64,000 nucleotides of DNA from positions 7,813,501 through 7,877,500 of the forward strand of contig NZ_CP069338.1 in assembly GCF_016859125.1 (NCBI RefSeq), in the 5' to 3' direction. The notes beneath the pieces were generated by a model. It was not told the origin of the DNA and searched no databases. It saw only the letters and a program-made list of their open reading frames with translations. This document shows positions 1 through 64,000 of the stretch, piece after piece. The stretch is from Archangium violaceum (GTDB lineage: Bacteria; Myxococcota; Myxococcia; Myxococcales; Myxococcaceae). The position numbers and the translations under genes were made by a program. Within the stretch, counting starts at the first letter, position 1. Each line of letters opens with the position of its first letter.

Positions 1-2
1 AC

Positions 3-737
3 GCGCAGGGGCCCATCCCCCGCCGCGTGCGCGTGCTGCTCGCCCTGGTGCGCAGCGAGGCCCTCAGCCTCGTGGGCTTCCTGAAGAACGAGCTCGCTCC
101 CAAGGCCGGTCCCAAGCCCCTCCAGGCCACGAGCCTGCGCGTCGCCCGGGACATCGCCCGCGAGACGGAGCGCATCGCCCGGGACGTCCTCGTGGAGCTG
201 GACCGCGACCGCGCCGCCGCCGCCCGCGCCTCCTACGCCTTCACCCAGCTCTTCCAGGCCCAGGTGGTGGCCCTCACCGAGGCGCTCGCTCCCGGCTCCG
301 CTTCCGGCGAGGCCCCCTTCGAGCAGCTCGCCTCCTCCATGGAGGCCGCCGAGCGGCTGCGGAAGGATCTGTGGGTCTTCGCCCAGCTGTGCCGTGCCGC
401 CGAGGGGCACCTGCGCAATGACGACGTGCAGTCCGCCGAGTCCGTCATCTCCAGCATCGTGGCCTTCCTCGGCTACTTCCAGGACGGCAGCTACCAGTTG
501 CTGCGCTACGTGGACTACGAGGCCTTCGATCGTTTCAGCGCGCTGCTCACCGAGCTGCCCTGGCCGCCCGAGGGCCCCGCCGTGCGCACCCGTCTGATCG
601 AGGACCTGCGCGGCTTCTCCATGGTGCTGGAGAACACCTTCGCCGCCGTCAGCCGGCGTGCCCAGCTCCGGGGCTTCACCTTCGACCGGGCCGAGGCCGA
701 GCTGCTCCGGGACCGGTTCCTCGCCGCCACCCGATGA
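3..737 (+). CDS. Hypothetical helical protein, 5' end cut by window edge
   Basis: The reading frame is open from the first bases of the window, so the true start probably lies upstream; the first in-window start codon is a GTG at 27, which would give 236 residues. The product is rich in Ala, Leu, Arg and Glu with long amphipathic helical stretches and no signal peptide, membrane segment or catalytic motif that I recognise. Third-position GC bias is strong, which supports a real gene. It ends 429 bases before lpxC, so a shared transcript is uncertain. Function unknown; a cytoplasmic all-helical protein is all that can be said. Confidence 0.75.
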   Translation, partial: AQGPIPRRVRVLLALVRSEALSLVGFLKNELAPKAGPKPLQATSLRVARDIARETERIARDVLVELDRDRAAAARASYAFTQLFQAQVVALTEALAPGSASGEAPFEQLASSMEAAERLRKDLWVFAQLCRAAEGHLRNDDVQSAESVISSIVAFLGYFQDGSYQLLRYVDYEAFDRFSALLTELPWPPEGPAVRTRLIEDLRGFSMVLENTFAAVSRRAQLRGFTFDRAEAELLRDRFLAATR

Positions 738-1166
738 GACACGGATGTCGTGATTCCGTCACCCTAGGTGCCCCTTACGTCACGGATTCGTTCGCCAACC
801 GTTTGATTCCAGGCGTCCGCCTGCGCTATTGGGTCGCGGCATGACGCGTCAGGACGGAGGGCTGCAAGTGGAAGTTCTGACACAATTGTCACGGTGACGG
901 GGTAGGTGCACAGCGAGTCGAGGGGGGAGCGGGGCGTCGGACGCCTTGGAGCTCCCGGAAGGCCAGTCAAAAACTCCAGTGAATTCCAGCCCTTGGGACT
1001 CCTGGGGACCCTCGACGGGCTCCCTCCCAGAGGTGGGTCTACTGGCGTGTGGCTTGCATCGATACGCGGCGCGTCAGATGGGTAGAGAACATTGACGGGC
1101 CTGTCCCCGGCGGTGGGTCCGGGGGTGGGTAGGGAAGCACCCGCATCGAAGAGGCGACACCGAACC
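738..1166. other. Intergenic region upstream of lpxC
   Basis: About 430 bases without a convincing gene. A minus-strand open frame (764-1168) has a Pro/Arg/Ser-rich composition typical of a shadow frame and is discounted. The stretch around 873-895 carries an imperfect inverted repeat centred on ACAATTGT, AT-rich against its surroundings and a candidate operator. The region must hold the lpxC promoter, but I cannot place -35/-10 boxes with confidence; a TTGACG lies at about 1091, close to the lpxC start. Confidence 0.4.
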
Positions 1167-2096
1167 ATGGCTTACACGTCCTACAACCAGCGCACCCTCT
1201 CACAGCCCGTTCGTTGCCAGGGCGTGGGGCTGCATTCCGGCGCGCCGGTGAACCTGTCGCTGCTGCCCGCGCCAGCGAACCACGGCATCGTCTTCGTGCG
1301 CACGGACACGGCCCGTCCCGTGGCCATCCCCGCGCTGACGGAGTTCGTGGTGGACACGTCGCTGGCCACCACGCTGGGCAAGGAGGGCGTCAAGGTCGGC
1401 ACGGTGGAGCACCTGATGTCGGCCCTGGCCGGCATGGGGCTGGACAACGTGCGCGTGGAGCTGGACGGCCCCGAGGTGCCCATCATGGATGGCAGCGCCG
1501 CGCCCTTCGCCGCGCTGATCGCCGAGGCGGGCGTGCGCGAGCAGGAGGAGCCCCGCCGCCTGCTGGTCATCAAGAAGACGGTCTCCGTGGTGGATGGTGA
1601 CAAGGAGGCCAGCTTCTCTCCCTGCAACCGCTTCCGCATCTCCTGCACCGTCGACTTCAAGCACCCGCTCATCACCGAGCAGTCCTTCGAGATGGAGTTC
1701 ACCGATCGGTGCTTCGCCAAGGAGATCTCCCGCGCGCGCACCTTCGGCTTCCTGCGCGACGTGGAGATGCTCAAGAAGATGGGCCTGGCCCGGGGCGGCT
1801 CCCTGGACAACGCCATCGTGGTGGACGAGTTCTCCATCCTCAACCCGGACGGCCTGCGCTTCCCGGACGAGTTCGTGCGCCACAAGATCCTGGACGCCAT
1901 CGGGGACATCTCCCTGTTCGGGCGCCCGGTGATCGGCCATCTCAAGGCCTTCAAGACGGGGCACGCGCTCAACCAGAAGTTGGTGAAGGCCGTCCTGGCC
2001 GATCCCTCCAGTTACGAAATCGTTCCGGCCCGCAAGCACCTGGATCTGCCGGAGCTGCGTCTGCCGGAGCTGGGGCTCAAGCCCCTGGTGGCCTGA
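1167..2096 (+). CDS. lpxC: UDP-3-O-acyl-N-acetylglucosamine deacetylase LpxC
   Basis: Zinc amidase of the committed step of lipid A synthesis: it removes acetate from UDP-3-O-acyl-GlcNAc in the cytoplasm. The ATG at 1167 gives 309 residues, the usual family length; the frame extends upstream to 1092, but that extension is not family-like. The Glu-His pair (E81, H82) in the VEHLMSALAG segment, the HKILDAIGD motif (H239, D243) and the late GH (H266) match the three zinc ligands and catalytic residues of the family. Its presence indicates a lipid-A-bearing outer membrane. It stands apart from cell-wall genes here; the next gene, a disulfide-type lipoprotein, begins 52 bases downstream. Confidence 0.97.
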   Translation: MAYTSYNQRTLSQPVRCQGVGLHSGAPVNLSLLPAPANHGIVFVRTDTARPVAIPALTEFVVDTSLATTLGKEGVKVGTVEHLMSALAGMGLDNVRVELDGPEVPIMDGSAAPFAALIAEAGVREQEEPRRLLVIKKTVSVVDGDKEASFSPCNRFRISCTVDFKHPLITEQSFEMEFTDRCFAKEISRARTFGFLRDVEMLKKMGLARGGSLDNAIVVDEFSILNPDGLRFPDEFVRHKILDAIGDISLFGRPVIGHLKAFKTGHALNQKLVKAVLADPSSYEIVPARKHLDLPELRLPELGLKPLVA

Positions 2097-2148
2097 AGAA
2101 ATTTCTTTGCGGGTCCGGGGTTTTCTCGACTAAGGACCCCAAATACCC

Positions 2149-3237
2149 ATGCACATGCGCTCTACCTCCACCCTCATGGCCGCTCTCCTGGCGGCCTCCC
2201 TCTTCTCCGGCTGCAACAAGGAGAAGGCCCCGGCGACCGCCGCCACCCCGACCGCCACCGCCGGCACCACGGCGGAGCCCTCCGCGGACACGGTCGTGGC
2301 CACCTTCGGCGACGGTCAGAAGATCACCTTCGGTGAGCTCAACGAGCGCATCAAGGAGCCGCTGGCCAACCTCGACAAGCAGAAGTTCCAGCTGCGCAAG
2401 CAGGGTCTCGATGGCTTCGTGGTGGAGAAGCTCGTGCAGGCCGAGGCCAAGAAGCGCAACCTGACCGAGGAGCAGCTGATCAAGGCCGAGGTCGACGACA
2501 AGATCCCGCAGCCGCCCGAGGCGGAGATCAAGAAGCTGTATGACGAGGCCAAGGAGCGGCTGCCCCCGGGCACCACCTTCGAGCAGGTCAAGCCGCAGAT
2601 CGTCGACTTCCTCAACGGCTCCAAGAAGCAGGAGCGCGCGCGCGAGTACTTCAACGAGCTGAAGAAGAACGCCAACGTGCAGATCACCCTGCCCGAGCCG
2701 CCGAAGCCGCCGGTGGAGCGCAAGCAGGTGGCCGCCACGGGTCCGTCGAAGGGTCCGGAGAACGCGCCCATCACCATCGTGGAGTTCAGCGACTTCCAGT
2801 GCCCGTTCTGCAGCCGCGCCATCGGCACGGTGGAGGAGGTCCTCAAGGCCTACCCCAACCAGGTGCGCCTGGTGTTCCGCCAGTTCCCGCTGGAGTTCCA
2901 CCAGCAGGCGCCCAAGGCCGCCGAGGCCTCGCTGTGCGCCCATGACCAGGGCAAGTTCTGGGAGTACCACGACACGCTCTTCGCCAATCAGAAGGCGCTC
3001 GAGGTTCCCCAGCTCAAGGAGCACGCCAAGAAGGTGGGCCTGGACTCCGCGGCGTTCGACAAGTGCCTGGACTCCGGCGCCAAGGCGGAGATCGTGAAGG
3101 CCGACATGGCCGACGGTCAGAAGGTGGGCGTCAATGGCACCCCGGCCTTCTTCATCAACGGCATCCTCCTGTCCGGCGCGCAGCCCTTCGACGAGTTCAA
3201 GAGCGTCATCGACTCCGAGCTGCAGGCCAAGAAGTAA
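2149..3237 (+). CDS. DsbA-family thioredoxin-fold lipoprotein with SurA-like N-terminal region
   Basis: Predicted envelope lipoprotein of 362 residues. The signal peptide ends in a lipobox (LFSGC, Cys22), followed by a Thr/Ala/Pro linker. Residues about 48-190 are helical and resemble the N-terminal chaperone segment of SurA/PpiC proteins. Residues about 195-360 form a DsbA/Com1-type thioredoxin domain with a CPFC active site (Cys218, Cys221) after EFSDFQ and the cis-Pro signature NGTPAF near the end. The family oxidises or isomerises disulfides in exported proteins, a plausible need given the many Cys-rich lipoproteins nearby. An alternative ATG two codons downstream is equally possible. It could instead be an uncharacterised redox chaperone; the domain order supports both ideas. 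Confidence 0.88.
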   Translation: MHMRSTSTLMAALLAASLFSGCNKEKAPATAATPTATAGTTAEPSADTVVATFGDGQKITFGELNERIKEPLANLDKQKFQLRKQGLDGFVVEKLVQAEAKKRNLTEEQLIKAEVDDKIPQPPEAEIKKLYDEAKERLPPGTTFEQVKPQIVDFLNGSKKQERAREYFNELKKNANVQITLPEPPKPPVERKQVAATGPSKGPENAPITIVEFSDFQCPFCSRAIGTVEEVLKAYPNQVRLVFRQFPLEFHQQAPKAAEASLCAHDQGKFWEYHDTLFANQKALEVPQLKEHAKKVGLDSAAFDKCLDSGAKAEIVKADMADGQKVGVNGTPAFFINGILLSGAQPFDEFKSVIDSELQAKK

Positions 3238-3249
3238 GGAGCCTCGCGC

Positions 3250-4512
3250 GTGGCAACACGCCCCAAGGCCACGCCTCGCCTGGGGTTGAGCGGTGAGCCG
3301 GGCACGCTCGAGTTGGAGCGCCCGCTCGCCGCCAGCCTCACCCCCAACCGTCCCCTCGCGGCGCACTTCCATTCGCCCGAGGGGATGGTGCTGTTGCGGG
3401 AGCCCGCCCACCTCACCGGTTTCTTCGCCGGCAGCCTGAGCTCGCTGGCCGTGGATGAGGTGCTCGGCCACGTCATCTCCGGCATCCGCAGCGGTCAGCT
3501 CATCTTCCAGCACGGCATGGTGCAGCGCACCGTCACCTTCCGGGACGGGCAGCCCATCTTCGCCGTCTCCAGCGTGCACCACGAGCGCATCGGCGCGGTG
3601 GTGGTGCAGCTGGGCCTCGTCACCCCGGAGCAGCTCCACCACGCGCTCGGCAAGGTGACGCCCACCCAGCGCATCGGCGCGGTGCTCACCCGCGAGGGGT
3701 TCCTCTCCGAGGCCAACCTCTACAGCGCCATGACGTACCTGGTGCGCGAGGTGTTGCTCAACCTCTTCGAGATGTCCGAGGGCAGCTTCCTCTTCCTCGA
3801 GGGACGCCCGCCCGAGGGCGACTCCGTCAAGCTGCAGGAGCGCACCAAGGATCTCGTCCTCCAGGGCATCAAACGCGGCGAGGTGGTGGCCCGGCTGCGC
3901 AAGCACTTCCCGGACGACACGCCCGTGGTGGCCGGCTCGGAGCCTCCGCCCCCCGGGGAGGAGGCCCTCTTCGCCAGGGCCGCCACCGGCACCACGCTGG
4001 GCGCGCTGCGCTCCCTCTGGGAGGGCAGTCTCTTCTCCTTCCTCACCTGGGTGGAGGAGCGCTCGCGGGACGGCGCGCTCGTGCTGCAGCAGAAGGCTTC
4101 CACGCCGCCCCTGCCCAGGCGGGCCTCCGGCACCTTCATGGTGGTGCCTCCACCGCCCGTGGCGCCCCTCGGCCCCGAGGAGCGCTTCAACGTGTTGCTC
4201 GCGCAGATCCACACCGCCATCCGCCTGGCCGGTGCCAACCCGGACCTGCTGCGGGGCTTCCTCGAGTCGCCCCAGCCCGGCCTGGAGGCGGCCTACGAGG
4301 GGGTGACGCTCGGCCCGGACGGACGGGTGGATGTGGAGCGCATCCGCCAGAACGTCTCCGGCGGGGACGAGGCGCTGGCTCGCGCGATGATGCTCGAGGC
4401 GCTCGACGCCTTCGTCTCCTACGCGCTCTTCTCCGCGCGCAACGTGCTGCCGGGCGAGATGTCCGAGCGGCTCTACCGCAGCTACAGGGATCTCCAGGAG
4501 GGACTCTCGTGA
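3250..4512 (+). CDS. DUF4388 domain protein
   Basis: Cytoplasmic protein of 420 residues with a GTG start 12 bases after the preceding gene. The N-terminal two thirds match the DUF4388 (PatA-like) pattern common in myxobacteria: [21 protein letters not shown], then an [12 protein letters not shown] turn, then a helical segment like the secretion-ATPase N-terminal domain ([17 protein letters not shown]). The C-terminal part is helical and less conserved. DUF4388 proteins are thought to act in signalling or polarity, but no biochemical role is firmly known. Its stop overlaps the start of pyrF by four bases, so the two are translationally coupled, although no functional link is evident. Confidence 0.85.
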
Positions 4513-5234
4513 CGGATGCTTCCCAGGCGCGGGCCCGGCTCGCGCTCGCCGCGGATCTTCCGCTGGAGGAGGGCGTGCGCCTCTACCAGCAGGTGGCTCC
4601 CCACGTGGCCTACGCGAAGGTGGGCCTCTCGCTCTTCGTCGAGCACGGCCCGGCCGCCGTGGCCGCCTTCCAGAAGCTGGGCGCGAAGGTGTTCCTCGAC
4701 CTGAAGCTGCACGACATCCCCAACACCGTGGAGCTCGCGGCCGCGCGCGCCGGAGCGCTCGGGGTGTCCCTGCTCACCGTGCACGCCGCCGGGGGCGAGG
4801 CCATGCTGAAGGCCGCCGTGAAGGGCGCGCGCGAGGGCGCTCGCTCGAAGGGACACGAGGCGCCCCGGGTGCTCGCGGTGACGGTGCTCACCTCCATGTC
4901 CGCCGAGGACGTGGCCTCGGTGGGCCTGTCCGGTGCTCCGGAGGAGGCGGCGTTGCGGCTGGCGCGCCTGGCGGTGCGGGCCGGCGTGGACGGGCTGGTG
5001 TGCTCGCCCCGTGAGGCCGAGGCCTTCCGCCGCGAGCTCGGCCCCACGCCCTTCCTGTGCACTCCGGGCATCCGCCCCGCGGGCGCGGCGAGGGGAGACC
5101 AGAGCCGGGCGGAGACGCCTGCCTTCGCGGTGCGCGCGGGGGCGGACCTGCTGGTGGTGGGCCGTCCCATCCACACGGCCCCGGAGCCGTTGGCCGCCGC
5201 GCGCGCCATCGCCGACGAAGTTTCCGCCGCCTGA
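4509..5234 (+). CDS. pyrF: Orotidine 5'-phosphate decarboxylase
   Basis: Last step of de novo UMP synthesis: decarboxylates OMP. The product has 241 residues, the normal size. It carries the Lys of strand 2 (K37 in YAKVGL) and the catalytic [10 protein letters not shown] block (D64, K66, D69), and ends with the phosphate-binding [11 protein letters not shown] segment. The GTG start at 4509 overlaps the previous stop (GTGA), and an alternative upstream start is excluded by that gene. It is the only pyrimidine gene here. Confidence 0.96.
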
Positions 5235-5328
5235 CAGCTGCCTCCGGCTCCCGCGCCAGTCCCCCTGGCCGCGGTTACTCCCCGTACCCACTTTGTGCCC
5301 CCAAGGCCATCAGGCCGGGGGAGAACAC

Positions 5329-5937
5329 ATGGACGCAAGGCGGTTGATGGGGTGGGGCCTGGTCGCGCTGTGCACGGCATGCAGCGGAGCGAAGCAGGCG
5401 GTGAGGGAGCCGTCCGACCCGGGGACGGGAGGCTCCGGTGCGGTGGCTCGGGAACAGTCCCTGGGCGCGGAGCAGTCCGGCCCTCAACGTTACGTGCACC
5501 AGGCCCTCGGCTTCGAGCTCACCCAGCCCGGCGGGGACTGGCTGCTGGACGAGACGGATGAGCAGACCCCCGAGGGGTTGGCCATCCCCGTCGTCCTCCG
5601 TCACCGCTCCAGCGGCGCCCAGGTGGTGCTGCAGGTGGCTCCGGCGGTGGCCTCGCCCATCCAGTTCGCCGAGCGGCTGACGCTGGGCCTGCGCAGCCAG
5701 CCCGGCTTCGTCACGAGTGATCCGGAGCCGCTGTCCATGTCCGACAGCGCCGTGGGCTTCGACTTCGCCGTGGGAGACAACGTGCGTGGCCGGGTGGTGG
5801 TGCGCGACGGCAGCGCCGGCCACGTCTTCATGATGCTCGCCACCTGGCCCGCGAACGCTCCGGACGAGGTGCCCCAGACGGTGAACGCCCTCTTCGAGAG
5901 CGTCCACCCGCTGCCCGTGGCGCCCGAGCAGACCTGA
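5329..5937 (+). CDS. Small putative lipoprotein
   Basis: An ATG at 5329 preceded by a GGGGGAG ribosome site gives 202 residues; the open frame runs upstream to 4933 but only as a shadow of pyrF. The N-terminus is a signal peptide ending LCTAC (Cys18), so the mature protein is probably lipidated. After a low-complexity Gly/Ser linker, residues about 48-200 form one compact domain with alternating strands (YVHQALGFELTQPGGDW near its start) that resembles PsbP/DUF1795-like folds seen in envelope lipoproteins. No catalytic motif is seen. It converges with pepA, leaving only eight bases between the stops. Confidence 0.8.
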   Translation: MDARRLMGWGLVALCTACSGAKQAVREPSDPGTGGSGAVAREQSLGAEQSGPQRYVHQALGFELTQPGGDWLLDETDEQTPEGLAIPVVLRHRSSGAQVVLQVAPAVASPIQFAERLTLGLRSQPGFVTSDPEPLSMSDSAVGFDFAVGDNVRGRVVVRDGSAGHVFMMLATWPANAPDEVPQTVNALFESVHPLPVAPEQT

Positions 5938-5945
5938 GCGGGTGC

Positions 5946-7529
5946 TCAGCCCTTCGAGCGGCCACCGCGCGCCGGCTTGGGCGCGGGGGCCTCGGAGGCC
6001 TCGCTCCCCTCGAGCTGGGTGGCGCGGCGCCGCACGTATTCCACGAGCGTGCGTACACCCACGCCCGTGCCGCCCTTGCCCAGGTATCCGCGCTCCTTGG
6101 GGCTGACGGACGGGCCGGCGATGTCCAGGTGCACCCACGGCGTGTCGCCGACGAACTCCTTGAGGAAGAGGGCGGCGTTGATGGCTCCGCCCCAGCGCTC
6201 GCCGGCGTTCTTCATGTCCGCCACCTCCGAGCGCAGCGAGTCCTTCTGGAGATCCGTGACGGGCATGCGCCACATCTCCTCGCCCGCCGCGCGCGCGGCC
6301 TCCAGCACGTCGTTCACCGTGGCGTCATGGTCGCCGAACGCGCCCACGATGTAGTTGCCCAGGGCGACGACACACGCTCCGGTGAGCGTGGCCAGATCGA
6401 TGAGCGCCGCGGGCTTGTGCTCGGTCGCCCAGGTGAGGATGTCGCCGAGCACCAGGCGGCCCTCGGCGTCCGTGTTGGTGATCTCCACCGTCTTGCCCGC
6501 GCGCGAGGTGAGGATGTCGCTGGGCCGGTAGGACGTGCCCGAGGGCATGTTCTCGCAGGCACCAATGAAGGCGTGCACGGGGAAGGGCGGCTTGAGGGTG
6601 GCGATCACCCTCATGGCGCCCAGCACCGCGGCCGAGCCGGCCATGTCCGTCTTCATGTCCACCATGGAGTCGGTGGGCTTGAGCGACAAGCCACCCGAGT
6701 CGAAGGTGATGGCCTTGCCCACCAGCGCCACCGGGGGATTCTTCGCGTGCCGGGCGTTCTTCGGCGTGTACTCGACGTGGATGAGCTTGGGCTCGTTCGC
6801 GCTGCCCTGCGCCACGCCGAGGAACAGCCCCATCTTGAGCCGTTCGATCTCCTTGCGGCCCCCCACGGTCACCTTGAGGCCGCCGTCGCGCCCCATGTCC
6901 TGCGCGGCCCGCGCGAGCCGCTCGGGGTTCACCACGTTGGGGGGCTCGTTGACCAGATCCCTCGCCCAGTTGGTGGCCTCGGCCACGCGCTGCGCGAGCG
7001 ATACCGCCTGATCGTGCTCCTTCGTCTTCTCCAGGCCCGCGGGGAGGGCCAGCCGCACCGTGGTCGGCTTCGGCGCGTTCTTCTCCTCCCGGGCCGAGGA
7101 CTTGTAGCGCTCGAAGCGGTAGGCGCCCAGCTCCAGGCCCTCCACCACGGCGCGCAGGGCGGTGACGGCGTCCTGCGTCTCGGGCACGGAGAACACCAGC
7201 GTGCGGGCCTTGAGCCGCAGGGCCGTCTTCGCGGCGCGGCCGGACGCCAGACGCAGCACCTCGGGGGTGTACTTGTTGCGCGAGCCCAGGCCCAGCAGCA
7301 CCACGCGCTCCACCTCGAGCCTGCCCAGCGTGTGCATCACGAAGGTCTGGTCCGCCTTGCCCTTGAAGCCCTCCTGGGCGGCGGCGGCGGCGAGCCGTCC
7401 TTCCAGCGCGGTGTTCGCACCGGCCAGCGGCGCGGGCGGCTTGTCCCCGGTCTCGCCTTCGAAGAGGGGAATCACGAGCAGCTCACCGCTCGCGCGGGCG
7501 GCCTCGCCGGAGATGAAACTGAAGTTCAT
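5946..7529 (-). CDS. pepA: Leucyl aminopeptidase (M17 family)
   Basis: Cytosolic dimetal aminopeptidase that releases N-terminal residues in peptide turnover. It has 527 residues, slightly longer than the usual 480-500 because of a charged C-terminal tail ending in KPARGGRSKG. The N-terminal macro-like domain covers about 1-170. The catalytic domain has VGKAITFDSGGLSLKP (K272, D277, K284) and the signature NTDAEGRLVLGD (352-363) carrying metal-binding Asp/Glu and the active-site Arg. The ATG at 7529 is the only plausible start. It is monocistronic and divergent from the phospholipase-like gene. In some bacteria PepA also binds DNA; nothing here tests that. Confidence 0.96.
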   Translation of the reverse strand: MNFSFISGEAARASGELLVIPLFEGETGDKPPAPLAGANTALEGRLAAAAAQEGFKGKADQTFVMHTLGRLEVERVVLLGLGSRNKYTPEVLRLASGRAAKTALRLKARTLVFSVPETQDAVTALRAVVEGLELGAYRFERYKSSAREEKNAPKPTTVRLALPAGLEKTKEHDQAVSLAQRVAEATNWARDLVNEPPNVVNPERLARAAQDMGRDGGLKVTVGGRKEIERLKMGLFLGVAQGSANEPKLIHVEYTPKNARHAKNPPVALVGKAITFDSGGLSLKPTDSMVDMKTDMAGSAAVLGAMRVIATLKPPFPVHAFIGACENMPSGTSYRPSDILTSRAGKTVEITNTDAEGRLVLGDILTWATEHKPAALIDLATLTGACVVALGNYIVGAFGDHDATVNDVLEAARAAGEEMWRMPVTDLQKDSLRSEVADMKNAGERWGGAINAALFLKEFVGDTPWVHLDIAGPSVSPKERGYLGKGGTGVGVRTLVEYVRRRATQLEGSEASEAPAPKPARGGRSKG

Positions 7530-7647
7530 GCGGGAAACGGGCTCCTGGATATAGGGGTTGGTGACTGTAGCGCCGCGAATGTTTCAGGCAAGAACGGTCG
7601 GGTTTTCCGTCATTGCAATGACATGCCCTGGTGAATAGGTCCGGCAC

Positions 7648-8541
7648 ATGCCTTCGTTGCTGCTGCATCTCACGGCCATCGAGCGACTGGCCGCCAACCC
7701 GGGCGAGCTGCCCGAGGACTTCGTGCGCGCGCTGTCCGAGGATCTCGCCTACGCACGTTTCGGCGCGGCGCTGCCGGATCTCCCCCTGTGTGACGGTGTC
7801 CTCAGAGGGATCAACGCCTGCTACACCGGGCGGGAGTGGCCCCCGTTCGCGCGGCTGTACCACGAGCGTGCGCCCGTCGGCATGGGGCTGAAGATGGCGG
7901 AGTTGGTGGCCGCCGGAGCGCTGGTGGGCACCGAGGCGGGATTGGCGTTGCTGGCTGGCTATTTCACCCACCTGTCCCTGGATCGCGCGCTCCATCCGCA
8001 AGTCGACAAGCTGGTGGTGCGCCACCGGCGCCGGGGTGAGCACGCGCTCGCCGCGCACCGGAAGATCGAATGGACGCAGACGCTCTTCTACCTGCGCGAG
8101 CTGCACGGAGTGGACCTGGTGGGCAGCCCGCGCCTGCGCTCGAAGTTCGAGGTGACCAAGAGCGCCGGCTTCCCGGTGAAGGGCATCGGCCGCGGCATCT
8201 ACGAGCTGGTGCGGCTGGCCTCGCAGGAGTCGTTGCAGCGGGCACCCACCAAGCAGGAGGTGGACGGGTGGGTGCGAGGGCTCTACCTGGCGGGGTTGTA
8301 CCTCTCCAGCCCCCTGGGGCGGATGCGGGCCTTGCCTGCCTGGTCGCAGCTGAGCTTCCAGGAGCTGTACCGCAACGACGCCTTCGACTTCGCCGCCGAG
8401 GTGGAGTCCGCGGTGGATCAGACTCGCGCCGTCTTGCGCCGTCTGCTGGCGTACATGACACGCGGCATCTTCACTCCGCGCGCGCGTGCGCGCTTCCTCG
8501 AGGAGTTCCCCGAGGGAACCATCGGGGCATACGCCGCGTAG
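7648..8541 (+). CDS. Zinc-dependent phospholipase C-like protein
   Basis: 297 residues starting MPSLLLHLTAIERL, which fits the N-terminal His-containing helix of the zinc-dependent phospholipase C (PF00882-like) superfamily common in myxobacteria. More His and Asp residues lie in helices at about 103-140 (GYFTHLSLDRALHP, VRHRRRGEHALAAHRKIEW), positioned like metal ligands. There is no signal peptide, so this form is likely cytoplasmic, and the substrate is unknown. The ATG at 7648 is preferred; a GTG start at 7631 lies in another frame and is a shadow. Identity rests on fold-level resemblance only. Confidence 0.7.
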   Translation: MPSLLLHLTAIERLAANPGELPEDFVRALSEDLAYARFGAALPDLPLCDGVLRGINACYTGREWPPFARLYHERAPVGMGLKMAELVAAGALVGTEAGLALLAGYFTHLSLDRALHPQVDKLVVRHRRRGEHALAAHRKIEWTQTLFYLRELHGVDLVGSPRLRSKFEVTKSAGFPVKGIGRGIYELVRLASQESLQRAPTKQEVDGWVRGLYLAGLYLSSPLGRMRALPAWSQLSFQELYRNDAFDFAAEVESAVDQTRAVLRRLLAYMTRGIFTPRARARFLEEFPEGTIGAYAA

Positions 8542-8619
8542 CAGTGGGGACACGGGTGGGAAGCGGCCGACCGATCGAGCACCGGAGGTCAAGGGGAATG
8601 CCGCTATCCGATCGGCGAG

Positions 8620-9414
8620 GTGACCCCTATCCTCTTCGTGGGTATGACGCTTCTCTTCCTCATTTCAGCCGGTGTCCTCGCAGGTGCGACCGGTGCGCTG
8701 CTGGGTGTAGGTGGAGGGGTCATCCTGGTCCCCATGCTGGTACTGGGCTTCAAGGTCCCCCTGGAGGACGCGGTCCCCGCGAGCCTCATGTGCGTGGTGG
8801 CCAGCTCCTGCGGCGCGGCGGCCAGCTACGTGGAGCGTCGGCTCAGTGACATTCGGCTCGGGTTGACGCTGGAGCTGGCCACGGTGATGGGCGCCATCGT
8901 CGGGGGACTGGTGGCGGGCCTGCTGGCGCCGGCGTGGGTGGCGCTCGTCTTCGGTCTCTTCACCCTCTACGTGTCGGCGCAGATGCTGCTGGTGCGCGCG
9001 CCGCCGGAGCAGCGTGTCGAGGATTACGTGCCCACCAACTTCCCGCTGGGCATCTCCGGCTCCTTCGTGGCCGGGGGCCTGTCGGCCCTGCTGGGGGTGG
9101 GCGGGGGTCCACTCAAGGTGCCGTTGATGAGCTACGGCATGCGAGTGCCCTTCAAGGTGGCCAGCGCCACCAGCAACCTCATGATCGGCGTGACGGGGGC
9201 GGCGAGCGTGGCCGCCTACGCCTGGCGCGGGCACGTGAAGCTCGCGCTGGTGGCGCCGCTGGTGGTGGGGGTGCTCGCGGGCGCGTCCGTGGGGAGCCGG
9301 CTGATGCCGCGTCTGCCCACGGCGGTGCTGCGGCGGTTGTTCGCTCTGGTGCTGCTACTGGTGGCGGCCCAGATGCTGTGGAAGGGGGGGGAGGGACTGT
9401 GGCCGAGACAATGA
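8620..9414 (+). CDS. TauE/SafE-family membrane transporter
   Basis: 264 residues with about eight hydrophobic helices and the two internal repeats typical of the family: GATGALLGVGGGVILVPML near the start and GGLSALLGVGGGPLKVPLM in the second half. TauE/SafE proteins are thought to export sulfite or sulfur-containing organic anions; no substrate can be assigned from sequence. The GTG at 8620 gives a short tail before the first helix. The last codons overlap the next gene (ATGA at 9411), so the two are co-translated. Confidence 0.9.
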   Translation: MTPILFVGMTLLFLISAGVLAGATGALLGVGGGVILVPMLVLGFKVPLEDAVPASLMCVVASSCGAAASYVERRLSDIRLGLTLELATVMGAIVGGLVAGLLAPAWVALVFGLFTLYVSAQMLLVRAPPEQRVEDYVPTNFPLGISGSFVAGGLSALLGVGGGPLKVPLMSYGMRVPFKVASATSNLMIGVTGAASVAAYAWRGHVKLALVAPLVVGVLAGASVGSRLMPRLPTAVLRRLFALVLLLVAAQMLWKGGEGLWPRQ

Positions 9415-9845
9415 CGAGAGAAGGTCCCGTGGTGATGACGGGTGCTGTCCCCTTGGACCTGAAGAACACGGTTCACCCGGAGACGGCACTTCCTGTCCAG
9501 GGTACTTCCGAGGCGCCCACGGGTGGCGCCTGCCCCGCGCAGGTGGCGCGCGCCGAGGCGGGGGAGCAGTGGATTTCCCGGCTCCTCCGGGGCGGTGCCA
9601 TGTGCAGCGGAGGGCTCTTCCTCGCCTCGCTGGCGCTGGAGGCCCTGCCCGAGTCCGAGAGCGTGCACGTGGCCATCGACGTGCTGCGCAAGGGCGCGGC
9701 CTCGGCCCTGCTGGTGACGCCCGTGGTGCGGCTGGTGGTGGCCGGCACCACCCTGGGCATCCGCGGTGAGTGGAAGTACGCGCTCTACGCGGCCGGCGTG
9801 CTGGGTCTGCTCGCGCTGGCGGTGGGCGCGGGGCTCCACGCCTGA
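9411..9845 (+). CDS. DUF1634 family membrane protein
   Basis: 144 residues. After a polar N-terminus of about 55 residues come three hydrophobic helices, with RLLRGGAMCSGGLFLASLALE, a mid helix (ASALLVTPVVRLVVAG) and a final Gly/Ala/Leu helix. This matches DUF1634, which is repeatedly encoded beside TauE/SafE permeases and is presumed to be an accessory subunit. The ATG at 9411 overlaps the permease stop by four bases. No enzymatic motif is present; the functional link to the transporter is inferred from overlap and family precedent. Confidence 0.85.
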   Translation: MTREGPVVMTGAVPLDLKNTVHPETALPVQGTSEAPTGGACPAQVARAEAGEQWISRLLRGGAMCSGGLFLASLALEALPESESVHVAIDVLRKGAASALLVTPVVRLVVAGTTLGIRGEWKYALYAAGVLGLLALAVGAGLHA

Positions 9846-9846
9846 C

Positions 9847-10716
9847 TCACACCCCGCGTGCGTCGAAGTGCGCCAGGACCTTCCGCGCCCTGGCCACATC
9901 GTCGTGGCGCCCCTGCTCCTCGAAGAGGGGAATCACCGCCTCGATCTCCGCACGCGCCGCCTTCCACTCCTGGGCGAAGGTGTACGCGATGCTCAGGTCC
10001 CACCGGGCCCGCGCCTCGTACACATGGTCGTGCAGATCCGCGTACATGTCCGCCGCGGCCTGGAGGAACGGACGCGCCGAGTTGTGGTTGCCCAGGAGGC
10101 CCTCGGCCTCGCCCAGCAGCAGCCGGCACAGCGCCAGCGGCTCCGGCTCACCTTCCTTCTCGAGCAGCGGCAGCGCCTCGGCGAAACGCTTGCGCGCCGC
10201 CTCGTACTCGCCCGCCTCCATGCGGATGTCGCCGATGTCCAGCAGCAGCTGGGCGATCCGCGGCCCGTTCTTCGACTGCCGGTAGAGCAGCAGCGCCTCC
10301 TGGTACTTCTCCTCGGCGGCCTTGGCCTGGCCCAGCGAGCGCAGCGACTCGCCGATGGCCGCCCGGCACAGCGCCTCGTTCTCCTGATCCTTCAGCTCGT
10401 TGAAGAGGAACGCGGCCTTGGCGATGTGCTCGATGGCGCCCCGGTGGTCCTCGAAGTGGGCGCGCGCCACCCCGAGGCCGAAGTACACCTGCGCCTGGCC
10501 GTGCTTGTCCCCGGCCGTCTGGAAGTAGCCCAGCGCCTCCTCGTAGTGGCGGCGGCTCTCGGCGTGCTCCTCGAGCATGCCGTGCAGCTCGGCCAGGTGC
10601 ACGAGCCCCTTGCCGATCTCCCCGGGCTCTCCGGTGATGCGCGTCGTGGCGAGCGCGTTGCGCTGGTGCTGCAGGGCTTCGAGGATGTGGGCGCGTTCGG
10701 TGTCGGAGAGGCTCAT
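9847..10716 (-). CDS. Tetratricopeptide-repeat protein
   Basis: 289 residues made almost entirely of TPR-type helical pairs. Recurrent units with Leu/Ala-Tyr spacing occur at roughly 35-60, 75-100, 115-140, 155-180, 195-220 and 235-265 (for example YEEALGYFQTAGDKHGQAQV). There is no signal peptide, so a cytoplasmic scaffold or partner-binding role is likely. It lies 11 bases downstream of the ScfR-type regulator on the same strand, so co-transcription is probable. Its stop lies one base from the end of the convergent DUF1634 gene. Confidence 0.85.
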   Translation of the reverse strand: MSLSDTERAHILEALQHQRNALATTRITGEPGEIGKGLVHLAELHGMLEEHAESRRHYEEALGYFQTAGDKHGQAQVYFGLGVARAHFEDHRGAIEHIAKAAFLFNELKDQENEALCRAAIGESLRSLGQAKAAEEKYQEALLLYRQSKNGPRIAQLLLDIGDIRMEAGEYEAARKRFAEALPLLEKEGEPEPLALCRLLLGEAEGLLGNHNSARPFLQAAADMYADLHDHVYEARARWDLSIAYTFAQEWKAARAEIEAVIPLFEEQGRHDDVARARKVLAHFDARGV

Positions 10717-10727
10717 GTTCGTGGGGC

Positions 10728-12344
10728 TCAGTGCTCCTCGCCCTTGTTGCGGCGCCGCGCCGTCTTGTCCAGCGAATCCGTACGTGGTTGCTCCCGGTGT
10801 TCGCCGGGGCCATTGCCGGAGCCATTGCCATGGCCACCGCGGTGGTCACCGCCGCGGCCGGCCTCGTGCACGAGGAGGGGAGAGAAGAAGCAGTCCTTCT
10901 TGGTGTACTCGTCGAAGGAGAAGGCGAAGCGGTAGCTGGCCGCCGCGCGCTGGTTGCAGTCGGTGCGCTCGCAGAAGCGGCAGGAGATGCCGCTGGGCAC
11001 CGCGTCCTTGCGCAGATCCGTGGTGGGCAGCCCGTACGCCAGGTACTTGGCGTTCTCCGCGTGCGTGCCCAGGCCGATGGAGTAGGCCGTGCCTCGCACG
11101 ATGGAGCCCTCGATGGGTTGCAGCTGCACCTTCGCGAAGCAGAAGTACGAGGTGCCGTCCGGCATCATCGAGTACTGCCGCGTGAGCTGCGACGGGTTGA
11201 GGAAGGCCAGGTGCACGGCCCACTTGCCACACGAGCCACCACCCGTGGCGAACTTGATGCCGGTGCCGCTGTAGCGCTTGGAGATGTTGCCGGCGATGTC
11301 CGAGCGCAGGAAGTGGAAGGGCAGGCCCTTGCGCTTGGGGTCCGACAGGTTGCACAGCCGGTGGGCCACCGTCTCGTACGTGGTGCCGAAGAGGTTGGAG
11401 AGCAGCTCCACGTCGTAGCGCGTGCGCTCCACCTCCTTGAAGAAGTCCCCGTAGGGCAGCATCAGCGCGCCGGCGAAGTAGTTGGCCAGGTTCACCTTGA
11501 TGAGCCGCTGCGTCTCCGCGTGCCGCGTGCGCATCGCGCCCACGATCCGCTCCACCAGCTTCTCCCGGTCCAGCACCAGCAGGCCGATGGACGCGGCGAT
11601 CTGGAACTTGAGCGGCTGCTCCGTCAGGTCCGGCGAGAGGATGAGCTCCTGGGCCTCGGGATCGAACCGGCGCACCACCGAGGAGCCACTGGCCGCGGAC
11701 TCGAAGCGCACGCGGTAGCCGAAGCGCTCCTCCAGCAGTGGTATCAGCTGCGGGCTGTTGAGCAGGCGGCCCAGCTTGAAGTCACGCCGCAGCGCCTCGG
11801 CCTGCTCCTCCAGCTCGGGGAAGTAGTTGTGGTGCGTCTGGAGGAAGTCGCTCACCTCGTCGAAGGGCGAGTAGTCGAAGCGCAGGCCCGGCCCCGCGGA
11901 GCTGCCCGGCATCGACTGCGTGCGCGCCCGCTCCTCGGCGTTGAGCTGCGCCAGCACGTTCTCCAGCTGCGTGCGCGTGTTCTTGTAGAGGTTGAAGAGC
12001 GCGGCCACCGTGCCCGCCAGCTTCGGCTCCGCCGACAGGCTCTGCAGCGACTCGGGATCGATATCGAGGCTCTTGAGCAGTGGCTCGTCCAGCAGCTTCG
12101 CCAGGGCCTCGTCCACCCGGCCCTCGCCGAGCGTGGACATGAACTGCTCGGGGTCCTGGTCGAAGTAGCGCAGGGCCTTCCACAGCAGCGGGAAGGGCAT
12201 CACCCGCTTGCCCTTCTCGATGAGGTTCAAGTACGCCGGGGAGACTCCCAGATCCTTGGCCGCATCCGTCTGCTTGATGTTCCGCGCGAGCCGCAGACCA
12301 CGCAGCTTCAGGCCCACGTTCGCGTTGAGTGCGTTCTCGTTCAT
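10728..12344 (-). CDS. XRE-family transcriptional regulator with IrrE-like domain (ScfR/RamB type)
   Basis: DNA-binding regulator, 538 residues from the ATG at 12344; a GTG at 12398 would add 18 unlike residues. A helix-turn-helix occupies about residues 10-65 (LRGLRLARNIKQTDAAKDLG). A long helical middle is followed by an IrrE/DUF955-type domain around 250-340, where the usual HExxH is not obvious. The C-terminal DUF2083-like region has a Cys cluster (CRFCERTDC, about 480-488). Relatives control short-chain fatty-acid and glyoxylate metabolism (RamB, ScfR) and may sense acyl-CoA. The divergent intergenic region with TTTGCAA/GCAAAG half-sites may be its operator. The target genes are not evident here. 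Confidence 0.88.
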   Translation of the reverse strand: MNENALNANVGLKLRGLRLARNIKQTDAAKDLGVSPAYLNLIEKGKRVMPFPLLWKALRYFDQDPEQFMSTLGEGRVDEALAKLLDEPLLKSLDIDPESLQSLSAEPKLAGTVAALFNLYKNTRTQLENVLAQLNAEERARTQSMPGSSAGPGLRFDYSPFDEVSDFLQTHHNYFPELEEQAEALRRDFKLGRLLNSPQLIPLLEERFGYRVRFESAASGSSVVRRFDPEAQELILSPDLTEQPLKFQIAASIGLLVLDREKLVERIVGAMRTRHAETQRLIKVNLANYFAGALMLPYGDFFKEVERTRYDVELLSNLFGTTYETVAHRLCNLSDPKRKGLPFHFLRSDIAGNISKRYSGTGIKFATGGGSCGKWAVHLAFLNPSQLTRQYSMMPDGTSYFCFAKVQLQPIEGSIVRGTAYSIGLGTHAENAKYLAYGLPTTDLRKDAVPSGISCRFCERTDCNQRAAASYRFAFSFDEYTKKDCFFSPLLVHEAGRGGDHRGGHGNGSGNGPGEHREQPRTDSLDKTARRRNKGEEH

Positions 12345-12707
12345 CTCTGCGCGTCCTGGACGGGGAGTTTCCTTCTCAGTACCCGGCCTCTCCGACACCC
12401 TTCCACTGTGCGGAGGCGTTTACCGATTTGCAATAAACGTTTTCGGATACGACCTTCCCTGTCCGCAAAGAAACTGACAGGAGCCCCGGTGGTCGTCCCG
12501 GCCTGTCTTGAAATAGCTAAGAGGCTGATTTTACAGGCGCTTGTAGGCGATTTCGCGACCTGTACCAGAGTACAACAGGGGGCTGTCAAAATTTTACCCG
12601 AATTATTTACCGACGCGAGAACGGGGAGCGGGGATGGGGGGGCGGGCATGGGGGCCGGGACGCGGCAGTCCGCCGACCCGCTCAGGGAGTGGAAGAGGAG
12701 GTGCGTG
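12345..12707. promoter_or_regulatory. Divergent intergenic control region
   Basis: About 360 bases between two divergent genes, visibly more AT-rich than its surroundings. A TTTGCAA at 12427-12433 and a GCAAAGAAAC at 12465-12474 form half-sites in opposite orientation, resembling sites bound by RamB-like regulators; assigning them to the adjacent regulator is inference. A separate palindrome TGTAC-N4-GTACA lies at 12561-12574, flanked by CCTGT/ACAGG. An AT-rich run near 12585-12612 contains TGTCAA, which reads as a TTGACA box on the minus strand. No gene is supported. Confidence 0.5.
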
Positions 12708-14237
12708 ATGTCTTCGTCCTGGCCGGCGCTGTCCCTCTCGGCATGGGTCCTCCTGCTGGGGGCGCTGTGGGGCTGCCAGCCCGCTCGGACGCACGTGCTC
12801 CACCCGGCAGGGGAAACCCCGGCGCTGCGCTACCGCGTCACCTACGTCCGCGAGCCCGGGGCCGCGTTGGACGTGGAGCTCACCCGGGTCCGTGAGGATG
12901 CGCCGCGGGACTTCCTCTTCACCCAACCCGGCGGAGTCGACCGGGTGAGCGTCCTCGGCCAGGAGGGCCCGGGCCACGAGCGGAGCGTCTCCTCGGAAGG
13001 CCGGGTCCTCGTCCCGCCGGACACGCGCCTGCTGCGCTACCGCTACCCACTGGACGCGCGAGCGCGAGGGACACGTTCCGACTTCTTCACCGGCATGGGC
13101 GAGGGCGATGCCTGGCATGTCGCGGGCCGGGCCTGGTTGCTGCGTCCGCGCAGGGTGACGCCGTCGCTGCGCGCGGAGCTGGTGGTGGAGGGCGTGGACG
13201 CGCTGCCTCCGTGGACACCGGACGCGAGCGGTGTCTACAGGCTGGAGGGTGGAGATCTGGTGGACTCGGGCTTCCATGGCTTCGGCGGACGGCGGTGCAC
13301 GGTGCGGCTTCCGGGAGCGGTGGTGGAGGTGGCGGTGCTCGGCCGCATGTCGCGCATGGACGACGCGGCCCTCTGCGCGTGGATCCACCAGGCCGCGCGC
13401 GAGGTGCTCACGGTGCGGCGCTCCTTCCCCTACCCGCGCATCACCGTGCGTCTCGTCCCGATGCCGGGGCGTGGGCAGCCCGCGCCCTTCGGCATGGTGC
13501 TGTGGAGCTCGCCACCGAGCATCTCCCTGCTGGTGGGCCAGGACGCGGCGCCCGCGGCGTTCGCGAGCGACTGGGTGGCGGTGCACGAGCTCCTCCACCT
13601 GGCACACCCCACCTTCGTGCCGCGCATCGCCTGGTTGTCCGAGGGCCTGGCCACCTACTACACGGAGCTGGCTCGGGCGCGCTCGGGCAGGCAGACGCCG
13701 GAGCGGGCCTGGACGGAGCTGCTCGCCGGCTTCGCGCGAGGGCGCGCCGCCGTGGGCTCGCGGACGATGGAGGACGTCATCACCCGCGGCGCTTCCTACC
13801 AGGGCACGTACTGGACGGGGGCGCTCTTCGCCCTGCGCCTGGACGTGGAGCTGCGCCGTGTCACTGGCAACACGCGGAGCCTCGACACGGTGCTCGAGCG
13901 GCTCGCCGGCTCCGGCTCCACTGCAACTTTCGACACCTTCGGGGCGGCGGTGGATGCCGTCGCGGGCCAGCCGCTCTTCCAGGTGCTACTGGATCGTCAC
14001 CTGTCCCGGCCCGCTTTTGCCGGGCTGGAGCCTCTGTTAGAAGCGCTCGGTGTGGCGCCCGGACCAGACGGAGTCGAGCTCGAGAGCGCACGAGACAGCC
14101 CCGTGCGTGAGGCCCTGACGGCTCCGGGTCTCGAGGGGGCTGTAACCGCGAAATCCGAAGTGCGTATGTCAGACCGCGATCCCATCGTCTCCCGCGACGG
14201 GGCTCCTCGCCACGTGCAGTCCTCCCTCACGCAGTGA
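12708..14237 (+). CDS. Putative lipoprotein metalloprotease (peptidase MA-like)
   Basis: The ATG at 12708 follows a GAGGAGG ribosome site; the frame runs on upstream to 10731 only as a shadow of the regulator. 509 residues. The signal peptide ends LWGC (Cys23), so it is an envelope lipoprotein. The N-terminal half is beta-rich. The zinc site is HELLH (H293, E294, H297) followed by WLSEGLATYY, giving a third ligand at E312, the arrangement of peptidase_MA-like gluzincins. The last 30 or so residues are polar and of unclear relevance. It ends 11 bases before the RiPP-like precursor gene, so it could be co-transcribed and act on it, but proximity is the only evidence. Confidence 0.8.
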   Translation: MSSSWPALSLSAWVLLLGALWGCQPARTHVLHPAGETPALRYRVTYVREPGAALDVELTRVREDAPRDFLFTQPGGVDRVSVLGQEGPGHERSVSSEGRVLVPPDTRLLRYRYPLDARARGTRSDFFTGMGEGDAWHVAGRAWLLRPRRVTPSLRAELVVEGVDALPPWTPDASGVYRLEGGDLVDSGFHGFGGRRCTVRLPGAVVEVAVLGRMSRMDDAALCAWIHQAAREVLTVRRSFPYPRITVRLVPMPGRGQPAPFGMVLWSSPPSISLLVGQDAAPAAFASDWVAVHELLHLAHPTFVPRIAWLSEGLATYYTELARARSGRQTPERAWTELLAGFARGRAAVGSRTMEDVITRGASYQGTYWTGALFALRLDVELRRVTGNTRSLDTVLERLAGSGSTATFDTFGAAVDAVAGQPLFQVLLDRHLSRPAFAGLEPLLEALGVAPGPDGVELESARDSPVREALTAPGLEGAVTAKSEVRMSDRDPIVSRDGAPRHVQSSLTQ

Positions 14238-14248
14238 AAGGAAACACC

Positions 14249-14506
14249 ATGAACATCAAGACCATGGCCGCCATCGTCGGCACCCTCTCCCTCGGCGCTC
14301 TGGCCACCGGCTGTGCGACCGCGAAGCCCGCGACCGCCGCCACCGAGGAGAAGGGCAGTGAGGCCTCCTGCAAGGGCGACGCGGCTGCCACCCAGGAGAA
14401 GGGCGGCGAGGCCCAGTGCGGCGGCGACAAGGCGTCCTCCACCTCCGAGAAGGGGAGCGAGCACGCGTGCGGCAAGGACGGTTGTGGCGCCGCCAAGCCG
14501 CAGTAA
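14249..14506 (+). CDS. Candidate RiPP precursor, Cys-repeat lipoprotein (bufferin/HvfA-like)
   Basis: 85-residue precursor candidate with an AAAGGA ribosome site; the ATG at 14249 is preferred over 14234 because it puts the signal peptide at the N-terminus. Residues 1-21 form a signal peptide ending LATGC (Cys22, possible lipidation). The mature part contains three copies of the octapeptide EKG(S/G)E(A/H)xC at 34-41, 50-57 and 67-74, plus a last Cys79, in an Ala/Thr/Ser/Gly background. This layout resembles the EGKCG-type substrates of MNIO enzymes, but the motif differs. The next gene encodes an MNIO enzyme. Known relatives carry oxidised Cys (thiooxazole or similar) that binds copper; that chemistry is inferred here. 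It is not recognisable as a DUF2282 protein. Confidence 0.82.
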   Translation: MNIKTMAAIVGTLSLGALATGCATAKPATAATEEKGSEASCKGDAAATQEKGGEAQCGGDKASSTSEKGSEHACGKDGCGAAKPQ

Positions 14507-14514
14507 TGGATAGC

Positions 14515-14536
14515 CCCCGGGTCATCGGGGGTTCTC
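14515..14536 (+). promoter_or_regulatory. Stem-loop between precursor and MNIO enzyme
   Basis: An eight-base stem, AGCCCCCG pairing with CGGGGGTT (one G-U pair) around a six-base loop, begins eight bases after the precursor stop. It is followed by TCTCTTCC rather than a U-run. A partial terminator or 3'-stabilising hairpin here would make precursor mRNA more abundant than enzyme mRNA, a common arrangement in RiPP operons. That role is inferred. Confidence 0.6.
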
Positions 14537-14591
14537 TTCCGGGCGGTGGGGAGTCTCTTCCCTCCGCCCGTGTCTTTTCCGAGGTGCCAAC

Positions 14592-15437
14592 GTGCCGGTG
14601 AGCTACGCGCGGAGACATGGATTGAAGCCGCTCGGGGCGGGCGTCGGGTTGCGGCGCGAGTTCTACGCGCAGCTCCCGGAGACCTCCCGTGCGCTGGATT
14701 GGGTGGAGATCATCCCCGAGAACTTCCTCACGCTCGGAGGCCGACCCCAGCGCGTGCTGGATGCGTGCACCGAGCGCTGGCCGGTGTTGCCCCACGGGGT
14801 GGCGCTGAACATTGGCGGACCGGAGCCGCTGGACGAGGACTACCTCTCGCGGTTGAAGGCGCTGGTGGAGCGGGTGGACGCGCCCTTCTTCTCGGATCAC
14901 CTCTGCTACACGCGGCTGGGCGGGGCGTACCTCTATGATCTGCTGCCGCTGCCCTTCTCGGAGGAGGCGGTGGAGCACGTGGTGTCGCGGGTGCGCGAGG
15001 TGAAGGAGCGGGTGGGCCGGCCCTTCCTGCTGGAGAACCCGAGCTACTACGCGCGCATGCCGGGGGGCACCCTGGACGAGGCGACCTTCCTGAGGCACGT
15101 GGTGGAGCAGGCGGACTGCGGCCTGCTGCTGGACGTGAACAACGTCTACGTGAACGCGCTCAACCACGGGTATGATCCGCGGGCCTTCGTGGACGCGCTG
15201 CCGCTGGAGCGGGTGGTGCAGATCCACCTGGCGGGGCACGAGCGCCTGCCAGAAGTCATCCTCGACACGCACGGGGCGGCGGTCTGCGACGACGTGTGGT
15301 CGCTGTACCGCTACGTGCTGGAGCGCACGGGGCCGGTGTCGACGCTCATCGAGTGGGACCAGGACATCCCCTCGCTGGACGCCGTGTTGGACGAGGCGGA
15401 CCGGGCCCGTGCGGTGCTGGCGGAGGTGACGCGATGA
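14592..15437 (+). CDS. MNIO (DUF692) multinuclear iron oxidase, BufB/HvfB-like
   Basis: TIM-barrel enzyme of 281 residues with a GTG start at 14592. MNIO proteins use a mixed-valent iron cluster and oxygen to oxidise Cys side chains of peptide substrates (methanobactin, bufferin and related pathways). Conserved DUF692 blocks are visible in order: GLRREFY (19-25), PHGVALNIGG (67-76), SDHLCY (101-106), LLENPSYY (146-153), LLLDVNN (178-184), QIHLAGHE (210-217), DTHG (225-228) and IEWDQDIP (253-260). They supply the His, Glu, Asp and Asn ligands expected of the iron site. The gene is coupled to its partner by an ATGA overlap, and its likely substrate is the upstream Cys-repeat protein. Confidence 0.93.
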   Translation: MPVSYARRHGLKPLGAGVGLRREFYAQLPETSRALDWVEIIPENFLTLGGRPQRVLDACTERWPVLPHGVALNIGGPEPLDEDYLSRLKALVERVDAPFFSDHLCYTRLGGAYLYDLLPLPFSEEAVEHVVSRVREVKERVGRPFLLENPSYYARMPGGTLDEATFLRHVVEQADCGLLLDVNNVYVNALNHGYDPRAFVDALPLERVVQIHLAGHERLPEVILDTHGAAVCDDVWSLYRYVLERTGPVSTLIEWDQDIPSLDAVLDEADRARAVLAEVTR

Positions 15438-16150
15438 AACCGGGGCTGCGCGGCTTCTTCGATTCGATGACGGAGTTCTTCACCACGCCGGGCCCGGACG
15501 CGTTGGAGCGGTTGTACGCGGCGCACCCGGGCTGGGACGCGCCGCGCTCGCGCGTGGAGCTCTACGGCCGGATGGTGCGCCACCACGGCAGGGCCACGCT
15601 GGAGAAGCTCTACCCGCTGACGCGCGCGAGCGTGGACGAGGCGGGGTGGGTGGAGCTGGCGCGGGCCTACGAGGCGTCGAGGCCCTCGCGGCCCTTCGAG
15701 ATGAACCACCTGGGCGAGGGCTTCCCGGGCTTCCTCGCGGACGAGGCGGAGCGGCGTGGCCTGCCGGACTTCCTGCCCGCGCTGGCGCGCTTCGAGTGGG
15801 CGGACTTCGCGGTGTACACGTCGATGGAGCCGGTGCCGGAGAAGGTGGAGCGGCTGACGGTGAACCCGACGCTGGTGGCCCTGGAGCACCCCTTCCAACT
15901 CTGCGCGTACGTGCGGGCGAAGGGGCGGGGACGGCCGGAGCCGGGACAGGAGATGGCGCTGCTGTGGCGGCACCCGGAGCGACTGGTGACGATGTACCTG
16001 GCCGCGAGCGACCGCTCCCTGCTGGCGTTGAAGATGGCGGTGGAGGGGCTGACGCCGGCCCAGGTGGCGGCGGCGACGGGGGTGGCCGAGGCCGACATCC
16101 GCGCCGCCGTGGAGGCCTGCGTGTCGGACGGCCTCGTCCTGTCACCGTGA
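15434..16150 (+). CDS. DUF2063 family partner protein of MNIO enzyme (BufC/HvfC-like)
   Basis: 238 residues; the start overlaps the MNIO stop (ATGA at 15434). The N-terminal helical DUF2063 domain contains RVELYGRMVRHHGRATLEKLYPLT and a following helical pair. The C-terminal half has the beta strands and winged-helix-like end (LTPAQVAAATGVAEADIRAAV) seen in BufC/HvfC partners, where an RRE-type fold presents the precursor leader to the MNIO enzyme. This is a standard companion in bufferin-type loci. It is the last gene of the cluster before two strong hairpins. No transporter is encoded nearby, consistent with Sec-dependent export of the precursor. Confidence 0.9.
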   Translation: MKPGLRGFFDSMTEFFTTPGPDALERLYAAHPGWDAPRSRVELYGRMVRHHGRATLEKLYPLTRASVDEAGWVELARAYEASRPSRPFEMNHLGEGFPGFLADEAERRGLPDFLPALARFEWADFAVYTSMEPVPEKVERLTVNPTLVALEHPFQLCAYVRAKGRGRPEPGQEMALLWRHPERLVTMYLAASDRSLLALKMAVEGLTPAQVAAATGVAEADIRAAVEACVSDGLVLSP

Positions 16151-16155
16151 AGCTT

Positions 16156-16211
16156 CACCGGGCGGAGGAGCCCGCCCGGTGGGGGGCGGCTCCGGCGGAC
16201 ACCGGAGCCGC
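16156..16211. terminator. Two tandem hairpins between convergent genes
   Basis: Two perfect 10-base stems follow the bufC-like stop: 16156-16165 pairing with 16172-16181 (six-base loop) and 16186-16195 pairing with 16202-16211 (six-base loop). They are GC-rich and lack a U-run, but they sit precisely between convergent genes and could terminate transcription from both sides. Confidence 0.6.
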
Positions 16212-16225
16212 CGGAGTGGCTGACG

Positions 16226-18532
16226 CTACTTCAGGATGAGCTGGCAGGTGTCGCCGCCCGTGCCGGCGACGCACGCCAGGCCCGCGCAGCACGCGGCGGC
16301 GCCACACGCCTGACCTTCGCTCGCGCATGGCGGCTTGCAGGAGCAGTTGTTGCCCTCGCAGTCGCCACCGGTGGTGTCATCCAGGCAGAGCAGGCCGTCG
16401 CAGCAGGGCGCGGCGGTCGAGCACTTCTCCTGCACCTTCGCGCACTGGGGGATGGCATTGCACACGCAGGCACCGTCCTCCTCGCAGGGGATGGGCGGAT
16501 CCTGGTTGAGCTGCACGCACTGCAGACCGTTGCAGCAGGTGGCGCCCGCCGTGCCGCCGCACCCCTCGCCCACGGTGGAGCACCCGTCGCTCACGAAGTA
16601 CTGGGCCCACTGGGCGATATGGTTGGAGGTGGTGATGTCCTGGAAGGGCAGGGCGAAGGCGGGGAAGGAGGGATCCTCTCCCGCGTTGACCTTGTCCGGG
16701 TCCACCGCCGCCATCCACACCAGGGTGCTCTTGTCGTTTTCGGACGCATCACGGGAGGGAGGGGGCGGGGAGCGCAGGCCGTAGAAGCGGGAGGAGGAGA
16801 ACGTCACCCACATCAGCCGGCTCTTGTCATCCCCGAGGCCGCGCATCACGAAGGGGCTCCACTTCGGGTAGCTGTTGGTCAGCTTCGTCTCGGAGCCGTC
16901 CATCACGCCGCCCTGGTTGGCCTTCGTCAACTCCACCCGCATCGCGCCAGCCTGTAGCTTCGCGGCCCACAGCATGGCGGTCCTGTCGGTGTCCCCGTTG
17001 CAGGTGGAGTGCGCGTCGCCCGCGATCTCGCAGGTGGACTCGTTGAACACGAGGAAGGAGTTGTCGGGCGCGATGGCCGGGTAGTAACGGTGCTTGCCGG
17101 CCTGGGCTGGCACCACCTCCACCGGGGAACTCCAGCCGCTCGGCGTCCGGGTCACCATCTTGATGGCGCCCTTGAAGCCGCGCTGGTTCGACTCATGATG
17201 GCTCGGAGAGGTATAGGCGATCGTCTGGCCATCCGGGCTCCAGTCCGGGTGGGTCGCGGGGCTGGTCGAGTTACCCGTGCCAGGAATCGACTCCTCGTAG
17301 GCTCCGGTATCTCCGTTGAAGATACGCAGGCCGTAGTCGGTGGCGCCTCTGTTGCCGAAGACGCCGACGAACTTGCTGCCATCCGGGTTCCATGACTCGA
17401 AGGTGCTCTGCTTCCCGGGACCCAGGGTCGCCTTGCTGTCCTCTTTGAAGGTCGCCAGGTCCACCAGGGCGAGCCGGCCGTCATCCTGGTCGTTGACCTC
17501 GGCCACCAGCTTCTTGCCATTGCGGCTCAGGGCATGACAGCCCACGCAGTTCACGCCGGGGTCGATGTCGTCCTTCAGCAGGATCGGCGAGGCTTCCTGG
17601 GCGCCGGTACCAGCGAAGTCATAGCGCATCACGCCGGTGGCAGTCTCCTTGGTGGTCCAGTAGTAGAGCGCGCCCTTGAGCTCGTCGGGGGCGAACTGGA
17701 TGGCGATGGGATTGGAGACGCCCACCTTGTCGTCGCCCGAGTCGGTCGTGGAGCGCACGATGAGCTTCACCGGCTGTTTACCGCGATTGCTCTCGGCCAG
17801 GAACGTCCACACATTCGCCGCGGGCGTGTAGATGCAGCCGCGGCTCACGCCAGTGGGCAGCGCGAGGCCCTCTGGCAGATAGCAGCGCAGGTACACGCGC
17901 ACGTCGGTGATGCTGTTGGAGAATGCGAGCTCGAACAACGTGGTGGAGGCGTTGTTCGGCTTGATGTGGATCTCCAACTGCCCCAGGTTGGGCGGCACCA
18001 GGACGCCGTTGTTGGGGTAGACGATCTCCGGCTTGTACGAGGTGTCCACCGTCCCGCCGAACTTCGAGCCCGGATCCGCGGGCACCGGAGGCAGGCCCGA
18101 GGAGGGCGGCGGAGTGTCCGACACCTTCTGATCGAGCTTCACCGTGATGGGCGTGGAGGCGGACATGGTGCCCACCCGGGCCCGCACGATGCTGGTTCCG
18201 CCGACGTCAGCGCTCGAGGTGAAGCTCGTTCCGCCGCCGAAGCTTCCCAGCCGCGTATCGTCGATGGTGAAGGAGGCCTGGCCCGACATGTCCTCCGTGT
18301 GACCGTCGGTGAAGGTGCCGATGACCTTGAAGTTCTGGACGACCCCCGTACTCCCGGAGACGACGAGGACCGGGTTGGCCGGCTCGATCGTCAACGCGCC
18401 CAGCGTGGCGTTACCGCCACCGGGGATACCGCCATCGTTTCCTCCTCCGGGCCCATTATTTCCGCAAGAGGAACAACCAGACAGCGCGGTCGCTGTCATC
18501 AGGACGCCGAGTAGCCAGATTTTCTTCCACAT
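16226..18532 (-). CDS. Large Cys-rich lipoprotein with TolB/beta-propeller-like core
   Basis: The start MWKKIW at 18532 gives a signal peptide ending LSGC (Cys20); starts at 18562 and 18553 would lengthen the N-terminus, so 768-778 residues. After a Gly/Asn linker an Ig-like (Big_2-type) domain covers about 35-130. A TolB-like propeller region of about 170-620 contains a single CVGCH at about residue 330, the motif of c-type haem attachment or of a structural disulfide. The last 120 residues hold several small Cys-rich modules (CCNGLQC, CCDGLLC, CCAGLAC) like those of myxobacterial surface proteins. Function unknown; it is probably an exported outer-membrane or surface protein. Confidence 0.85.
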   Translation of the reverse strand: MWKKIWLLGVLMTATALSGCSSCGNNGPGGGNDGGIPGGGNATLGALTIEPANPVLVVSGSTGVVQNFKVIGTFTDGHTEDMSGQASFTIDDTRLGSFGGGTSFTSSADVGGTSIVRARVGTMSASTPITVKLDQKVSDTPPPSSGLPPVPADPGSKFGGTVDTSYKPEIVYPNNGVLVPPNLGQLEIHIKPNNASTTLFELAFSNSITDVRVYLRCYLPEGLALPTGVSRGCIYTPAANVWTFLAESNRGKQPVKLIVRSTTDSGDDKVGVSNPIAIQFAPDELKGALYYWTTKETATGVMRYDFAGTGAQEASPILLKDDIDPGVNCVGCHALSRNGKKLVAEVNDQDDGRLALVDLATFKEDSKATLGPGKQSTFESWNPDGSKFVGVFGNRGATDYGLRIFNGDTGAYEESIPGTGNSTSPATHPDWSPDGQTIAYTSPSHHESNQRGFKGAIKMVTRTPSGWSSPVEVVPAQAGKHRYYPAIAPDNSFLVFNESTCEIAGDAHSTCNGDTDRTAMLWAAKLQAGAMRVELTKANQGGVMDGSETKLTNSYPKWSPFVMRGLGDDKSRLMWVTFSSSRFYGLRSPPPPSRDASENDKSTLVWMAAVDPDKVNAGEDPSFPAFALPFQDITTSNHIAQWAQYFVSDGCSTVGEGCGGTAGATCCNGLQCVQLNQDPPIPCEEDGACVCNAIPQCAKVQEKCSTAAPCCDGLLCLDDTTGGDCEGNNCSCKPPCASEGQACGAAACCAGLACVAGTGGDTCQLILK

Positions 18533-18584
18533 GGCCGCTGAGCGTAACGCCATTTCCGACATCTGGCGCGGGCGTTCGTGGGGT

Positions 18585-18600
18585 ATGCCCTAAAGGGCAT
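18585..18600 (-). promoter_or_regulatory. Short perfect palindrome upstream of the Cys-rich lipoprotein gene
   Basis: ATGCCCT-AA-AGGGCAT is a perfect 7-2-7 palindrome 53 bases upstream of the preferred lipoprotein start and 23 upstream of the alternative start. It is too short for a terminator and looks like an operator half-turn, but no binding protein can be named. Confidence 0.3.
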
Positions 18601-18723
18601 TCATCCCCACCGAAAGCTTGAAACGCGGTTACACCGAGCGGGCGAGGGCCGCGAGTTCTCGCCAATTCTCAACGAAGGAACTGTCGCCTGTCGTGCGATC
18701 GGCCAGGCGGCGAGCGGAAGGAT

Positions 18724-19806
18724 TCACGGCGCCGGGTTCGGGCGGCAGAGGGCGCCTGCCTCCGAGGGCGTACAGGCGAAGCCTTCCGGGCACTCGGTAT
18801 TCGCGGTGCAGCGATAGGTGCAGGTCTTCTCGACGCACAGGCCCTGCGTGATGCCGCGAGCGCGGCAGCTCTCGTCGCCGCCACACGGCGCGCCCATGTG
18901 CTGGTACGCGGTGCAGCCGGCGAGCTGGGCCGGTGCGGGCAGGCACCGTCCCTCCTGGCAGGTGAATCCCTGGGAGCACCCCACCCTGGCATCACACCGC
19001 GCGACACAGGCCGCGCTCCCCTCGGGAAGCACCTCGCAGCTCGCACCGGTACGGCACTTCCAGTCTCCATCACATGGGGCGCACGGCGCGCCGGGGCCCT
19101 CGCACCGCTCGTTCCGGCAGGTGAGCCCCGGGGCGCACTGGTCATTCGAGAGGCATTCCACGCAGCGGCCATCCGAGAGGCAGTAGCTGCCGCGCTCGCA
19201 GCCGGCGACGGCGCAATCGGGGTCGTCGAGGTCCTCGTCCTTCTTGGAGAGCTCGATCTTCACCTTCTTGACCTCGCGCTCTTCCACGCAGGCCTCCGTC
19301 TGGTCCACCCGGAAGCCGGAGACGGACGTCTCCAGGAGGTAGCAACCCGCGGGGAGCGGACCCACGCGCAGAACCCCGTCGTCCGCGAGCTCCAGTTGCT
19401 CGAAGGGCGTGCCCGTCACGGACACCCGCCCGCCGGCCACTCCCAGGCGCGAGGGCGCCTTCACCTGGAGATTCAGGAAGCCGGCCTCTCGCGGCTCCAC
19501 GTCCTCCAGTCGCGCCGAGCCGCCTCCGGGCACCACCACCGGCAGACGCACCGCCTTGCTCTGGGTGGCCACGATGAAGAGTTCCTTCGGACCGGCCGGC
19601 ACACGCTTCAGCAGGAATCTCCCGTCCGCTTCCACGGTGCAGCTCACGCCCGGGTTGCCCACCAGCGAGACCCGAGCCACATTCGGGTCGGCCTCGGTGA
19701 GGCGGCCGCGCACGTTCCCCGTGCGGAAGGGAGTGTTGTCGAAGCCCCCGCACGCGCTCGCCACGAGGGCGAGCGCCATCAGCACGCTGTAGAAGCTCTG
19801 GCGCAT
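18724..19806 (-). CDS. Cys-rich putative surface lipoprotein
   Basis: The ATG at 19806 overlaps the upstream stop by the ATGA pattern; 360 residues. The signal peptide ends VASAC (Cys19). Residues about 28-180 contain two Ig/carboxypeptidase-regulatory-like beta modules (VEADGRFLLKRVPAGPKEL; LPAGCYLLET). From about 200 on come repeated Cys clusters (CLSDGRCVECLSNDQC, CRNERCEG, CQEGRCLP) of the kind found in myxobacterial secreted proteins, probably disulfide-bonded. It is last in the sigma-factor operon, so its expression should follow that regulator. Role unknown; a surface adhesin or substrate protein is possible. Confidence 0.85.
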   Translation of the reverse strand: MRQSFYSVLMALALVASACGGFDNTPFRTGNVRGRLTEADPNVARVSLVGNPGVSCTVEADGRFLLKRVPAGPKELFIVATQSKAVRLPVVVPGGGSARLEDVEPREAGFLNLQVKAPSRLGVAGGRVSVTGTPFEQLELADDGVLRVGPLPAGCYLLETSVSGFRVDQTEACVEEREVKKVKIELSKKDEDLDDPDCAVAGCERGSYCLSDGRCVECLSNDQCAPGLTCRNERCEGPGAPCAPCDGDWKCRTGASCEVLPEGSAACVARCDARVGCSQGFTCQEGRCLPAPAQLAGCTAYQHMGAPCGGDESCRARGITQGLCVEKTCTYRCTANTECPEGFACTPSEAGALCRPNPAP

Positions 19807-21455
19807 CAGAAGCGATACCCCACGCCGGCCCATCCGCCGGTGAAACCCACGGCCTGTCCCTGTCCGTCCACCACCACGTACGTCACCATCATCTGCAGCT
19901 GGGAGCTCAGCTCCAGCCGCTCGCCCAGCCGCCACACCACGCCGCCCACCACGCCCGGGCTGAAGGTGAAGTACTGCTGTGCCCCGGTGAAGACCTCCGT
20001 CTGGAAGGACCTCTGGAGGAACAGCGCGGCCACACGAGGACCCGCGTAGAGCGACAGGCGTTCCCACCGCCACGTGTAGGGCACCGCGGCCCCCAGTGAC
20101 AGCGAGGTGTAGAGGAAGGGCACCTGGGAGTCGGGCCCCAGGTCGAGGCTTCGCCGGCCCCGGCCTCCGCTCACGTCGAAGATGAGGCTCAGGTCCGGAA
20201 GGGGACGCTCCTCCAGGCGCAGCACCAGCGCCAGCTCCGGCGAGGCGGGCAGCAGCTCGGCGCGGCTTCGTGCGTCCACGAAGGAGAACATGCCGCCCAT
20301 GAGCGCCAGCGAGCGGCGCGGAAAGGCCTGGGACAGCAGCCGCTCCAGCGGCAGCCGCTCGCCCTCGGCGATGTCCACCACCTCCCGGATGAGGATGCCG
20401 TCGCCCTTGGTGAGCTCCACGGTGCGGCGGCCGGGTGTCACGGCGGTGCCTCCGGGCAGCTCCGTGCGCGTCTCCCCATCCACCTTCAGGGTGAAGCCGT
20501 CCAGCCGGGGATGGTACGAGAAGAGCTCCGGGCGGCCCGTCCGGTCGATGCGGCCGGAGAGCACCACGGGATCCGCGCCCACCTCCAGGATCTCCGCCGA
20601 GGGCCGTTGCCTTCCCTCGGTGAAGGCATAGGTGTGGCGGCGCGCGTAGTCATGGGCCTCGGTGGCGGTGACGGCCCCGTCGATGTTGCGATCCGCGGCG
20701 CCGTTGAGCCCGTCGATGAGGAAGTGGGTGTAGATGTCGTTCTTCAGTCCCTCGTCCTCGCGGGCCGTCTCGCCCCAGTCGCACGCGGCGAACACCATGG
20801 AGGCGCGGCTCGACTCCTCGAGGGGGCGCGCGTAGAAGCCCGACTTGATGCCGGTCAGCTCGGCTTCCAGCTCGCGGGGAAGCAGCGACTTGCCACTGCC
20901 GCTGTGACAGGTGGCGAGCACCATCAGCCGGCGGCGCGAGGGCAGCTGGTCGAACTCGGACTTCAGCGCGTCCATGGACAGCGCCGTCTGGGGGATGGCC
21001 CGGTATGCGGCGTCCGTGGTGACCATGTAGCGCTTGAGCTCGCCCCTGCTGTCGCGGGCCAGCGTGCCGTGCGCGGAGAAGTACACCACCACCACGTCAT
21101 CCGGCCGCGAGGCCTCCCGTCGCAACTGGCGGAGCGCGCCGAGGATGGAGGCCCGTGTCGTCTCCTCCGGGCGGGTGAGGACACGCACCTGATCGAAGTG
21201 GCCGCGCGCCGGATCCCTCAACGCCGCGGCCAGGTCCTCCGCGTCCTTGCCGGAGTAGCGCAGGTCGCGCCACTGCGTGTCCTGGAATTGCGACACGCCC
21301 ACCAACAGGGCCAGTCGCCGCGGTGCGTAGGCATTGGAGAGCGCGGTCTCGTCCACCTTCACGGACACGAGCCCGCCCTTGTCGCCCTTCTCGAACGAGC
21401 CCGGACCCGCGCAGGCCGCGAGCACCGCCAACAGCGTGATGACGAATCGCCTCAC
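19806..21455 (-). CDS. Caspase-like (C14) lipoprotein with beta-barrel-like C-terminus
   Basis: 549 residues, GTG start at 21455 overlapping the anti-sigma stop by one base. The signal peptide ends LAAC (Cys15). Residues about 45-280 are a caspase-type peptidase domain: ALLVGVSQF, then the catalytic His in YFSAHG (H129) and the catalytic Cys in LATCHSGSG (C183). After a linker, about 330-549 alternates hydrophobic and polar residues, with strand-turn repeats, and ends in a terminal Phe, the pattern of an outer-membrane barrel. It belongs to the operon with the ECF sigma and anti-sigma factors. Caspase-like proteins cut at acidic or basic residues after activation; substrate and location are unknown. 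Confidence 0.85.
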   Translation of the reverse strand: MRRFVITLLAVLAACAGPGSFEKGDKGGLVSVKVDETALSNAYAPRRLALLVGVSQFQDTQWRDLRYSGKDAEDLAAALRDPARGHFDQVRVLTRPEETTRASILGALRQLRREASRPDDVVVVYFSAHGTLARDSRGELKRYMVTTDAAYRAIPQTALSMDALKSEFDQLPSRRRLMVLATCHSGSGKSLLPRELEAELTGIKSGFYARPLEESSRASMVFAACDWGETAREDEGLKNDIYTHFLIDGLNGAADRNIDGAVTATEAHDYARRHTYAFTEGRQRPSAEILEVGADPVVLSGRIDRTGRPELFSYHPRLDGFTLKVDGETRTELPGGTAVTPGRRTVELTKGDGILIREVVDIAEGERLPLERLLSQAFPRRSLALMGGMFSFVDARSRAELLPASPELALVLRLEERPLPDLSLIFDVSGGRGRRSLDLGPDSQVPFLYTSLSLGAAVPYTWRWERLSLYAGPRVAALFLQRSFQTEVFTGAQQYFTFSPGVVGGVVWRLGERLELSSQLQMMVTYVVVDGQGQAVGFTGGWAGVGYRF

Positions 21456-22270
21456 TATGGGCGGAGATTCTGCCCTTTACCGCCGCCAACGTGGAGGTCG
21501 AACCGGTTGACGGCCAGGATGGAACGCTCCTCCATGTCGCCTCGGGTGAGTGCTTCGCGTACCTCTTCGGGTGGGAGCGCCTGATCCGAGGGGAAACCGA
21601 TCAACCACAAGGTGAGCGGCCCGGACTCGCCCTCCAGGCTGATGCCCACCAGGCCCTGGGGGCCCTCCAGCTCGTGCGTGCCGGCCTGGAGCGGGAAGCG
21701 GCCGAGCAACTCGGGCTCCGCGCCACCGCGCTGCTGGAAGAGGAGGGCCTCGCCGACCTCGGTGGCGTGGTAGCGCAGCACCAGCACGTCCTGCTGCGAG
21801 GCGGTGGCGCCCGGATCCATCCGGTGCAGCGCTCCGCTCGGCTCGCGGGCCACCACGGACAACTCCAGGGCGAGCCGACTCACGCCCTTCACTCCGTTCC
21901 AGTCGCTCGCCCGCTGCCCATGCGGCTGGGCCTGGGAGCGGGTGAGGACGACGAGCCCCGCGAGGCCGGCCGCCAGCGCCGCCGCCGCCGCCGCCTTGAG
22001 CCAGGGCTGGGTGGGACCGCGCAGGCCGCGACGGACACGGGCGAAACCCACCTCGTCCAGACGGGGCTCCTCCTGCCTGGCCGGCGCGAGGTGGAGCAGC
22101 AGGGCGTCCACCTGGCCGTCGAGCAGCCCGGGGCCGGGTGTCTTCGCGAGGAAGTCCATGCAGGCCTCGCACGGATGGGAGAGGTGCTCGCGGAAGTACG
22201 CCACCGATTCCGGCTCACCGGCCGTCAGGGCTCGCAGGGCTTCGGCATCCAGGTGTCTCATCCGTCTCAC
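21455..22270 (-). CDS. Anti-sigma factor with zinc-binding-like N-terminus
   Basis: 271 residues. The N-terminus has a His/Cys cluster HLSHPCEAC (H29, H32, C34, C37) resembling the ZAS-type anti-sigma fold, though not exactly its consensus. A single membrane helix follows at about 91-109. The C-terminal periplasmic region (about 110-271) is beta-rich with an LQAGTHELEGPQG segment and no catalytic motif. It starts inside the end of the sigma-factor gene (four-base overlap, stop at 22267) and its own stop overlaps the caspase start, so all are co-translated. The predicted role is to hold the ECF factor until a periplasmic signal releases it. A second ATG at 22261 is possible. Confidence 0.8.
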   Translation of the reverse strand: MRRMRHLDAEALRALTAGEPESVAYFREHLSHPCEACMDFLAKTPGPGLLDGQVDALLLHLAPARQEEPRLDEVGFARVRRGLRGPTQPWLKAAAAAALAAGLAGLVVLTRSQAQPHGQRASDWNGVKGVSRLALELSVVAREPSGALHRMDPGATASQQDVLVLRYHATEVGEALLFQQRGGAEPELLGRFPLQAGTHELEGPQGLVGISLEGESGPLTLWLIGFPSDQALPPEEVREALTRGDMEERSILAVNRFDLHVGGGKGQNLRP

Positions 22271-22851
22271 TCCCAGCGTCCGGCGAGCACGCGCCGGAGC
22301 AGCTCCTGCTTGATTCGGGCCCGGAAGCGCTCCAGGCGCATCGTCACGGCGCTCTTGCCCACCCCAAGCCTCTCGGCGATCTCCCGGGCGGACAGCTGGC
22401 CATCCACATAGAAGAGGTAGACCGTCTTCTTCTCTTCACCCTCGGGCAGCTCGTCGATGAGCTGGCGCACCACGGCCATGTCCCGCTCCAGCTGGAGGGC
22501 CTCGGGCACCACGGAGACCGTCTCGGGCTGGGGATCGGAGATCTCCTCGTCCATCCGGCGCGTCTGGCCCTTGCGCTCCAGCCGGGTGCGGGCCCGGTTG
22601 CGAGCGATGGACAGCAGCCAGGCCTCGAAGGCCGCCGGCTCCTTGAGCCGGGGAAGCGCCTTGAACGCGCGTACGTAGGTCTCCTGGATCACGTCTTCCA
22701 CCTCGTCCGGGTCTAGCGGGGCGAAACTGGACGTCAACCGGGCCACCAGGGGCCGGGTGCGTCGGTAGAGCTCGCTGAATGCAGGCGCTTCCCCCCGTGC
22801 CGCCCGTACCACCCACTCTCTCAGTTCCCGAGAGGAACCCACCTGGCTCAT
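22267..22851 (-). CDS. ECF-type RNA polymerase sigma factor
   Basis: 194 residues from the ATG at 22851, chosen because GGAGGG lies just upstream; 22878 is an alternative. Region 2 is [21 protein letters not shown], with the typical DVIQETYVR signature. Region 4 carries the helix-turn-helix [19 protein letters not shown]. It is the first gene of a four-gene minus-strand operon (sigma, anti-sigma, caspase, Cys-rich lipoprotein) and diverges from serC. ECF factors usually activate their own promoter; I found no obvious GGAAC-type box upstream. The C-terminal tail is short and basic. Confidence 0.92.
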
Positions 22852-22976
22852 GGACCCTCCGGAAGGACGAATGGCCACACGCTGGCCGGTGGACGGACGC
22901 CGCGCTTCCTGCTTCCCCCGAGGGAAGCGTGGGGCAGAATGGCCGCGCGGTTGTTCACTTTCGTGAGGTCACAACC

Positions 22977-24065
22977 ATGCGCGTCATCAATTTCAACCCC
23001 GGCCCGGCCGGCCTGCCCCTGCCCGCACTCGAGCGCGCACGGGACGAGCTGCTCGACTTCCAGGGCTCGGGCATGTCTGTCATGGAGCACAGCCATCGGG
23101 GCAAGGAGTACGACGCCGTCCACTCCGAGACCATCTCCCTGCTCACCGAGCTGTTGGGCATCCCGGATACCCACCAGGTGCTCTTCCTCACGGGCGGGGC
23201 CTCGCAGCAGTTCGCCCAGGTGCCCATGAACTTCCTGCCCCCGGGCGCCAGCGCGGACTACCTGATGACGGGGGTCTGGAGCGAGAAGGCCTACGCGGAG
23301 GCCCAGTACCTGGGCAAGGTGCGCATCGCCGGCACCACGGTCCTGCCGGACAAGCGCTACGAGCGGATTCCCCGCCAGGACGAGCTGACGGTGGACCCGA
23401 AGGCGGCCTACGTCCACATGACGAGCAACAACACCATCTACGGCACCCAGTGGCACCGCTGGCCCGAGGTGGGGGACGTGCCGCTGGTGGCGGACATGAG
23501 CTCGGACTTCATGTGGAAGCCGATGGACGTGAGCCGCTTCGCCTTCATCTACGCGGGCGCGCAGAAGAACCTGGGCCCCTCGGGCGTACTGATAGCGGTG
23601 GCCCGCGGGGACTTCATCGCCCGCGGCCGCAAGGACATTCCGAAGATCTTCCGCTACTCGACCCACGCGGAAAACAACTCGCTCTACAACACGCCGCCGA
23701 CCTTGGCCATCTACCTGTGCCGGAACGTGCTGGCGTGGATGAAGCAGGTGGGAGGACTCGGACAGCTGGAGAAGTGGAACCGGGAGAAGGGCGAGCTGCT
23801 CTACGGGGCGCTCGACAAGCACGCGGGCTTCTACCATGCGCCGGTGGAGAAGGAGTCGCGCTCGTACATGAACGTGGTCTTCAAGCTGCCCACCCCGGAG
23901 CTGGACGAGCGGTTCGTGGCCGAGGCGAAGAAGGCGGGCATGGTGGGCCTCAAGGGGCACCGGAGCGCCGGTGGCATCCGGGTGTCCACCTACAACGCGG
24001 TGACGGTGGACAACGTGCGGACGCTGGTGTCCTTCATGGAGGAGTTCATCCGCAAGAACGGATAG
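22977..24065 (+). CDS. serC: Phosphoserine aminotransferase
   Basis: PLP enzyme making phosphoserine from 3-phosphohydroxypyruvate and glutamate (serine biosynthesis; related to pyridoxal synthesis). The ATG at 22977 gives 362 residues, the family norm; the open frame from 22779 is a shadow. Diagnostic segments are [10 protein letters not shown] (5-14), [11 protein letters not shown] (73-83), the PLP lysine K197 in [12 protein letters not shown], and [15 protein letters not shown] near the C-terminus, which binds phosphate. It is monocistronic with a hairpin after the stop. Confidence 0.97.
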
Positions 24066-24087
24066 GGCGCCGCTGACGCGCGGCGCC
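24066..24087 (+). terminator. Hairpin after serC
   Basis: GGCGCCGC (24066-24073) pairs with GCGGCGCC (24080-24087) around a six-base loop; no U-run follows. It starts directly at the serC stop, so a termination or mRNA-end role is likely. Confidence 0.5.
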
Positions 24088-24157
24088 ATCCTTCCACCTG
24101 TCGACGGCGGGGCGTTCGATTGACTAGACCTGGGGGCCTTCCCTTCCAGGAGGAGTC

Positions 24158-24718
24158 ATGAAGAACGCCACGCTGTGCGCTGTCGTGATGGCCGTCGTGC
24201 TCGCGCTGCCCGCCGCCGCCAAGGAGGTGTCGGGAGCGCAGTTCCCCGACGCGGTGACGGTCGAGGGCAAGGAGTTGAAGCTCAACGGTGCGGGCCTGCG
24301 CAAGAAGCTCGTCTTCAACGTGTACGCGGCCGGCCTGTACCTGCAGAACCCGTCGCGGAGCTCCCAGCAGGTCATCGAGTCGGATCAGCTCAAGCGCGTG
24401 CGGCTGTCCATGCTGCGCGATCTGGACAAGAAGACGATCACCGAGGCCATCGTGGATGGCTTCAAGAAGAACGCGAAGGACAAGCTGCCGGCGCTGCAGC
24501 AGCGGCTGGACACGTTCACCGCGGCGATCCCCGATCTGAAGAAGGGCGACGAGCTGGTGCTGACGTACGTGCCCGGCAAGGGGACCACCATCGAGAGCAA
24601 GGCGGGGCAGAAGATCTCTGTGGAGGGCAAGGACTTCTCGGACGCGCTCTTCTCGGTGTGGCTGGGGAAGAGCCCGGTCGACGACAGCCTCAAGGACGGG
24701 ATGCTGGGCAAGGAGTAA
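24158..24718 (+). CDS. Chalcone-isomerase-like exported protein
   Basis: 186 residues. A Sec signal peptide (residues 1-20, cleavage near AAA/KEV) precedes a single domain with the CHI-like pattern: EGKELKLNGAGLRKKLVFNVYAAGLYL at about 30-56, then alternating helices and strands ending in FSDALFSVWLGKSPVDDSLK. Bacterial members of this family lack a known flavonoid substrate and may bind fatty acids. The ATG follows an AGGAGG site. It is probably periplasmic; the enzymatic role is uncertain. Confidence 0.85.
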   Translation: MKNATLCAVVMAVVLALPAAAKEVSGAQFPDAVTVEGKELKLNGAGLRKKLVFNVYAAGLYLQNPSRSSQQVIESDQLKRVRLSMLRDLDKKTITEAIVDGFKKNAKDKLPALQQRLDTFTAAIPDLKKGDELVLTYVPGKGTTIESKAGQKISVEGKDFSDALFSVWLGKSPVDDSLKDGMLGKE

Positions 24719-24737
24719 TCGCCTGGGAGTGGAGCCC

Positions 24738-24766
24738 CCATCCCTCTTCCCCTGAGGGAGGGATGG
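24738..24766 (+). terminator. Hairpin after chalcone-isomerase-like gene
   Basis: CCATCCCTC (24738-24746) pairs with GAGGGATGG (24758-24766), loop of 11 bases. It is a GC-rich stem soon after the stop at 24718 with no good U-run. Confidence 0.5.
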
Positions 24767-24833
24767 CCCTCTCTTCCGGCGGGGGGTCAGGCCCGCGCGT
24801 TGTCTGCGTCAGCCTCTGGCCGTTCAGTGGTGT

Positions 24834-26060
24834 GTGAATTCATCAACGCACCTGTGTCATGGGAAGTGGACGGTGCTGCGGAGTGGCACCCCGAACTCCA
24901 CCCATGACGCCACGAGCCAGTCCTTATTCCTGACCCGGGTGGGCGGCTACTCGGGCGGCGGCATCTACATGCTGGCCAGGACCCCGCTCGAGACGCGCAA
25001 GTGGGAGGCCTCGTTCCGTTATCGGATCGGTGGCCGGTACCAGGGTGGGGCGGACGGACTCGCCTTCCTCTTCTACAAGAAGGGGGGGTACACGCCTGCC
25101 GGTGGTGGTTTCCTGGGCTTCAACCCGGCCTACGTGAGCCAGCCGGGCTACGGCATCGTCATCGACAATTACTTCAACCCGGATTGGGATCCCTCGGCCA
25201 GCTACATCGGGCTGATCGCCAACAGCACCCACTCGTTCGCGAACAAGCTCGCCTACGTGAACGATCCCCGGACCGAGGACTCCCTGTGGCACTCCAGGCG
25301 GGTGCGCTTCATGGACGGCACCGTGTCCGTGTACCTCGACGGGAGCCTGCTCTTCAGCCACGAGATGGCCGCGCCGGACTACACCTATGACGGCGTCGGG
25401 TTTTCCTCCGGCATCGGCCTGGACCAGAACTACCACCAGATCGATGACTTCGTGCTGACGGACCTCGAGGAGCCGTCGCCGCCGCCAGTGCCCGTCTGGA
25501 ACCCCACCGGCAGGATGAACCTGGAGCGAGGGCTTCATACGTCCACGCTCCTGCGAGGAGGCAAGGTGCTCGTCGTCGGCGGATTCAACAACGCGGCCGA
25601 GCTGTATGACCCGGCCAGCGGCACCTGGAGCTTCACGGGCTCGGCTTCGAGGTCGCGTCTCCTGCCCACCGCCACCGCGCTGAAGGACGGCCGGGTGCTC
25701 ATCACGGGCGGCGAGAACGACGCGCACTCGCTGGAGACGACCGAGCTGTACGAGCCGGCCACCGGCTCGTGGAAGCCCGCCGCGAACCTGAGCACGGGCC
25801 GCCGCGACCACACCGCCACCCTGCTGAGCGATGGACGGGTGCTCGTCACGGGCGGATACAGTGACTGGTTCGGCATTCTCGCCTCGTCCGAGCTGTACGA
25901 TCCGGCCACTCGTACCTGGGCGGATACCGCCAACCTGGGTGTGGTGCGCTATGACCACACGTCCACGCTGCTGGAGGACGGCCGTGTGCTGACGATGGGT
26001 GGCTTCAGCACGGTCGATTCGGCCTCCGCGGAGCTGTTCGGGCCTGGCGCCAGCGAATGA
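24834..26060 (+). CDS. Legume-type lectin plus kelch-repeat protein, possibly 5'-truncated
   Basis: 408 residues from a GTG at 24834, with no signal peptide or membrane segment; homologous proteins are normally secreted, so this start is suspicious. The frame is open only to about 24756, leaving no room for a signal peptide. Residues about 12-205 form an L-type lectin domain: GGADGLAFLF (carbohydrate-site Asp) and GIVIDNYFNPDWDPSASYIG (metal-binding strand). A Pro-rich linker leads to four kelch/galactose-oxidase-like blades (ELYDPASGTW, ELYEPATGSW, ELYDPATRTW and so on), fewer than the usual six or seven. It could be a decayed fragment or a cytoplasmic variant. Confidence 0.7.
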   Translation: MNSSTHLCHGKWTVLRSGTPNSTHDATSQSLFLTRVGGYSGGGIYMLARTPLETRKWEASFRYRIGGRYQGGADGLAFLFYKKGGYTPAGGGFLGFNPAYVSQPGYGIVIDNYFNPDWDPSASYIGLIANSTHSFANKLAYVNDPRTEDSLWHSRRVRFMDGTVSVYLDGSLLFSHEMAAPDYTYDGVGFSSGIGLDQNYHQIDDFVLTDLEEPSPPPVPVWNPTGRMNLERGLHTSTLLRGGKVLVVGGFNNAAELYDPASGTWSFTGSASRSRLLPTATALKDGRVLITGGENDAHSLETTELYEPATGSWKPAANLSTGRRDHTATLLSDGRVLVTGGYSDWFGILASSELYDPATRTWADTANLGVVRYDHTSTLLEDGRVLTMGGFSTVDSASAELFGPGASE

Positions 26061-26245
26061 GCGACCCGGGATGACCGGGTCTCGTTCCATGTAGTGCGGC
26101 CGGCCTCCTCGGTATGTGTGGGGCCTCGACGGTCCGGTGCTCCGTCCCGGACGGGTGCATAGGGCCCTCGCATCCAGACGTTGCAGGGCGCCAGCCGCCG
26201 AGTAGGGTGCGGCCCGTTTCGACGCCCCACATGGAGAAATACTGG

Positions 26246-28339
26246 ATGAGAAAGGCCTTGCTTGCCGCCTGCTGTCTCCTGGTATCCGCCTGCAAGACGG
26301 CGGAGCCGGCTCCCGCGCAGCCGCAGTCCGCGCCCACCCCGCAGCAGCCGGTGGCCGAGACGAAACCGCTGCCTTCCGGGCTGGACGCAGCGGCGCTCAA
26401 CGAGCAGGCGAACCCCTGCGAGGACTTCTACGAGTACGCGTGCGGCAACTGGGTGAAGAGCGCGGAGATCCCCGCGGATCGCCCGCGCTGGTCGCGCGGC
26501 TTCGACACCATCTCGGCGCGCAACGAGGAGATTCTCCGGGACATCCTGGATGCTGCGTCCAAGGGCAAGGCCGCCGAGGGGACGCCCTACGCGCAGAAAC
26601 TGGGGGACTTCTACGGCGCCTGCATGGACGAGGCTCAGCTCGAGGCGTCGCTGCCCGTGCTGAAGGCGCAGCTGGCGAAGCTGACGGCGGTGAAGAGCGC
26701 CAGGGACCTGGCCCAGGTGGTGGGCACACAGCACGCGCGGAGCGTGTTCCCGCTGTTCCGGTTCGGCTCCAACACCGATTTCAAGGACGCCACCCAGGTC
26801 ATCGGTGAGGTGGATCAGGGCGGCATCGGTCTGCCGGACCGGGACTACTACCTGAAGGATGACGACAAGTCGAAGGCGCTGCGCGCGGCGTACGTGGAGC
26901 ACATGAAGAACATCTTCGTGCTGCTGGGCGAGCAGCCCGAGCAGGCGGCGAAGAGCGCGGCGTCGGTAATGGAACTGGAGGCGGCGCTGGCGAAGGCCTC
27001 GCTGTCGCGCGTGGAGCGCCGCGAGCCGAAGAACCTCTACCACCGGCTGGAGCGCAAGGGCCTGAAGGCGACCGCGGCGACCTTCCCGTGGGACGTGTAC
27101 TTCACGGCCGCGGGAGCCAAGGACGTGCAGGCGCTCAACGTCAGCCATCCGCCCTTCTTCGCCGAAGTGGACCGGTTGGTGAAGGCGACGAAGCCCGCGG
27201 CGTGGGGGCCGTACCTGACCTGGCACTACGTGACGGCGGTCATCCCGGCGCTGCCCAGGAGCTTCCAGGAGGAGCGCTTCCGCTTCACCGCGCAGAACCT
27301 GACGGGGGCGAAGGAGGACGTGCCGCGCTGGAAGAAGTGCGTGCGCTTCACCAACGGGGCGCTGGGCGAGGCACTGGCGCAGCCCTTCATCACGCGGACC
27401 TTCGGCGCGGATGGCAAGAAGACCACGCAGGACATGGTGGTGGAGATCGAGAAGGCCTTCGAGCGCAACCTGGACACGCTGACGTGGATGGACGCGCCCA
27501 CGCGCGAGCAGGCGCTGGTGAAGGTGCGGAAGATCGTCAACAAGATTGGCTACCCGGACACGTGGCGGAACTACGACGCGCTGAATGTGGAGCGTGGCTC
27601 CTTCCTGAGCTCGTACCTGAACGCGGCGGAGTTCGAGCAGGCGCGGCAGCTGGCCAAGATTGGCCAGCCGGTGGACAAGACCGAGTGGCTGATGTCTCCG
27701 CCGACGGTGAACGCCTACTACAACCCGCCGTTCAACGAGATCGTCTTCCCGGCGGGAATCCTCCAGCCTCCGTTCTTCAACCGCGAGGCGACGGCGGCGG
27801 TGAACTTCGGGGCCATGGGGATGGTGGTGGGGCATGAGATCACCCACGGCTTCGACGACGAGGGCCGCCAGTACGACGCGGACGGCAACCTGCGCGACTG
27901 GTGGACGCAGGCCTCGGACAAGGCGTTCCGCGAGCGCGTGGCGTGCGTGAAGGAGCAGTACGACGGCTACACCGCGATTGACGAGCTGACGGTGAATGGG
28001 GCGCTGACGCTCGGCGAGAACGTGGCGGACCTGGGTGGCCTGAAGCTGGCGCACGCGGCGATGGAGACGTGGCTGGCGAGGGACCCGGAGGCGGCGAAGC
28101 AGGCGAACAGCTACCGGTTCACGCCGAGCCAGCAGTTCTTCCTGGGGTACGCGCAGTCGTGGTGCTCGAAGTACCGCGACGCGTTCGCGAGACAGATGGC
28201 GGTGGTGGATCCGCACTCGCCGCCGTACTGGCGGGTGAACGGGCCGGTGGTGAACCTGCCGGAGTTCCAGAAGGCCTTCCAGTGCAAGGAAGGCGCGAAG
28301 ATGGTGCGCCCGGCCGCGCAGCGCTGCGAGGTCTGGTAG
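26246..28339 (+). CDS. M13-family metallopeptidase (PepO/neprilysin-like) lipoprotein
   Basis: The ATG at 26246 with GGAG nine bases upstream gives 697 residues; an ATG at 26231 is the alternative. The signal peptide ends LVSAC (Cys16). A Pro/Gln linker precedes the N-terminal M13 domain, with NPCEDFYEYACGNW at about 55-68. The catalytic domain has NAYYNPPFNEIVFPAGILQPP, zinc motif HEITH (H530, E531, H534), and the third ligand E591 in GENVADLGGL. Such enzymes cut oligopeptides under about 5 kDa. It is a typical myxobacterial secreted or outer-membrane peptidase, not linked to neighbouring genes. Confidence 0.95.
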   Translation: MRKALLAACCLLVSACKTAEPAPAQPQSAPTPQQPVAETKPLPSGLDAAALNEQANPCEDFYEYACGNWVKSAEIPADRPRWSRGFDTISARNEEILRDILDAASKGKAAEGTPYAQKLGDFYGACMDEAQLEASLPVLKAQLAKLTAVKSARDLAQVVGTQHARSVFPLFRFGSNTDFKDATQVIGEVDQGGIGLPDRDYYLKDDDKSKALRAAYVEHMKNIFVLLGEQPEQAAKSAASVMELEAALAKASLSRVERREPKNLYHRLERKGLKATAATFPWDVYFTAAGAKDVQALNVSHPPFFAEVDRLVKATKPAAWGPYLTWHYVTAVIPALPRSFQEERFRFTAQNLTGAKEDVPRWKKCVRFTNGALGEALAQPFITRTFGADGKKTTQDMVVEIEKAFERNLDTLTWMDAPTREQALVKVRKIVNKIGYPDTWRNYDALNVERGSFLSSYLNAAEFEQARQLAKIGQPVDKTEWLMSPPTVNAYYNPPFNEIVFPAGILQPPFFNREATAAVNFGAMGMVVGHEITHGFDDEGRQYDADGNLRDWWTQASDKAFRERVACVKEQYDGYTAIDELTVNGALTLGENVADLGGLKLAHAAMETWLARDPEAAKQANSYRFTPSQQFFLGYAQSWCSKYRDAFARQMAVVDPHSPPYWRVNGPVVNLPEFQKAFQCKEGAKMVRPAAQRCEVW

Positions 28340-28366
28340 CGCTTCACGCGAGACCGCGGAACTGAA

Positions 28367-28404
28367 GACGAGGGCCGTGCCTGGAAACGGGCACGGCCCT
28401 CGTC
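28367..28404. terminator. Bidirectional terminator-like hairpin
   Basis: A perfect 15-base stem (28367-28381 with 28390-28404) around an eight-base loop lies between two convergent genes. No long U-run follows on either strand. Confidence 0.7.
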
Positions 28405-28416
28405 CTTCGACCGCGA

Positions 28417-30540
28417 TTAATAGTTGTAGCGGTAGACGTAGACGTTCGACACCGTGCCGTCGGACTCATGCCATGCGACAAGGGGTTCGCCGTTCTTGTC
28501 GAGACCCAGAGCCGGCCGGAAGCCAGAGGTGCTGGGACCCGTGACCGCGCTGAGCCTCGAACCCACTTGCTGCCAGGTGCTTCCGTTCCAGCGGCTCACC
28601 CAGATGGACTGCTCGGGAGAGGCGTAACCGCTCCAGGCGACCATGGGATTCCCGCTGTGATCCAAGACCAGAGAAGGATCCTTGTTCGATGTCGTACTGG
28701 CGTCGACCGTGGTGTTGAGCATCCGCCATGACGAGCTGTCCTGATGCCAGAATGCCGCGTGAACATGGCTCGTAGGTGTTTCGCCTTCTTCCCAGGCGAT
28801 GAACGGTTGGCCGCTGCCGTCCACGGCAAGAGATGCTGAAACACATCCGTTCTTGGCCGGGCTTGTCACGGGAGCGCCCAGTTGAGCCCAGTTCGTGGCA
28901 GGTCCCTTTTTCAGAACGGGGATGGACTGGTATCCTTTTGAACCATCCGAATCGAGAACACGCAAAGCGAGGAACCAGTTTCCGGAGGCATCTGTGGCTA
29001 GAGTGGAGACCTTCGGTCGCGTATAGCCTTCTGGTAAGCTGCCCGAAAGCGATTCCCAGCTATTCGCAGTGGGCATCAAGCGGAAGAGTCCCCGCTCAAA
29101 GGTTCCCCCTGAAACCAGGGTCGCGGAGACGAGAAGGTTGCCGACACTATCAAATACAATGGATGCATTATCACCAGAGGTGGCTGAATCCAGGTTGAAA
29201 GAGGGTAGGGCATCCCAGGTTGTGCCAGTCCACCGCCGCCCATACAGGTTGTCGGATCCAGAGGGGGCCGTGAGTTCCTGCCACACCACGATGGGACGAT
29301 TCGAAGCATCCAGGGTGAGCGCAGGCTTGTCGGCATGCGTACCCGTGTCCGCGACCGCACTCATCGCGGTTCCGAGGTCCTCCCACTTCGTGCCGGTCCA
29401 TCGCCTGACGTAGATGTTCTTCGTGGCACCAGCGGACTCGGACCAGGCAATCACGGGGTTGCCATCCGTACCCACTTTCATGGCCACGTTTTCCGCGGGC
29501 GTGTTGTCTGTCACCGCGCTGATGGCTCCACCGAGCGGCAGCCAGGTGGGCACCGTGAAGTTCCAGGAGGACGAGGACACCAGCACGTTGCCCGCCAGAT
29601 CCATCAGCGGAGCCGTGGTCGTGCCCAGGGTGATGGACACATCGGCGGGGAGTGACAGCGGCGCCGAGGGGCTGATGGTCAGCGTCTTTCCATCCGTCGA
29701 CAACGAGAGCGTCTTGGCGATGTTCGATGCGCCCCCCGTATTCAACACCACGGAAGCGTCGGTCACGGACGACGCCTTCAGCGCCTCGTCGAAGCTTACC
29801 TGGATGGTGTCTCGGACCGAGACGGATGTGGCTCCAGGGGCCGGTGCTCGCGTGCTCACCTTGGGCGCCGTGTGGTCGACCACGATGGTCCGGGTGCTAC
29901 TGGTGAAGGTGTCACCGCCAACCGTGGCGCGAGCCGTGAGCTGGTACTCGCCCTCGGTCTCCTGGCTGGTATCCCAGGTGTACTGGTAGGAGGGCCCCGA
30001 CAGGCGCGTCAGGAAGTCCGTTCCCTTGTACAAGTCGACGGAATCGGCCGTGCCTCCCTCGACCAGCACCTGAATCTGGAGGGAATCCTTCGCGTAGGCC
30101 TTGGACTGACTGGGGCTCGCCCACTGCACGAGGATGTCCCCTTGACGTGCCACGGTGAGGGACACGGTGACATCCTGCGCGAGCGTCCCCGAGGTGCCTC
30201 TCACGGTGAGCGTCTTGGGACCGGGAGCAGCGCTGCTCGTTGCTGAGATGGTCAGCGTGGCGGAAGTGCTGTCAGCGCCGATCGTGACGGGCTGCGCGCT
30301 GATTCCAGAGGGAGGATTGATCAGTTGGACGGTCACGCTGTCGGTGAAGCCTCCGCTGCGACTCAGCGAGAGCTGGATGCCCCGGCTGCCGCCCTGGAGG
30401 ACACTGGCTTGACTCGGGTCGATGGACAGGGAGAAGTTGCCCACCGTCTGGCCCGGTGGGTCGATGTCAGGGACATCGATGCAGGCCGGGCTGCCCAGGA
30501 GGCAGATCGGTAGAAGCGTCGTGAGGAGTCGTCGGTTCAT
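28417..30540 (-). CDS. Ig-like-domain lipoprotein
   Basis: The ATG at 30540 gives 707 residues; the ORF start at 30573 is 11 codons longer but lacks a good signal. The signal peptide reaches SPAC (Cys20). Beta-sandwich modules follow: about 30-120, an Ig-like PKVSTRAPAPGATSVSVRDT module (Big_5-like) at about 225-330, and a large C-terminal region of repeated WTGTKWEDLG/WTGTTWDALP/WNGSTWQQVG units (about 330-707), resembling a beta-propeller with Trp-rich blades. The C-terminal half is noticeably less GC-rich than its neighbours. Predicted surface protein; function unknown. Confidence 0.85.
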   Translation of the reverse strand: MNRRLLTTLLPICLLGSPACIDVPDIDPPGQTVGNFSLSIDPSQASVLQGGSRGIQLSLSRSGGFTDSVTVQLINPPSGISAQPVTIGADSTSATLTISATSSAAPGPKTLTVRGTSGTLAQDVTVSLTVARQGDILVQWASPSQSKAYAKDSLQIQVLVEGGTADSVDLYKGTDFLTRLSGPSYQYTWDTSQETEGEYQLTARATVGGDTFTSSTRTIVVDHTAPKVSTRAPAPGATSVSVRDTIQVSFDEALKASSVTDASVVLNTGGASNIAKTLSLSTDGKTLTISPSAPLSLPADVSITLGTTTAPLMDLAGNVLVSSSSWNFTVPTWLPLGGAISAVTDNTPAENVAMKVGTDGNPVIAWSESAGATKNIYVRRWTGTKWEDLGTAMSAVADTGTHADKPALTLDASNRPIVVWQELTAPSGSDNLYGRRWTGTTWDALPSFNLDSATSGDNASIVFDSVGNLLVSATLVSGGTFERGLFRLMPTANSWESLSGSLPEGYTRPKVSTLATDASGNWFLALRVLDSDGSKGYQSIPVLKKGPATNWAQLGAPVTSPAKNGCVSASLAVDGSGQPFIAWEEGETPTSHVHAAFWHQDSSSWRMLNTTVDASTTSNKDPSLVLDHSGNPMVAWSGYASPEQSIWVSRWNGSTWQQVGSRLSAVTGPSTSGFRPALGLDKNGEPLVAWHESDGTVSNVYVYRYNY

Positions 30541-30754
30541 GGGGTTCGCTCGATACGTGGGGTGTTGAAACATGGCGCTTGAGCGAAGAGCACTCGCCGT
30601 GCCAGTCGGGTCACGTCAAGTCCCCCCAGTGGTAAGGCCCTGGGCGCCGGTTTCTTGTTCCCTTCGAGCGTCCTGAGGTTCGGATGGCCGTACGCGCTTC
30701 TAGACGGTTCCGACCGCCTTCGAATCCCTACGCAGACCCCTTGGAGGGGAACGT

Positions 30755-31789
30755 TCAGAAGAAGCTGAGCTGCGTGCCCGGCTTCATGGGGCGACGGAAG
30801 GGGCTCTCCTTCTCCGCCTCATCCATCGCCCAGGTGGTATGCAGACCCACCCGGCGAGCGATGGTGTCGAAGAGCTTGCGGAGGGTCTCCGCGTAGAGCC
30901 CCTCGCCGTTCATGCGGACGCTGAAGCGTGAATCGTTGAGCTGGCCTCCTCGCGTCTCGCGGATGCGGTGCAGCACCCGCTCGGCGCGTAGGGGGAGCTT
31001 CTCGCGCAGGCGTTCCTCGAAGACGGCCTGCACGGGACCGGGCAGCCGCAGCAGCGTGTAGAAGGCTCGGGTGGCGCCAGCCTCGCGCGCCGCCGTGAGG
31101 ACTCGTGCCATGTCCTCGTCGTTGAGCCCGGGAATGAGGGGCGCCACCGCCACGCCCACGGTGATGCCCGCGGCGGCCAGCCGCTCGATGGTCTGCAGGC
31201 GTCTCCGGGGCGTGGCCACGTACGGCTCCATGGCGCGTGCCACCTGCTCGTCGTGGAAGGGCAGGGTGATGTACACCGACAGCCGCGCCTCTTGCGCGAG
31301 CGTCCGCAACACGTCCAGGTCCCGCTCGATGAGGGGGCCCTTGGTGATGATGCCCACCGGGTTGCGGTACTCGGCGCATACCTCCAGACAACTCCGGGTG
31401 AGCCGCAGCGAGGCCTCGAGTGGCTGGTAACAATCGGTGACGCCGCTGAAGGCCACCGTCTCCCCCTTCCAGCTCTTGCGCTCGAAGGCCGCGCGTAGCA
31501 GCTCCGCGGCGCGCGGCTTCACCACCAGCTTCGTCTCGAAGTCCGTGCCGGCTCCGAAGCCGAGGTACTCGTGGTAGGGCCGGGCGTAGCAGTACGCGCA
31601 CGCGTGGAGGCAGCCCCGGTACGGGTTGACGCTCCAGGTGAAGCCCACGTCCGGGCTGTCGTTGCGCCCCAGCACCTCGCGGCTGTGATCCTCCAGCACT
31701 TCCAGCTTCGAGGGAGGAATCTCCTCCAGGTACTCCACCGCTGTGGTGTCCCAGGGGTTGGGCGGATTGGAGACGGGACGGGGTTTCAC
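30755..31789 (-). CDS. Radical SAM protein, PA0069 / SplB-related
   Basis: 344 residues. The N-terminal radical SAM cluster motif is CLHACAYC (C60, C64, C67), just after VNPYRG, as in PA0069-family proteins related to spore photoproduct lyase SplB. Downstream segments include AFSGVTDCYQPLE, GIITKGPLIERD and APLIPGLND, and a C-terminal HRIRETRGGQLNDSRF stretch. The family's reaction is unknown. It is not adjacent to any repair gene, so a DNA-repair role is not supported by context. The ATG at 31789 has no strong ribosome site but fits the family length. Confidence 0.93.
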   Translation of the reverse strand: MKPRPVSNPPNPWDTTAVEYLEEIPPSKLEVLEDHSREVLGRNDSPDVGFTWSVNPYRGCLHACAYCYARPYHEYLGFGAGTDFETKLVVKPRAAELLRAAFERKSWKGETVAFSGVTDCYQPLEASLRLTRSCLEVCAEYRNPVGIITKGPLIERDLDVLRTLAQEARLSVYITLPFHDEQVARAMEPYVATPRRRLQTIERLAAAGITVGVAVAPLIPGLNDEDMARVLTAAREAGATRAFYTLLRLPGPVQAVFEERLREKLPLRAERVLHRIRETRGGQLNDSRFSVRMNGEGLYAETLRKLFDTIARRVGLHTTWAMDEAEKESPFRRPMKPGTQLSFF

Positions 31790-31924
31790 GCTCTCAGAGT
31801 GTGACTGAAAGAACGTTCAGTCAAGGCTTGATTGGCCGGGTAGCTCCCGACCTGAACGGTTGAGGAAGCGAGCGGGTATGCCTGCTCGCCTGTTTCGTGC
31901 CGCGGAGATGCCTACCGTCATCCC

Positions 31925-33682
31925 ATGCGCTCCTGGCTTGTCCTGCTGTGCTGCTTGCTTCTCGGGATGCCCGCGCTCGGGGCGGGCGCGGGTGGAGCCC
32001 CCCCTCCGTTCGAATCCGCGGTGCGGGCCCGGGCGGAGGAGGACTCGAGGGAGACGTCCAAGGCCCTGCTGCATTTCTACGAGACACGCGGCTTCCAACC
32101 CGCGTGGTTTTCCTATGAGGGTAGGGTGCGGCCCGAGGTGGGGCAGTATCTCGCGGCGCTCTGCGAGGCGGAGGCGGAGGGGCTGCGGCCCGAGCGCTAC
32201 CACCGCTCGGCGCTCGAGGCGTCCCTGCGTCGGCTGACGCTGGGCGGCGGGCCGGAGGACGCGTGGGTGGAGGTGGAGCTGGGGCTGACGTCGAGCGTGC
32301 TCACCTATGCCTCGCATCTCCTGTCCGGGCAGGTGCCCTCGCGGCGGATCCACTGGCGGACGAGCCCTCCGGATGCGAAGGCGCTCGCGGCGGTGTTGGA
32401 AGGGCTCCTCGCGAGCGGCGATCTGGCCGGTGCCTTGCGGAGCCTCTCTCCGAACGACGAGGGGTTCGTGCGGCTGAGGGAGGCGCTCGCGCGCTACCGG
32501 GCCATCGCCGCCGCTGGGGGTTGGCCCCTGATTCCCGAGGGTGAGCTGCTCGAGCGGGGGATGAAGGACGCGCGGGTGGTGGTGCTGCGGGAACGGTTAC
32601 GCGCCACGGGGGACCTGCCGCCGGCCCCGGAGGAGCGGCTGCTCCATCCGGGGACTCCGGGGGTGGGCACACTGGCGATGGTGGACGAGCTCGTCCTCGC
32701 GACGATGGAGGTCCCGGAGTCGCCCCTGACTCCGCCGCCGGAGGACCTGTACGACGCGGAACTGGAGGCGGCGGTGAAGCGCTTCCAGCGGCGGCACGGG
32801 TTGGAAGTGGACGGCATGGTGGGTCAGGAGACGCTGGCGGCGTTGCGGGTGCCCGTGGAGGAGCGCATCGGTCAGATCCTGGTGAACCTGGAGCGCTGGC
32901 GCTGGGCGCCGAGGGCGCTGGAGCCGCGGCACGTGAGGGTGAACCTACCTGCCTTCGAGCTCGAGGCGGTGGATCAGGGCCGGACGGTGTTGCGGATGCC
33001 GGTCATCATCGGGACACCCGCGTGGCGCACGCCCGTCTTCATGGATGAGGTGGAGTACCTGGTGCTCCGCCCGGCGTGGTACGTGCCCCGCGGCATCACC
33101 ACGAACGAGGTGCTGCCGAAGCTGCGGGAGGATGCGGGGGCGGCCGAGGCGCTCGGATTGAAGGTGCTCGAGAAGGCCACGGGGGCGGAGGTGGATCCTC
33201 ACTCGGTGGACTGGAGCGGGCTGGAGGAGGGGACGCTGCCCTATCGCTTCATGCAGGCACCGGGCGATTCCAATCCGTTGGGCCGGGTGAAGTTCATCTT
33301 CCCCAACCGCTTCTCCATCTACCTGCATGACACACCCAACCCGGCGCTCTTCGAGCGGACGAACCGGGCCTTCAGCCACGGCTGTATCCGGGTCGCGGAG
33401 CCGGCGAAGCTCGCGGACTTCATGCTGCGGGGCCACGAGGGCTGGACGGAGGCGTCCCTGTCGGCGGCGATGGAGGCGGGAGGCGGGCCGCGCAGGGTGG
33501 AGCTTCCCGCGCCGGTACCGGTGTACCTGTTCTACTGGACGGCCTTCGTGGACGCGGAGGGGCAGGTCGAGTTCCGGAAGGATCTCTACCATCACGACCC
33601 GGAGGTGCTGCGGGCGCTGGAGGTGAATCCGGCGCCCCCGGCGGGTGGGTCCTCCGCGACTTGCGGAGGCGTGAGCGGCTAG
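31925..33682 (+). CDS. L,D-transpeptidase, YcbB/LdtD-like
   Basis: 585 residues with a Sec signal peptide (about 1-20, ending near ALGAG). The N-terminal region holds the scaffold (FYETRGFQPAWFSYEG at about 45-60), a peptidoglycan-binding domain (LEAAVKRFQRRHGLEVDGMVGQETL) around 280, and the YkuD catalytic domain with SHGCIRV (active Cys487). It makes 3-3 cross-links or attaches proteins to peptidoglycan in the periplasm. It converges with an M15 peptidase gene and the two stop codons share the four-base palindrome CTAG. The ATG at 31925 is chosen because the signal peptide begins there. Confidence 0.94.
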   Translation: MRSWLVLLCCLLLGMPALGAGAGGAPPPFESAVRARAEEDSRETSKALLHFYETRGFQPAWFSYEGRVRPEVGQYLAALCEAEAEGLRPERYHRSALEASLRRLTLGGGPEDAWVEVELGLTSSVLTYASHLLSGQVPSRRIHWRTSPPDAKALAAVLEGLLASGDLAGALRSLSPNDEGFVRLREALARYRAIAAAGGWPLIPEGELLERGMKDARVVVLRERLRATGDLPPAPEERLLHPGTPGVGTLAMVDELVLATMEVPESPLTPPPEDLYDAELEAAVKRFQRRHGLEVDGMVGQETLAALRVPVEERIGQILVNLERWRWAPRALEPRHVRVNLPAFELEAVDQGRTVLRMPVIIGTPAWRTPVFMDEVEYLVLRPAWYVPRGITTNEVLPKLREDAGAAEALGLKVLEKATGAEVDPHSVDWSGLEEGTLPYRFMQAPGDSNPLGRVKFIFPNRFSIYLHDTPNPALFERTNRAFSHGCIRVAEPAKLADFMLRGHEGWTEASLSAAMEAGGGPRRVELPAPVPVYLFYWTAFVDAEGQVEFRKDLYHHDPEVLRALEVNPAPPAGGSSATCGGVSG

Positions 33683-34662
33683 CGCTTGCTCCAGCGGGCG
33701 GGAGTGCCGCGCACGTCGATGTGCACGAAGGGCCCGTGCACGCGGTTGGCGCGGTAGGTGCCATAGCCGCCGACGAGCTCGGGCACGCGCTGCTCCACGC
33801 GGTCGACGGCGCGGGCGAGCACCTCGGCGTCCTTGACGTCGATGCGCCCGTTGCCGTCGAGATCATCCATCTGCCCGTCGCCGTCATCGTCGAGCCAGAC
33901 GTCGGCCGCGTCGCCGTAGGTGTGGCGGCTGAACTTCGCGCGGCCATTCTCTCCGGGTCCGTTGTACTGGGGCGTGCGGAAGCCGCTCATCACATGGAGC
34001 CCCTTCGCGGGGTAGCCCATGGTGCGCAGCTCCTGGAGCACCAGCTCCAGCTTGTCCACCAGCCGCAGATCGAGCGCGAGGTACTTGGGCCAGACGGAGG
34101 CCTGGTCCTTGGTGAGGAAGTTGCGGAGGCGGAAGTGCTCGGAGATGGCGAAGTCCTGGTTCTGGGGCGTCACCTCGATGAGCAGCTCCGGCGGGGCGTA
34201 GCGGCCGGTGCGGTTGGCGGTGCGGGCCGGCCAACGGCCGATGTGGTAGCCGTTGAGGTGGGTCTTCGAGCCGTCGAAGCGCACAGGCGTGATGACGGCG
34301 TGCACCGCGGACCCCAGCCTCCAGACACCCGGCTGACCCGGCGCCTTCAGTCCTTCGTCGGTGACGGGGGTGGGAGCCTGGGTGTTGGAGCCCATCGCGA
34401 GCCAGCGCGCCTCCTTCAGGTTCTCGTGAACGGAGAAGTGGGGCTGGAGGGCCTCGCCTGGAGGAACGACGACGGCACGCAGGGCGCCGCTGAAGCCACG
34501 CGAGACGAGCTCGAGGAAGGAGGAGGCCTGCTCGGCGCTACCTGCCCCCGGCTCCGATTCGGGGGCAGCCGCCATGGCGTACTGGGCCATCAGCAGCAGG
34601 GCGGCGACGAGGAAGAGGAGGGTCGAACGGCTACGGAGCAGGCGGGTAACGAATGAATTCAC
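33679..34662 (-). CDS. M15/YcbK-like peptidoglycan peptidase with EF-hand-like loops
   Basis: The GTG at 34662 is chosen because it puts a signal/membrane helix at the N-terminus (LLRSRSTLLFLVAALLLMAQ); an upstream start at 34770 is unlikely. 327 residues. The C-terminal domain matches DUF882/MepK-type M15 peptidases with SRHTYGDAAD (first His and Asp ligands) and HGPFVHIDVRG near the end. Between them sit two EF-hand-like loops, DDDGDGQMDD and DGNGRIDV, a calcium-binding or dockerin-like insertion. It probably cuts peptidoglycan cross-links. Its neighbour is an L,D-transpeptidase, so both may act on the wall, but they are on opposite strands. Confidence 0.87.
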   Translation of the reverse strand: MNSFVTRLLRSRSTLLFLVAALLLMAQYAMAAAPESEPGAGSAEQASSFLELVSRGFSGALRAVVVPPGEALQPHFSVHENLKEARWLAMGSNTQAPTPVTDEGLKAPGQPGVWRLGSAVHAVITPVRFDGSKTHLNGYHIGRWPARTANRTGRYAPPELLIEVTPQNQDFAISEHFRLRNFLTKDQASVWPKYLALDLRLVDKLELVLQELRTMGYPAKGLHVMSGFRTPQYNGPGENGRAKFSRHTYGDAADVWLDDDGDGQMDDLDGNGRIDVKDAEVLARAVDRVEQRVPELVGGYGTYRANRVHGPFVHIDVRGTPARWSKR

Positions 34663-34824
34663 GCGGATTCTGCACAACTGGCCGCGAGAAATAATTCCCT
34701 CGGTGGCACCGCCCGCACTCCGAGGCAGGTCGGGTGCTCGAAATGACACGGGAAACGACAGGGTCGGCAACTCCTCCAGGGAGGGAGGAGACCCGATCGT
34801 TTCGTGACAGGCACCGTGAGCCGG

Positions 34825-34874
34825 AAAAAGAAGAGGCCGACAATCCCTCGATTGGCGAGGAACTGTCGGCCTCT
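34825..34874 (-). terminator. Rho-independent terminator downstream of tRNA-Gly
   Basis: On the minus strand an 11-base stem (34864-34874 pairing with 34832-34842) with an inner CCTCG/CGAGG pair is followed by TTCTTTTTCC. It is the clearest intrinsic terminator in the window and directly follows the tRNA. Confidence 0.9.
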
Positions 34875-34878
34875 GGTG

Positions 34879-34951
34879 AGCGGCGGACCGGGTTCGAACC
34901 GGCGACCCCGAGCTTGGGAAGCTCGTGCTCTACCAGCTGAGCTACCACCGC
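34879..34951 (-). tRNA. tRNA-Gly (anticodon CCC)
   Basis: 73 bases on the minus strand. Acceptor GCGGTGG pairs with CCGCCGC (one G-U), the D arm is GCTC/GAGC, and the anticodon stem CGAGC/GCTCG encloses the loop TTCCCAA with anticodon CCC, reading GGG. The T arm is GCCGG/CCGGT (one G-U) with TTCGAAC. The discriminator is U, and a CCA end is not encoded immediately after it. A sigma-70 promoter lies just upstream. Confidence 0.95.
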
Positions 34952-34966
34952 GTCGCAAGCAGTCTC

Positions 34967-34995
34967 AAAGTAGGGTTCCGCACGCGGCTTGTCAA
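34967..34995 (-). promoter_or_regulatory. Sigma-70 promoter for tRNA-Gly
   Basis: Minus-strand TTGACA (34990-34995) and TACTTT (34967-34972) are separated by 17 bases. Transcription would start about seven bases after the -10 box, near 34960, some nine bases before the mature tRNA. Confidence 0.85.
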
Positions 34996-35018
34996 CGAGA
35001 AGTAGCGGGGTGGGTGGG

Positions 35019-37001
35019 CTATTCGCCTTCCTCGATGGTGAGCTGGTACGCGTCCTGGAAGTTGGCCTCGCGGTTGCGCGCATCGCGGACCTCCAGGATG
35101 TAGACGCCCGGCTCGGCGCTGTAGCGGATGACCTCGGGCTGATCCCCCTTGGCGCGATCGGACGTCTGCACGAGTGACAGCTTTCCGTCCTCGCCCAGGC
35201 GGTGCAGGTACAGACCCACGTCCACCTTGAGGATGCCCAGCAGCGTGGCCCTCAACGAGGTCCGCACGGGCCGTTCCGACAAGTCCAGCCGGTAGTAGTC
35301 CACGTCCTTCAGGGGATAGACGGTGCCACGTACCGCCTTGCCCGGGATGATCTCGGTGGCGCGGTTGGCGGTGTTGTTGGGCTCGCGCTCCTGGCTGCCG
35401 TCGTCGGGGACGGTGGTGACGGAGATGCGGTAGGGCTGTTCCGCGTTCTCGTAGTCGCGCACCCACTTGCCCTCCACCTTGCGCGCGGCGCTCTGCACCC
35501 GGAAGTAGCAGGTGCCACTGCACGCCACGTTGTTGAGGCGCTCGGGCTCCTTGATGGTGCCATCGTTGGCCCGCTGGAGCACCGTCTCCTTCTGGCCCTC
35601 ACCCTCGGGGGGCTGCACCACGGACAGCTCCAGATCCATGCGCTCCACGCCGGATAGCTCCACCCTGGCCAGCACCGGCTCGGTCGTCTTCAGGACGAAG
35701 TTGTCCACGTCCCCCTTGGGCGAGAGGAAACCCTCCTTGAAGCCCGTGCCGGACACCTGCAGGGGCGTGGCCTTGTACAGCTCGTCGTTGGGCTCGAGCT
35801 CCGCGTTCGCCCCGGCTTCCTCCAGGGACACCGAGAGCGTGTAGGACTTCTCCGAGTTGAAGCCGCGCTTCGCGTTCTTGCCCGTCCCCGTCCAGCCACT
35901 CTTCACCACCAGGTACACCACGCGATCGTTCGCACGCACGCCGATGTTGCGCAGGGAGAAGCCCTCACCCTCCTTGCCCTTGGGCGTGGTGAACAGGGGG
36001 GCCTCGGCCGCCGAGAGCACCGACAGCTCCGGACGCACGCCTTCGATGCCGGTGAGCTCGATCTTCAATGCCACCGCAGGAGGCTCCTCTGGCGCGGCGG
36101 GCTGCAATCCCTGGCCCGGAACGGGGATGGGGATCTGGAAGCCTCCCGGCTGAGGCTGCGTGCCGGTACCTGCCGGGTTGGCCTCTTCCGTGGGCGCGTT
36201 GGCCATTTCCTCGGACGGGGTGGCCGGGGCCGTCTCGGCGGAGGAGCCGGACGGCGGAGGCGGAGCACCCATGCCCTCGGAGGGAGCCTGGGCCGGGTCC
36301 GTGGCGGGCTGCCCGGCGCCCGTGGAGTCGCCCGGGGCGGGAGCTGGAGCCGGAGTTCCAGTCGGAGCCGGAGCCGACGGGGTGCTGGCGACCGACTCGG
36401 GTAGCTCCAGCCGGTACCAGTCCTCGTCACCGGCATGACCGAGGAAGCCCGCCACCGCCTGTCCGAGCTGTAGTGGGGAGGCATCGACGGCCCGATCGTT
36501 GGGCTCGCGCTCCACACCGTCCTCGGGGATGTGGTAGCGCACCTCGAGCGTATAGGCGCCGCCGGTCCCCTTGCGCGCCGAGGCCACGCGCACCCAGCGC
36601 TCGCGCTCGACGTAGAGGTTGGGGAAGCGCTCGGGCTTGCCCTCTCCCGCGCTGTTGATGCCAGCGCTGCGGATACCGGGGGCATCATACACCTCCAGCA
36701 CCACGTCGCCGCCGGGAATGCCGGAGACGCTGACGTCGGCCACACGCGGGCTGTCCGGGGCGAGCCGGTACCAGTCCTCGTCGGGCTTGGACGGATCCGC
36801 GCCCAGGCTGGCGCTCACCGTCGAGTCTCTCCCGAGGGTTGGAGCCTGCTCGGGTCGGTCGTTGGGCTCCTTCTCGCCGAGCTGCTGGGGCCCGGTGACG
36901 ACCGGTCCCGCATCCAGCGTTTCGGAGTCCTTGTTGGCGCAGCCGCTCGGACAGCCGGCGAGCAGCAGCGCGCACGGCCACACCCACCCCAGACGTCGCA
37001 T
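35019..37001 (-). CDS. Lipoprotein with EPND-type pre-peptidase repeats
   Basis: The ATG at 37001 with an AGAGGGAA ribosome site gives 660 residues; 37019 is less likely. The signal peptide ends LAGC (Cys17). The protein contains repeated PPC-like modules, each opening with an EPND/EPNN motif (EKEPNDRPEQA, EREPNDRAVDA, ELEPNDELYKA, EREPNNTANRA) and ending in a DWYRL/DYYRL strand, separated by a long Pro/Ala/Gly/Thr-rich linker at about 210-300. Such modules bind or present extracellular proteins, often at proteases; none is fused here. The surface role is unknown. It is transcribed toward the tRNA. Confidence 0.85.
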   Translation of the reverse strand: MRRLGWVWPCALLLAGCPSGCANKDSETLDAGPVVTGPQQLGEKEPNDRPEQAPTLGRDSTVSASLGADPSKPDEDWYRLAPDSPRVADVSVSGIPGGDVVLEVYDAPGIRSAGINSAGEGKPERFPNLYVERERWVRVASARKGTGGAYTLEVRYHIPEDGVEREPNDRAVDASPLQLGQAVAGFLGHAGDEDWYRLELPESVASTPSAPAPTGTPAPAPAPGDSTGAGQPATDPAQAPSEGMGAPPPPSGSSAETAPATPSEEMANAPTEEANPAGTGTQPQPGGFQIPIPVPGQGLQPAAPEEPPAVALKIELTGIEGVRPELSVLSAAEAPLFTTPKGKEGEGFSLRNIGVRANDRVVYLVVKSGWTGTGKNAKRGFNSEKSYTLSVSLEEAGANAELEPNDELYKATPLQVSGTGFKEGFLSPKGDVDNFVLKTTEPVLARVELSGVERMDLELSVVQPPEGEGQKETVLQRANDGTIKEPERLNNVACSGTCYFRVQSAARKVEGKWVRDYENAEQPYRISVTTVPDDGSQEREPNNTANRATEIIPGKAVRGTVYPLKDVDYYRLDLSERPVRTSLRATLLGILKVDVGLYLHRLGEDGKLSLVQTSDRAKGDQPEVIRYSAEPGVYILEVRDARNREANFQDAYQLTIEEGE

Positions 37002-37186
37002 TCCGTTCCCTCTTGGCATTCGGGCGCCTACTCAATCCCCTGGCGCCCGGGTGTCAAGGTTCGCCAACAAGCAACCCGACGCTTTCATCCCGGGAGGGGG
37101 ACTGGAGGGAGGACGGAACAGGGGTGTTCCCGGCCCGTTGGTACGGGCCCGGAGGGTGGCACGAGAGGGGCGCCCTCGGTGGGGCG

Positions 37187-37588
37187 TCAGCCAGCGGCCG
37201 ACTTCTTCTTGACGCTGAAGTGGCGGAAGAAGTCGATGATCTCCTGCTCGGCGACCTTCGCGTCCGTGGCGTCGGCGAACTCCGATTCGAGGAAGATGCC
37301 GCCACAAGACTCGCAGGTGTCGTAGTTCAGCGGGTGCTGACGATCACCACCGTCGACCCGTATGAGATCCACCTGGCACTCGGGACACTGGCCGGTGAGC
37401 GCTTCCGCGTCCACCTTGCCGCCCTGGCTCTCGAGCCCGGGAAGGTTGTTGTGGAGGAGGATCCGGTTGAGATCCGCGACGTCTATCCACAGCCCGCCGC
37501 ACTCTCCACACTTGCGCAACGTCTCGTGGTCGCCTTCGAGATCGGCCATCTCGACGCTGCAACCGGGGCAATTCATGGGGTGGGTCAT
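37187..37588 (-). CDS. Small zinc-ribbon (zf-TFIIB-like) protein
   Basis: 133 residues from the ATG at 37588; the ATG at 37576 is also possible since the GGAGA site suits neither perfectly. Two zinc ribbons are evident: CPGC...CGECGGLW in the N-terminal half (about 6-34) and CPEC...CESCGGIF in the second half (about 70-100), each matching the TFIIB-type family. The C-terminal tail is short and charged. Cytoplasmic, likely nucleic-acid or protein binding; partner unknown. Confidence 0.82.
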   Translation of the reverse strand: MTHPMNCPGCSVEMADLEGDHETLRKCGECGGLWIDVADLNRILLHNNLPGLESQGGKVDAEALTGQCPECQVDLIRVDGGDRQHPLNYDTCESCGGIFLESEFADATDAKVAEQEIIDFFRHFSVKKKSAAG

Positions 37589-37739
37589 TCTCCTGTAGGG
37601 GGGAGCTACGCTCCCGTGGGGGGCGACCAGGGAAGCTGCCACCCCTGGGCGTTCAGAGAATGATAGGTCGCATGATTTTTGAGATGCAACCCGGCCGCTG
37701 CAATGTGTTCACGTGCGCAAACCTGGAGGCCCCCCAGGC

Positions 37740-39005
37740 TCAGGCCTTTACCCGGCGGATGTCGGCTCCCAGCTTGCGCAACTTGCGCTCCAGGCGCTCG
37801 TAGCCACGGTCCAGGTGGTAGATGCGCGCCACCTCGGTCTTCCCCTCGGCGCGCAGGCCGGCCAGGACGAGCGAGGCGCTGGCGCGCAGGTCCGTGGCCA
37901 TGACGGGGGCCCCGGACAGCTTCTTGACCCCCTTCACCACCGCCGTGTGGCCCTGGATGGTGATGTCCGCCCCCATCCGGTGCAGCTCCGGCACGTGCAT
38001 GAAGCGGTTCTCGAAGATGCTCTCCGAGATGACCGAGGTGCCGCTGGCCACCGTCATCAGCCCCATGAGCTGGGCCTGCATGTCCGTGGGGAAGCCGGGG
38101 TGCTCGGTCGTCTTCACGTCCACCGAGTCGACGACCTTGGGGGCCTTCACCCGCAGGCCCCCTTCCTCGGCGGTGATGGTGCAGCCCGTCTCGCGCAGCT
38201 TGAGGATGACGGACTCCAGGTGCTCGGGGACGGCGTGCTTCACCAGCACGTTACCGCCGGTGATGGCCGCTGCCACCATGAGCGTACCCGCCTCGATACG
38301 GTCCGGAAGGATGGCGTGATCCACCGGCTTGAGGGCGTCCACCCCGTCGATGGTGATGATGGAGGTGCCCGCGCCCTCGATGCGGGCGCCCATCTTGTTG
38401 AGCACCCGGGCGAGCTCCTCCACCTCGGGCTCGCGCGCGCAGTTCTCCAGCACGGTGCGGCCCTTGGCCAGCACGGCCGCCATCATCACGTTCTCCGTGC
38501 CCGTCACCGTGATGACGTCGAAGTTGACGGTGCCGCCCCTGAGCTGCTTCGCCCTGGCCTCGACGTAGCCCTCGGTGAGGGTGATGTCCGCGCCCAGGGC
38601 CTTGAGGCCCTTGAGGTGCTGATCGATGGGGCGGGCTCCAATGGCGCACCCACCCGGCATGGACACGCGGGCGCGGCCGAAGCGGGCCACCAGCGGGCCG
38701 AGCACCAGCACGGAGGCGCGCATCGTCTTCACCAGATCGTACGGGGCCTCGGGGGTGATGGGCCCCTCCACCGCCACCTCGCACACGTCCTTCTTGCGGC
38801 CGGTGAGCCGCTCGGTGCCGCAGCCCATGGTCTCCAGCACCTTGAGCATGGTCTTGACGTCCGCCAGGTCCGGCACGTTGCGGTAGGTGCTCTTGCCGTC
38901 CGCCAGCAGCGCCGAGGCGAGGATGGGGAGCGCCGCGTTCTTCGCGCCCGATACGTTCACTTCGCCCTGCAGCGGGCGGCCACCCTTCACGATGATCTTG
39001 TCCAT
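37740..39005 (-). CDS. murA: UDP-N-acetylglucosamine 1-carboxyvinyltransferase
   Basis: First committed step of peptidoglycan precursor synthesis: transfers enolpyruvate from PEP to UDP-GlcNAc. The ATG at 39005 gives 421 residues; the longer frame to 39245 is a shadow of prmC. Conserved elements are SGAKNAALP (19-27), the loop [14 protein letters not shown] with catalytic Cys120 (the E. coli Cys115 position, so fosfomycin-sensitive in type), and the C-terminal domain DYRV-like region ending [19 protein letters not shown]. It lies 10 bases downstream of prmC and may share its transcript. Confidence 0.97.
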
Positions 39006-39015
39006 CTGTCCCGTC

Positions 39016-39897
39016 TTACCCCTGTGGCCCGACGGCCACGGGCTGTGTCCCAAAAGCGAGGCGATCCCGCCGCTCCAGGTCCTTCTCCACCCGCGCGTCC
39101 TCGAAACCCGCGGCCTGGAGGAGTGCCACGAGGGCGGCTCCCTGCGTCTCGCCAATCTCCATTGCAAGCAGCCCGCCAGGTTTGAGGACACGGCGGGCCC
39201 CCTTGATGACCTCGCGGATGAGCACGAGCCCATCCGGTCCGCCATCCAGCGCCATATGGGGCTCGCGGCGCACCTCGGCGGACAGGCCTGGAATCTCCCC
39301 GGAGGCGATGTAGGGGGGATTGGACACCACCAGGTCGAAGCGGGCGTCCGGGGGCAGGGGGGCGTAGAGGTTGCCCTGCAGGATCGTCACCCGGTCCGCC
39401 ACACCCAGGGCCTGGGCGTTCTCCCGGGCCAGCGCGCAGGCGTCCGGGGACAGGTCCGTGGCCAGCACCGTGGCCTGGGGCCGCTCGGCCGCGAGGCTGA
39501 TGGCGATACAGCCCGAGCCGGTGCACACGTCCAGCGCGGTGCCGGGGCCGTCCTTGGGCAGCTTGTGCAGGGCGGCCTCCACCAGCAACTCCGTCTCCGG
39601 CCGGGGGATGAGCACCCGCGAGTCCACCTTGAAGGGGCGGTTGTAGAACTCCCGCACCCCGGTGAGGTACTGGGTGGGCTCGCCGGCCATGCGCCGCTCG
39701 ATGAGGGCGCGGAAGGTCGCGAGCTCCTCCTTCTCCATCGGCCGGTCCAGGTCCACGTACAGGCGCACCCGGGTCGTCTTCAACACGTGGGCGAGCAGTA
39801 CCTCGGTGGTGAGCCGGGGCGCGTCCACCCCTCGTTTCTCGAAGTGCTGCGTCGTCCAGGTGAGGACCTTGCGGATGGTCCAGGTTTCTCCACTCAT
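39016..39897 (-). CDS. prmC: Release factor glutamine methyltransferase
   Basis: 293 residues. Methylates the Gln of the GGQ motif of release factors, raising termination efficiency. The N-terminal helical bundle includes GEPTQYLTG; the SAM site is [11 protein letters not shown] (123-133) and the catalytic motif is NPPY (193-196). The start overlaps the prfA stop by four bases (ATGA), matching the common prfA-prmC operon and its enzyme-substrate logic. The gene leads directly into murA. Confidence 0.97.
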
Positions 39898-40982
39898 GCG
39901 CTGGCGCCGGGGCCTCCACCCATCTGCTGCTTGAGGGCCTCGGCCTGATAGTGGGTGCGGCAGGCGGTGATGACGTCCTCGACGCCGCCGGACATGATGG
40001 CCGGCAGGTTGTGCACCGTGAGGCCGATGCGGTGGTCCGTCAGCCGGTCCTGCGGGAAGTTGTAGGTTCGGATCTTCTCCGAGCGGTCACCGGTACCGAC
40101 CTGGCCCCGGCGCATGCTGTCGCGCTCGTTGCGGATGCGCTCCTGCTCGATCTCATAGAGCTTGGCGCGCAGCATGCGCTCGGCCATGGCCCGGTTCTTG
40201 GTCTGGCTCTTCTCCTGCTGGCACTTCACCACGATGCCCGAGGGCTTGTGGATGAGGCGCACCGCGGAGTCGGTGGTGTTCACGCTCTGGCCGCCCGAGC
40301 CCGTCGAGCGCATCACCTGCATCTCGATGTCGGCCGGGTTGAGCTTGATGTCCACGTCCTCCGCCTCGGGCATCACCGACACGGTGATGGTGGAGGTGTG
40401 GATGCGGCCCTGCGCCTCGGTGGCCGGCACGCGTTGCACCCGGTGCACGCCGGACTCGTACTTCATGTGGCTGTAGACGCCCTCGCCGGACAGCATGATG
40501 GTGACGTCCTTGACGCCGCCCACGCTGCCCGGGCTCATGTCGATGATCTCCGACTTCCAGCCCTTGCGGTCCGCGTAGCGGAGGTACATCTGCATGACCT
40601 CCTCGGCGAACAGGCCCGCCTCGTCACCACCGGCGCCGGCGCGGATCTCCAGGATGACGTTCTTCTCGTCGTTGGGATCCTTGGGCAGCAGGAGGATCTT
40701 CAGCTGCTGCTCCAACTCCTCGCGCTGCTGCTTGAGGCCGGGCAGGGCCTCGCGGGCGTAGGCCTTCTCGTCGGGGTCCGAGCTGCCAAGCCAGGCCTCG
40801 ACCTCCTTCAGGTCGTCCACCACCTTGCGGTACGTGCGGAAGGTCTCCACCAGTTTCTCCAGGCCAGCACGCTCCTTGGAGACCTTCTGCAGCTTCGCGG
40901 TGTCGCTGATGATGTCCGGGTTGGACAGGTCGGCGGTGAGGCGCTCGAACTTCCGCTCCACCTCTTCGAGTTTGTCAATCAT
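39894..40982 (-). CDS. prfA: Peptide chain release factor 1
   Basis: Recognises UAA and UAG stop codons and triggers peptide release. 362 residues from the ATG at 40982; the long upstream frame is a shadow. The stop-codon tripeptide PAT (186-188) and catalytic GGQ (230-232, in [10 protein letters not shown]) identify RF1; the order N-terminal coiled coil, codon-recognition domain and GGQ domain is normal. The Gln is the substrate of PrmC, encoded next. Confidence 0.98.
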
Positions 40983-41135
40983 CGGTCTTGGGTCGGGGTT
41001 GTGCCCCGTTGTCCGGCCCCTGGCAAGGACGGACGGGGCCAAGAAATTCCGTGGACTTCCGGGCCGGGAGCGTGAAAAAAGGGCGATTCGCTGCCGCCAG
41101 TGCGGCCCACTTCCGCTAATACGGAGTACCAGAAG

Positions 41136-41240
41136 ATGCCTGCCCAGAAGGGAAACCGCAGCAAGAAGAAGCTGTCCAATCGCGCTTCCTCGAAGAAGGC
41201 GTCGCTCAAGCGCCGCCGCGCTCGCGAGCGCCGCAAGTAG
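41136..41240 (+). CDS. 34-residue highly basic mini-protein
   Basis: A short frame with an ATG at 41136 after a GGAG-type site (TACGGAG, 10 bases upstream): [20 protein letters not shown]..., ending TAG at 41240. 17 of 34 residues are Lys or Arg, with two clusters (KKK and RRRARERR). It resembles the size and composition of small ribosome-associated or RNA-binding proteins such as bTHX/AURKAIP1-type basic peptides, but I cannot match a family. It lies between the minus-strand prfA and the TPR gene, in a region where a gene start would fit. Codon use is GC3-rich, supporting coding. Confidence 0.65.
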
Positions 41241-41423
41241 TTCGCCATCCGCCTCCTCTCCTGGTTGCCAGGGGAGGGGGCGAGCACCCCTTTCCTGCGC
41301 CGGTCTCCCTCTGGGGCGGGCCCGTCGGGGCAGCCTGAGGGTGGTCCCACCGAGCCCTCGGTGGGAGGAGTGACTCTTCCTTGCGCCCTGAAAGAGGCGG
41401 CGCGTAGATTGCCCCGCGAATTC

Positions 41424-42239
41424 ATGGCCCGGGAAAAGGACAACATCGTACTCTCCGACGAGCACAACTCGCGCGGCATCGAATTGGCCGATCGCGGGTG
41501 GCTCGACGAGGCGATCAAGGAGTTCAAGAAGGCGATCGACCTCGACCCCGACTCCGCTCACGCGCACGACAACCTCGCCACCGTCTACGCCGAGAAGAAG
41601 CTCTTCCGCGAGGCCCTGGGCGAGTACCTCACCGCGCTGAAGCTGGAGCCGGAGAGCCCCACGGCTCATTACAACCTTGCCTGCTTCCTCTCCACGCATG
41701 CGGCGGAGATGGCGGTGGCCGAGTACCGCGAGGCCATCGAGCTGGATCCGGAGTACCCGGACGCGCACCTCAACCTGGGTCTCACCTACGCGGACCAGGG
41801 CCGTATCGAGGACGCCATGCGCGAGCTGCAGACGGCCATCGAGCTGGATCCGCAGGACGCCTTCCCCCGGCACGAGCTCGCCGCCCTGCTGATGGACGAG
41901 GGCGACTACCGCTCGGCCATCACCCAGCTCAAGGAAGTGGTCCGCCTGGACGCGGAGAACTTCGAGGCGCACCTGGACCTGGGCATCTGCTACGCCCAGA
42001 AGGGCTTCTACGCCGAGGCCGAGCGCTCCTACGACAAGGCGCGCGCCCTCAACGCCGAGGACCTGCTGCTCAACTACAACCTGGCCGCCCTCTACGCCCT
42101 CTGGGGCCGCCGGCCGGATGCGTTGACCTATCTGCAGAAGGCCGTGGCGGTGGATCGACAGAAGGTGCAGGGCTGGCTGGCCACGGATACGATGTTCGAC
42201 TCGCTGAAGGGCGACCCCGAGTTCGAGGCGCTCTTCTGA
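41424..42239 (+). CDS. Tetratricopeptide-repeat protein
   Basis: 271 residues from the ATG at 41424; the longer frame from 41265 lacks a ribosome site and has odd composition. Residues about 12-260 are seven consecutive TPR units with the consensus spacing ([51 protein letters not shown] and so on), the last near the C-terminus being degenerate. There is no signal peptide. It precedes the CorC-like gene by 17 bases, so an operon is likely, but a joint role is not evident. Probable scaffold or partner binding. Confidence 0.9.
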
Positions 42240-42256
42240 GCGCCTGAGCTCTTCTT

Positions 42257-43597
42257 ATGGAATGGGTCTTCCTCGGACTGGCCATCCTGCTGGTCCTGGC
42301 CAACGGGTTCTTCGTGGCGACCGAATTCGCCATCGTGAAGATCCGCCACACCCGCCTTCAGGCCCTGGCGGACGAGGGGCGGCCGGGTGCTGGCGCCGCC
42401 CTGAAGATGGTGGAGAAGCTGGATTCCTACCTGTCCGCCACGCAGTTCGGCATCACGCTCGCGTCGCTGGGCCTGGGGTGGCTGGGTGAGCCGGCGTTCG
42501 CCCACCTGCTGGAGCCGGTGCTGACGCGGCTGGTTCCGGAGGCGGCGGGCGTGGCGCTGGCCCACTCGCTGTCGGTGGCCATCGCCTTCGCCATCATCAC
42601 CTTCCTGCACATCGTGGTGGGAGAGCTGGCGCCCAAGAGCCTGGCCATTCAGCGCGCCGAGGTGACGACCATCGCGGTGGCGCTGCCGATGCGGGTCTTC
42701 TACTTCGTCTTCTACCCGGCCATCTGGCTGCTCAACGGCGTGGCGGGCTGGGTGCTGAAGGCCTTCGGCCTGCACACCGCGCACGAGTCGCAGGAGGCGC
42801 ACAGCGAGGAGGAGCTGCGTGTCATCCTCCACAGCTCGGCGCAGGCGGGGGCCATCACCACGGCGCGCGCGGAGCTGCTGGAGCGCTCGCTGGAGATGGC
42901 GCAGAAGACGGCGCGCCAGGTGATGGTGCCGCGCAACCAGGTGAAGTTCCTGGACATGGAGGAGCCGCTCGACAAGTGCGTCGCGGACGCGCGCGCCGCG
43001 GGCCATACGTGGCTGCCGGTGTGCCGGGGGAACATGGACGAGGTGGAGGGGGTGGTGAACGTGAAGGACCTCTTCTTCCTCCTCTCCAGGGGCGAGCTGC
43101 GCAGCCTGTCGCAGGTGCAGCGGCCGGTGCTGTACGTGCCGGAGCACGTGACGCTGGAGCAGCTGCTCAACGAGTTCCGCCGGCGGCGCCGGCAGACGGC
43201 CCTGGTGGTGGACGAGCACGGCGGAACGTCGGGGCTGGTGACCATCGCGGACGTGGTGGCCGAGGTGGTGGGCGACGTGGCCGAGCTCGGCCGGCGGGTG
43301 GACGAGGTGCGCTCTCTGCCGGGGGGTCGCTTCGAGCTGCCGGGCACGGCCCAACTGGATGACCTCGAGGACCGCCTGGACGTCTCGTTCGAGATCGATG
43401 ACGAGGACGTCGAGGTGACGACGATCGCGGGCTACATCATGGCGAAGCTGGGCCGCATCCCGGAGAAGGGGGACTCGCTCAAGCTCGACATGTGGCGCAT
43501 CCAGGTGGAGGAGGTGGAAGGCCCCCGGGTCGTCCGGGTAACGGTCGAGCCCCAGGCAGGCCCCAAACCCCCCGTAGCGGCGACGGCGGATGCTTGA
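42257..43597 (+). CDS. CorC/HlyC-type CNNM family membrane protein
   Basis: 446 residues. The N-terminal DUF21/CNNM domain has about four hydrophobic helices (residues 1-180; opening MEWVFLGLAILLVLANGFFV). A pair of CBS domains covers about 200-330 (PRNQVKFLDMEEPLDKCV... and QTALVVDEHGGTSGLVTI). A C-terminal CorC/HlyC domain follows from about 350 (LDDLEDRLDVSFE...TIAGYIM). Members handle magnesium or other divalent cations, or membrane integrity; the annotated name hemolysin is historical. It ends 26 bases before the acyltransferase start. Confidence 0.93.
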   Translation: MEWVFLGLAILLVLANGFFVATEFAIVKIRHTRLQALADEGRPGAGAALKMVEKLDSYLSATQFGITLASLGLGWLGEPAFAHLLEPVLTRLVPEAAGVALAHSLSVAIAFAIITFLHIVVGELAPKSLAIQRAEVTTIAVALPMRVFYFVFYPAIWLLNGVAGWVLKAFGLHTAHESQEAHSEEELRVILHSSAQAGAITTARAELLERSLEMAQKTARQVMVPRNQVKFLDMEEPLDKCVADARAAGHTWLPVCRGNMDEVEGVVNVKDLFFLLSRGELRSLSQVQRPVLYVPEHVTLEQLLNEFRRRRRQTALVVDEHGGTSGLVTIADVVAEVVGDVAELGRRVDEVRSLPGGRFELPGTAQLDDLEDRLDVSFEIDDEDVEVTTIAGYIMAKLGRIPEKGDSLKLDMWRIQVEEVEGPRVVRVTVEPQAGPKPPVAATADA

Positions 43598-43623
43598 GCC
43601 GCGCTCGATTGTTCGCGCCCCGC

Positions 43624-44778
43624 ATGTCTTCCCCCTCGACGCTTCCCCTCCTTGAAACGCCGGGCCCGGCCGATTCCGGGCCCTCGTCCGTCCGCCTGGA
43701 GGCCGAGCCCTCCCGAGAGGCGGGGACGTCCGCCCGCCGGATGACGCTGGTGGATGGACTGCGCGGGTTCGCCGCGCTCGCCGTGGTGTTGCCGCATGCC
43801 GTGGGCCTCTTCACGTTCGCCGGGGCGGGCGTGGTATCCGAGTGGATGGTCCGCCTGGCGCACTTCGGGCACCGCGGCGTCGAGGTGTTCTTCGTGCTCA
43901 GCGGCTTCGTCATCGCCTTCTCGCTGCGCCGCACGCACCTGTCACCCCGGGGCATCGGCCAGTTCATCCTCCGCCGCTCGCTGCGCCTGGATCCGCCCTA
44001 TTGGGTGGCCATCGGCCTGTTCTGTGGCTTCCTGCTCCTTCGCGGCGTGATGACCGGCAAGCCCGCGGGGTTGCCCTCGGTGCCCCACCTGCTCTCGCAC
44101 CTGCTCTACCTGCAGGATCTCGTGGGCTATGGGCAGGTCAACGTCGCCTTCTGGACCCTCTGCATCGAGTTCCAGTTCTACCTGGCGTTCGCGGTGCTGC
44201 TGGGGCTCGCCCAGGCGCTCTCCCGCTGGTCGGGCCGCGAGGGCGCGCTGCCCCTGGTCTTCTCGGTCCTCTTCGTGCTGTCGCTCGCCTGGCCCACGGG
44301 CCTGCTGCAGATGCGGTCCCACGTGACGCACGTCATCTACCTGCCTCCCCACGTGTTCGTCTTCCTGGCGGGCGCACTGACGTGGTGGACGCTCGAGGGC
44401 CGACTGCCTCGCGCCGTCTGGTTCACCTTCGTGATCGGCCTGTGGGCCCTGTTCGCGTGGAAGCTCGACAGCCGCGTGTTCGTGACGGCCGCCACGAGCT
44501 CGCTCCTCTACGTGGCCGGACGGAGCCATCGGCTCTACTCCTGGCTCGCGGCACGGCCCTTCCAGTACCTGGGCCGCACCTCGTACAGCCTCTACCTCGT
44601 GCACGTGCCCCTGTGCCTGCTCCTGCTGTCCGTGAAGGTGCGCGTCGCTCCGCCCTCGGACCTGGCCGCCCTGGCGTTCCTCGGGGCCGTCTACGCCACG
44701 AGCATCGTCGCCGCCCACGTGCTGTACACCTGGGTGGAGGCGCCCTGTCTCGAGTGGACGAAGCGCCTCAAGCGCTGA
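43624..44778 (+). CDS. Acyltransferase 3 family membrane protein (OafA-like)
   Basis: 384 residues from the ATG at 43624; the frame extends upstream as a shadow of the CorC-like C-terminus. After a polar N-terminal tail of about 35 residues come about ten membrane helices starting at MTLVDGLRGFAALAVVLPHAV, whose His is the conserved catalytic residue, followed by FFVLSGFVIAFSLRR and the late motif YLGRTSYSLYLVHVPL. The family O-acylates surface polysaccharides, peptidoglycan or lipids. The substrate cannot be told from context. Confidence 0.92.
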   Translation: MSSPSTLPLLETPGPADSGPSSVRLEAEPSREAGTSARRMTLVDGLRGFAALAVVLPHAVGLFTFAGAGVVSEWMVRLAHFGHRGVEVFFVLSGFVIAFSLRRTHLSPRGIGQFILRRSLRLDPPYWVAIGLFCGFLLLRGVMTGKPAGLPSVPHLLSHLLYLQDLVGYGQVNVAFWTLCIEFQFYLAFAVLLGLAQALSRWSGREGALPLVFSVLFVLSLAWPTGLLQMRSHVTHVIYLPPHVFVFLAGALTWWTLEGRLPRAVWFTFVIGLWALFAWKLDSRVFVTAATSSLLYVAGRSHRLYSWLAARPFQYLGRTSYSLYLVHVPLCLLLLSVKVRVAPPSDLAALAFLGAVYATSIVAAHVLYTWVEAPCLEWTKRLKR

Positions 44779-45195
44779 TCCCCACCGCGCGTTCCCCATC
44801 GACGGCTCCGAGTCTCCCTCCCCGGAGGTGAGCCGGAGCCCCTCGTCCCGTCAGACGTGTGACCCCAGGCCGCCCGCCTGCCCGGCGGCCGTGTCAGACC
44901 CTTCTGCTATGCCCGGGTTGCTCCAACGTGGGGCGAGAGGGCGGGCAGGGGCCTGAGCGGAGGTCGCCTCCGGAAAAAATCGAGGAGAGGTAGGGTCCAT
45001 GTCCTCCCGGACGACCCCCCGGTCGTCAGGCCGGTGGGCGCCATGCTTGCCTGCTCGCATATCGTCACGCATGGCAGGGTCATGCTTGATCGGCTGAGAT
45101 CCTGCGTGCTACTCGTCTGAACGCTCCGAGGCCGATTTTTCGGCCTCTGGCGCGATTCCTCCCTTGCCTGGACACCTTTCGGGAGCCCGTTTCAC
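44779..45195. other. Intergenic region upstream of smc
   Basis: About 415 bases without a plausible gene. It contains the smc leader with a perfect hairpin GAGGCCGA-TTTT-TCGGCCTC (45128-45147), ending 48 bases before the smc ATG. The hairpin has no U-run, so it may be an mRNA leader structure or a terminator for transcripts from upstream. A GGAGAGG-like patch near 44983 belongs to no obvious start. Confidence 0.5.
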
Positions 45196-48100
45196 ATGCG
45201 AATCAAGCGGCTGGACATCACCGGCTTCAAGTCGTTCATGGAGCGCAGCGTCTTCACGTTCGATGACGGAGTGACGGGCATCGTCGGCCCCAACGGCTGC
45301 GGCAAGTCGAACGTGGTGGACTCCATCCGCTGGGTGATGGGCGAGCAGAGCGCCAAGAACCTGCGCGGCCGCGGCATGGAGGACGTCATCTTCAACGGCT
45401 CGGAGTCCAAGCCGCCCCTGTCCATGGCCGAGGTGTCGCTCACCTTCCACGTGGACGAGACGGACACGCTCCCGGCCCACCTCTCCGGTCTCACCGAGGT
45501 GACGGTGACGCGCCGCCTCTTCCGCAGCGGCGACTCCGAGTACCTCATCAACAAGACGACGTGCCGCCTGCTGGACATCACCGAGCTCTTCCTCGGCACC
45601 GGCGTGGGCACCAAGGCCTACTCCATCATCGAGCAGGGCCGCGTGGGTCTCATCGTCTCCAGCAAGCCCGAGGACCGGCGCCACCTGATCGAGGAGGCCG
45701 CGGGCGTCACCAAGTACAAGTCGCGCCGCAAGGCCGCCGAGCGCAAGCTGGAGGCCACCCAGGCCAACCTCCTGCGCGTCACGGACATCACCTCCGAGCT
45801 GGAGCGCCGGCTCGAGAGCCTCTCGCGCCAGGCGAAGAAGGCGGAGAAGTACAAGAAGCTCAAGACGCGGATGCGGGAGATCGAGCTGCACTCGGCCTCG
45901 CACCGCTTCCTGGCCCTGCACGCCGAGGCCAAGGTGCTCCAGGAGAAGCTGGGCAGCGTGGGCGCCGAGGAGCGCGAGGGCCTGGAGAAGATGCGCGAGC
46001 TGGAGCTCGTCATCACCAACCGCCGCACCTCGCTGGAGGCCGAGACCGAGGCCCTGCAGAAGCTCTCCGCCGACGTGCACACGCTGGAGAGCGCCCTGCA
46101 GCGCGCGGACCAGGACCTGGCCTACTGGCGCAAGGACCTGGAGGAGACGACCGCCCGCGTCGCCCAGTCCGAGACCGAGCTCAACGCGCTCAAGGCCCGT
46201 CAGGCCGAGGTGGCCGAGACCATGGCCTCGCGCGAGGCGGAGCTCAGCTCCATCGCCGGCTCGTGGAAGGAGGACGAGGTCGCGATGAAGGTGGCGCAGG
46301 AGGAGCTGCGCCGGGTGAGCCAGCTGCAGACGGAGATCTCCCTGCGGCTGGAGCAGGAGCGCGCGGCGCTCGTCACCGTGGCCAGCCGGCTGGCCAACCA
46401 CGAGAGCAACCTCGTCAACCTGGCCCGCCAGAAGACGGACCTGGAGGCCCGGCGTGCCCGCAACCGCGCCGAGGCGGACGCCCTGCGCGAGCAGGAGAAG
46501 CAGCTTGAGGATGTGCGCCAGCAGGTGGCCCGCCGGGTGGAGGACAGCCGCCACCTGTCGTTGGAGCTCGCCGAGCGCAAGGGCCACGAGGAGGAGGCCC
46601 TGATGCGCACGCGTCAGGCCTTCATGGAGAACGAGGTCCAGGTCATCGGCCTGCGCGAGGAGTTGAGCGACAAGCGCAGCCGGCTCGCCTCGCTGGAGGC
46701 GCTGCAGAAGGACTACGAGGGCTTCGACAAGGGCGTGCGCGCGGTGATGGTGCGCGCCGGCGAGGAGGCCCGCGCGCAGGGCATCTTCGGCCTGGTGGCC
46801 GACGTCATCTCCACCACGCCGCGCTTCGAGCGCGCGGTGGAGGCCGTGCTGGGCGAGCGGTTGCAGCACGTCGTCGTCGAGAGCCGCGACAAGGGCGTGG
46901 AGCTGGTGGAGTACCTCAAGGAGGCCGCGGAAGGCCGGGGCAGCTTCCTGCCCGTGCCCCCGCCCGAGCGCGTGCCCTCCGTGGTGCAGCCGGACATGTC
47001 CCGCGCCGGGGTGCTGGCGCTCGCCCTCGACGAGATGACGTGCGAGGAGTCGCTCCAGCCGGTGGTGAAGCTGCTGCTCGGGGACGTGGTCATCGTGGAG
47101 GACATCGCCTCCGCCAAGGCGTACGCGGAGGCCGAGGGCGGCAACTGCTGCACGCTCGTCACCCTGGACGGTGAGGTGTTCCGCCCGGATGGCACCATCA
47201 TCGGCGGCGAGCGCGAGGGCGCCGCGGTGGGCGCCCTGCAGAAGAAACGGGAGATCGCCGAGCTGGCCGCCGAGGTGACCCGGGTCGAGGAGCGCTACAA
47301 CGAGATCCTCACCCGGCACTACACCCTGCAGAAGCAGATGGGGGACTCGGAGGACGTCCTCAAGGGGCTGGCGAAGAACCAGCACGCCGAGGAGCTGAGC
47401 CTCGCCAGCCAGGAGAAGGACCTGCACAAGGCGAGCGAGGATCTGGCGCGGGTGCGCGACCGTCTCCGGGCGCTGGATGCCGAGGAGGAGCAGCTCACGC
47501 AGATGTACGACGGGCTGGCGCACGAGGAGGAGAACAGCCGGGGCGAGGTGACGCACGGACAGGCGGACCGCGAGGGCCGCGAGGAGCGCGTGAAGCAGCT
47601 GGTGGGCGAGCTGGAGTCGCTCCGGCAGCGGGCCGAGACGGCCACGAGCAACCTCACCAGCCTGAAGGTGAAGGTGGCCGCCGGTGGCGAGCGCGGCGAG
47701 TCGGCGCGCAAGGAGCTGGAGAGCCTGCTGGCCCAGAAGGAGGAGATGGCCGGCCGGGTGCGCAAGCTGGAGTCCACGGTGCGCGAGGGCTCGGCGCGGG
47801 TGGTGGAGTTCCAGCGCCGCATCACCGAGACGGAGGCGGAGCGCGCCAGGAAGGCCGAGGAGCTGCGTGTGGCCTCCGAGGGACTCGAGGCGCGGCGCAC
47901 GGCCCATGCCGCGGCCTCGGGTGAGGTTCGCGAGCAGGACAACGTGCTGCGCGAGCTGCGCACGAAGCTGGATGGCCTCACCCAGGGCCTGTCGCAGATC
48001 ACCTTGCGCGAGCGGGAGATCGCCCTGGAGCTGGAGCACCTGGTGGCGGGCATCCGCGAGCGGCACGGGATGGAGCTGCAGGAGGAGGTGCACCGCTACC

Positions 48101-48798
48101 ACATGCTGCCGTCGCTGAGCGAGGAGGCGGAGCAGGAGCTGAAGGAGCTGCGCGCGCAGGTGGAGAAGATGGGGGAGATCAACCTCACCGCCATCGACGA
48201 GCACACGGAGCTGTCGCAGCGCTCGGAGTTCCTGCTGACGCAGAAGAAGGACCTGGCCGAGTCGATGGAGAAGCTGCAGGAGGCCATCCGCCGCATCGAC
48301 GCGTCGAGCCGGGAGCGCTTCAAGCAGACGTTCGAGATCGTCAACGAGAAGTTCCAGGCCATCTTCCCGCGGCTGTTCGGCGGCGGCCGGGCGAGCCTGG
48401 TGCTGACGAACGAGGGGCAGGGTGGAGAGCCCGGCGTGGAGATCGTCGCGCAGCCGCCCGGCAAGAAGCTGCAGAGCATGAACCTGCTGTCGGGTGGTGA
48501 GAAGGCGCTCACGGCCGTGGCGCTCATCTTCGCCATCTTCCTCATCAAGCCGACGCCCTTCTGCCTCCTGGACGAGGTCGACGCGCCGCTGGATGAGGGC
48601 AACGTGGGCCGCTACAACGACATGGTGAAGGAGATGAGCAAGCAGTCGCAGTTCATCCTCATCACCCACAACAAGCGCACCATGGAGGTGGCGGACACGC
48701 TGTACGGCGTGACGATGGAGGAGCCGGGTATCTCCAAGCTGGTGAGCGTGAAGCTGCGCGAGGCCAAGGCCGCCAACGACAACATCACCGCAGCGTAA
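45196..48798 (+). CDS. smc: Chromosome segregation protein SMC
   Basis: Condensin-type ATPase that organises the chromosome with ScpA and ScpB. 1200 residues, typical length. Walker A is GPNGCGKS (31-38); long coiled coils flank a hinge at about 510-660 (IFGLVADVISTTPRFERAV... to GEVFRPDGTIIGG). The C-terminal ABC signature is LLSGGEKAL (about 1096-1104) and Walker B FCLLDEVDAPLDEGN (about 1118-1132). The ATG at 45196 is preceded by GGGAG 14 bases away. No scpA/scpB neighbours are seen. A strong hairpin follows the stop. Confidence 0.98.
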   Translation: MRIKRLDITGFKSFMERSVFTFDDGVTGIVGPNGCGKSNVVDSIRWVMGEQSAKNLRGRGMEDVIFNGSESKPPLSMAEVSLTFHVDETDTLPAHLSGLTEVTVTRRLFRSGDSEYLINKTTCRLLDITELFLGTGVGTKAYSIIEQGRVGLIVSSKPEDRRHLIEEAAGVTKYKSRRKAAERKLEATQANLLRVTDITSELERRLESLSRQAKKAEKYKKLKTRMREIELHSASHRFLALHAEAKVLQEKLGSVGAEEREGLEKMRELELVITNRRTSLEAETEALQKLSADVHTLESALQRADQDLAYWRKDLEETTARVAQSETELNALKARQAEVAETMASREAELSSIAGSWKEDEVAMKVAQEELRRVSQLQTEISLRLEQERAALVTVASRLANHESNLVNLARQKTDLEARRARNRAEADALREQEKQLEDVRQQVARRVEDSRHLSLELAERKGHEEEALMRTRQAFMENEVQVIGLREELSDKRSRLASLEALQKDYEGFDKGVRAVMVRAGEEARAQGIFGLVADVISTTPRFERAVEAVLGERLQHVVVESRDKGVELVEYLKEAAEGRGSFLPVPPPERVPSVVQPDMSRAGVLALALDEMTCEESLQPVVKLLLGDVVIVEDIASAKAYAEAEGGNCCTLVTLDGEVFRPDGTIIGGEREGAAVGALQKKREIAELAAEVTRVEERYNEILTRHYTLQKQMGDSEDVLKGLAKNQHAEELSLASQEKDLHKASEDLARVRDRLRALDAEEEQLTQMYDGLAHEEENSRGEVTHGQADREGREERVKQLVGELESLRQRAETATSNLTSLKVKVAAGGERGESARKELESLLAQKEEMAGRVRKLESTVREGSARVVEFQRRITETEAERARKAEELRVASEGLEARRTAHAAASGEVREQDNVLRELRTKLDGLTQGLSQITLREREIALELEHLVAGIRERHGMELQEEVHRYHMLPSLSEEAEQELKELRAQVEKMGEINLTAIDEHTELSQRSEFLLTQKKDLAESMEKLQEAIRRIDASSRERFKQTFEIVNEKFQAIFPRLFGGGRASLVLTNEGQGGEPGVEIVAQPPGKKLQSMNLLSGGEKALTAVALIFAIFLIKPTPFCLLDEVDAPLDEGNVGRYNDMVKEMSKQSQFILITHNKRTMEVADTLYGVTMEEPGISKLVSVKLREAKAANDNITAA

Positions 48799-48822
48799 TC
48801 ACTCTCCCCGCGGAGCCCGCAA

Positions 48823-48867
48823 AGAAGAAGGCGCGGAACCTGATTCCAGGTCCCGCGCCTTCTTCGT
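48823..48867. terminator. Terminator hairpin after smc
   Basis: GAAGAAGGCGCGG pairs with CCGCGCCTTCTTC (roughly 48824-48836 with 48853-48865), giving a 13-base stem around an ACCTG/CAGGT inner helix, followed by GTTTC. It lies between smc and a convergent gene, so it may act in both directions. Confidence 0.8.
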
Positions 48868-48899
48868 TTCAGGCCCGGGTGCTCAGGCCGGAGCGCGGA

Positions 48900-50090
48900 C
48901 TACTTGCGCTCCTTGGGGCAGGCACCCTGGTCGGCGGCGAGGCGCTTCTGGGCGTTGTTCAGGTCCTGCTCGGTGTTGCCGATGACCACCTGGGTCTTCG
49001 TCTCGACCTCGGCCCAGGCCGGATCCTTGGCCTTGAGCTCCTGGGCGAGGGCCAGGGTGGCCTGGTCGACCTTGAGCTGGGAGTCGATGGCGTTGACCCA
49101 GCCTTGCGCGGAGTCGACGAGCGCCTTGCATTTGGCCTTCAGCTCGTCGACCAGCTTCCAGTCCTTGGTCTTCTGGTACCTGGTGACGATGGCGTCATAG
49201 GCCTCGGCGGCGTTGGCGCGGGCGCCGAAGGCGACGGCGGCATCGGCGGAGCGCTGGTTGCGCTCCAACTCGAGCTGGAAGAAGCGCAGCTCGGGCGGCA
49301 GGTCCGCGGCGGGCGTGGTGGCCCGCGAGTTGAAATGGACGAAGCGGTAGGGGAACTTCAGCTGGTCCACATCCAGCTGCGCCGGCACGGCCATCATCTT
49401 GGCCTGGAGGCAGGCGGCGAGCTGGTCACCCTCGGGGGTTCCCGTCGGGTCGAACGTGATGTTGGTGGCGGTCGCCGAGCCCTTCGCCAGCTCCACGTTG
49501 GCCTTGAGGATGGGCGCGGTCTTCTCGCCGAAGCCCGCGTAGCACTCGCACCAGGAGGACTGGGCGAGCCGCACGTTGCCCGAGAAGTCAGAGCCCGGGT
49601 TGATGCCGAACTTGACGCTGGGGCTGTTGGTCGCCTCGTGGATGAAGGAGCTCTCGGACTCCACCGGCTGCGCGCCCTTGGGCAGGGCGGTGATGGGCAC
49701 GCGCGCGTTCACCACGTTCTGCACGCACGTGGTGCCCTCGGGGGTGAGGTTCTCTCCGGAGACGGCGTGGGTGCCGCCCTGGTCGTTCACGGTGGTCTTC
49801 ACGATCACGCGGGTGGTGTCGGCTTCACCGCGGGACTTCGGGTCCACCAGGCACTCCATCACCTCGGGACGGATGGAGAGCATCGCGCCCACGAGGACGC
49901 CCTGGTTGACGGGTTGGGGCAGGGCGAGCGGCTTGGACTGGCACACCGCCAGATCGAACGGCGGCTGGTTGGTGATGCGCATCCGCTCCTCCTTGGTGGT
50001 CGGGCCCTGCGGCTTCTTCTGGGCCTGATCCTGGGTGGCGCAGCCACCCGCGGCGAGGAGGACGGAGGCAATGGCGAGACGGCGCATCAT
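48900..50090 (-). CDS. Putative lipoprotein of unknown function
   Basis: The ATG at 50090 (or one codon later) gives about 396 residues; 50138 would add 16 unlike residues. The signal peptide ends AAGGC (Cys17). The body is mixed: a Gln/Lys linker, then a beta-rich domain of about 60-260 with paired Cys (CVQNVV...CECYAG...CLQAK) that may be disulfides, then a helical tail from about 285 rich in Lys, Ala and Asp. It ends CPKERK. It lies just downstream (37 bases) of the FHA/AAA+ regulator on the same strand, so it might be a target or partner. No function is assigned. Confidence 0.8.
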   Translation of the reverse strand: MMRRLAIASVLLAAGGCATQDQAQKKPQGPTTKEERMRITNQPPFDLAVCQSKPLALPQPVNQGVLVGAMLSIRPEVMECLVDPKSRGEADTTRVIVKTTVNDQGGTHAVSGENLTPEGTTCVQNVVNARVPITALPKGAQPVESESSFIHEATNSPSVKFGINPGSDFSGNVRLAQSSWCECYAGFGEKTAPILKANVELAKGSATATNITFDPTGTPEGDQLAACLQAKMMAVPAQLDVDQLKFPYRFVHFNSRATTPAADLPPELRFFQLELERNQRSADAAVAFGARANAAEAYDAIVTRYQKTKDWKLVDELKAKCKALVDSAQGWVNAIDSQLKVDQATLALAQELKAKDPAWAEVETKTQVVIGNTEQDLNNAQKRLAADQGACPKERK

Positions 50091-50127
50091 GCTTGGGAGC
50101 TCCCTTGGGGTTGGGACAGCGGGGGCC

Positions 50128-51516
<1,389 letters not shown>

Positions 51517-51966
51517 TGGCGTAGACCCTCCACCCGGGCGGCGGAGGGGTAGCTCCGCCTGCGACGCGGGAGTTTCCTGTTTATGGGTCTTGGTGGGGCT
51601 TGGGCAAGCTTTAGTGCTCCCCGGGTGAGGGTATTCAAGAGAGCAGACGCTCGGTGAAGTCCCCCTCATGCCAGAGGACGCGGAGCCGATTCGGGGTGGG
51701 GGAGAAGCGCACGCGGGCGAGCGCCTGACGCAGAGCGGGGCCACCCTCCAGTCTCACGACGAGTTCATCGGTGGAGGGTTTCTCCCTGTGTGGGGCCGCT
51801 CGCACATGCAGTCTGGCCGACATCCTGGCGAGCCGCGTCAGCACGTTGGGTACAAAAGGCCGGCGGCGCACGCGCGGGCCGGTCCGGCACGTTTCACGGA
51901 CCGCGAGTGAAGACAATCGTCCCCCCGGAATCCAGCTCCGGGCGTGCGCCAGCCGTCCGGTGGTCG
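51517..51966. other. Intergenic region with one doubtful ORF
   Basis: About 450 bases between the regulator and the small acidic-tail protein. Apart from the candidate CDS at 51635-51823 I see no gene. AT content rises around 51575-51640 (TTTATGGGTCTTGG and nearby), a plausible promoter area for the minus-strand regulator, but no boxes can be placed reliably. Confidence 0.35.
51635..51823 (-). CDS. Possible small hypothetical protein
   Basis: A minus-strand frame from an ATG at 51823 (or the longer start at 51916) encodes 62-93 residues ending LRVLWHEGDFTERLLS, a protein-like tail with high GC third positions, moderately lower than neighbouring genes. No family is recognised, and a plus-strand shadow overlaps. 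It may be real, but evidence is thin. Confidence 0.35.
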   Translation of the reverse strand: MSARLHVRAAPHREKPSTDELVVRLEGGPALRQALARVRFSPTPNRLRVLWHEGDFTERLLS

Positions 51967-52374
51967 CTAGTACCTGGCCGGCGAGTCGCTGGCCGGGAAG
52001 GACTCCTTGGACTCCTCGTCCACGATGTCATCCTCACCCCGGCCCCCGGAGCTCACCTGGGCATTGGTCTGCCCGCCGGAGATCCGGCCCGAGGCACCGC
52101 CCTTCTTGCCCACGGCCTTCTGCTCACTTCCGGCCTGGACGCCCTCGGTCCGGATCAGCCGCGCGCCGAGCAGGTTCTTCGCGCGCTCGGCCAGATCGCG
52201 CTGGGCCTCCTGGTAGTCACGGAAGAAGTCCACCAGCTCCTGGTCACCGCTCTGCTCGGCGTCCTGGATGTACTGGCCCACCTCCGAGGCCCCCTGGAGA
52301 CAGTGATAGAGCACGCTGATGACGTCGTAGTTCTCGTCCTTCGTGCCCGTGACCTGTTCCCCTGCCTCTGCCAT
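51967..52374 (-). CDS. Small protein with acidic tail, function unknown
   Basis: 135 residues from the ATG at 52374; the frame continues upstream to 52890 only as a shadow of the glutaredoxin region. The N-terminal 15-75 form two amphipathic helices resembling a short four-helix or ferritin-like hairpin (VLYHCLQGASEVGQYIQDAEQSGD...FFRDYQEAQRD). The C-terminal part is Gly/Ser-rich and disordered, ending with the EESKESFPASDSPARY segment found in many proteobacterial proteins of unknown function. Cytoplasmic; it may be stress-related, but this is guesswork. Confidence 0.75.
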   Translation of the reverse strand: MAEAGEQVTGTKDENYDVISVLYHCLQGASEVGQYIQDAEQSGDQELVDFFRDYQEAQRDLAERAKNLLGARLIRTEGVQAGSEQKAVGKKGGASGRISGGQTNAQVSSGGRGEDDIVDEESKESFPASDSPARY

Positions 52375-52481
52375 CGTCCACCTCCGTGCGTGAGGGTTTG
52401 CTCCAGGCAACCTGCTCACGGCGAAGGAGGGGTGCCCATGGGGCTCGGCGGGCCGCCTGCCCCAGGGAACGCCAGGGGGGC

Positions 52482-52736
52482 TCAGGCCAGCAGCGGATCG
52501 AGCCGGCCCTCGCTCTCCAGGCGGGCCAGGTCGCTGTAGCCACCCACGTGGGTGTCGCCGATCCAGATCTGCGGGACGGTCCGCTGGCCGCCGCTCATCT
52601 CCACCAGCTTCGAACGCATCTCGTCGTCGCCGGTGACGTCCAGCTCCTCGTACTTCACGCCCTTGCGCGTCAGCAGATCCTTCGCCCGGACGCAGTAACC
52701 GCAGTAGGTGGTGGTGTAGATTTTGACGGGCTTCAC
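52482..52736 (-). CDS. grxC: Glutaredoxin
   Basis: 84 residues. The redox active site is CGYC (residues 12-15, after TTTY) with the later TVPQIWIG (cis-Pro) and GGYSDL motifs of GrxC-type glutaredoxins. It reduces disulfides using glutathione in the cytoplasm. The ATG at 52736 fits the normal N-terminus MKPVKIYTT. It is monocistronic as far as seen, with groEL upstream on the same strand about 175 bases away behind a hairpin. Confidence 0.95.
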   Translation of the reverse strand: MKPVKIYTTTYCGYCVRAKDLLTRKGVKYEELDVTGDDEMRSKLVEMSGGQRTVPQIWIGDTHVGGYSDLARLESEGRLDPLLA

Positions 52737-52826
52737 GCGTGTCCTCCCTCGTGTCTTCCCCCAAACTAAGAGGGAAGGGGACGCCGTGCCACCCGATGGA
52801 TGCCCGCTGGCTGCCCGGAAACGCGA

Positions 52827-52861
52827 ACGGCCCCCGATTCCACGAGGGAACCGGAGGCCGT
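52827..52861 (-). terminator. Terminator hairpin downstream of groEL
   Basis: On the minus strand ACGGCCTCCGGTTCC pairs with GGAATCGGGGGCCGT (15 pairs, two of them G-U) around a five-base loop, followed by TCGCGTTTCC. It begins 50 bases after the groEL stop. Confidence 0.75.
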
Positions 52862-52910
52862 CGGGAGAACCGGAGCGCGGCGGGTGCCACGCTCCGATGC
52901 TCGGGCGGGA

Positions 52911-54608
<1,698 letters not shown>

Positions 54609-54899
54609 TTACTTCTCGACCACGCCGAGCACATCCTCCTCACGCAGGATGAGGTGCTCCTCGCCGTCGAGCTTGATCTCCGTGCCCGCGTACTTGCTGA
54701 AGAGGATGGTGTCGCCAGCCTTGATGTCCAGCGGGCGCACCTTGCCGTCCTCGAGCACCTTGCCATTGCCGACCGCGACCACGTGGCCCTCGAGCGGCTT
54801 CTCCTTGGCGGTCTCCGGGATGTACAGACCACCCTTGGTCTTGTTCTCCTCGGCCACGCGCTTGACGATCAGACGATCCTGCAGGGGACGAATCTTCAC
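54609..54899 (-). CDS. groES: Co-chaperonin GroES
   Basis: 96 residues from a GTG at 54899 ([13 protein letters not shown] follows); the frame runs upstream to 54941 but the extra N-terminus is not family-like. The mobile loop is [12 protein letters not shown], and the end is [11 protein letters not shown]. It caps the GroEL ring. The GTG start is preceded by a GGAGACAAACC leader (GGAG about eight bases upstream). Strong heat-shock-type regulation is implied by CIRCE. Confidence 0.98.
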
Positions 54900-54978
54900 G
54901 GTTTGTCTCCTTCCGATGAGGCGCTCCGGGGTCCGGAACACCCGTTGGGGTTGGAATAGGGCTTCGGGGCCCAGGCGA

Positions 54979-55005
54979 TTGGCACTCGTACCTCATGAGT
55001 GCTAA
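54979..55005 (-). promoter_or_regulatory. CIRCE operator (HrcA site) of groESL
   Basis: TTAGCACTC-N9-GAGTGCCAA on the minus strand: left arm exact to the CIRCE consensus, right arm with one mismatch (GCCAA for GCTAA). It lies just downstream of the promoter and about 80 bases upstream of groES, the standard position where HrcA represses without heat. HrcA is not encoded in this window. Confidence 0.95.
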
Positions 55006-55021
55006 CCACCAAGCGCGCGGG

Positions 55022-55049
55022 ATAATAACCAGCGAAGTCGACCCGTCAA
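55022..55049 (-). promoter_or_regulatory. Sigma-70 promoter of groESL
   Basis: TTGACG (55044-55049) and TATTAT (55022-55027) on the minus strand with a 16-base spacer. The predicted start lies a few bases upstream of CIRCE, consistent with repression by HrcA. Confidence 0.85.
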
Positions 55050-55302
55050 GCGAGCCCATCCCCAAGGGCCGGGTACCGCCAACCCCCCGTCACAACTTGG
55101 TTTTTCGACTCTGTCTTCCCGTGGACGTCCCATGCCGGGAGTGCGTCCGGGGGAGCCGTTTCTGGCAGTCACCCGGGTCGAGTGCCAGCGTAAGTGCCCG
55201 GAATGACTGGAGGTCTTTTTGCGGAGTGGGGGGGCCGTTGGTAACTTTTTCATGGCGTCCCCGGCCCGTTTCTTCCCCGGGGACGAGGGAGGTCGAGAGT
55301 CC

Positions 55303-55896
55303 ATGAGTCAACTGGTGACGGCCCCGTCGTTGAAGGAGTTCTTCAAGGCGTTGTTGGAGGAAGTCATCCGGCGCCAGAAGATCGCGGTCGCGGAGACGAC
55401 CGAGTTCTATCTGGTGAACCTGCTGGCCGAGTTCGCCTGCTCGGACAACCTGTTCAGCAAGGGACAGGACGGGCGCCAGGAGCAGGAGCCGCTGGCGATG
55501 CTCTACCACCGCGCGCTCCAGCAGCAGCGCGACGAGCGCATCCGGACGCTGCGGCGGCTGGGGGATGTGTCGCTCTACCAGGCCGGCTTCTTCTCGGGCG
55601 CGCTGCGCGAGGGGCCGGTGGGGCAGGACTACTACATCCAGATGGGCGGTGCGGCGTACGCGCAGGTGGCGGATCTGTCCCCCGCCGCGGGCTTCGCCGG
55701 CGTCTACCGCGAGCTGTGCTCGAAGTTCCGCGCGTTGGTGGATGTGCTCGAGGAGATCGCCGCGCGGGGGCTGGTGCAGAACGGCCCCACGGGTACCCTC
55801 AAGGTGTACGAGAGCTGGGTGCGCACGGGCAACGACCGGCTGGAGCAGGTGCTCGTGGACGCCGGGATGGTGTGGCCCAAGGGGCTGCCGAACTGA
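55303..55896 (+). CDS. Conserved protein of unknown function
   Basis: 197 residues from the ATG at 55303 with a GAGGGAGG site; a start at 55252 or 55219 would add an unlikely N-terminus. All-helical with segments such as FFKALLEEVIRRQKIAVAETTEFYLVNLLAEF (about 13-44) and YHRALQQQRDERIRTLRRLGDVSLYQAGFFSGALREG (about 70-107). No signal peptide or metal motif. It is followed 16 bases later by another unknown gene, making a likely pair. Seen in myxobacteria as far as I recall, but I do not know a role. Confidence 0.8.
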   Translation: MSQLVTAPSLKEFFKALLEEVIRRQKIAVAETTEFYLVNLLAEFACSDNLFSKGQDGRQEQEPLAMLYHRALQQQRDERIRTLRRLGDVSLYQAGFFSGALREGPVGQDYYIQMGGAAYAQVADLSPAAGFAGVYRELCSKFRALVDVLEEIAARGLVQNGPTGTLKVYESWVRTGNDRLEQVLVDAGMVWPKGLPN

Positions 55897-55912
55897 GCCG
55901 GGGAGCCACCGC

Positions 55913-56554
55913 ATGATCAGCCGCGTTCAGGCGCACCTGGAGGCCATCTACGGGATTACCTGCGCCGCCCGGGCGGAGGGCTTCGTGGTGGACACGGAGG
56001 CCGCCGTCCAGCTCGGCGCCAGCGGGCGCGCCGATGAGGAGCTGCTGGTGCTCGCGGGGGAGGGGGAGCTGGAGCTCGCCCTCTACCTCTCCCCCTCCCT
56101 CCTGCGCCGCCTCGAGCCCTACGAGAGCGGCCCGGTGGCCTCGCTGCTGGAGCGAGAGCTGGATGGCTTCTGCCAGCTGGCCGAGGGCGTCTCCCACTTC
56201 GTCTATGTGGTGCACACGGCCGTACATGAGCGTACCGTGTCCCTATTGGAGCTGGAGGCTCAGGCGGAGGTGGACAAGTTCGCCCTGTGCCTGCTGCACC
56301 GGTGGGGGGACGGGGTCGGGGTGTGGGCGGAGGAGCTGCGGCGGCGGCTGTTCGACCGGGTATCCTACCGGGAGAGGCTGACGCCGACGGAGCGCTGGCG
56401 GTACGAGGAGGCCAATCGGCTGTCGCGCAACTTCTGTTCCCGGCTGATGAGGCACGTGGCGGGCCGGAGGCTGGAGCGGCTGTTGTCCGACCTGCGTTAC
56501 GCGTACCGGTTGGGCGCAGAAGCCAAGCTGCGGCACTTCGCTCAAGTCTCCTGA
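55913..56554 (+). CDS. Conserved protein of unknown function
   Basis: 213 residues from the ATG at 55913; a longer frame from 55565 is a shadow of the previous gene. Mixed alpha/beta: strand-rich N-terminus (residues 1-75, EELLVLAGEGELELALYLSPSLL), then helices with VSHFVYVVHTAVHERTVSLLELEAQAEVDKFALCLLHRW, and a basic helical tail with RLSRNFCSRLMRHVAGRRLERLLSDLRYAYRLG. The pair with the preceding gene is tight (16-base gap). No known domain recognised. Confidence 0.8.
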   Translation: MISRVQAHLEAIYGITCAARAEGFVVDTEAAVQLGASGRADEELLVLAGEGELELALYLSPSLLRRLEPYESGPVASLLERELDGFCQLAEGVSHFVYVVHTAVHERTVSLLELEAQAEVDKFALCLLHRWGDGVGVWAEELRRRLFDRVSYRERLTPTERWRYEEANRLSRNFCSRLMRHVAGRRLERLLSDLRYAYRLGAEAKLRHFAQVS

Positions 56555-56590
56555 ACGCCGGGCGCGGGCATCGGTTACCTTGTGGGCGTC

Positions 56591-57070
56591 ATGCCCCGTG
56601 AGGCGTCCGCCGGAGGAGTCGTTGTCCGAGAGCAGGGGAGCGAACTGGAGGTGGCCGTCATCCGGCCCCACGGTCGCTCCCTGTGGGCGCTTCCCAAGGG
56701 ACACGTGGACCCCGGAGAGTCACCCGAGCAGACGGCCGTCCGTGAGGTGTGGGAGGAGACGGGCCTGAGGGCCACGCTCATCGCGCCGCTGGGGGAGATC
56801 CGCTACGTCTACCAGTTCCGCGGCCAGCGCATCTTCAAGCGCGTCCACTTCTTCCTGTTCCGCTACCAGTCCGGGGTGCTGGGAGACATCCAGCACGAGG
56901 GGCACCGGGTGGAGGTGGACGAGACGCGCTGGGTTCCGCTGGTCCGGGTCGCGGCCATGCTGGGCTACAAGGGCGAGAAGGCCATCGCCGCGCGCGCGGC
57001 CAGGATGCTGCTGCGCGCGGGGGCCACCCTCGCCCTGTCCGGGGTACGCCCGGAGGGCTCCGGGGACTAG
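56591..57070 (+). CDS. Nudix hydrolase
   Basis: 159 residues from the ATG at 56591; the GTG at 56582 gives three extra residues. A classical Nudix box Gx5Ex7REUxEExGU is present (G37, E43, R51-E52, E55-E56-T-G58), so a nucleoside diphosphate linked to another moiety is hydrolysed with Mg. An extra C-terminal helical segment (about 115-155) suits Ap4A-type or (di)nucleoside polyphosphate enzymes; the exact substrate cannot be told. Its stop shares the CTAG palindrome with rpoZ on the opposite strand. Confidence 0.92.
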
Positions 57071-57315
57071 GCGCCGTTGGCCTTCTGCTCGGCGGAGGAG
57101 TACTTGCCGGTGAGGGCCTCGCGCACGTCGCGGTCGAACTTCACCCGGCCGGTGGCGACCTCGCGCAGCGAGAGCACGGGGGGCTTGTTCTTGGAGATGT
57201 CGATGATGGGGCGGGCGCCGGCCATGAGCTGACGGGCGCGCTTGGCCGCCAGCAGCACGAGCGCGAAGCGGTTGTCGACCAGGGGGAGGCAGTCTTCGAC
57301 TGTGACGCGAGCCAT
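57067..57315 (-). CDS. rpoZ: RNA polymerase omega subunit
   Basis: 82 residues with [30 protein letters not shown] at the N-terminus, a conserved omega region with the helix-stabilising [12 protein letters not shown], and the second helix around [10 protein letters not shown]-like [17 protein letters not shown]. Omega aids assembly of RNA polymerase. The ATG at 57315 is followed directly. It is read toward the Nudix gene and stands alone. Confidence 0.95.
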
Positions 57316-57480
57316 GGTGGAAAAGGTCCTTCGCTGGATTCTGCGGTAAGGGACTGAACCTAAAGAGTGACTCCCATCGAGTCAAGGAAGGATGGCGTCG
57401 CCCCCCGGTCCAGGGGAGGAGTCCCGGCGCCCGTCAGCCCGTATGGTAGGCTGGACGGCTCTCAACGGGGGTGCTGGTCG

Positions 57481-58689
57481 ATGCTTGGAGTCTCATCCGA
57501 AGACACTCTGCCCCGGCTCTGGCCCTCGCCGACCCACGAGGAGGTCGACGCCATCGTGCGCACGTCGGACCCGGTCGTCCGCAACCTGCGCATCACCCAG
57601 GCGTACCATGACCTGTCGGTCGCGCTCTCCGGCCTGTTCGGGGTGAAGAATGTCAGCTGGTGCGCCCACGCCACGTGGGCCTCCAAGACGGCCGGCGGCT
57701 TCATCCGGAAGGAGGAGGTCCCGGAGCTCCTCGGGCACTTCCTGGAACGGGCGGATGCGACGACGCGGGGCTTCAGCAACCAGCCGCGTTTCCAGACGCA
57801 GACGCTGAACCTGGGATTCAGCCTTCCGACGGTCGGCCTCCAGACGGTGCTCACCCGGACCATCGAGCGCATCGCGGACGACATCGCCCACCACATCGCC
57901 CGGGGCAATGTGCTCGTCTTCGCGGAGCTCGGCCCCCTCTATGTGGAGATGCTCGCGCGATTCGGTGGCGGTGCGCCCCCTGAGCAGGACGCGTTGAACG
58001 GGCTCCTGGCGCGCCTGCGCCCCGGGCCGGTGGACCAGGGCGGTCAGGAGCTGCTCATCCAGGCCTTCACCCACTACCACCAGGCGCTGCACGCGCAGGA
58101 GCCGAAGGCCCGCGCGGAGCTGATCTTCCTGGCCAATGCGCTGGTCGGGTTCCACGAGCAGGCCCGCCTGCAGGAGGCCATCGTCGCCGCACTGAACGCC
58201 CCCTTCCGGGACGTGTTCCTGCAAGAGCTGTCCGTCTCCTTGGGACTGCGGGTCTCCCTGCGAGGTGCGTCGGGGCAGGGCCCGGGGTTGGAGGTGGGGG
58301 TGCGCGCACTCTTCGAGCCGCTCTCTCGATGGTTCGAGCGGCTGTGGCGCGAGCTGTCCACCCGGGCCTTCATGCGCATCGAGCTGCCCGACGTGGCACT
58401 CAAGCTGGGCGAGGACATCCCGGCGCTCACCGCCGAGCGGGACTTCCCCCCCGAGCTCAACACGCTCACCCACCCAGGGCTCATGGCGCTGCTCGCCCGG
58501 CTGGACCGGACCCCCAATGACACCCAGGGGAGCGCCGCGCGGGACTGGGGCAACCTGAACGATCGGATGAACTACATCGTCGATCTCTTCCGCACGCGGC
58601 AGCAGGATCGGCTCCTCTACGATCAGCCCTTCACATACCTCCAGGTGGAGTCGTTCCGGCAGGGGCGGGTGCCTCACGGGCGGCTCTGA
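57481..58689 (+). CDS. Conserved protein of unknown function
   Basis: 402 residues, largely helical and without a signal peptide. A notable N-terminal segment GLFGVKNVSWCAHATWASKTAGGFIRKEEVPELL (about 52-85) is hydrophobic and basic, and a central FTHYHQALHAQEPKARAELIFLANALVGFHEQ helix pair and a late MRIELPDVALKLGEDIPAL segment follow. I do not recognise the family. The stop is six bases before the substrate-binding lipoprotein, so co-transcription is very likely. The ATG at 57481 is preceded by GGGGGTG, a weak ribosome site. Confidence 0.75.
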   Translation: MLGVSSEDTLPRLWPSPTHEEVDAIVRTSDPVVRNLRITQAYHDLSVALSGLFGVKNVSWCAHATWASKTAGGFIRKEEVPELLGHFLERADATTRGFSNQPRFQTQTLNLGFSLPTVGLQTVLTRTIERIADDIAHHIARGNVLVFAELGPLYVEMLARFGGGAPPEQDALNGLLARLRPGPVDQGGQELLIQAFTHYHQALHAQEPKARAELIFLANALVGFHEQARLQEAIVAALNAPFRDVFLQELSVSLGLRVSLRGASGQGPGLEVGVRALFEPLSRWFERLWRELSTRAFMRIELPDVALKLGEDIPALTAERDFPPELNTLTHPGLMALLARLDRTPNDTQGSAARDWGNLNDRMNYIVDLFRTRQQDRLLYDQPFTYLQVESFRQGRVPHGRL

Positions 58690-58695
58690 GCCAAC

Positions 58696-59880
58696 ATGCA
58701 TCGTCTCCTTCCTCTGTTCGCCACCTTCGTCCTGTGTTCCCTCGCCTGTGAGCGGAAGTCCCCGCCGCCTTCGGCTCCGGCTCCTGCCGCCGCCACCTCG
58801 GAGCGGAAGGCCCCCACCGACGAGGGGCCCATCGTCGTCGGCACGCTGGGGAGCCTCACGGGCTCGGAGGCCTCGTTCGGCACGGTGGTCCGTGACGGCA
58901 TCCTGTTCGCCGTGGAGCAGGTGAACGCCGCGGGCGGAGTGAAGGGCCGGCAGGTCGAGGTCCGCTCCTACGATACGCAGGGCAAGCTCGAGGAGTCGGT
59001 GGCCGCGGCGAAGCGCCTCCTCACGCAGGACCGGGTGGTGCTCCTCCTGGGAGATGTGACGTCGTCCGGCTCGCTCGCCATCGCGGACGCGGTGCAGGCG
59101 GCGCGAGTGCCCATGGTGACGCCCTCGGCCACCCACCCGGACGTGACGAAGAAGGGCGACTTCATCTTCCGCACCTGCTTCATCGACCCCTTCCAGGGTG
59201 GCGCCATGGCGCGCTTCGCCCGGGAGAACCTGAAGCTCGAGCGCGTGGCGGTGCTGCACGACAGCAGGAACGCCTCCTCGCTCGGGCTGAGCGAGGCCTT
59301 CACCGAGGCCTTCAAGAAGCTGGGCGGGACGGTGGTGGCCGTGGAGAGCTACTCCAAGGGCGATACGGACTACCGCGCGCCGCTGCTGGCGGTGAAGAAG
59401 GCGAAGCCCCAGGCGCTGTACCTGCCGGGCTTCTACAGCGAGGTGGGTGTCATCGCCCGCCAGGCACGTGAGATGGGACTGACGCAGCCTCTGCTGGGCG
59501 GCGATGGTTGGGAGTCGGACCGCCTCTTCGAGCTCGCGGGCGGCGCGCTCGAGGGCTCCTACTACTCGTCGCACTACGCCGAGGACAACCCCGCGCCCGA
59601 GCTCCAGCGCTTCATCACCTCGTTCCGGGAGCGCCATGGCCGCTCTCCCGAGGCCGCCTCCGCGCTGGGTTATGACGCGGCGAAGGTGGCGCTCGCGGCC
59701 ATCGAACGGGCGAAGTCCCTCTCGGGCCCGGACATCCGGGACGCGCTCGCCAGCACGAAGGCGCACCCGGGCGCCACGGGCACGCTCACCCTGGACGCGG
59801 ACCGCAACCCGGTGAAGCCCGCGGTCATCCTCACGATTCGAGAAGGCCAGCGTCGCTTCGCCGCCGCCGTGACGCCCTGA
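58696..59880 (+). CDS. Branched-chain amino-acid-type ABC substrate-binding lipoprotein
   Basis: 394 residues. The signal peptide ends near Cys18 (CSLAC, a non-classical lipobox). The mature protein has the Leu/Ile/Val-binding (Peripla_BP_6) fold: VVGTLGSLTGSEASFGT, EQVNAAGGVKGRQVEV, VTPSATHPDVT, then a YSKGDTDYRAPLL and YLPGFYSEVGVI block, and DALASTKAHPGATGTLTLD. The ligand may be an amino acid, amide or urea. No permease or ATPase genes are nearby, so it works either with distant partners or as a free sensor. The operon partner is an unknown protein. Confidence 0.9.
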   Translation: MHRLLPLFATFVLCSLACERKSPPPSAPAPAAATSERKAPTDEGPIVVGTLGSLTGSEASFGTVVRDGILFAVEQVNAAGGVKGRQVEVRSYDTQGKLEESVAAAKRLLTQDRVVLLLGDVTSSGSLAIADAVQAARVPMVTPSATHPDVTKKGDFIFRTCFIDPFQGGAMARFARENLKLERVAVLHDSRNASSLGLSEAFTEAFKKLGGTVVAVESYSKGDTDYRAPLLAVKKAKPQALYLPGFYSEVGVIARQAREMGLTQPLLGGDGWESDRLFELAGGALEGSYYSSHYAEDNPAPELQRFITSFRERHGRSPEAASALGYDAAKVALAAIERAKSLSGPDIRDALASTKAHPGATGTLTLDADRNPVKPAVILTIREGQRRFAAAVTP

Positions 59881-59934
59881 GCTCCGACGCATCGCGGCAA
59901 GTGCGCCGAAGGCAGGTGCTCGTTTCCAACGGCG

Positions 59935-59999
59935 AACATCCGCACTCCGGAAGGGGATGACGGGTGGTCCGGAGTGCGGATGTTGGGATCGCACTCCGG
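59935..59999 (+). promoter_or_regulatory. Three-armed inverted repeat before the sugar-porter gene
   Basis: AACATCCGCACTCCGG (59935-59950) is perfectly inverted as CCGGAGTGCGGATGTT (59969-59984), loop 18 bases. A third copy GCACTCCGG (59991-59999) directly precedes the GGAGG ribosome site. Arm 2 can pair with arm 1 (16 base pairs) or arm 3 (nine base pairs, loop 13, masking the ribosome site). Mutually exclusive pairing, or a repeated operator, is inferred. Confidence 0.7.
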
Positions 60000-60008
60000 G
60001 AGGTTTGA

Positions 60009-61415
60009 ATGGTGGATGTCCGCGACGACGCGATGGCGTCGGAAGGCTCCGTGTCGAAGGTCGTGTTGATTGCCTCGGTGGCCGCCGTGGGGGGCTTCCT
60101 GTTCGGTTTCGACACCGCCGTCATCAATGGCGCCGTCGGCGCCCTGCAGTCGACCTTCCAGGTGGGGGACGCGGCCATCGGTCTCTCGGTGTCCTCGGCG
60201 CTCTTCGGCTCGGCCATCGGGGCGTTCGTGGGCGGGCAGATGGCGGATCTGCTGGGCCGGGTCCGGACGATGGTGGTGGCCTCGGTGCTCTTCTCCGTGA
60301 GCGCACTGGGCTCGGGGCTGGCCTTCGGGCTCTGGGATCTCAGTGTGTGGCGCCTGGTGGGAGGCGTCGCGGTGGGGATCGCCAGCGTCATCGCCCCCGC
60401 GTACATCGCGGAGATCTCCCCGGCCCATCTGCGGGGACGGCTCGGTTCGCTTCAGCAACTAGCCATCGTTATCGGCATCTTCTCGGCGCTGCTCGTGGAC
60501 TACGGCATCGCCGCCGGGGCCGGCGGTTCCGCCGAGAATCCCTTCTGGCTGGAGCTCCCGGCGTGGCGGTGGATGCTCCTGTCCGAGCTCCCCGTTGCCC
60601 TCATCTATGGCGTGGGCGCCCTCATGATTCCCGAGTCCCCCCGCTACCTGGTCGCGAAGCATCGCGACGAGAAGGCGCGGGACGTGCTCCGCACCATCGT
60701 GGGGCGTGCCGCGGAGGCGAAGGTGAACGAAATCCGCCAGACGCTCTCGGCGGAGCACTCCGGCCGGTTCGCGGACCTCCGGGGGCGGCTCGGTCTGCTC
60801 CCCATCGTCTGGGTGGGCATTGGTCTGTCCGTCTTCCAGCAGTTCGTGGGCATCAACGTCATCTTCTACTACTCGAGCGTGCTCTGGCAGGCGGTCGGGT
60901 TCTCGGAGAGGGACTCGCTGGCCATCACCGTCATCACCAGTGTCACCAACATCGTCACCACGTTCATCGCCATCGCCACGGTGGACCGCTTCGGGCGCAA
61001 GCCGCTGCTCATCGTGGGCTCGGTGGGCATGTCGTTGACGCTCGGGACGATGGCGTACGTGTTCGGTACGGCCGGAGTGGACCCCGCGGGCAATCCCGCC
61101 CTGCAGGGAGCGGCGGGGCCCGTTGCCCTGGTCGCCGCCAACCTCTACGTCTTCTGCTTCGGCCTGTCCTGGGGGCCCGTGGTGTGGGTGCTGCTCGGGG
61201 AGATGTTCAACAACCGCATTCGAGGCCACGCGCTGGCGCTCGCTGGCTCGGCGCAGTGGGTCGCCAACTTCATCGTCTCCTCCACGTTCCCCGGCTTGCG
61301 GACGGCCGGCCTGGGGCTGGCGTACGGCCTCTACACGGGCGCCGCGGTGGTTTCGCTCATCTTCGTGCTCGTCTTCATCCGGGAGACCAAGGGCAAGGAG
61401 CTGGAGGAGATGTAG
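60009..61415 (+). CDS. Sugar porter, MFS family
   Basis: 468 residues with 12 predicted membrane helices. Family marks are GGFLFGFDTAVINGA in helix 1, PESPRYL in the central loop, QQFVGINVIFYYS in helix 7, DRFGRKPLL in the loop after helix 8, and ETKGKELEEM at the C-terminus. It probably imports a hexose or pentose with protons. The ATG at 60009 lies after GGAGG (nine bases). No metabolic genes are linked. The repeat structure upstream may control translation. Confidence 0.93.
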   Translation: MVDVRDDAMASEGSVSKVVLIASVAAVGGFLFGFDTAVINGAVGALQSTFQVGDAAIGLSVSSALFGSAIGAFVGGQMADLLGRVRTMVVASVLFSVSALGSGLAFGLWDLSVWRLVGGVAVGIASVIAPAYIAEISPAHLRGRLGSLQQLAIVIGIFSALLVDYGIAAGAGGSAENPFWLELPAWRWMLLSELPVALIYGVGALMIPESPRYLVAKHRDEKARDVLRTIVGRAAEAKVNEIRQTLSAEHSGRFADLRGRLGLLPIVWVGIGLSVFQQFVGINVIFYYSSVLWQAVGFSERDSLAITVITSVTNIVTTFIAIATVDRFGRKPLLIVGSVGMSLTLGTMAYVFGTAGVDPAGNPALQGAAGPVALVAANLYVFCFGLSWGPVVWVLLGEMFNNRIRGHALALAGSAQWVANFIVSSTFPGLRTAGLGLAYGLYTGAAVVSLIFVLVFIRETKGKELEEM

Positions 61416-61540
61416 CCGCCCGCCGGGTGTTCAGTTCTCGAGCGAGGGCTCGTCCGGGCAGGCGTGGCTCCCTGGCTGCCCCCCGGGCGTACCGGACGGG
61501 GGCTCCGACGAGAAAAAGGGCCCGTTCCTAGGTTTGCCGC

Positions 61541-62398
61541 ATGGACACGCGACACCCCAACCACCCCGGGGACATGGGAATCGACGCCTCGCTCGCGGAG
61601 CGGAACCGGACAGCGGACGAGATCAACGCCCGTGGCCGGGCCATCGAGGTGTTGCTGGATGCCGGTGTGCCGTTCCTGGTGGGAGGCGCCTATGCCTATG
61701 CCACCTATACGGGCATCTACCGGGACACGAAGGATCTGGACCTGTTCCCTCGCAAACGAGACGCGGAGCGGGCGCTCTTGGAGCTGGAGAAGGACGGCTG
61801 GCGCACCGAACGAGCCGACGAGGCGTGGATCTACAAGGCCTACCGGGGCGAGTACTTCGTGGACTTCATCTTCTCCTCCGGCAATGGCGTGGCCTCGGTG
61901 GACGACGAGTGGTTCGTCCACGCGAGGTCCGCCTCCGTCTTCGGCCACCCGTGTCTCGTCGCGCCGGCCGAGGAGATGATCTGGTCCAAGGCCTTCGTGA
62001 ACGAGCGTGAGCGGTACGACGGCGCGGACATCAACCACCTCATCCTCAAGATGGGCAGGGGCCTGGATTGGGCGCGGCTGCTCCGGCGCTTCGACCGGTA
62101 CTGGGAGGTGTTGCTCAGCCACCTGATGATGTTCCGCTTCGCCTACCCGTGCGAGCGCGACCTGATTCCCGTGTGGCTGATGACGGAGCTCATGTCGCGC
62201 ACGCTCGACACCCTCAAGGAAGGCAACTGGGACGAGCGGTTGTGTCGCGGCAACCTCATCTCGAGGGTGAATTACGCGGTGGACATCCATCATTGGGGAT
62301 ACGGCGACGGCCGGTCCTGGGACGAGCGAGAGCGAGAGAAGGGGGAGGCACGTGGCGCGGGACGCGAACTCGAAAATACGGCTGGCGGCGGTCGGTGA
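61541..62398 (+). CDS. Nucleotidyltransferase-superfamily protein
   Basis: 285 residues. The N-terminal region (about 36-130) has a minimal nucleotidyltransferase pattern, GGAYAYATYTGIYRDTKDLDLF with the Gly-rich start and the two Asp (DLDLF) expected of metal ligands, and a third acid in YFVDFIFSS. The C-terminal helical half (about 165-270) includes DWARLLRRFDRYWEVLLSHLMMFRFAYP. It could be a minimal NTase-like enzyme or a pseudoenzyme. No signal peptide. The gene overlaps the metallophosphoesterase by 47 bases, implying coupling. Confidence 0.78.
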   Translation: MDTRHPNHPGDMGIDASLAERNRTADEINARGRAIEVLLDAGVPFLVGGAYAYATYTGIYRDTKDLDLFPRKRDAERALLELEKDGWRTERADEAWIYKAYRGEYFVDFIFSSGNGVASVDDEWFVHARSASVFGHPCLVAPAEEMIWSKAFVNERERYDGADINHLILKMGRGLDWARLLRRFDRYWEVLLSHLMMFRFAYPCERDLIPVWLMTELMSRTLDTLKEGNWDERLCRGNLISRVNYAVDIHHWGYGDGRSWDEREREKGEARGAGRELENTAGGGR

Positions 62399-63086
62399 TC
62401 TGCACTGCCGGGAGGATCAACACGGCCGGTTTCGTCAGCTCGTCAAACAGATCAACGCGGAAGCGGACGTGCTGTTGCTGTGCGGGGATCTGACGGATCG
62501 AGGCATGGTGGAGGAGGGCAAGGTGCTCGCCGAGGAGCTGTCGGCCCTGCGGGTGCCGGCGGCGGCGGTGCTCGGCAACCATGACTACGAGCACAACCAG
62601 GCGAAGGAGATCTGCGGCGAGCTATCACGGGCGGGGGTGCACGTCCTCGATGGGGACCACTTCATCTTCGAGAAGGTGCTGGGCGTGGCCGGGGTGAAGG
62701 GCTTCGGCGGCGGCTTCGGCAACGCCACGCTGCAGGCCTTCGGCGAGGGGCAGACGAAGTCCTTCGTGCAGGAGGCGGTGCACGAGTCGCTCAAGCTGGA
62801 AGCGGCGCTCAGCCACCTGGACACCCCGAAGAAGGTGGTCATCATGCACTACTCCCCGGTGCCGGAGACGCTGGAGGGCGAGAACATCGAGATCCGCCCC
62901 TTCCTCGGGACGAGCCGCCTGGCGATGCCGGTGGACCACTATGGGGCGGAGGCCGTCTTCCACGGCCACGCACACCATGGCGCGCCCGCCGGAAAGACGA
63001 AGAGCGGCATCCCCGTCTACAACGTGGCGATGCCGCTCCTGACGAAGATGCACCCCGAGCAGCGCTTCCTGCTGCTCGAGGTGTGA
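62352..63086 (+). CDS. Metallophosphoesterase (calcineurin-like)
   Basis: 244 residues from a GTG at 62352, inside the end of the previous gene. Dimetal signature: DLH (D16, H18), GDLTDRG (D46 region), GNHD (75-78) and HGHAHHG at about 199-205. The fold is that of calcineurin-like phosphoesterases; substrate unknown (phosphodiester, nucleotide or protein). The 47-base overlap with the nucleotidyltransferase gene is too long to be chance stop/start overlap and suggests a linked pair. The start might be later (an ATG is lacking before about residue 53). Confidence 0.9.
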   Translation: MARDANSKIRLAAVGDLHCREDQHGRFRQLVKQINAEADVLLLCGDLTDRGMVEEGKVLAEELSALRVPAAAVLGNHDYEHNQAKEICGELSRAGVHVLDGDHFIFEKVLGVAGVKGFGGGFGNATLQAFGEGQTKSFVQEAVHESLKLEAALSHLDTPKKVVIMHYSPVPETLEGENIEIRPFLGTSRLAMPVDHYGAEAVFHGHAHHGAPAGKTKSGIPVYNVAMPLLTKMHPEQRFLLLEV

Positions 63087-63095
63087 GGCGGGGGC

Positions 63096-64000
63096 TCAGG
63101 GCGCGCTGTTCGCGGCCGGCCCGGCGTCCAGGAGATCCGTCAGGGTCAGCGGCAGCGCGTCGAGGGCCGACTTGTCCAACTCGAGCACGTCCTCGGACGA
63201 GCCGCGGGCCCACACGCGCTGCGGGTTGCCCTTCACCGGGTTGCCGATCCTCAGCCGGGCGATGAGCTGGCCGCCGCCGTCCATCAGCGACACGCCCCGG
63301 GACGTGTCGCTGATGCCATAGCGGGCCCAGTTCTTCGGGTTGGCCTCGGTGATGGCCGCCGCCTCGAGCTTCTCCAGCGAGTTCAGCAACGAGGCCACCT
63401 TGAATTCCCTGGCCAGGCCGTGCAAGGGCGCTTCCACCTCCCAGCGCTGGGTGTCCGGGACCTTCACCAGCGTGAGCGTCTCGCCGCCAGCGGCCGGGTG
63501 GACGATGAGCCCGCGAACGTCCCTGGCCTGGACCGCGAGCACCTTCTTGTCCTTGAAATCCAGCGGGGGGACGTCCAGGTCATTGATCGTCCCCCTGTCC
63601 ACCACGCCGAGCATGACCTCCGAGCCCCACTCGGTCATCGCGAAGGTCTGCTTCGCGCCCGCCAGCGGCACCTCGGCCAGGCGCAAGCGCAGGGGCGTGC
63701 CGATCTTGGGGACGAAGGTCGCGTCCACCAGGGGCTGCTCCATCGCCTTGCGCGCCTTCTCCTCCCCCTCCTCGGGCCTGGGGAAGGAGAGGATCCTGCG
63801 GAAGCGGAGATCCGACACCATCCGGGCCACCCGTTGGGGAGCCGCGCGCAGCGCCAGCGGCTGCGTCAGCTGCCACGGCTTGTCGGTCGTGGCACGCTCC
63901 AGGGTGAAGGCGTTCCTGCTCGCCTTCACCTCGATGCGCAGCAGCGAGGACTCCTCCAGGGGAAAGACCTGGCGGTCACGCCATTCAGCGGTGGTCTTCT
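63096..64000 (-). CDS. DUF4340 domain protein, 5' end beyond window
   Basis: The frame stays open to the window edge, so the true start lies beyond 64000; an internal GTG at 63929 is not the real start. About 300 C-terminal residues are visible with the DUF4340 pattern: repeated strand-helix units such as WQLTQPLALRAAPQRVARMVSDL and RWEVEAPLHGLAREFKVASLLNSLEKLEAAAITEANPKNWARYGIS. The family is usually encoded with GldG/ABC-2-type genes in the envelope. The partner genes would lie upstream, outside the window. Confidence 0.82.
   Translation of the reverse strand, partial: KTTAEWRDRQVFPLEESSLLRIEVKASRNAFTLERATTDKPWQLTQPLALRAAPQRVARMVSDLRFRRILSFPRPEEGEEKARKAMEQPLVDATFVPKIGTPLRLRLAEVPLAGAKQTFAMTEWGSEVMLGVVDRGTINDLDVPPLDFKDKKVLAVQARDVRGLIVHPAAGGETLTLVKVPDTQRWEVEAPLHGLAREFKVASLLNSLEKLEAAAITEANPKNWARYGISDTSRGVSLMDGGGQLIARLRIGNPVKGNPQRVWARGSSEDVLELDKSALDALPLTLTDLLDAGPAANSAP

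Follow-up and report, generated by a model that had tools for sequence, protein, structure and literature searches.

A probable lipid-anchored captophorin operon behind an ECF16-like promoter in Archangium violaceum

A three-gene operon of Archangium violaceum, encoding a precursor peptide (P0001), an MNIO enzyme (P0002) and its DUF2063 partner (P0003), very probably yields a small, modified, membrane-anchored peptide that is predicted to trap copper or oxidants. From sequence, we put the probability that the product is a lipid-anchored captophorin (a 5-thiooxazole metallophore) at about 0.72, and we infer its modification, lipidation, metal binding and regulation. Systems of this kind are already known; what appears to be new is the P0001 family, together with the group of stress genes apparently switched with it and the ECF16-like promoter that seems to open the precursor operon in Myxococcaceae. 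Coordinates (Table 1) refer to the window, that is, the whole 64,000-nt stretch analysed (NZ_CP069338.1, positions 7,813,501–7,877,500, forward strand).

Table 1 Features of the operon, in window coordinates
Feature	Position	Strand	Basis
ECF16-like promoter site GTAACC-N15-CGTA (-35-like 14142-14147, -10-like 14163-14166), 82 nt before precursor ATG	14142..14166	+	genome and family site scans
Ribosome-binding-like stretch AAAGGAAA	14237..14244	+	sequence
P0001, the 85-aa precursor peptide (residues 1-21 leader/signal peptide, Cys22 of the lipobox, 23-85 core)	14249..14506	+	translation, conservation
Leader and lipobox (LATGC), residues 1-22, with Cys22 (14312-14314) as predicted lipidation site	14249..14314	+	leader constraint, lipobox conservation
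Repeat 1 EKGSEASC, residues 34-41; Cys41 then Lys	14348..14371	+	sequence
Repeat 2 EKGGEAQC, residues 50-57; Cys57 then Gly	14396..14419	+	sequence
Repeat 3 EKGSEHAC, residues 67-74; Cys74 then Gly	14447..14470	+	sequence
Cys79 in KDGCG	14483..14485	+	alignment
MNIO enzyme P0002, 281 aa, GTG start; Arg21-Arg22, D225/H227, D256-Q257	14592..15437	+	profile matches, motif comparison
P0003, the DUF2063 partner (238 aa); fold of PME type 1; RRE-like C-terminal part suggested by the 3DEE match	15434..16150	+	profiles, structure model

Translation confirmed the exported 85-residue protein described in the initial annotation, with its three Cys-ending octapeptides and Cys79 (the cysteines lie at positions 22, 41, 57, 74 and 79), and the DUF692/MNIO enzyme and overlapping DUF2063 partner placed after it were borne out by profile matches and a 4-nt gene overlap. 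P0002 scored 356 bits against Pfam PF05114 (cut-off 25), passed the equivalog cut-off of NCBIfam MNIO_BufB (NF050167; 329.7 versus 310 bits) and fell below that of HvfB PRK05409 (300 versus 360). P0003 matched PF09836 (44.4 versus 27.2), and its structure model (pLDDT 90.7) had 3DEE as best PDB match (E = 3.1e-6), followed by TglHI chains. Together with the precursor family found beside MNIO genes, these matches support an MNIO-type RiPP locus; a search of PHROGs returned nothing. The arrangement is that of captophorins, namely an MNIO beside a DUF2063/RRE partner with a Cys-rich precursor carrying an export signal directly upstream. Because the next gene downstream of the partner lies on the opposite strand, the operon, according to the gene list of the locus, includes neither a DoxX nor a copper gene, and no exporter or immunity gene is found inside the operon itself. 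AAAGGAA recurs ahead of the precursor start in aligned relatives (upstream alignment). The gene immediately upstream of the precursor region resembles a protease (HEXXH-type motif).

The repeats of the precursor core exceed chance, since none of 200,000 shuffles of the P0001 mature part gave two copies of EKG.E..C (one copy arose in 174). The claim that this motif differs from the EGKCG type did not hold up: in register the octapeptide reads ExxC(G), and the commonest 5-mers around 263 core cysteines of the same orthologous family were EGSCG (44/263) and then EGKCG (17/263). Literal EGKCG, absent from P0001 itself, occurs four times in one orthologue (G037) and three times in each of three others (L075, L112 and L115). 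The precursor of the Neisseria gonorrhoeae MNIO locus, which we take to be the characterised gonophorin, contains both EGSCG and EGKCG, and with these occurrences EKG-x-E-x-x-C was dropped as a separate motif class. The Cys74 and Cys79 columns were invariant in a 22-row alignment.

In Pfam and NCBIfam, P0001 matched no precursor model, including those for HvfA, PF10048 (DUF2282) and BufA2; a myxobacterial Buf2 precursor, serving as control, passed the BufA2 model (72.8 versus 60). Using the NCBIfam cut-offs for the HvfA family (19.5 bits for the domain model and 95 bits for the equivalog), the G037 orthologue was just over the former (19.7) and short of the latter (16.2), and the gonococcal precursor likewise passed the domain model (43.3) and missed the equivalog (48.3). 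Nine of 22 family members touched the equivalog (best E = 0.012) and six the domain model (best 5.2e-5). The EGSCG/EGKCG motifs of the orthologues and the gonococcal precursor, with the domain-model pass of the G037 orthologue, argue that the P0001 family lies within, or grades into, the EGKCG/oxazolin kind, although its enzyme scores as BufB.

Compared with 3BWW, P0002 retains the Arg-Arg pair as well as the Asp and D-x-H motifs, and has Gln (in EWDQ) in place of Phe. It belongs to a distinct clade of 20 rows in the enzyme tree (support 99/97) and is 44–45% identical to gonococcal and EF-hand-type MNIOs and 48–52% identical to Buf2-type MNIOs from other Myxococcaceae genera. The enzymes compared within this clade carry EWDQ, except for EWDA in one genome (L029/L056/L073), and EWDQ is also present in a Rhodanobacter Buf1-type MNIO. 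Covariation of the Phe/Gln site with the substrate Lys was dropped because Q is present even in enzymes whose substrates carry literal EGKCG, as was an evolutionary root for the enzyme, the tree being midpoint-rooted only, with long branches and one row 27% filled.

Across 68 precursors, the leader was constrained (pN/pS 0.23) compared with the mature part (0.87) and with two neighbouring lipoprotein families (0.51 and 0.59). A lipobox-like GC was kept in 75 of 77 distinct phmmer matches (E ≤ 1e-6) across the loci examined, in agreement with the lipoprotein-like signal peptide of the initial annotation; the remaining two have a plain signal peptide and belong to a different scaffold. P0001 thus carries the lipobox with a conserved +1 Cys by which bacterial lipoproteins are recognised, the export signal having been judged by eye. 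The residue at -3 is Ala in 66 of 68 precursors and Val in two, Leu being more usual at this position, and for P0001 alone a cleavage site between ATA and K is conceivable as an alternative.

The orthologous family was strong in 64 of 96 Myxococcaceae genomes, or 65 at E ≤ 0.01 with one weak match (G047, 0.008), and no precursor match was found outside Myxococcaceae among 145 genomes of the order. In all 20 main loci examined, the enzyme pair adjoins the precursor and the order precursor-MNIO-partner is kept; conservation beside MNIO genes in relatives had been set beforehand as one half of the refutation test, and the family came through that half. The proposal of a distinct myxobacterial precursor family stands as to a lineage-wide family conserved beside MNIO genes and is unsupported as to a separate motif type, EGKCG being present in orthologues. 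Seven stand-alone precursor loci had no MNIO homologue in the flanks examined, and their seven genomes have MNIOs elsewhere. Neither 'myxococc' nor 'EKG' occurs in the main text of PMC12452194; its Table S2, said to hold hundreds of small precursor ORFs, may include family members.

The 12.68-Mb genome contains only four exact sites (spacer 15 or 16), one of them the promoter site of the window. GTAACC-N15/16-CGTA stands at the operon start of 47 of 70 precursors versus 43 of 3,934 control windows, and on the reverse strand in 0/70. In genera without a near site, upstream alignments showed the end of a gene occupying the upstream region, and we therefore checked the YceI gene's own upstream, where the promoter was found for 26 of the 28 precursors preceded by a YceI gene. 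No exact site was found for 23/70 precursors, including paralogues L083–L088 with the A. violaceum genome's own second copy. The site also lies, with at most two mismatches and in the same place, directly upstream of msrP in 30/30 best MsrP loci (MsrP was over the cut-off in 71 of 92 genomes). For DsbD-like loci it was exact in 8/30 and in none of the other 22, and it was present in all six genomes of the genus; some msrA genes are preceded by it too. In the genus, 19 of 40 sites precede other genes or fall inside genes, as counted by our own codon-position rule. The promoter is common to oxidant-repair genes, not copper pumps.

The ECF16 consensus is GTAAC-N17-CGAA, and Msr genes are described in ECF16 regulons (PMC8315932, PMC3511200). 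Read as GTAAC-N16, the window site has the identical -35, a spacer one shorter and a -10 one base off, and classes as ECF16-type. The A. violaceum genome has an ECF sigma-NrsF pair (G000:C1, ~971.8–973.2 kb) unlinked to the operon, and in a relative such a pair adjoins another MNIO locus. Of the 49 genomes with an NrsF match, 44 had the site, versus 2 of 15 without. The pair is the likely regulator of the operon. Autoregulation of the pair was dropped, the best match upstream of it having four mismatches.

We propose that an ECF16-like sigma factor, probably the NrsF-paired one, transcribes the operon under envelope oxidative or metal stress, along with msrP, the DsbD-like gene and, in relatives, msrA. 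Judging from leader constraint, fold and described families, the DUF2063/RRE partner would hold the signal peptide as leader and present the core to the MNIO, which, like characterised relatives, would oxidise core cysteines in ExxC(G) by four electrons (−4 Da each) to 5-thiooxazoles. The likeliest sites are Cys57, Cys74 and Cys79; Cys41 is less sure because Lys comes next, and FonBC did not act on substrates in which a charged residue follows Cys (PMC13097082). Given the lipobox, the modified precursor would exit by Sec and be diacylated at Cys22 and cleaved. The result would be an unstructured tether that probably sits on the outer membrane and may protect the envelope by binding Cu(I)/soft metals or consuming oxidant. 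5TO has been reported in the product of the gonococcal locus (PMC13097082), and NedA, a lipoprotein EGKCG peptide, was shown to be triacylated and −12 Da (PMC12636315). By analogy, a copper role of P0001 is plausible; the evidence on regulation speaks for oxidant stress no less than for copper.

The sharing of the promoter with msrP (30/30 best loci, at most two mismatches), msrA-type genes and the DsbD-like reductase is what would be expected if the modified lipopeptide were mainly a regenerable sink for hypochlorite or another oxidant, a counterpart of the ECF16 Met-rich sacrificial peptide co-regulated with MsrPQ. Such a peptide is encoded with MsrQP under an ECF16 sigma and is HOCl-induced (PMC8315932). 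However, Cu binding is the general rule among characterised 5TO peptides (PMC13097082) and Caulobacter SigF, with an analogous regulon, responds to metals (PMC3511200), so that we consider a mainly oxidant-consuming role unlikely; the two functions may coexist.

The distinct enzyme clade (20 rows, 99/97), in which the Arg-Arg pair is combined with Gln at the 3BWW Phe position, could signal another Cys modification, such as an oxazolone-thioamide or an oxidation particular to EWDQ enzymes. We find this improbable, given that EWDQ recurs in the Rhodanobacter enzyme and that 5TO is the modification stated for every characterised MNIO-PME1 case, oxazolin having been revised to 5TO (PMC13097082). 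The seven stand-alone loci might suggest an unmodified Cys-rich metal-binding lipoprotein, with the MNIO pair acting on something else, but MNIOs elsewhere in those genomes, the gene order of the main loci and the constrained leader make this very improbable. Myxobacteria produce many antimicrobial and signalling RiPPs, and the fast-evolving core (pN/pS 0.87) and the protease-like gene just upstream would fit a secreted peptide of that sort; against an operon without its own exporter or immunity gene, a lipobox and a stress-type promoter, its chances seem minimal.

On our preferred reading as a lipid-anchored captophorin, a lineage-wide precursor family joins the thiooxazole peptides, and its BufB-like enzyme beside an EGSCG/EGKCG-like core informs how MNIO specificity shifts between families. 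One promoter ties the thiooxazole class to a compact gene set in Myxococcota (msrP, msrA, the DsbD-like gene and YceI), a link that bears on whether such peptides act on copper, on oxidant stress or on both. Where a stand-alone precursor carries this promoter too, it provides a natural in-trans substrate. Speculatively, and with low confidence, these elements could belong to a single envelope regulon of ECF16-like type in Myxococcaceae. In it, the place of the sacrificial Met-rich peptide of other ECF16 regulons would be taken by a thiooxazole peptide on a lipid anchor, which oxidant or copper(I) would use up at the outer membrane while co-regulated MsrP, MsrA and a DsbD-like reductase keep it functional; a single MNIO pair would also serve stand-alone precursors in trans.

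Among known systems, the EGKCG captophorins/oxazolins (fontiphorin, oxazolin HvfA and gonophorin) have the same precursor-MNIO-DUF2063 order, ExxCG core and MNIO Arg-Arg pair, whereas their MNIO has ERDF, P0001 scores with no HvfA model and the Archangium operon is without the DoxX gene common in such clusters. With the bufferins, the Archangium enzyme shares the BufB model, but P0001 matches the model of neither of their precursor types (DUF2282 and BufA2); a SigF promoter similar in sequence to the Archangium site precedes the bufferin operons of Caulobacter (PMC3511200). DAG-RiPPs, as represented by NedA, likewise combine a lipoprotein signal with an ExxCG core, lipidation and modification being shown for NedA (PMC12636315) and predicted for P0001. 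As in ECF16 SigF-NrsF regulons (Caulobacter SigF, Sinorhizobium RpoE7 and Brucella BcrS), a GTAAC-N16/17-CG(T/A)A site precedes DUF692 operons and/or msr genes in Archangium, and an ECF and NrsF pair likewise occurs in its genome. Compared with these regulons, Archangium has CGTA rather than CGAA at -10, a spacer one shorter at the window site and an unlinked sigma gene, and its gene set adds DsbD-like and YceI genes and a precursor that is predicted to be a lipoprotein.

The window (positions 7,813,501–7,877,500 of the 12.68-Mb genome) carries an 85-residue precursor (P0001) followed by an MNIO enzyme (P0002) and its DUF2063 partner (P0003), and translations of the window matched the three-gene arrangement described in the initial annotation. 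The precursor leader ends in LATGC, and shuffling the mature part 200,000 times never produced two EKG-x-E-x-x-C octapeptides. We consider the operon best filed as a predicted lipoprotein captophorin (a 5-thiooxazole metallophore peptide), and the kind of system that it works like is clear. The gene upstream of the precursor, whose open frame crosses the promoter site and stops 11 nt short of the precursor, encodes a lipoprotein-like product containing the HEXXH-type sequence VHELLHLAHP.

Features of the operon and further loci (G, genomes compared, with G000 the window genome; L, fetched loci; C, contigs)
Feature	Location	Strand	Basis
GTAACC-N15-CGTA site	window 14142–14166	+	sequence
EKG-x-E-x-x-C octapeptides (n = 3)	P0001 residues 34–41, 50–57, 67–74		sequence
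Cysteines of P0001	residues 22, 41, 57, 74, 79		sequence
HEXXH-motif gene	window ~12700–14237	+	
Third MNIO-like match (L003, L101)	G000:C1:10522766–10523392		
EGKC–EF-hand fusion (L102)	G033:C1 ~5.8625 Mb		
Further MNIO operon	L097 7081–9379 and L304 (G033:C1 ~3.2470–3.2511 Mb); L098 (G031)		
MMKTLK peptides	L133 1597–1836, L143, L164 (G033:C1 ~2.07–2.085 and 3.246–3.247 Mb)		

Searches with P0001 returned 65 of 96 same-family genomes at E ≤ 0.01. A weak one (G047, E = 0.008) had no precursor match in its fetched contig, and the remaining 64 belong to nine genera out of 26. With a 22-row profile, 66 of 145 genomes of the order matched at E ≤ 0.001 (two weakly, at 3.9e-4 and 7.9e-4), with no match among the 145 beyond the same family. 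The named collection of 30 loci comprised Archangium, Myxococcus, Pyxidicoccus, Corallococcus, Citreicoccus, Hyalangium, further Myxococcaceae and a single record under the name Comamonas sp. KCTC 72670 (L212, BNCN01000006.1), which bears a precursor of the Myxococcaceae family and is probably a mislabelled myxobacterium. Because MNIO and DUF2063 genes lie downstream of the precursor in 20/20 main loci and one neighbouring gene family (helix-turn-helix by eye) is common to all 20, we regard these as a single syntenic locus. The window genome has a second, paralogous operon ~55 kb away whose precursor contains seven cysteines, and a third, distant MNIO-like match (99.6 bits) within a 550-residue open frame. 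At loci from other Myxococcaceae genera (L004–L018), the MNIO was mostly preceded by a six- or seven-Cys Buf2-like ORF, not a window-type precursor; the one such ORF scanned was above the BufA2 cut-off. Genome G033, with 8 MNIO matches in total, also encodes a fusion of an EGKC precursor with EF-hand-like repeats, adjoining an HvfB-like MNIO (ERDFNFP).

We collected 70 distinct precursors from the fetched loci, requiring a lipobox for selection. Without that requirement and with six genomes added, GC stood at the lipobox place in 75 of 77 distinct matches, the other two being of another scaffold. Core statistics covered 68 precursors with 263 core cysteines, two precursors not starting with MN being left out. 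The commonest 5-mers around these cysteines were EGSCG (n = 44), EGKCG (n = 17), AGSCG (n = 16), AGSCS (n = 12) and EASCG (n = 12), with Glu at −3 in 169/263 and Gly at +1 in 181/263. Literal EGKCG occurs four times in the orthologue from G037 (L074) and three times each in L075, L112 and L115, and the precursor ORF at the Neisseria gonorrhoeae MNIO locus, taken to be gonophorin, contains both EGSCG and EGKCG. The HvfA domain model scored the G037 orthologue at 19.7 versus 19.5 and the gonococcal peptide at 43.3, and gave no match to P0001. The precursor did not fall within Buf1 or Buf2, while a Buf2 control exceeded the cut-off of its own model. Based on the family 5-mers, the gonococcal peptide and the HvfA scores, the octapeptide is therefore a degenerate form of the EGKCG-type ExxC(G) core. 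The motif had previously been set apart from EGKCG; that separation is not supported. The enzyme beside it is BufB-like and forms its own clade.

P0002 matched PF05114 with 356 bits and exceeded the NCBIfam cut-off for the BufB equivalog (329.7 versus 310), but not that for HvfB (300 versus 360). Its closest solved structure was 3BWW (E = 7e-62), which has 72.4% identity to HvfB and is termed closely related to it in PMC13419390. In the alignment with 3BWW, P0002 retains both Arg-Arg (R21, R22) and D-x-H (D225, H227), and has Gln (D256-Q257) in place of the Phe that follows the catalytic-type Asp in 3BWW. The account in PMC13097082 ties an Arg pair of this sort to a Glu of the substrate, and a Phe of this sort to residues flanking the Cys; we infer that its FonB numbering transfers onto 3BWW and P0002. 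In a midpoint-rooted tree with long branches, the P0002 clade comprised 20 rows with support of 99/97. Identity of P0002 was 78–94% to other rows of this clade, 48–52% to the tested Buf2-type enzymes of Myxococcaceae and 44–45% to gonococcal and EF-hand-type enzymes. The partner P0003 was above the DUF2063 cut-off (44.4 versus 27.2), and its AlphaFold model (pLDDT 90.7, from 25 sequences) was nearest to the gonococcal partner 3DEE (E = 3.1e-6), followed by TglHI chains. Among NCBIfam models, P0003 scored higher against the N-terminal part of SbtM, a radical-SAM thio(seleno)oxazole maturase, than against HvfC (66.6 versus 49.7 bits, both under cut-off), and the two may possibly have a recognition domain in common.

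The pN/pS ratio was 0.23 for the leader versus 0.87 for the remainder (68 sequences, pairwise sums, kinship ignored), and 0.51 and 0.59 for two neighbouring lipoprotein families from the same loci, the only two passing the filter. This constraint is consistent with, but not proof of, a signal peptide that would double as leader for the partner; FonBC is described as tolerant of single Ala substitutions upstream of the core (PMC13097082). The predicted lipid anchor is no novelty in kind, since the EGKCG peptide NedA has already been demonstrated to be lipidated (PMC12636315) and predicted lipoproteins make up ~16% of Buf2 bufferins (PMC12452194).

The operon is preceded by a predicted ECF16-like promoter. 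Its pattern, GTAACC-N15/16-CGTA, occurs 4 times in the whole genome and 16 times when read backwards. An exact site was found ≤800 nt upstream of 47/70 precursors compared to 43/3934 control windows drawn from long fetched loci (related rows, not independent), and on the reverse strand of 0/70 precursors. For 28 of these 70 precursors, the site region and the precursor are separated by a YceI-like gene (one protein scanned, 73.3 versus 23.7 bits, the rest called by similarity to it). The site is just 5' of this gene in 26/28, that is, 729–773 nt upstream of the precursor, and one of the other two loci is broken off at a contig end. The 42 precursors without YceI had a site 72–200 nt upstream in 21 cases and none in 21, and the paralogues L083–L088 were without one.

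The other three sites of the window genome lie before msrP (older name yedY; NCBIfam MsrP, 484 versus 207 bits), before a DsbD_N protein gene (59.5 versus 25) and inside a gene. Across six genomes of the genus, 21/40 sites preceded named gene types and 19/40 preceded other genes or lay within genes. The named types were the main precursor (6/6 genomes), a DsbD-like gene (6/6), msrP (3/6), two stand-alone precursors, an MsrA-type gene in two (one of them with a confirmed PMSR domain and a score short of the NCBIfam msrA cut-off) and, also in two, a gene for a cytochrome P460-type lipoprotein (one scanned). In G044, from another genus, the two sites preceded MsrA (202.7 versus 108.1) and MsrP (479 versus 207). 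MsrP was above cut-off in 71/92 genomes of the family, and the 30 best MsrP loci all had a site directly upstream in the same place (7 exact, 13 with one mismatch, 10 with two); the 30 best DsbD_N loci gave 8 exact, 1 with one mismatch and 21 with two or more. In G033, small exported Cys-containing peptides starting MMKTLK-G-LGL-LG lie 68–70 nt downstream of such sites: a 13-kb stretch has four sites, two of them followed by such a peptide, and the same holds for two of the three sites at 3.246–3.247 Mb; the one scanned had no Pfam or NCBIfam match.

An ECF sigma–NrsF pair is the likely sigma factor for the GTAACC sites. The window genome has a single NrsF-type match, barely above cut-off (28.6 versus 26.8), adjoining an ECF sigma gene. 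Counting NrsF matches at E ≤ 0.01, some of them below cut-off, the site was present in 44/49 precursor genomes with a match versus 2/9 without (58 genomes; Fisher p = 8e-5, kinship ignored). The six remaining precursor genomes, all close relatives without NrsF, had the site in 0/6, as predicted beforehand. In G033, a closely similar sigma–NrsF pair (by eye) directly adjoins a further MNIO-partner operon, whose precursor has KGSEKSCKGDA repeats after a plain signal peptide. Precursors of this further operon are non-lipoproteins with four to five KGSE(K/H)SCKGDA repeats and a signal peptide ending in ASPALA, and its MNIO is 58% identical to P0002.

At seven loci (L089–L095), a precursor stands without an MNIO homologue in fetched flanks of ~2.5–9 kb; L096 was left out of this count, as it ends at a contig end. 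The promoter is present at six of them, in three cases alongside YceI, and L089 has no site. Because the same genomes possess MNIOs elsewhere, these stand-alone precursors would likely be modified in trans.

As to the signal, the promoter partners lean towards an oxidant and the chemistry of relatives towards copper. The ECF16 consensus is given as GTAAC-N17-CGAA, with Msr genes recurrent in ECF16 regulons (PMC8315932). Caulobacter SigF is reported with GTAACC-N16-CGAA at two DUF2282/DUF692/DUF2063 operons and yedY (PMC3511200), and a DUF692/DUF2063 operon is described under control of Sinorhizobium RpoE7 (PMC6180224). Compared with the literature surveyed, what is new, as far as shown here, is the myxobacterial precursor family, the signature of the enzyme that goes with it, the set of genes (with msrP, msrA, dsbD-like and YceI) that the promoter defines, and the stand-alone, putatively co-regulated precursors that share the promoter.
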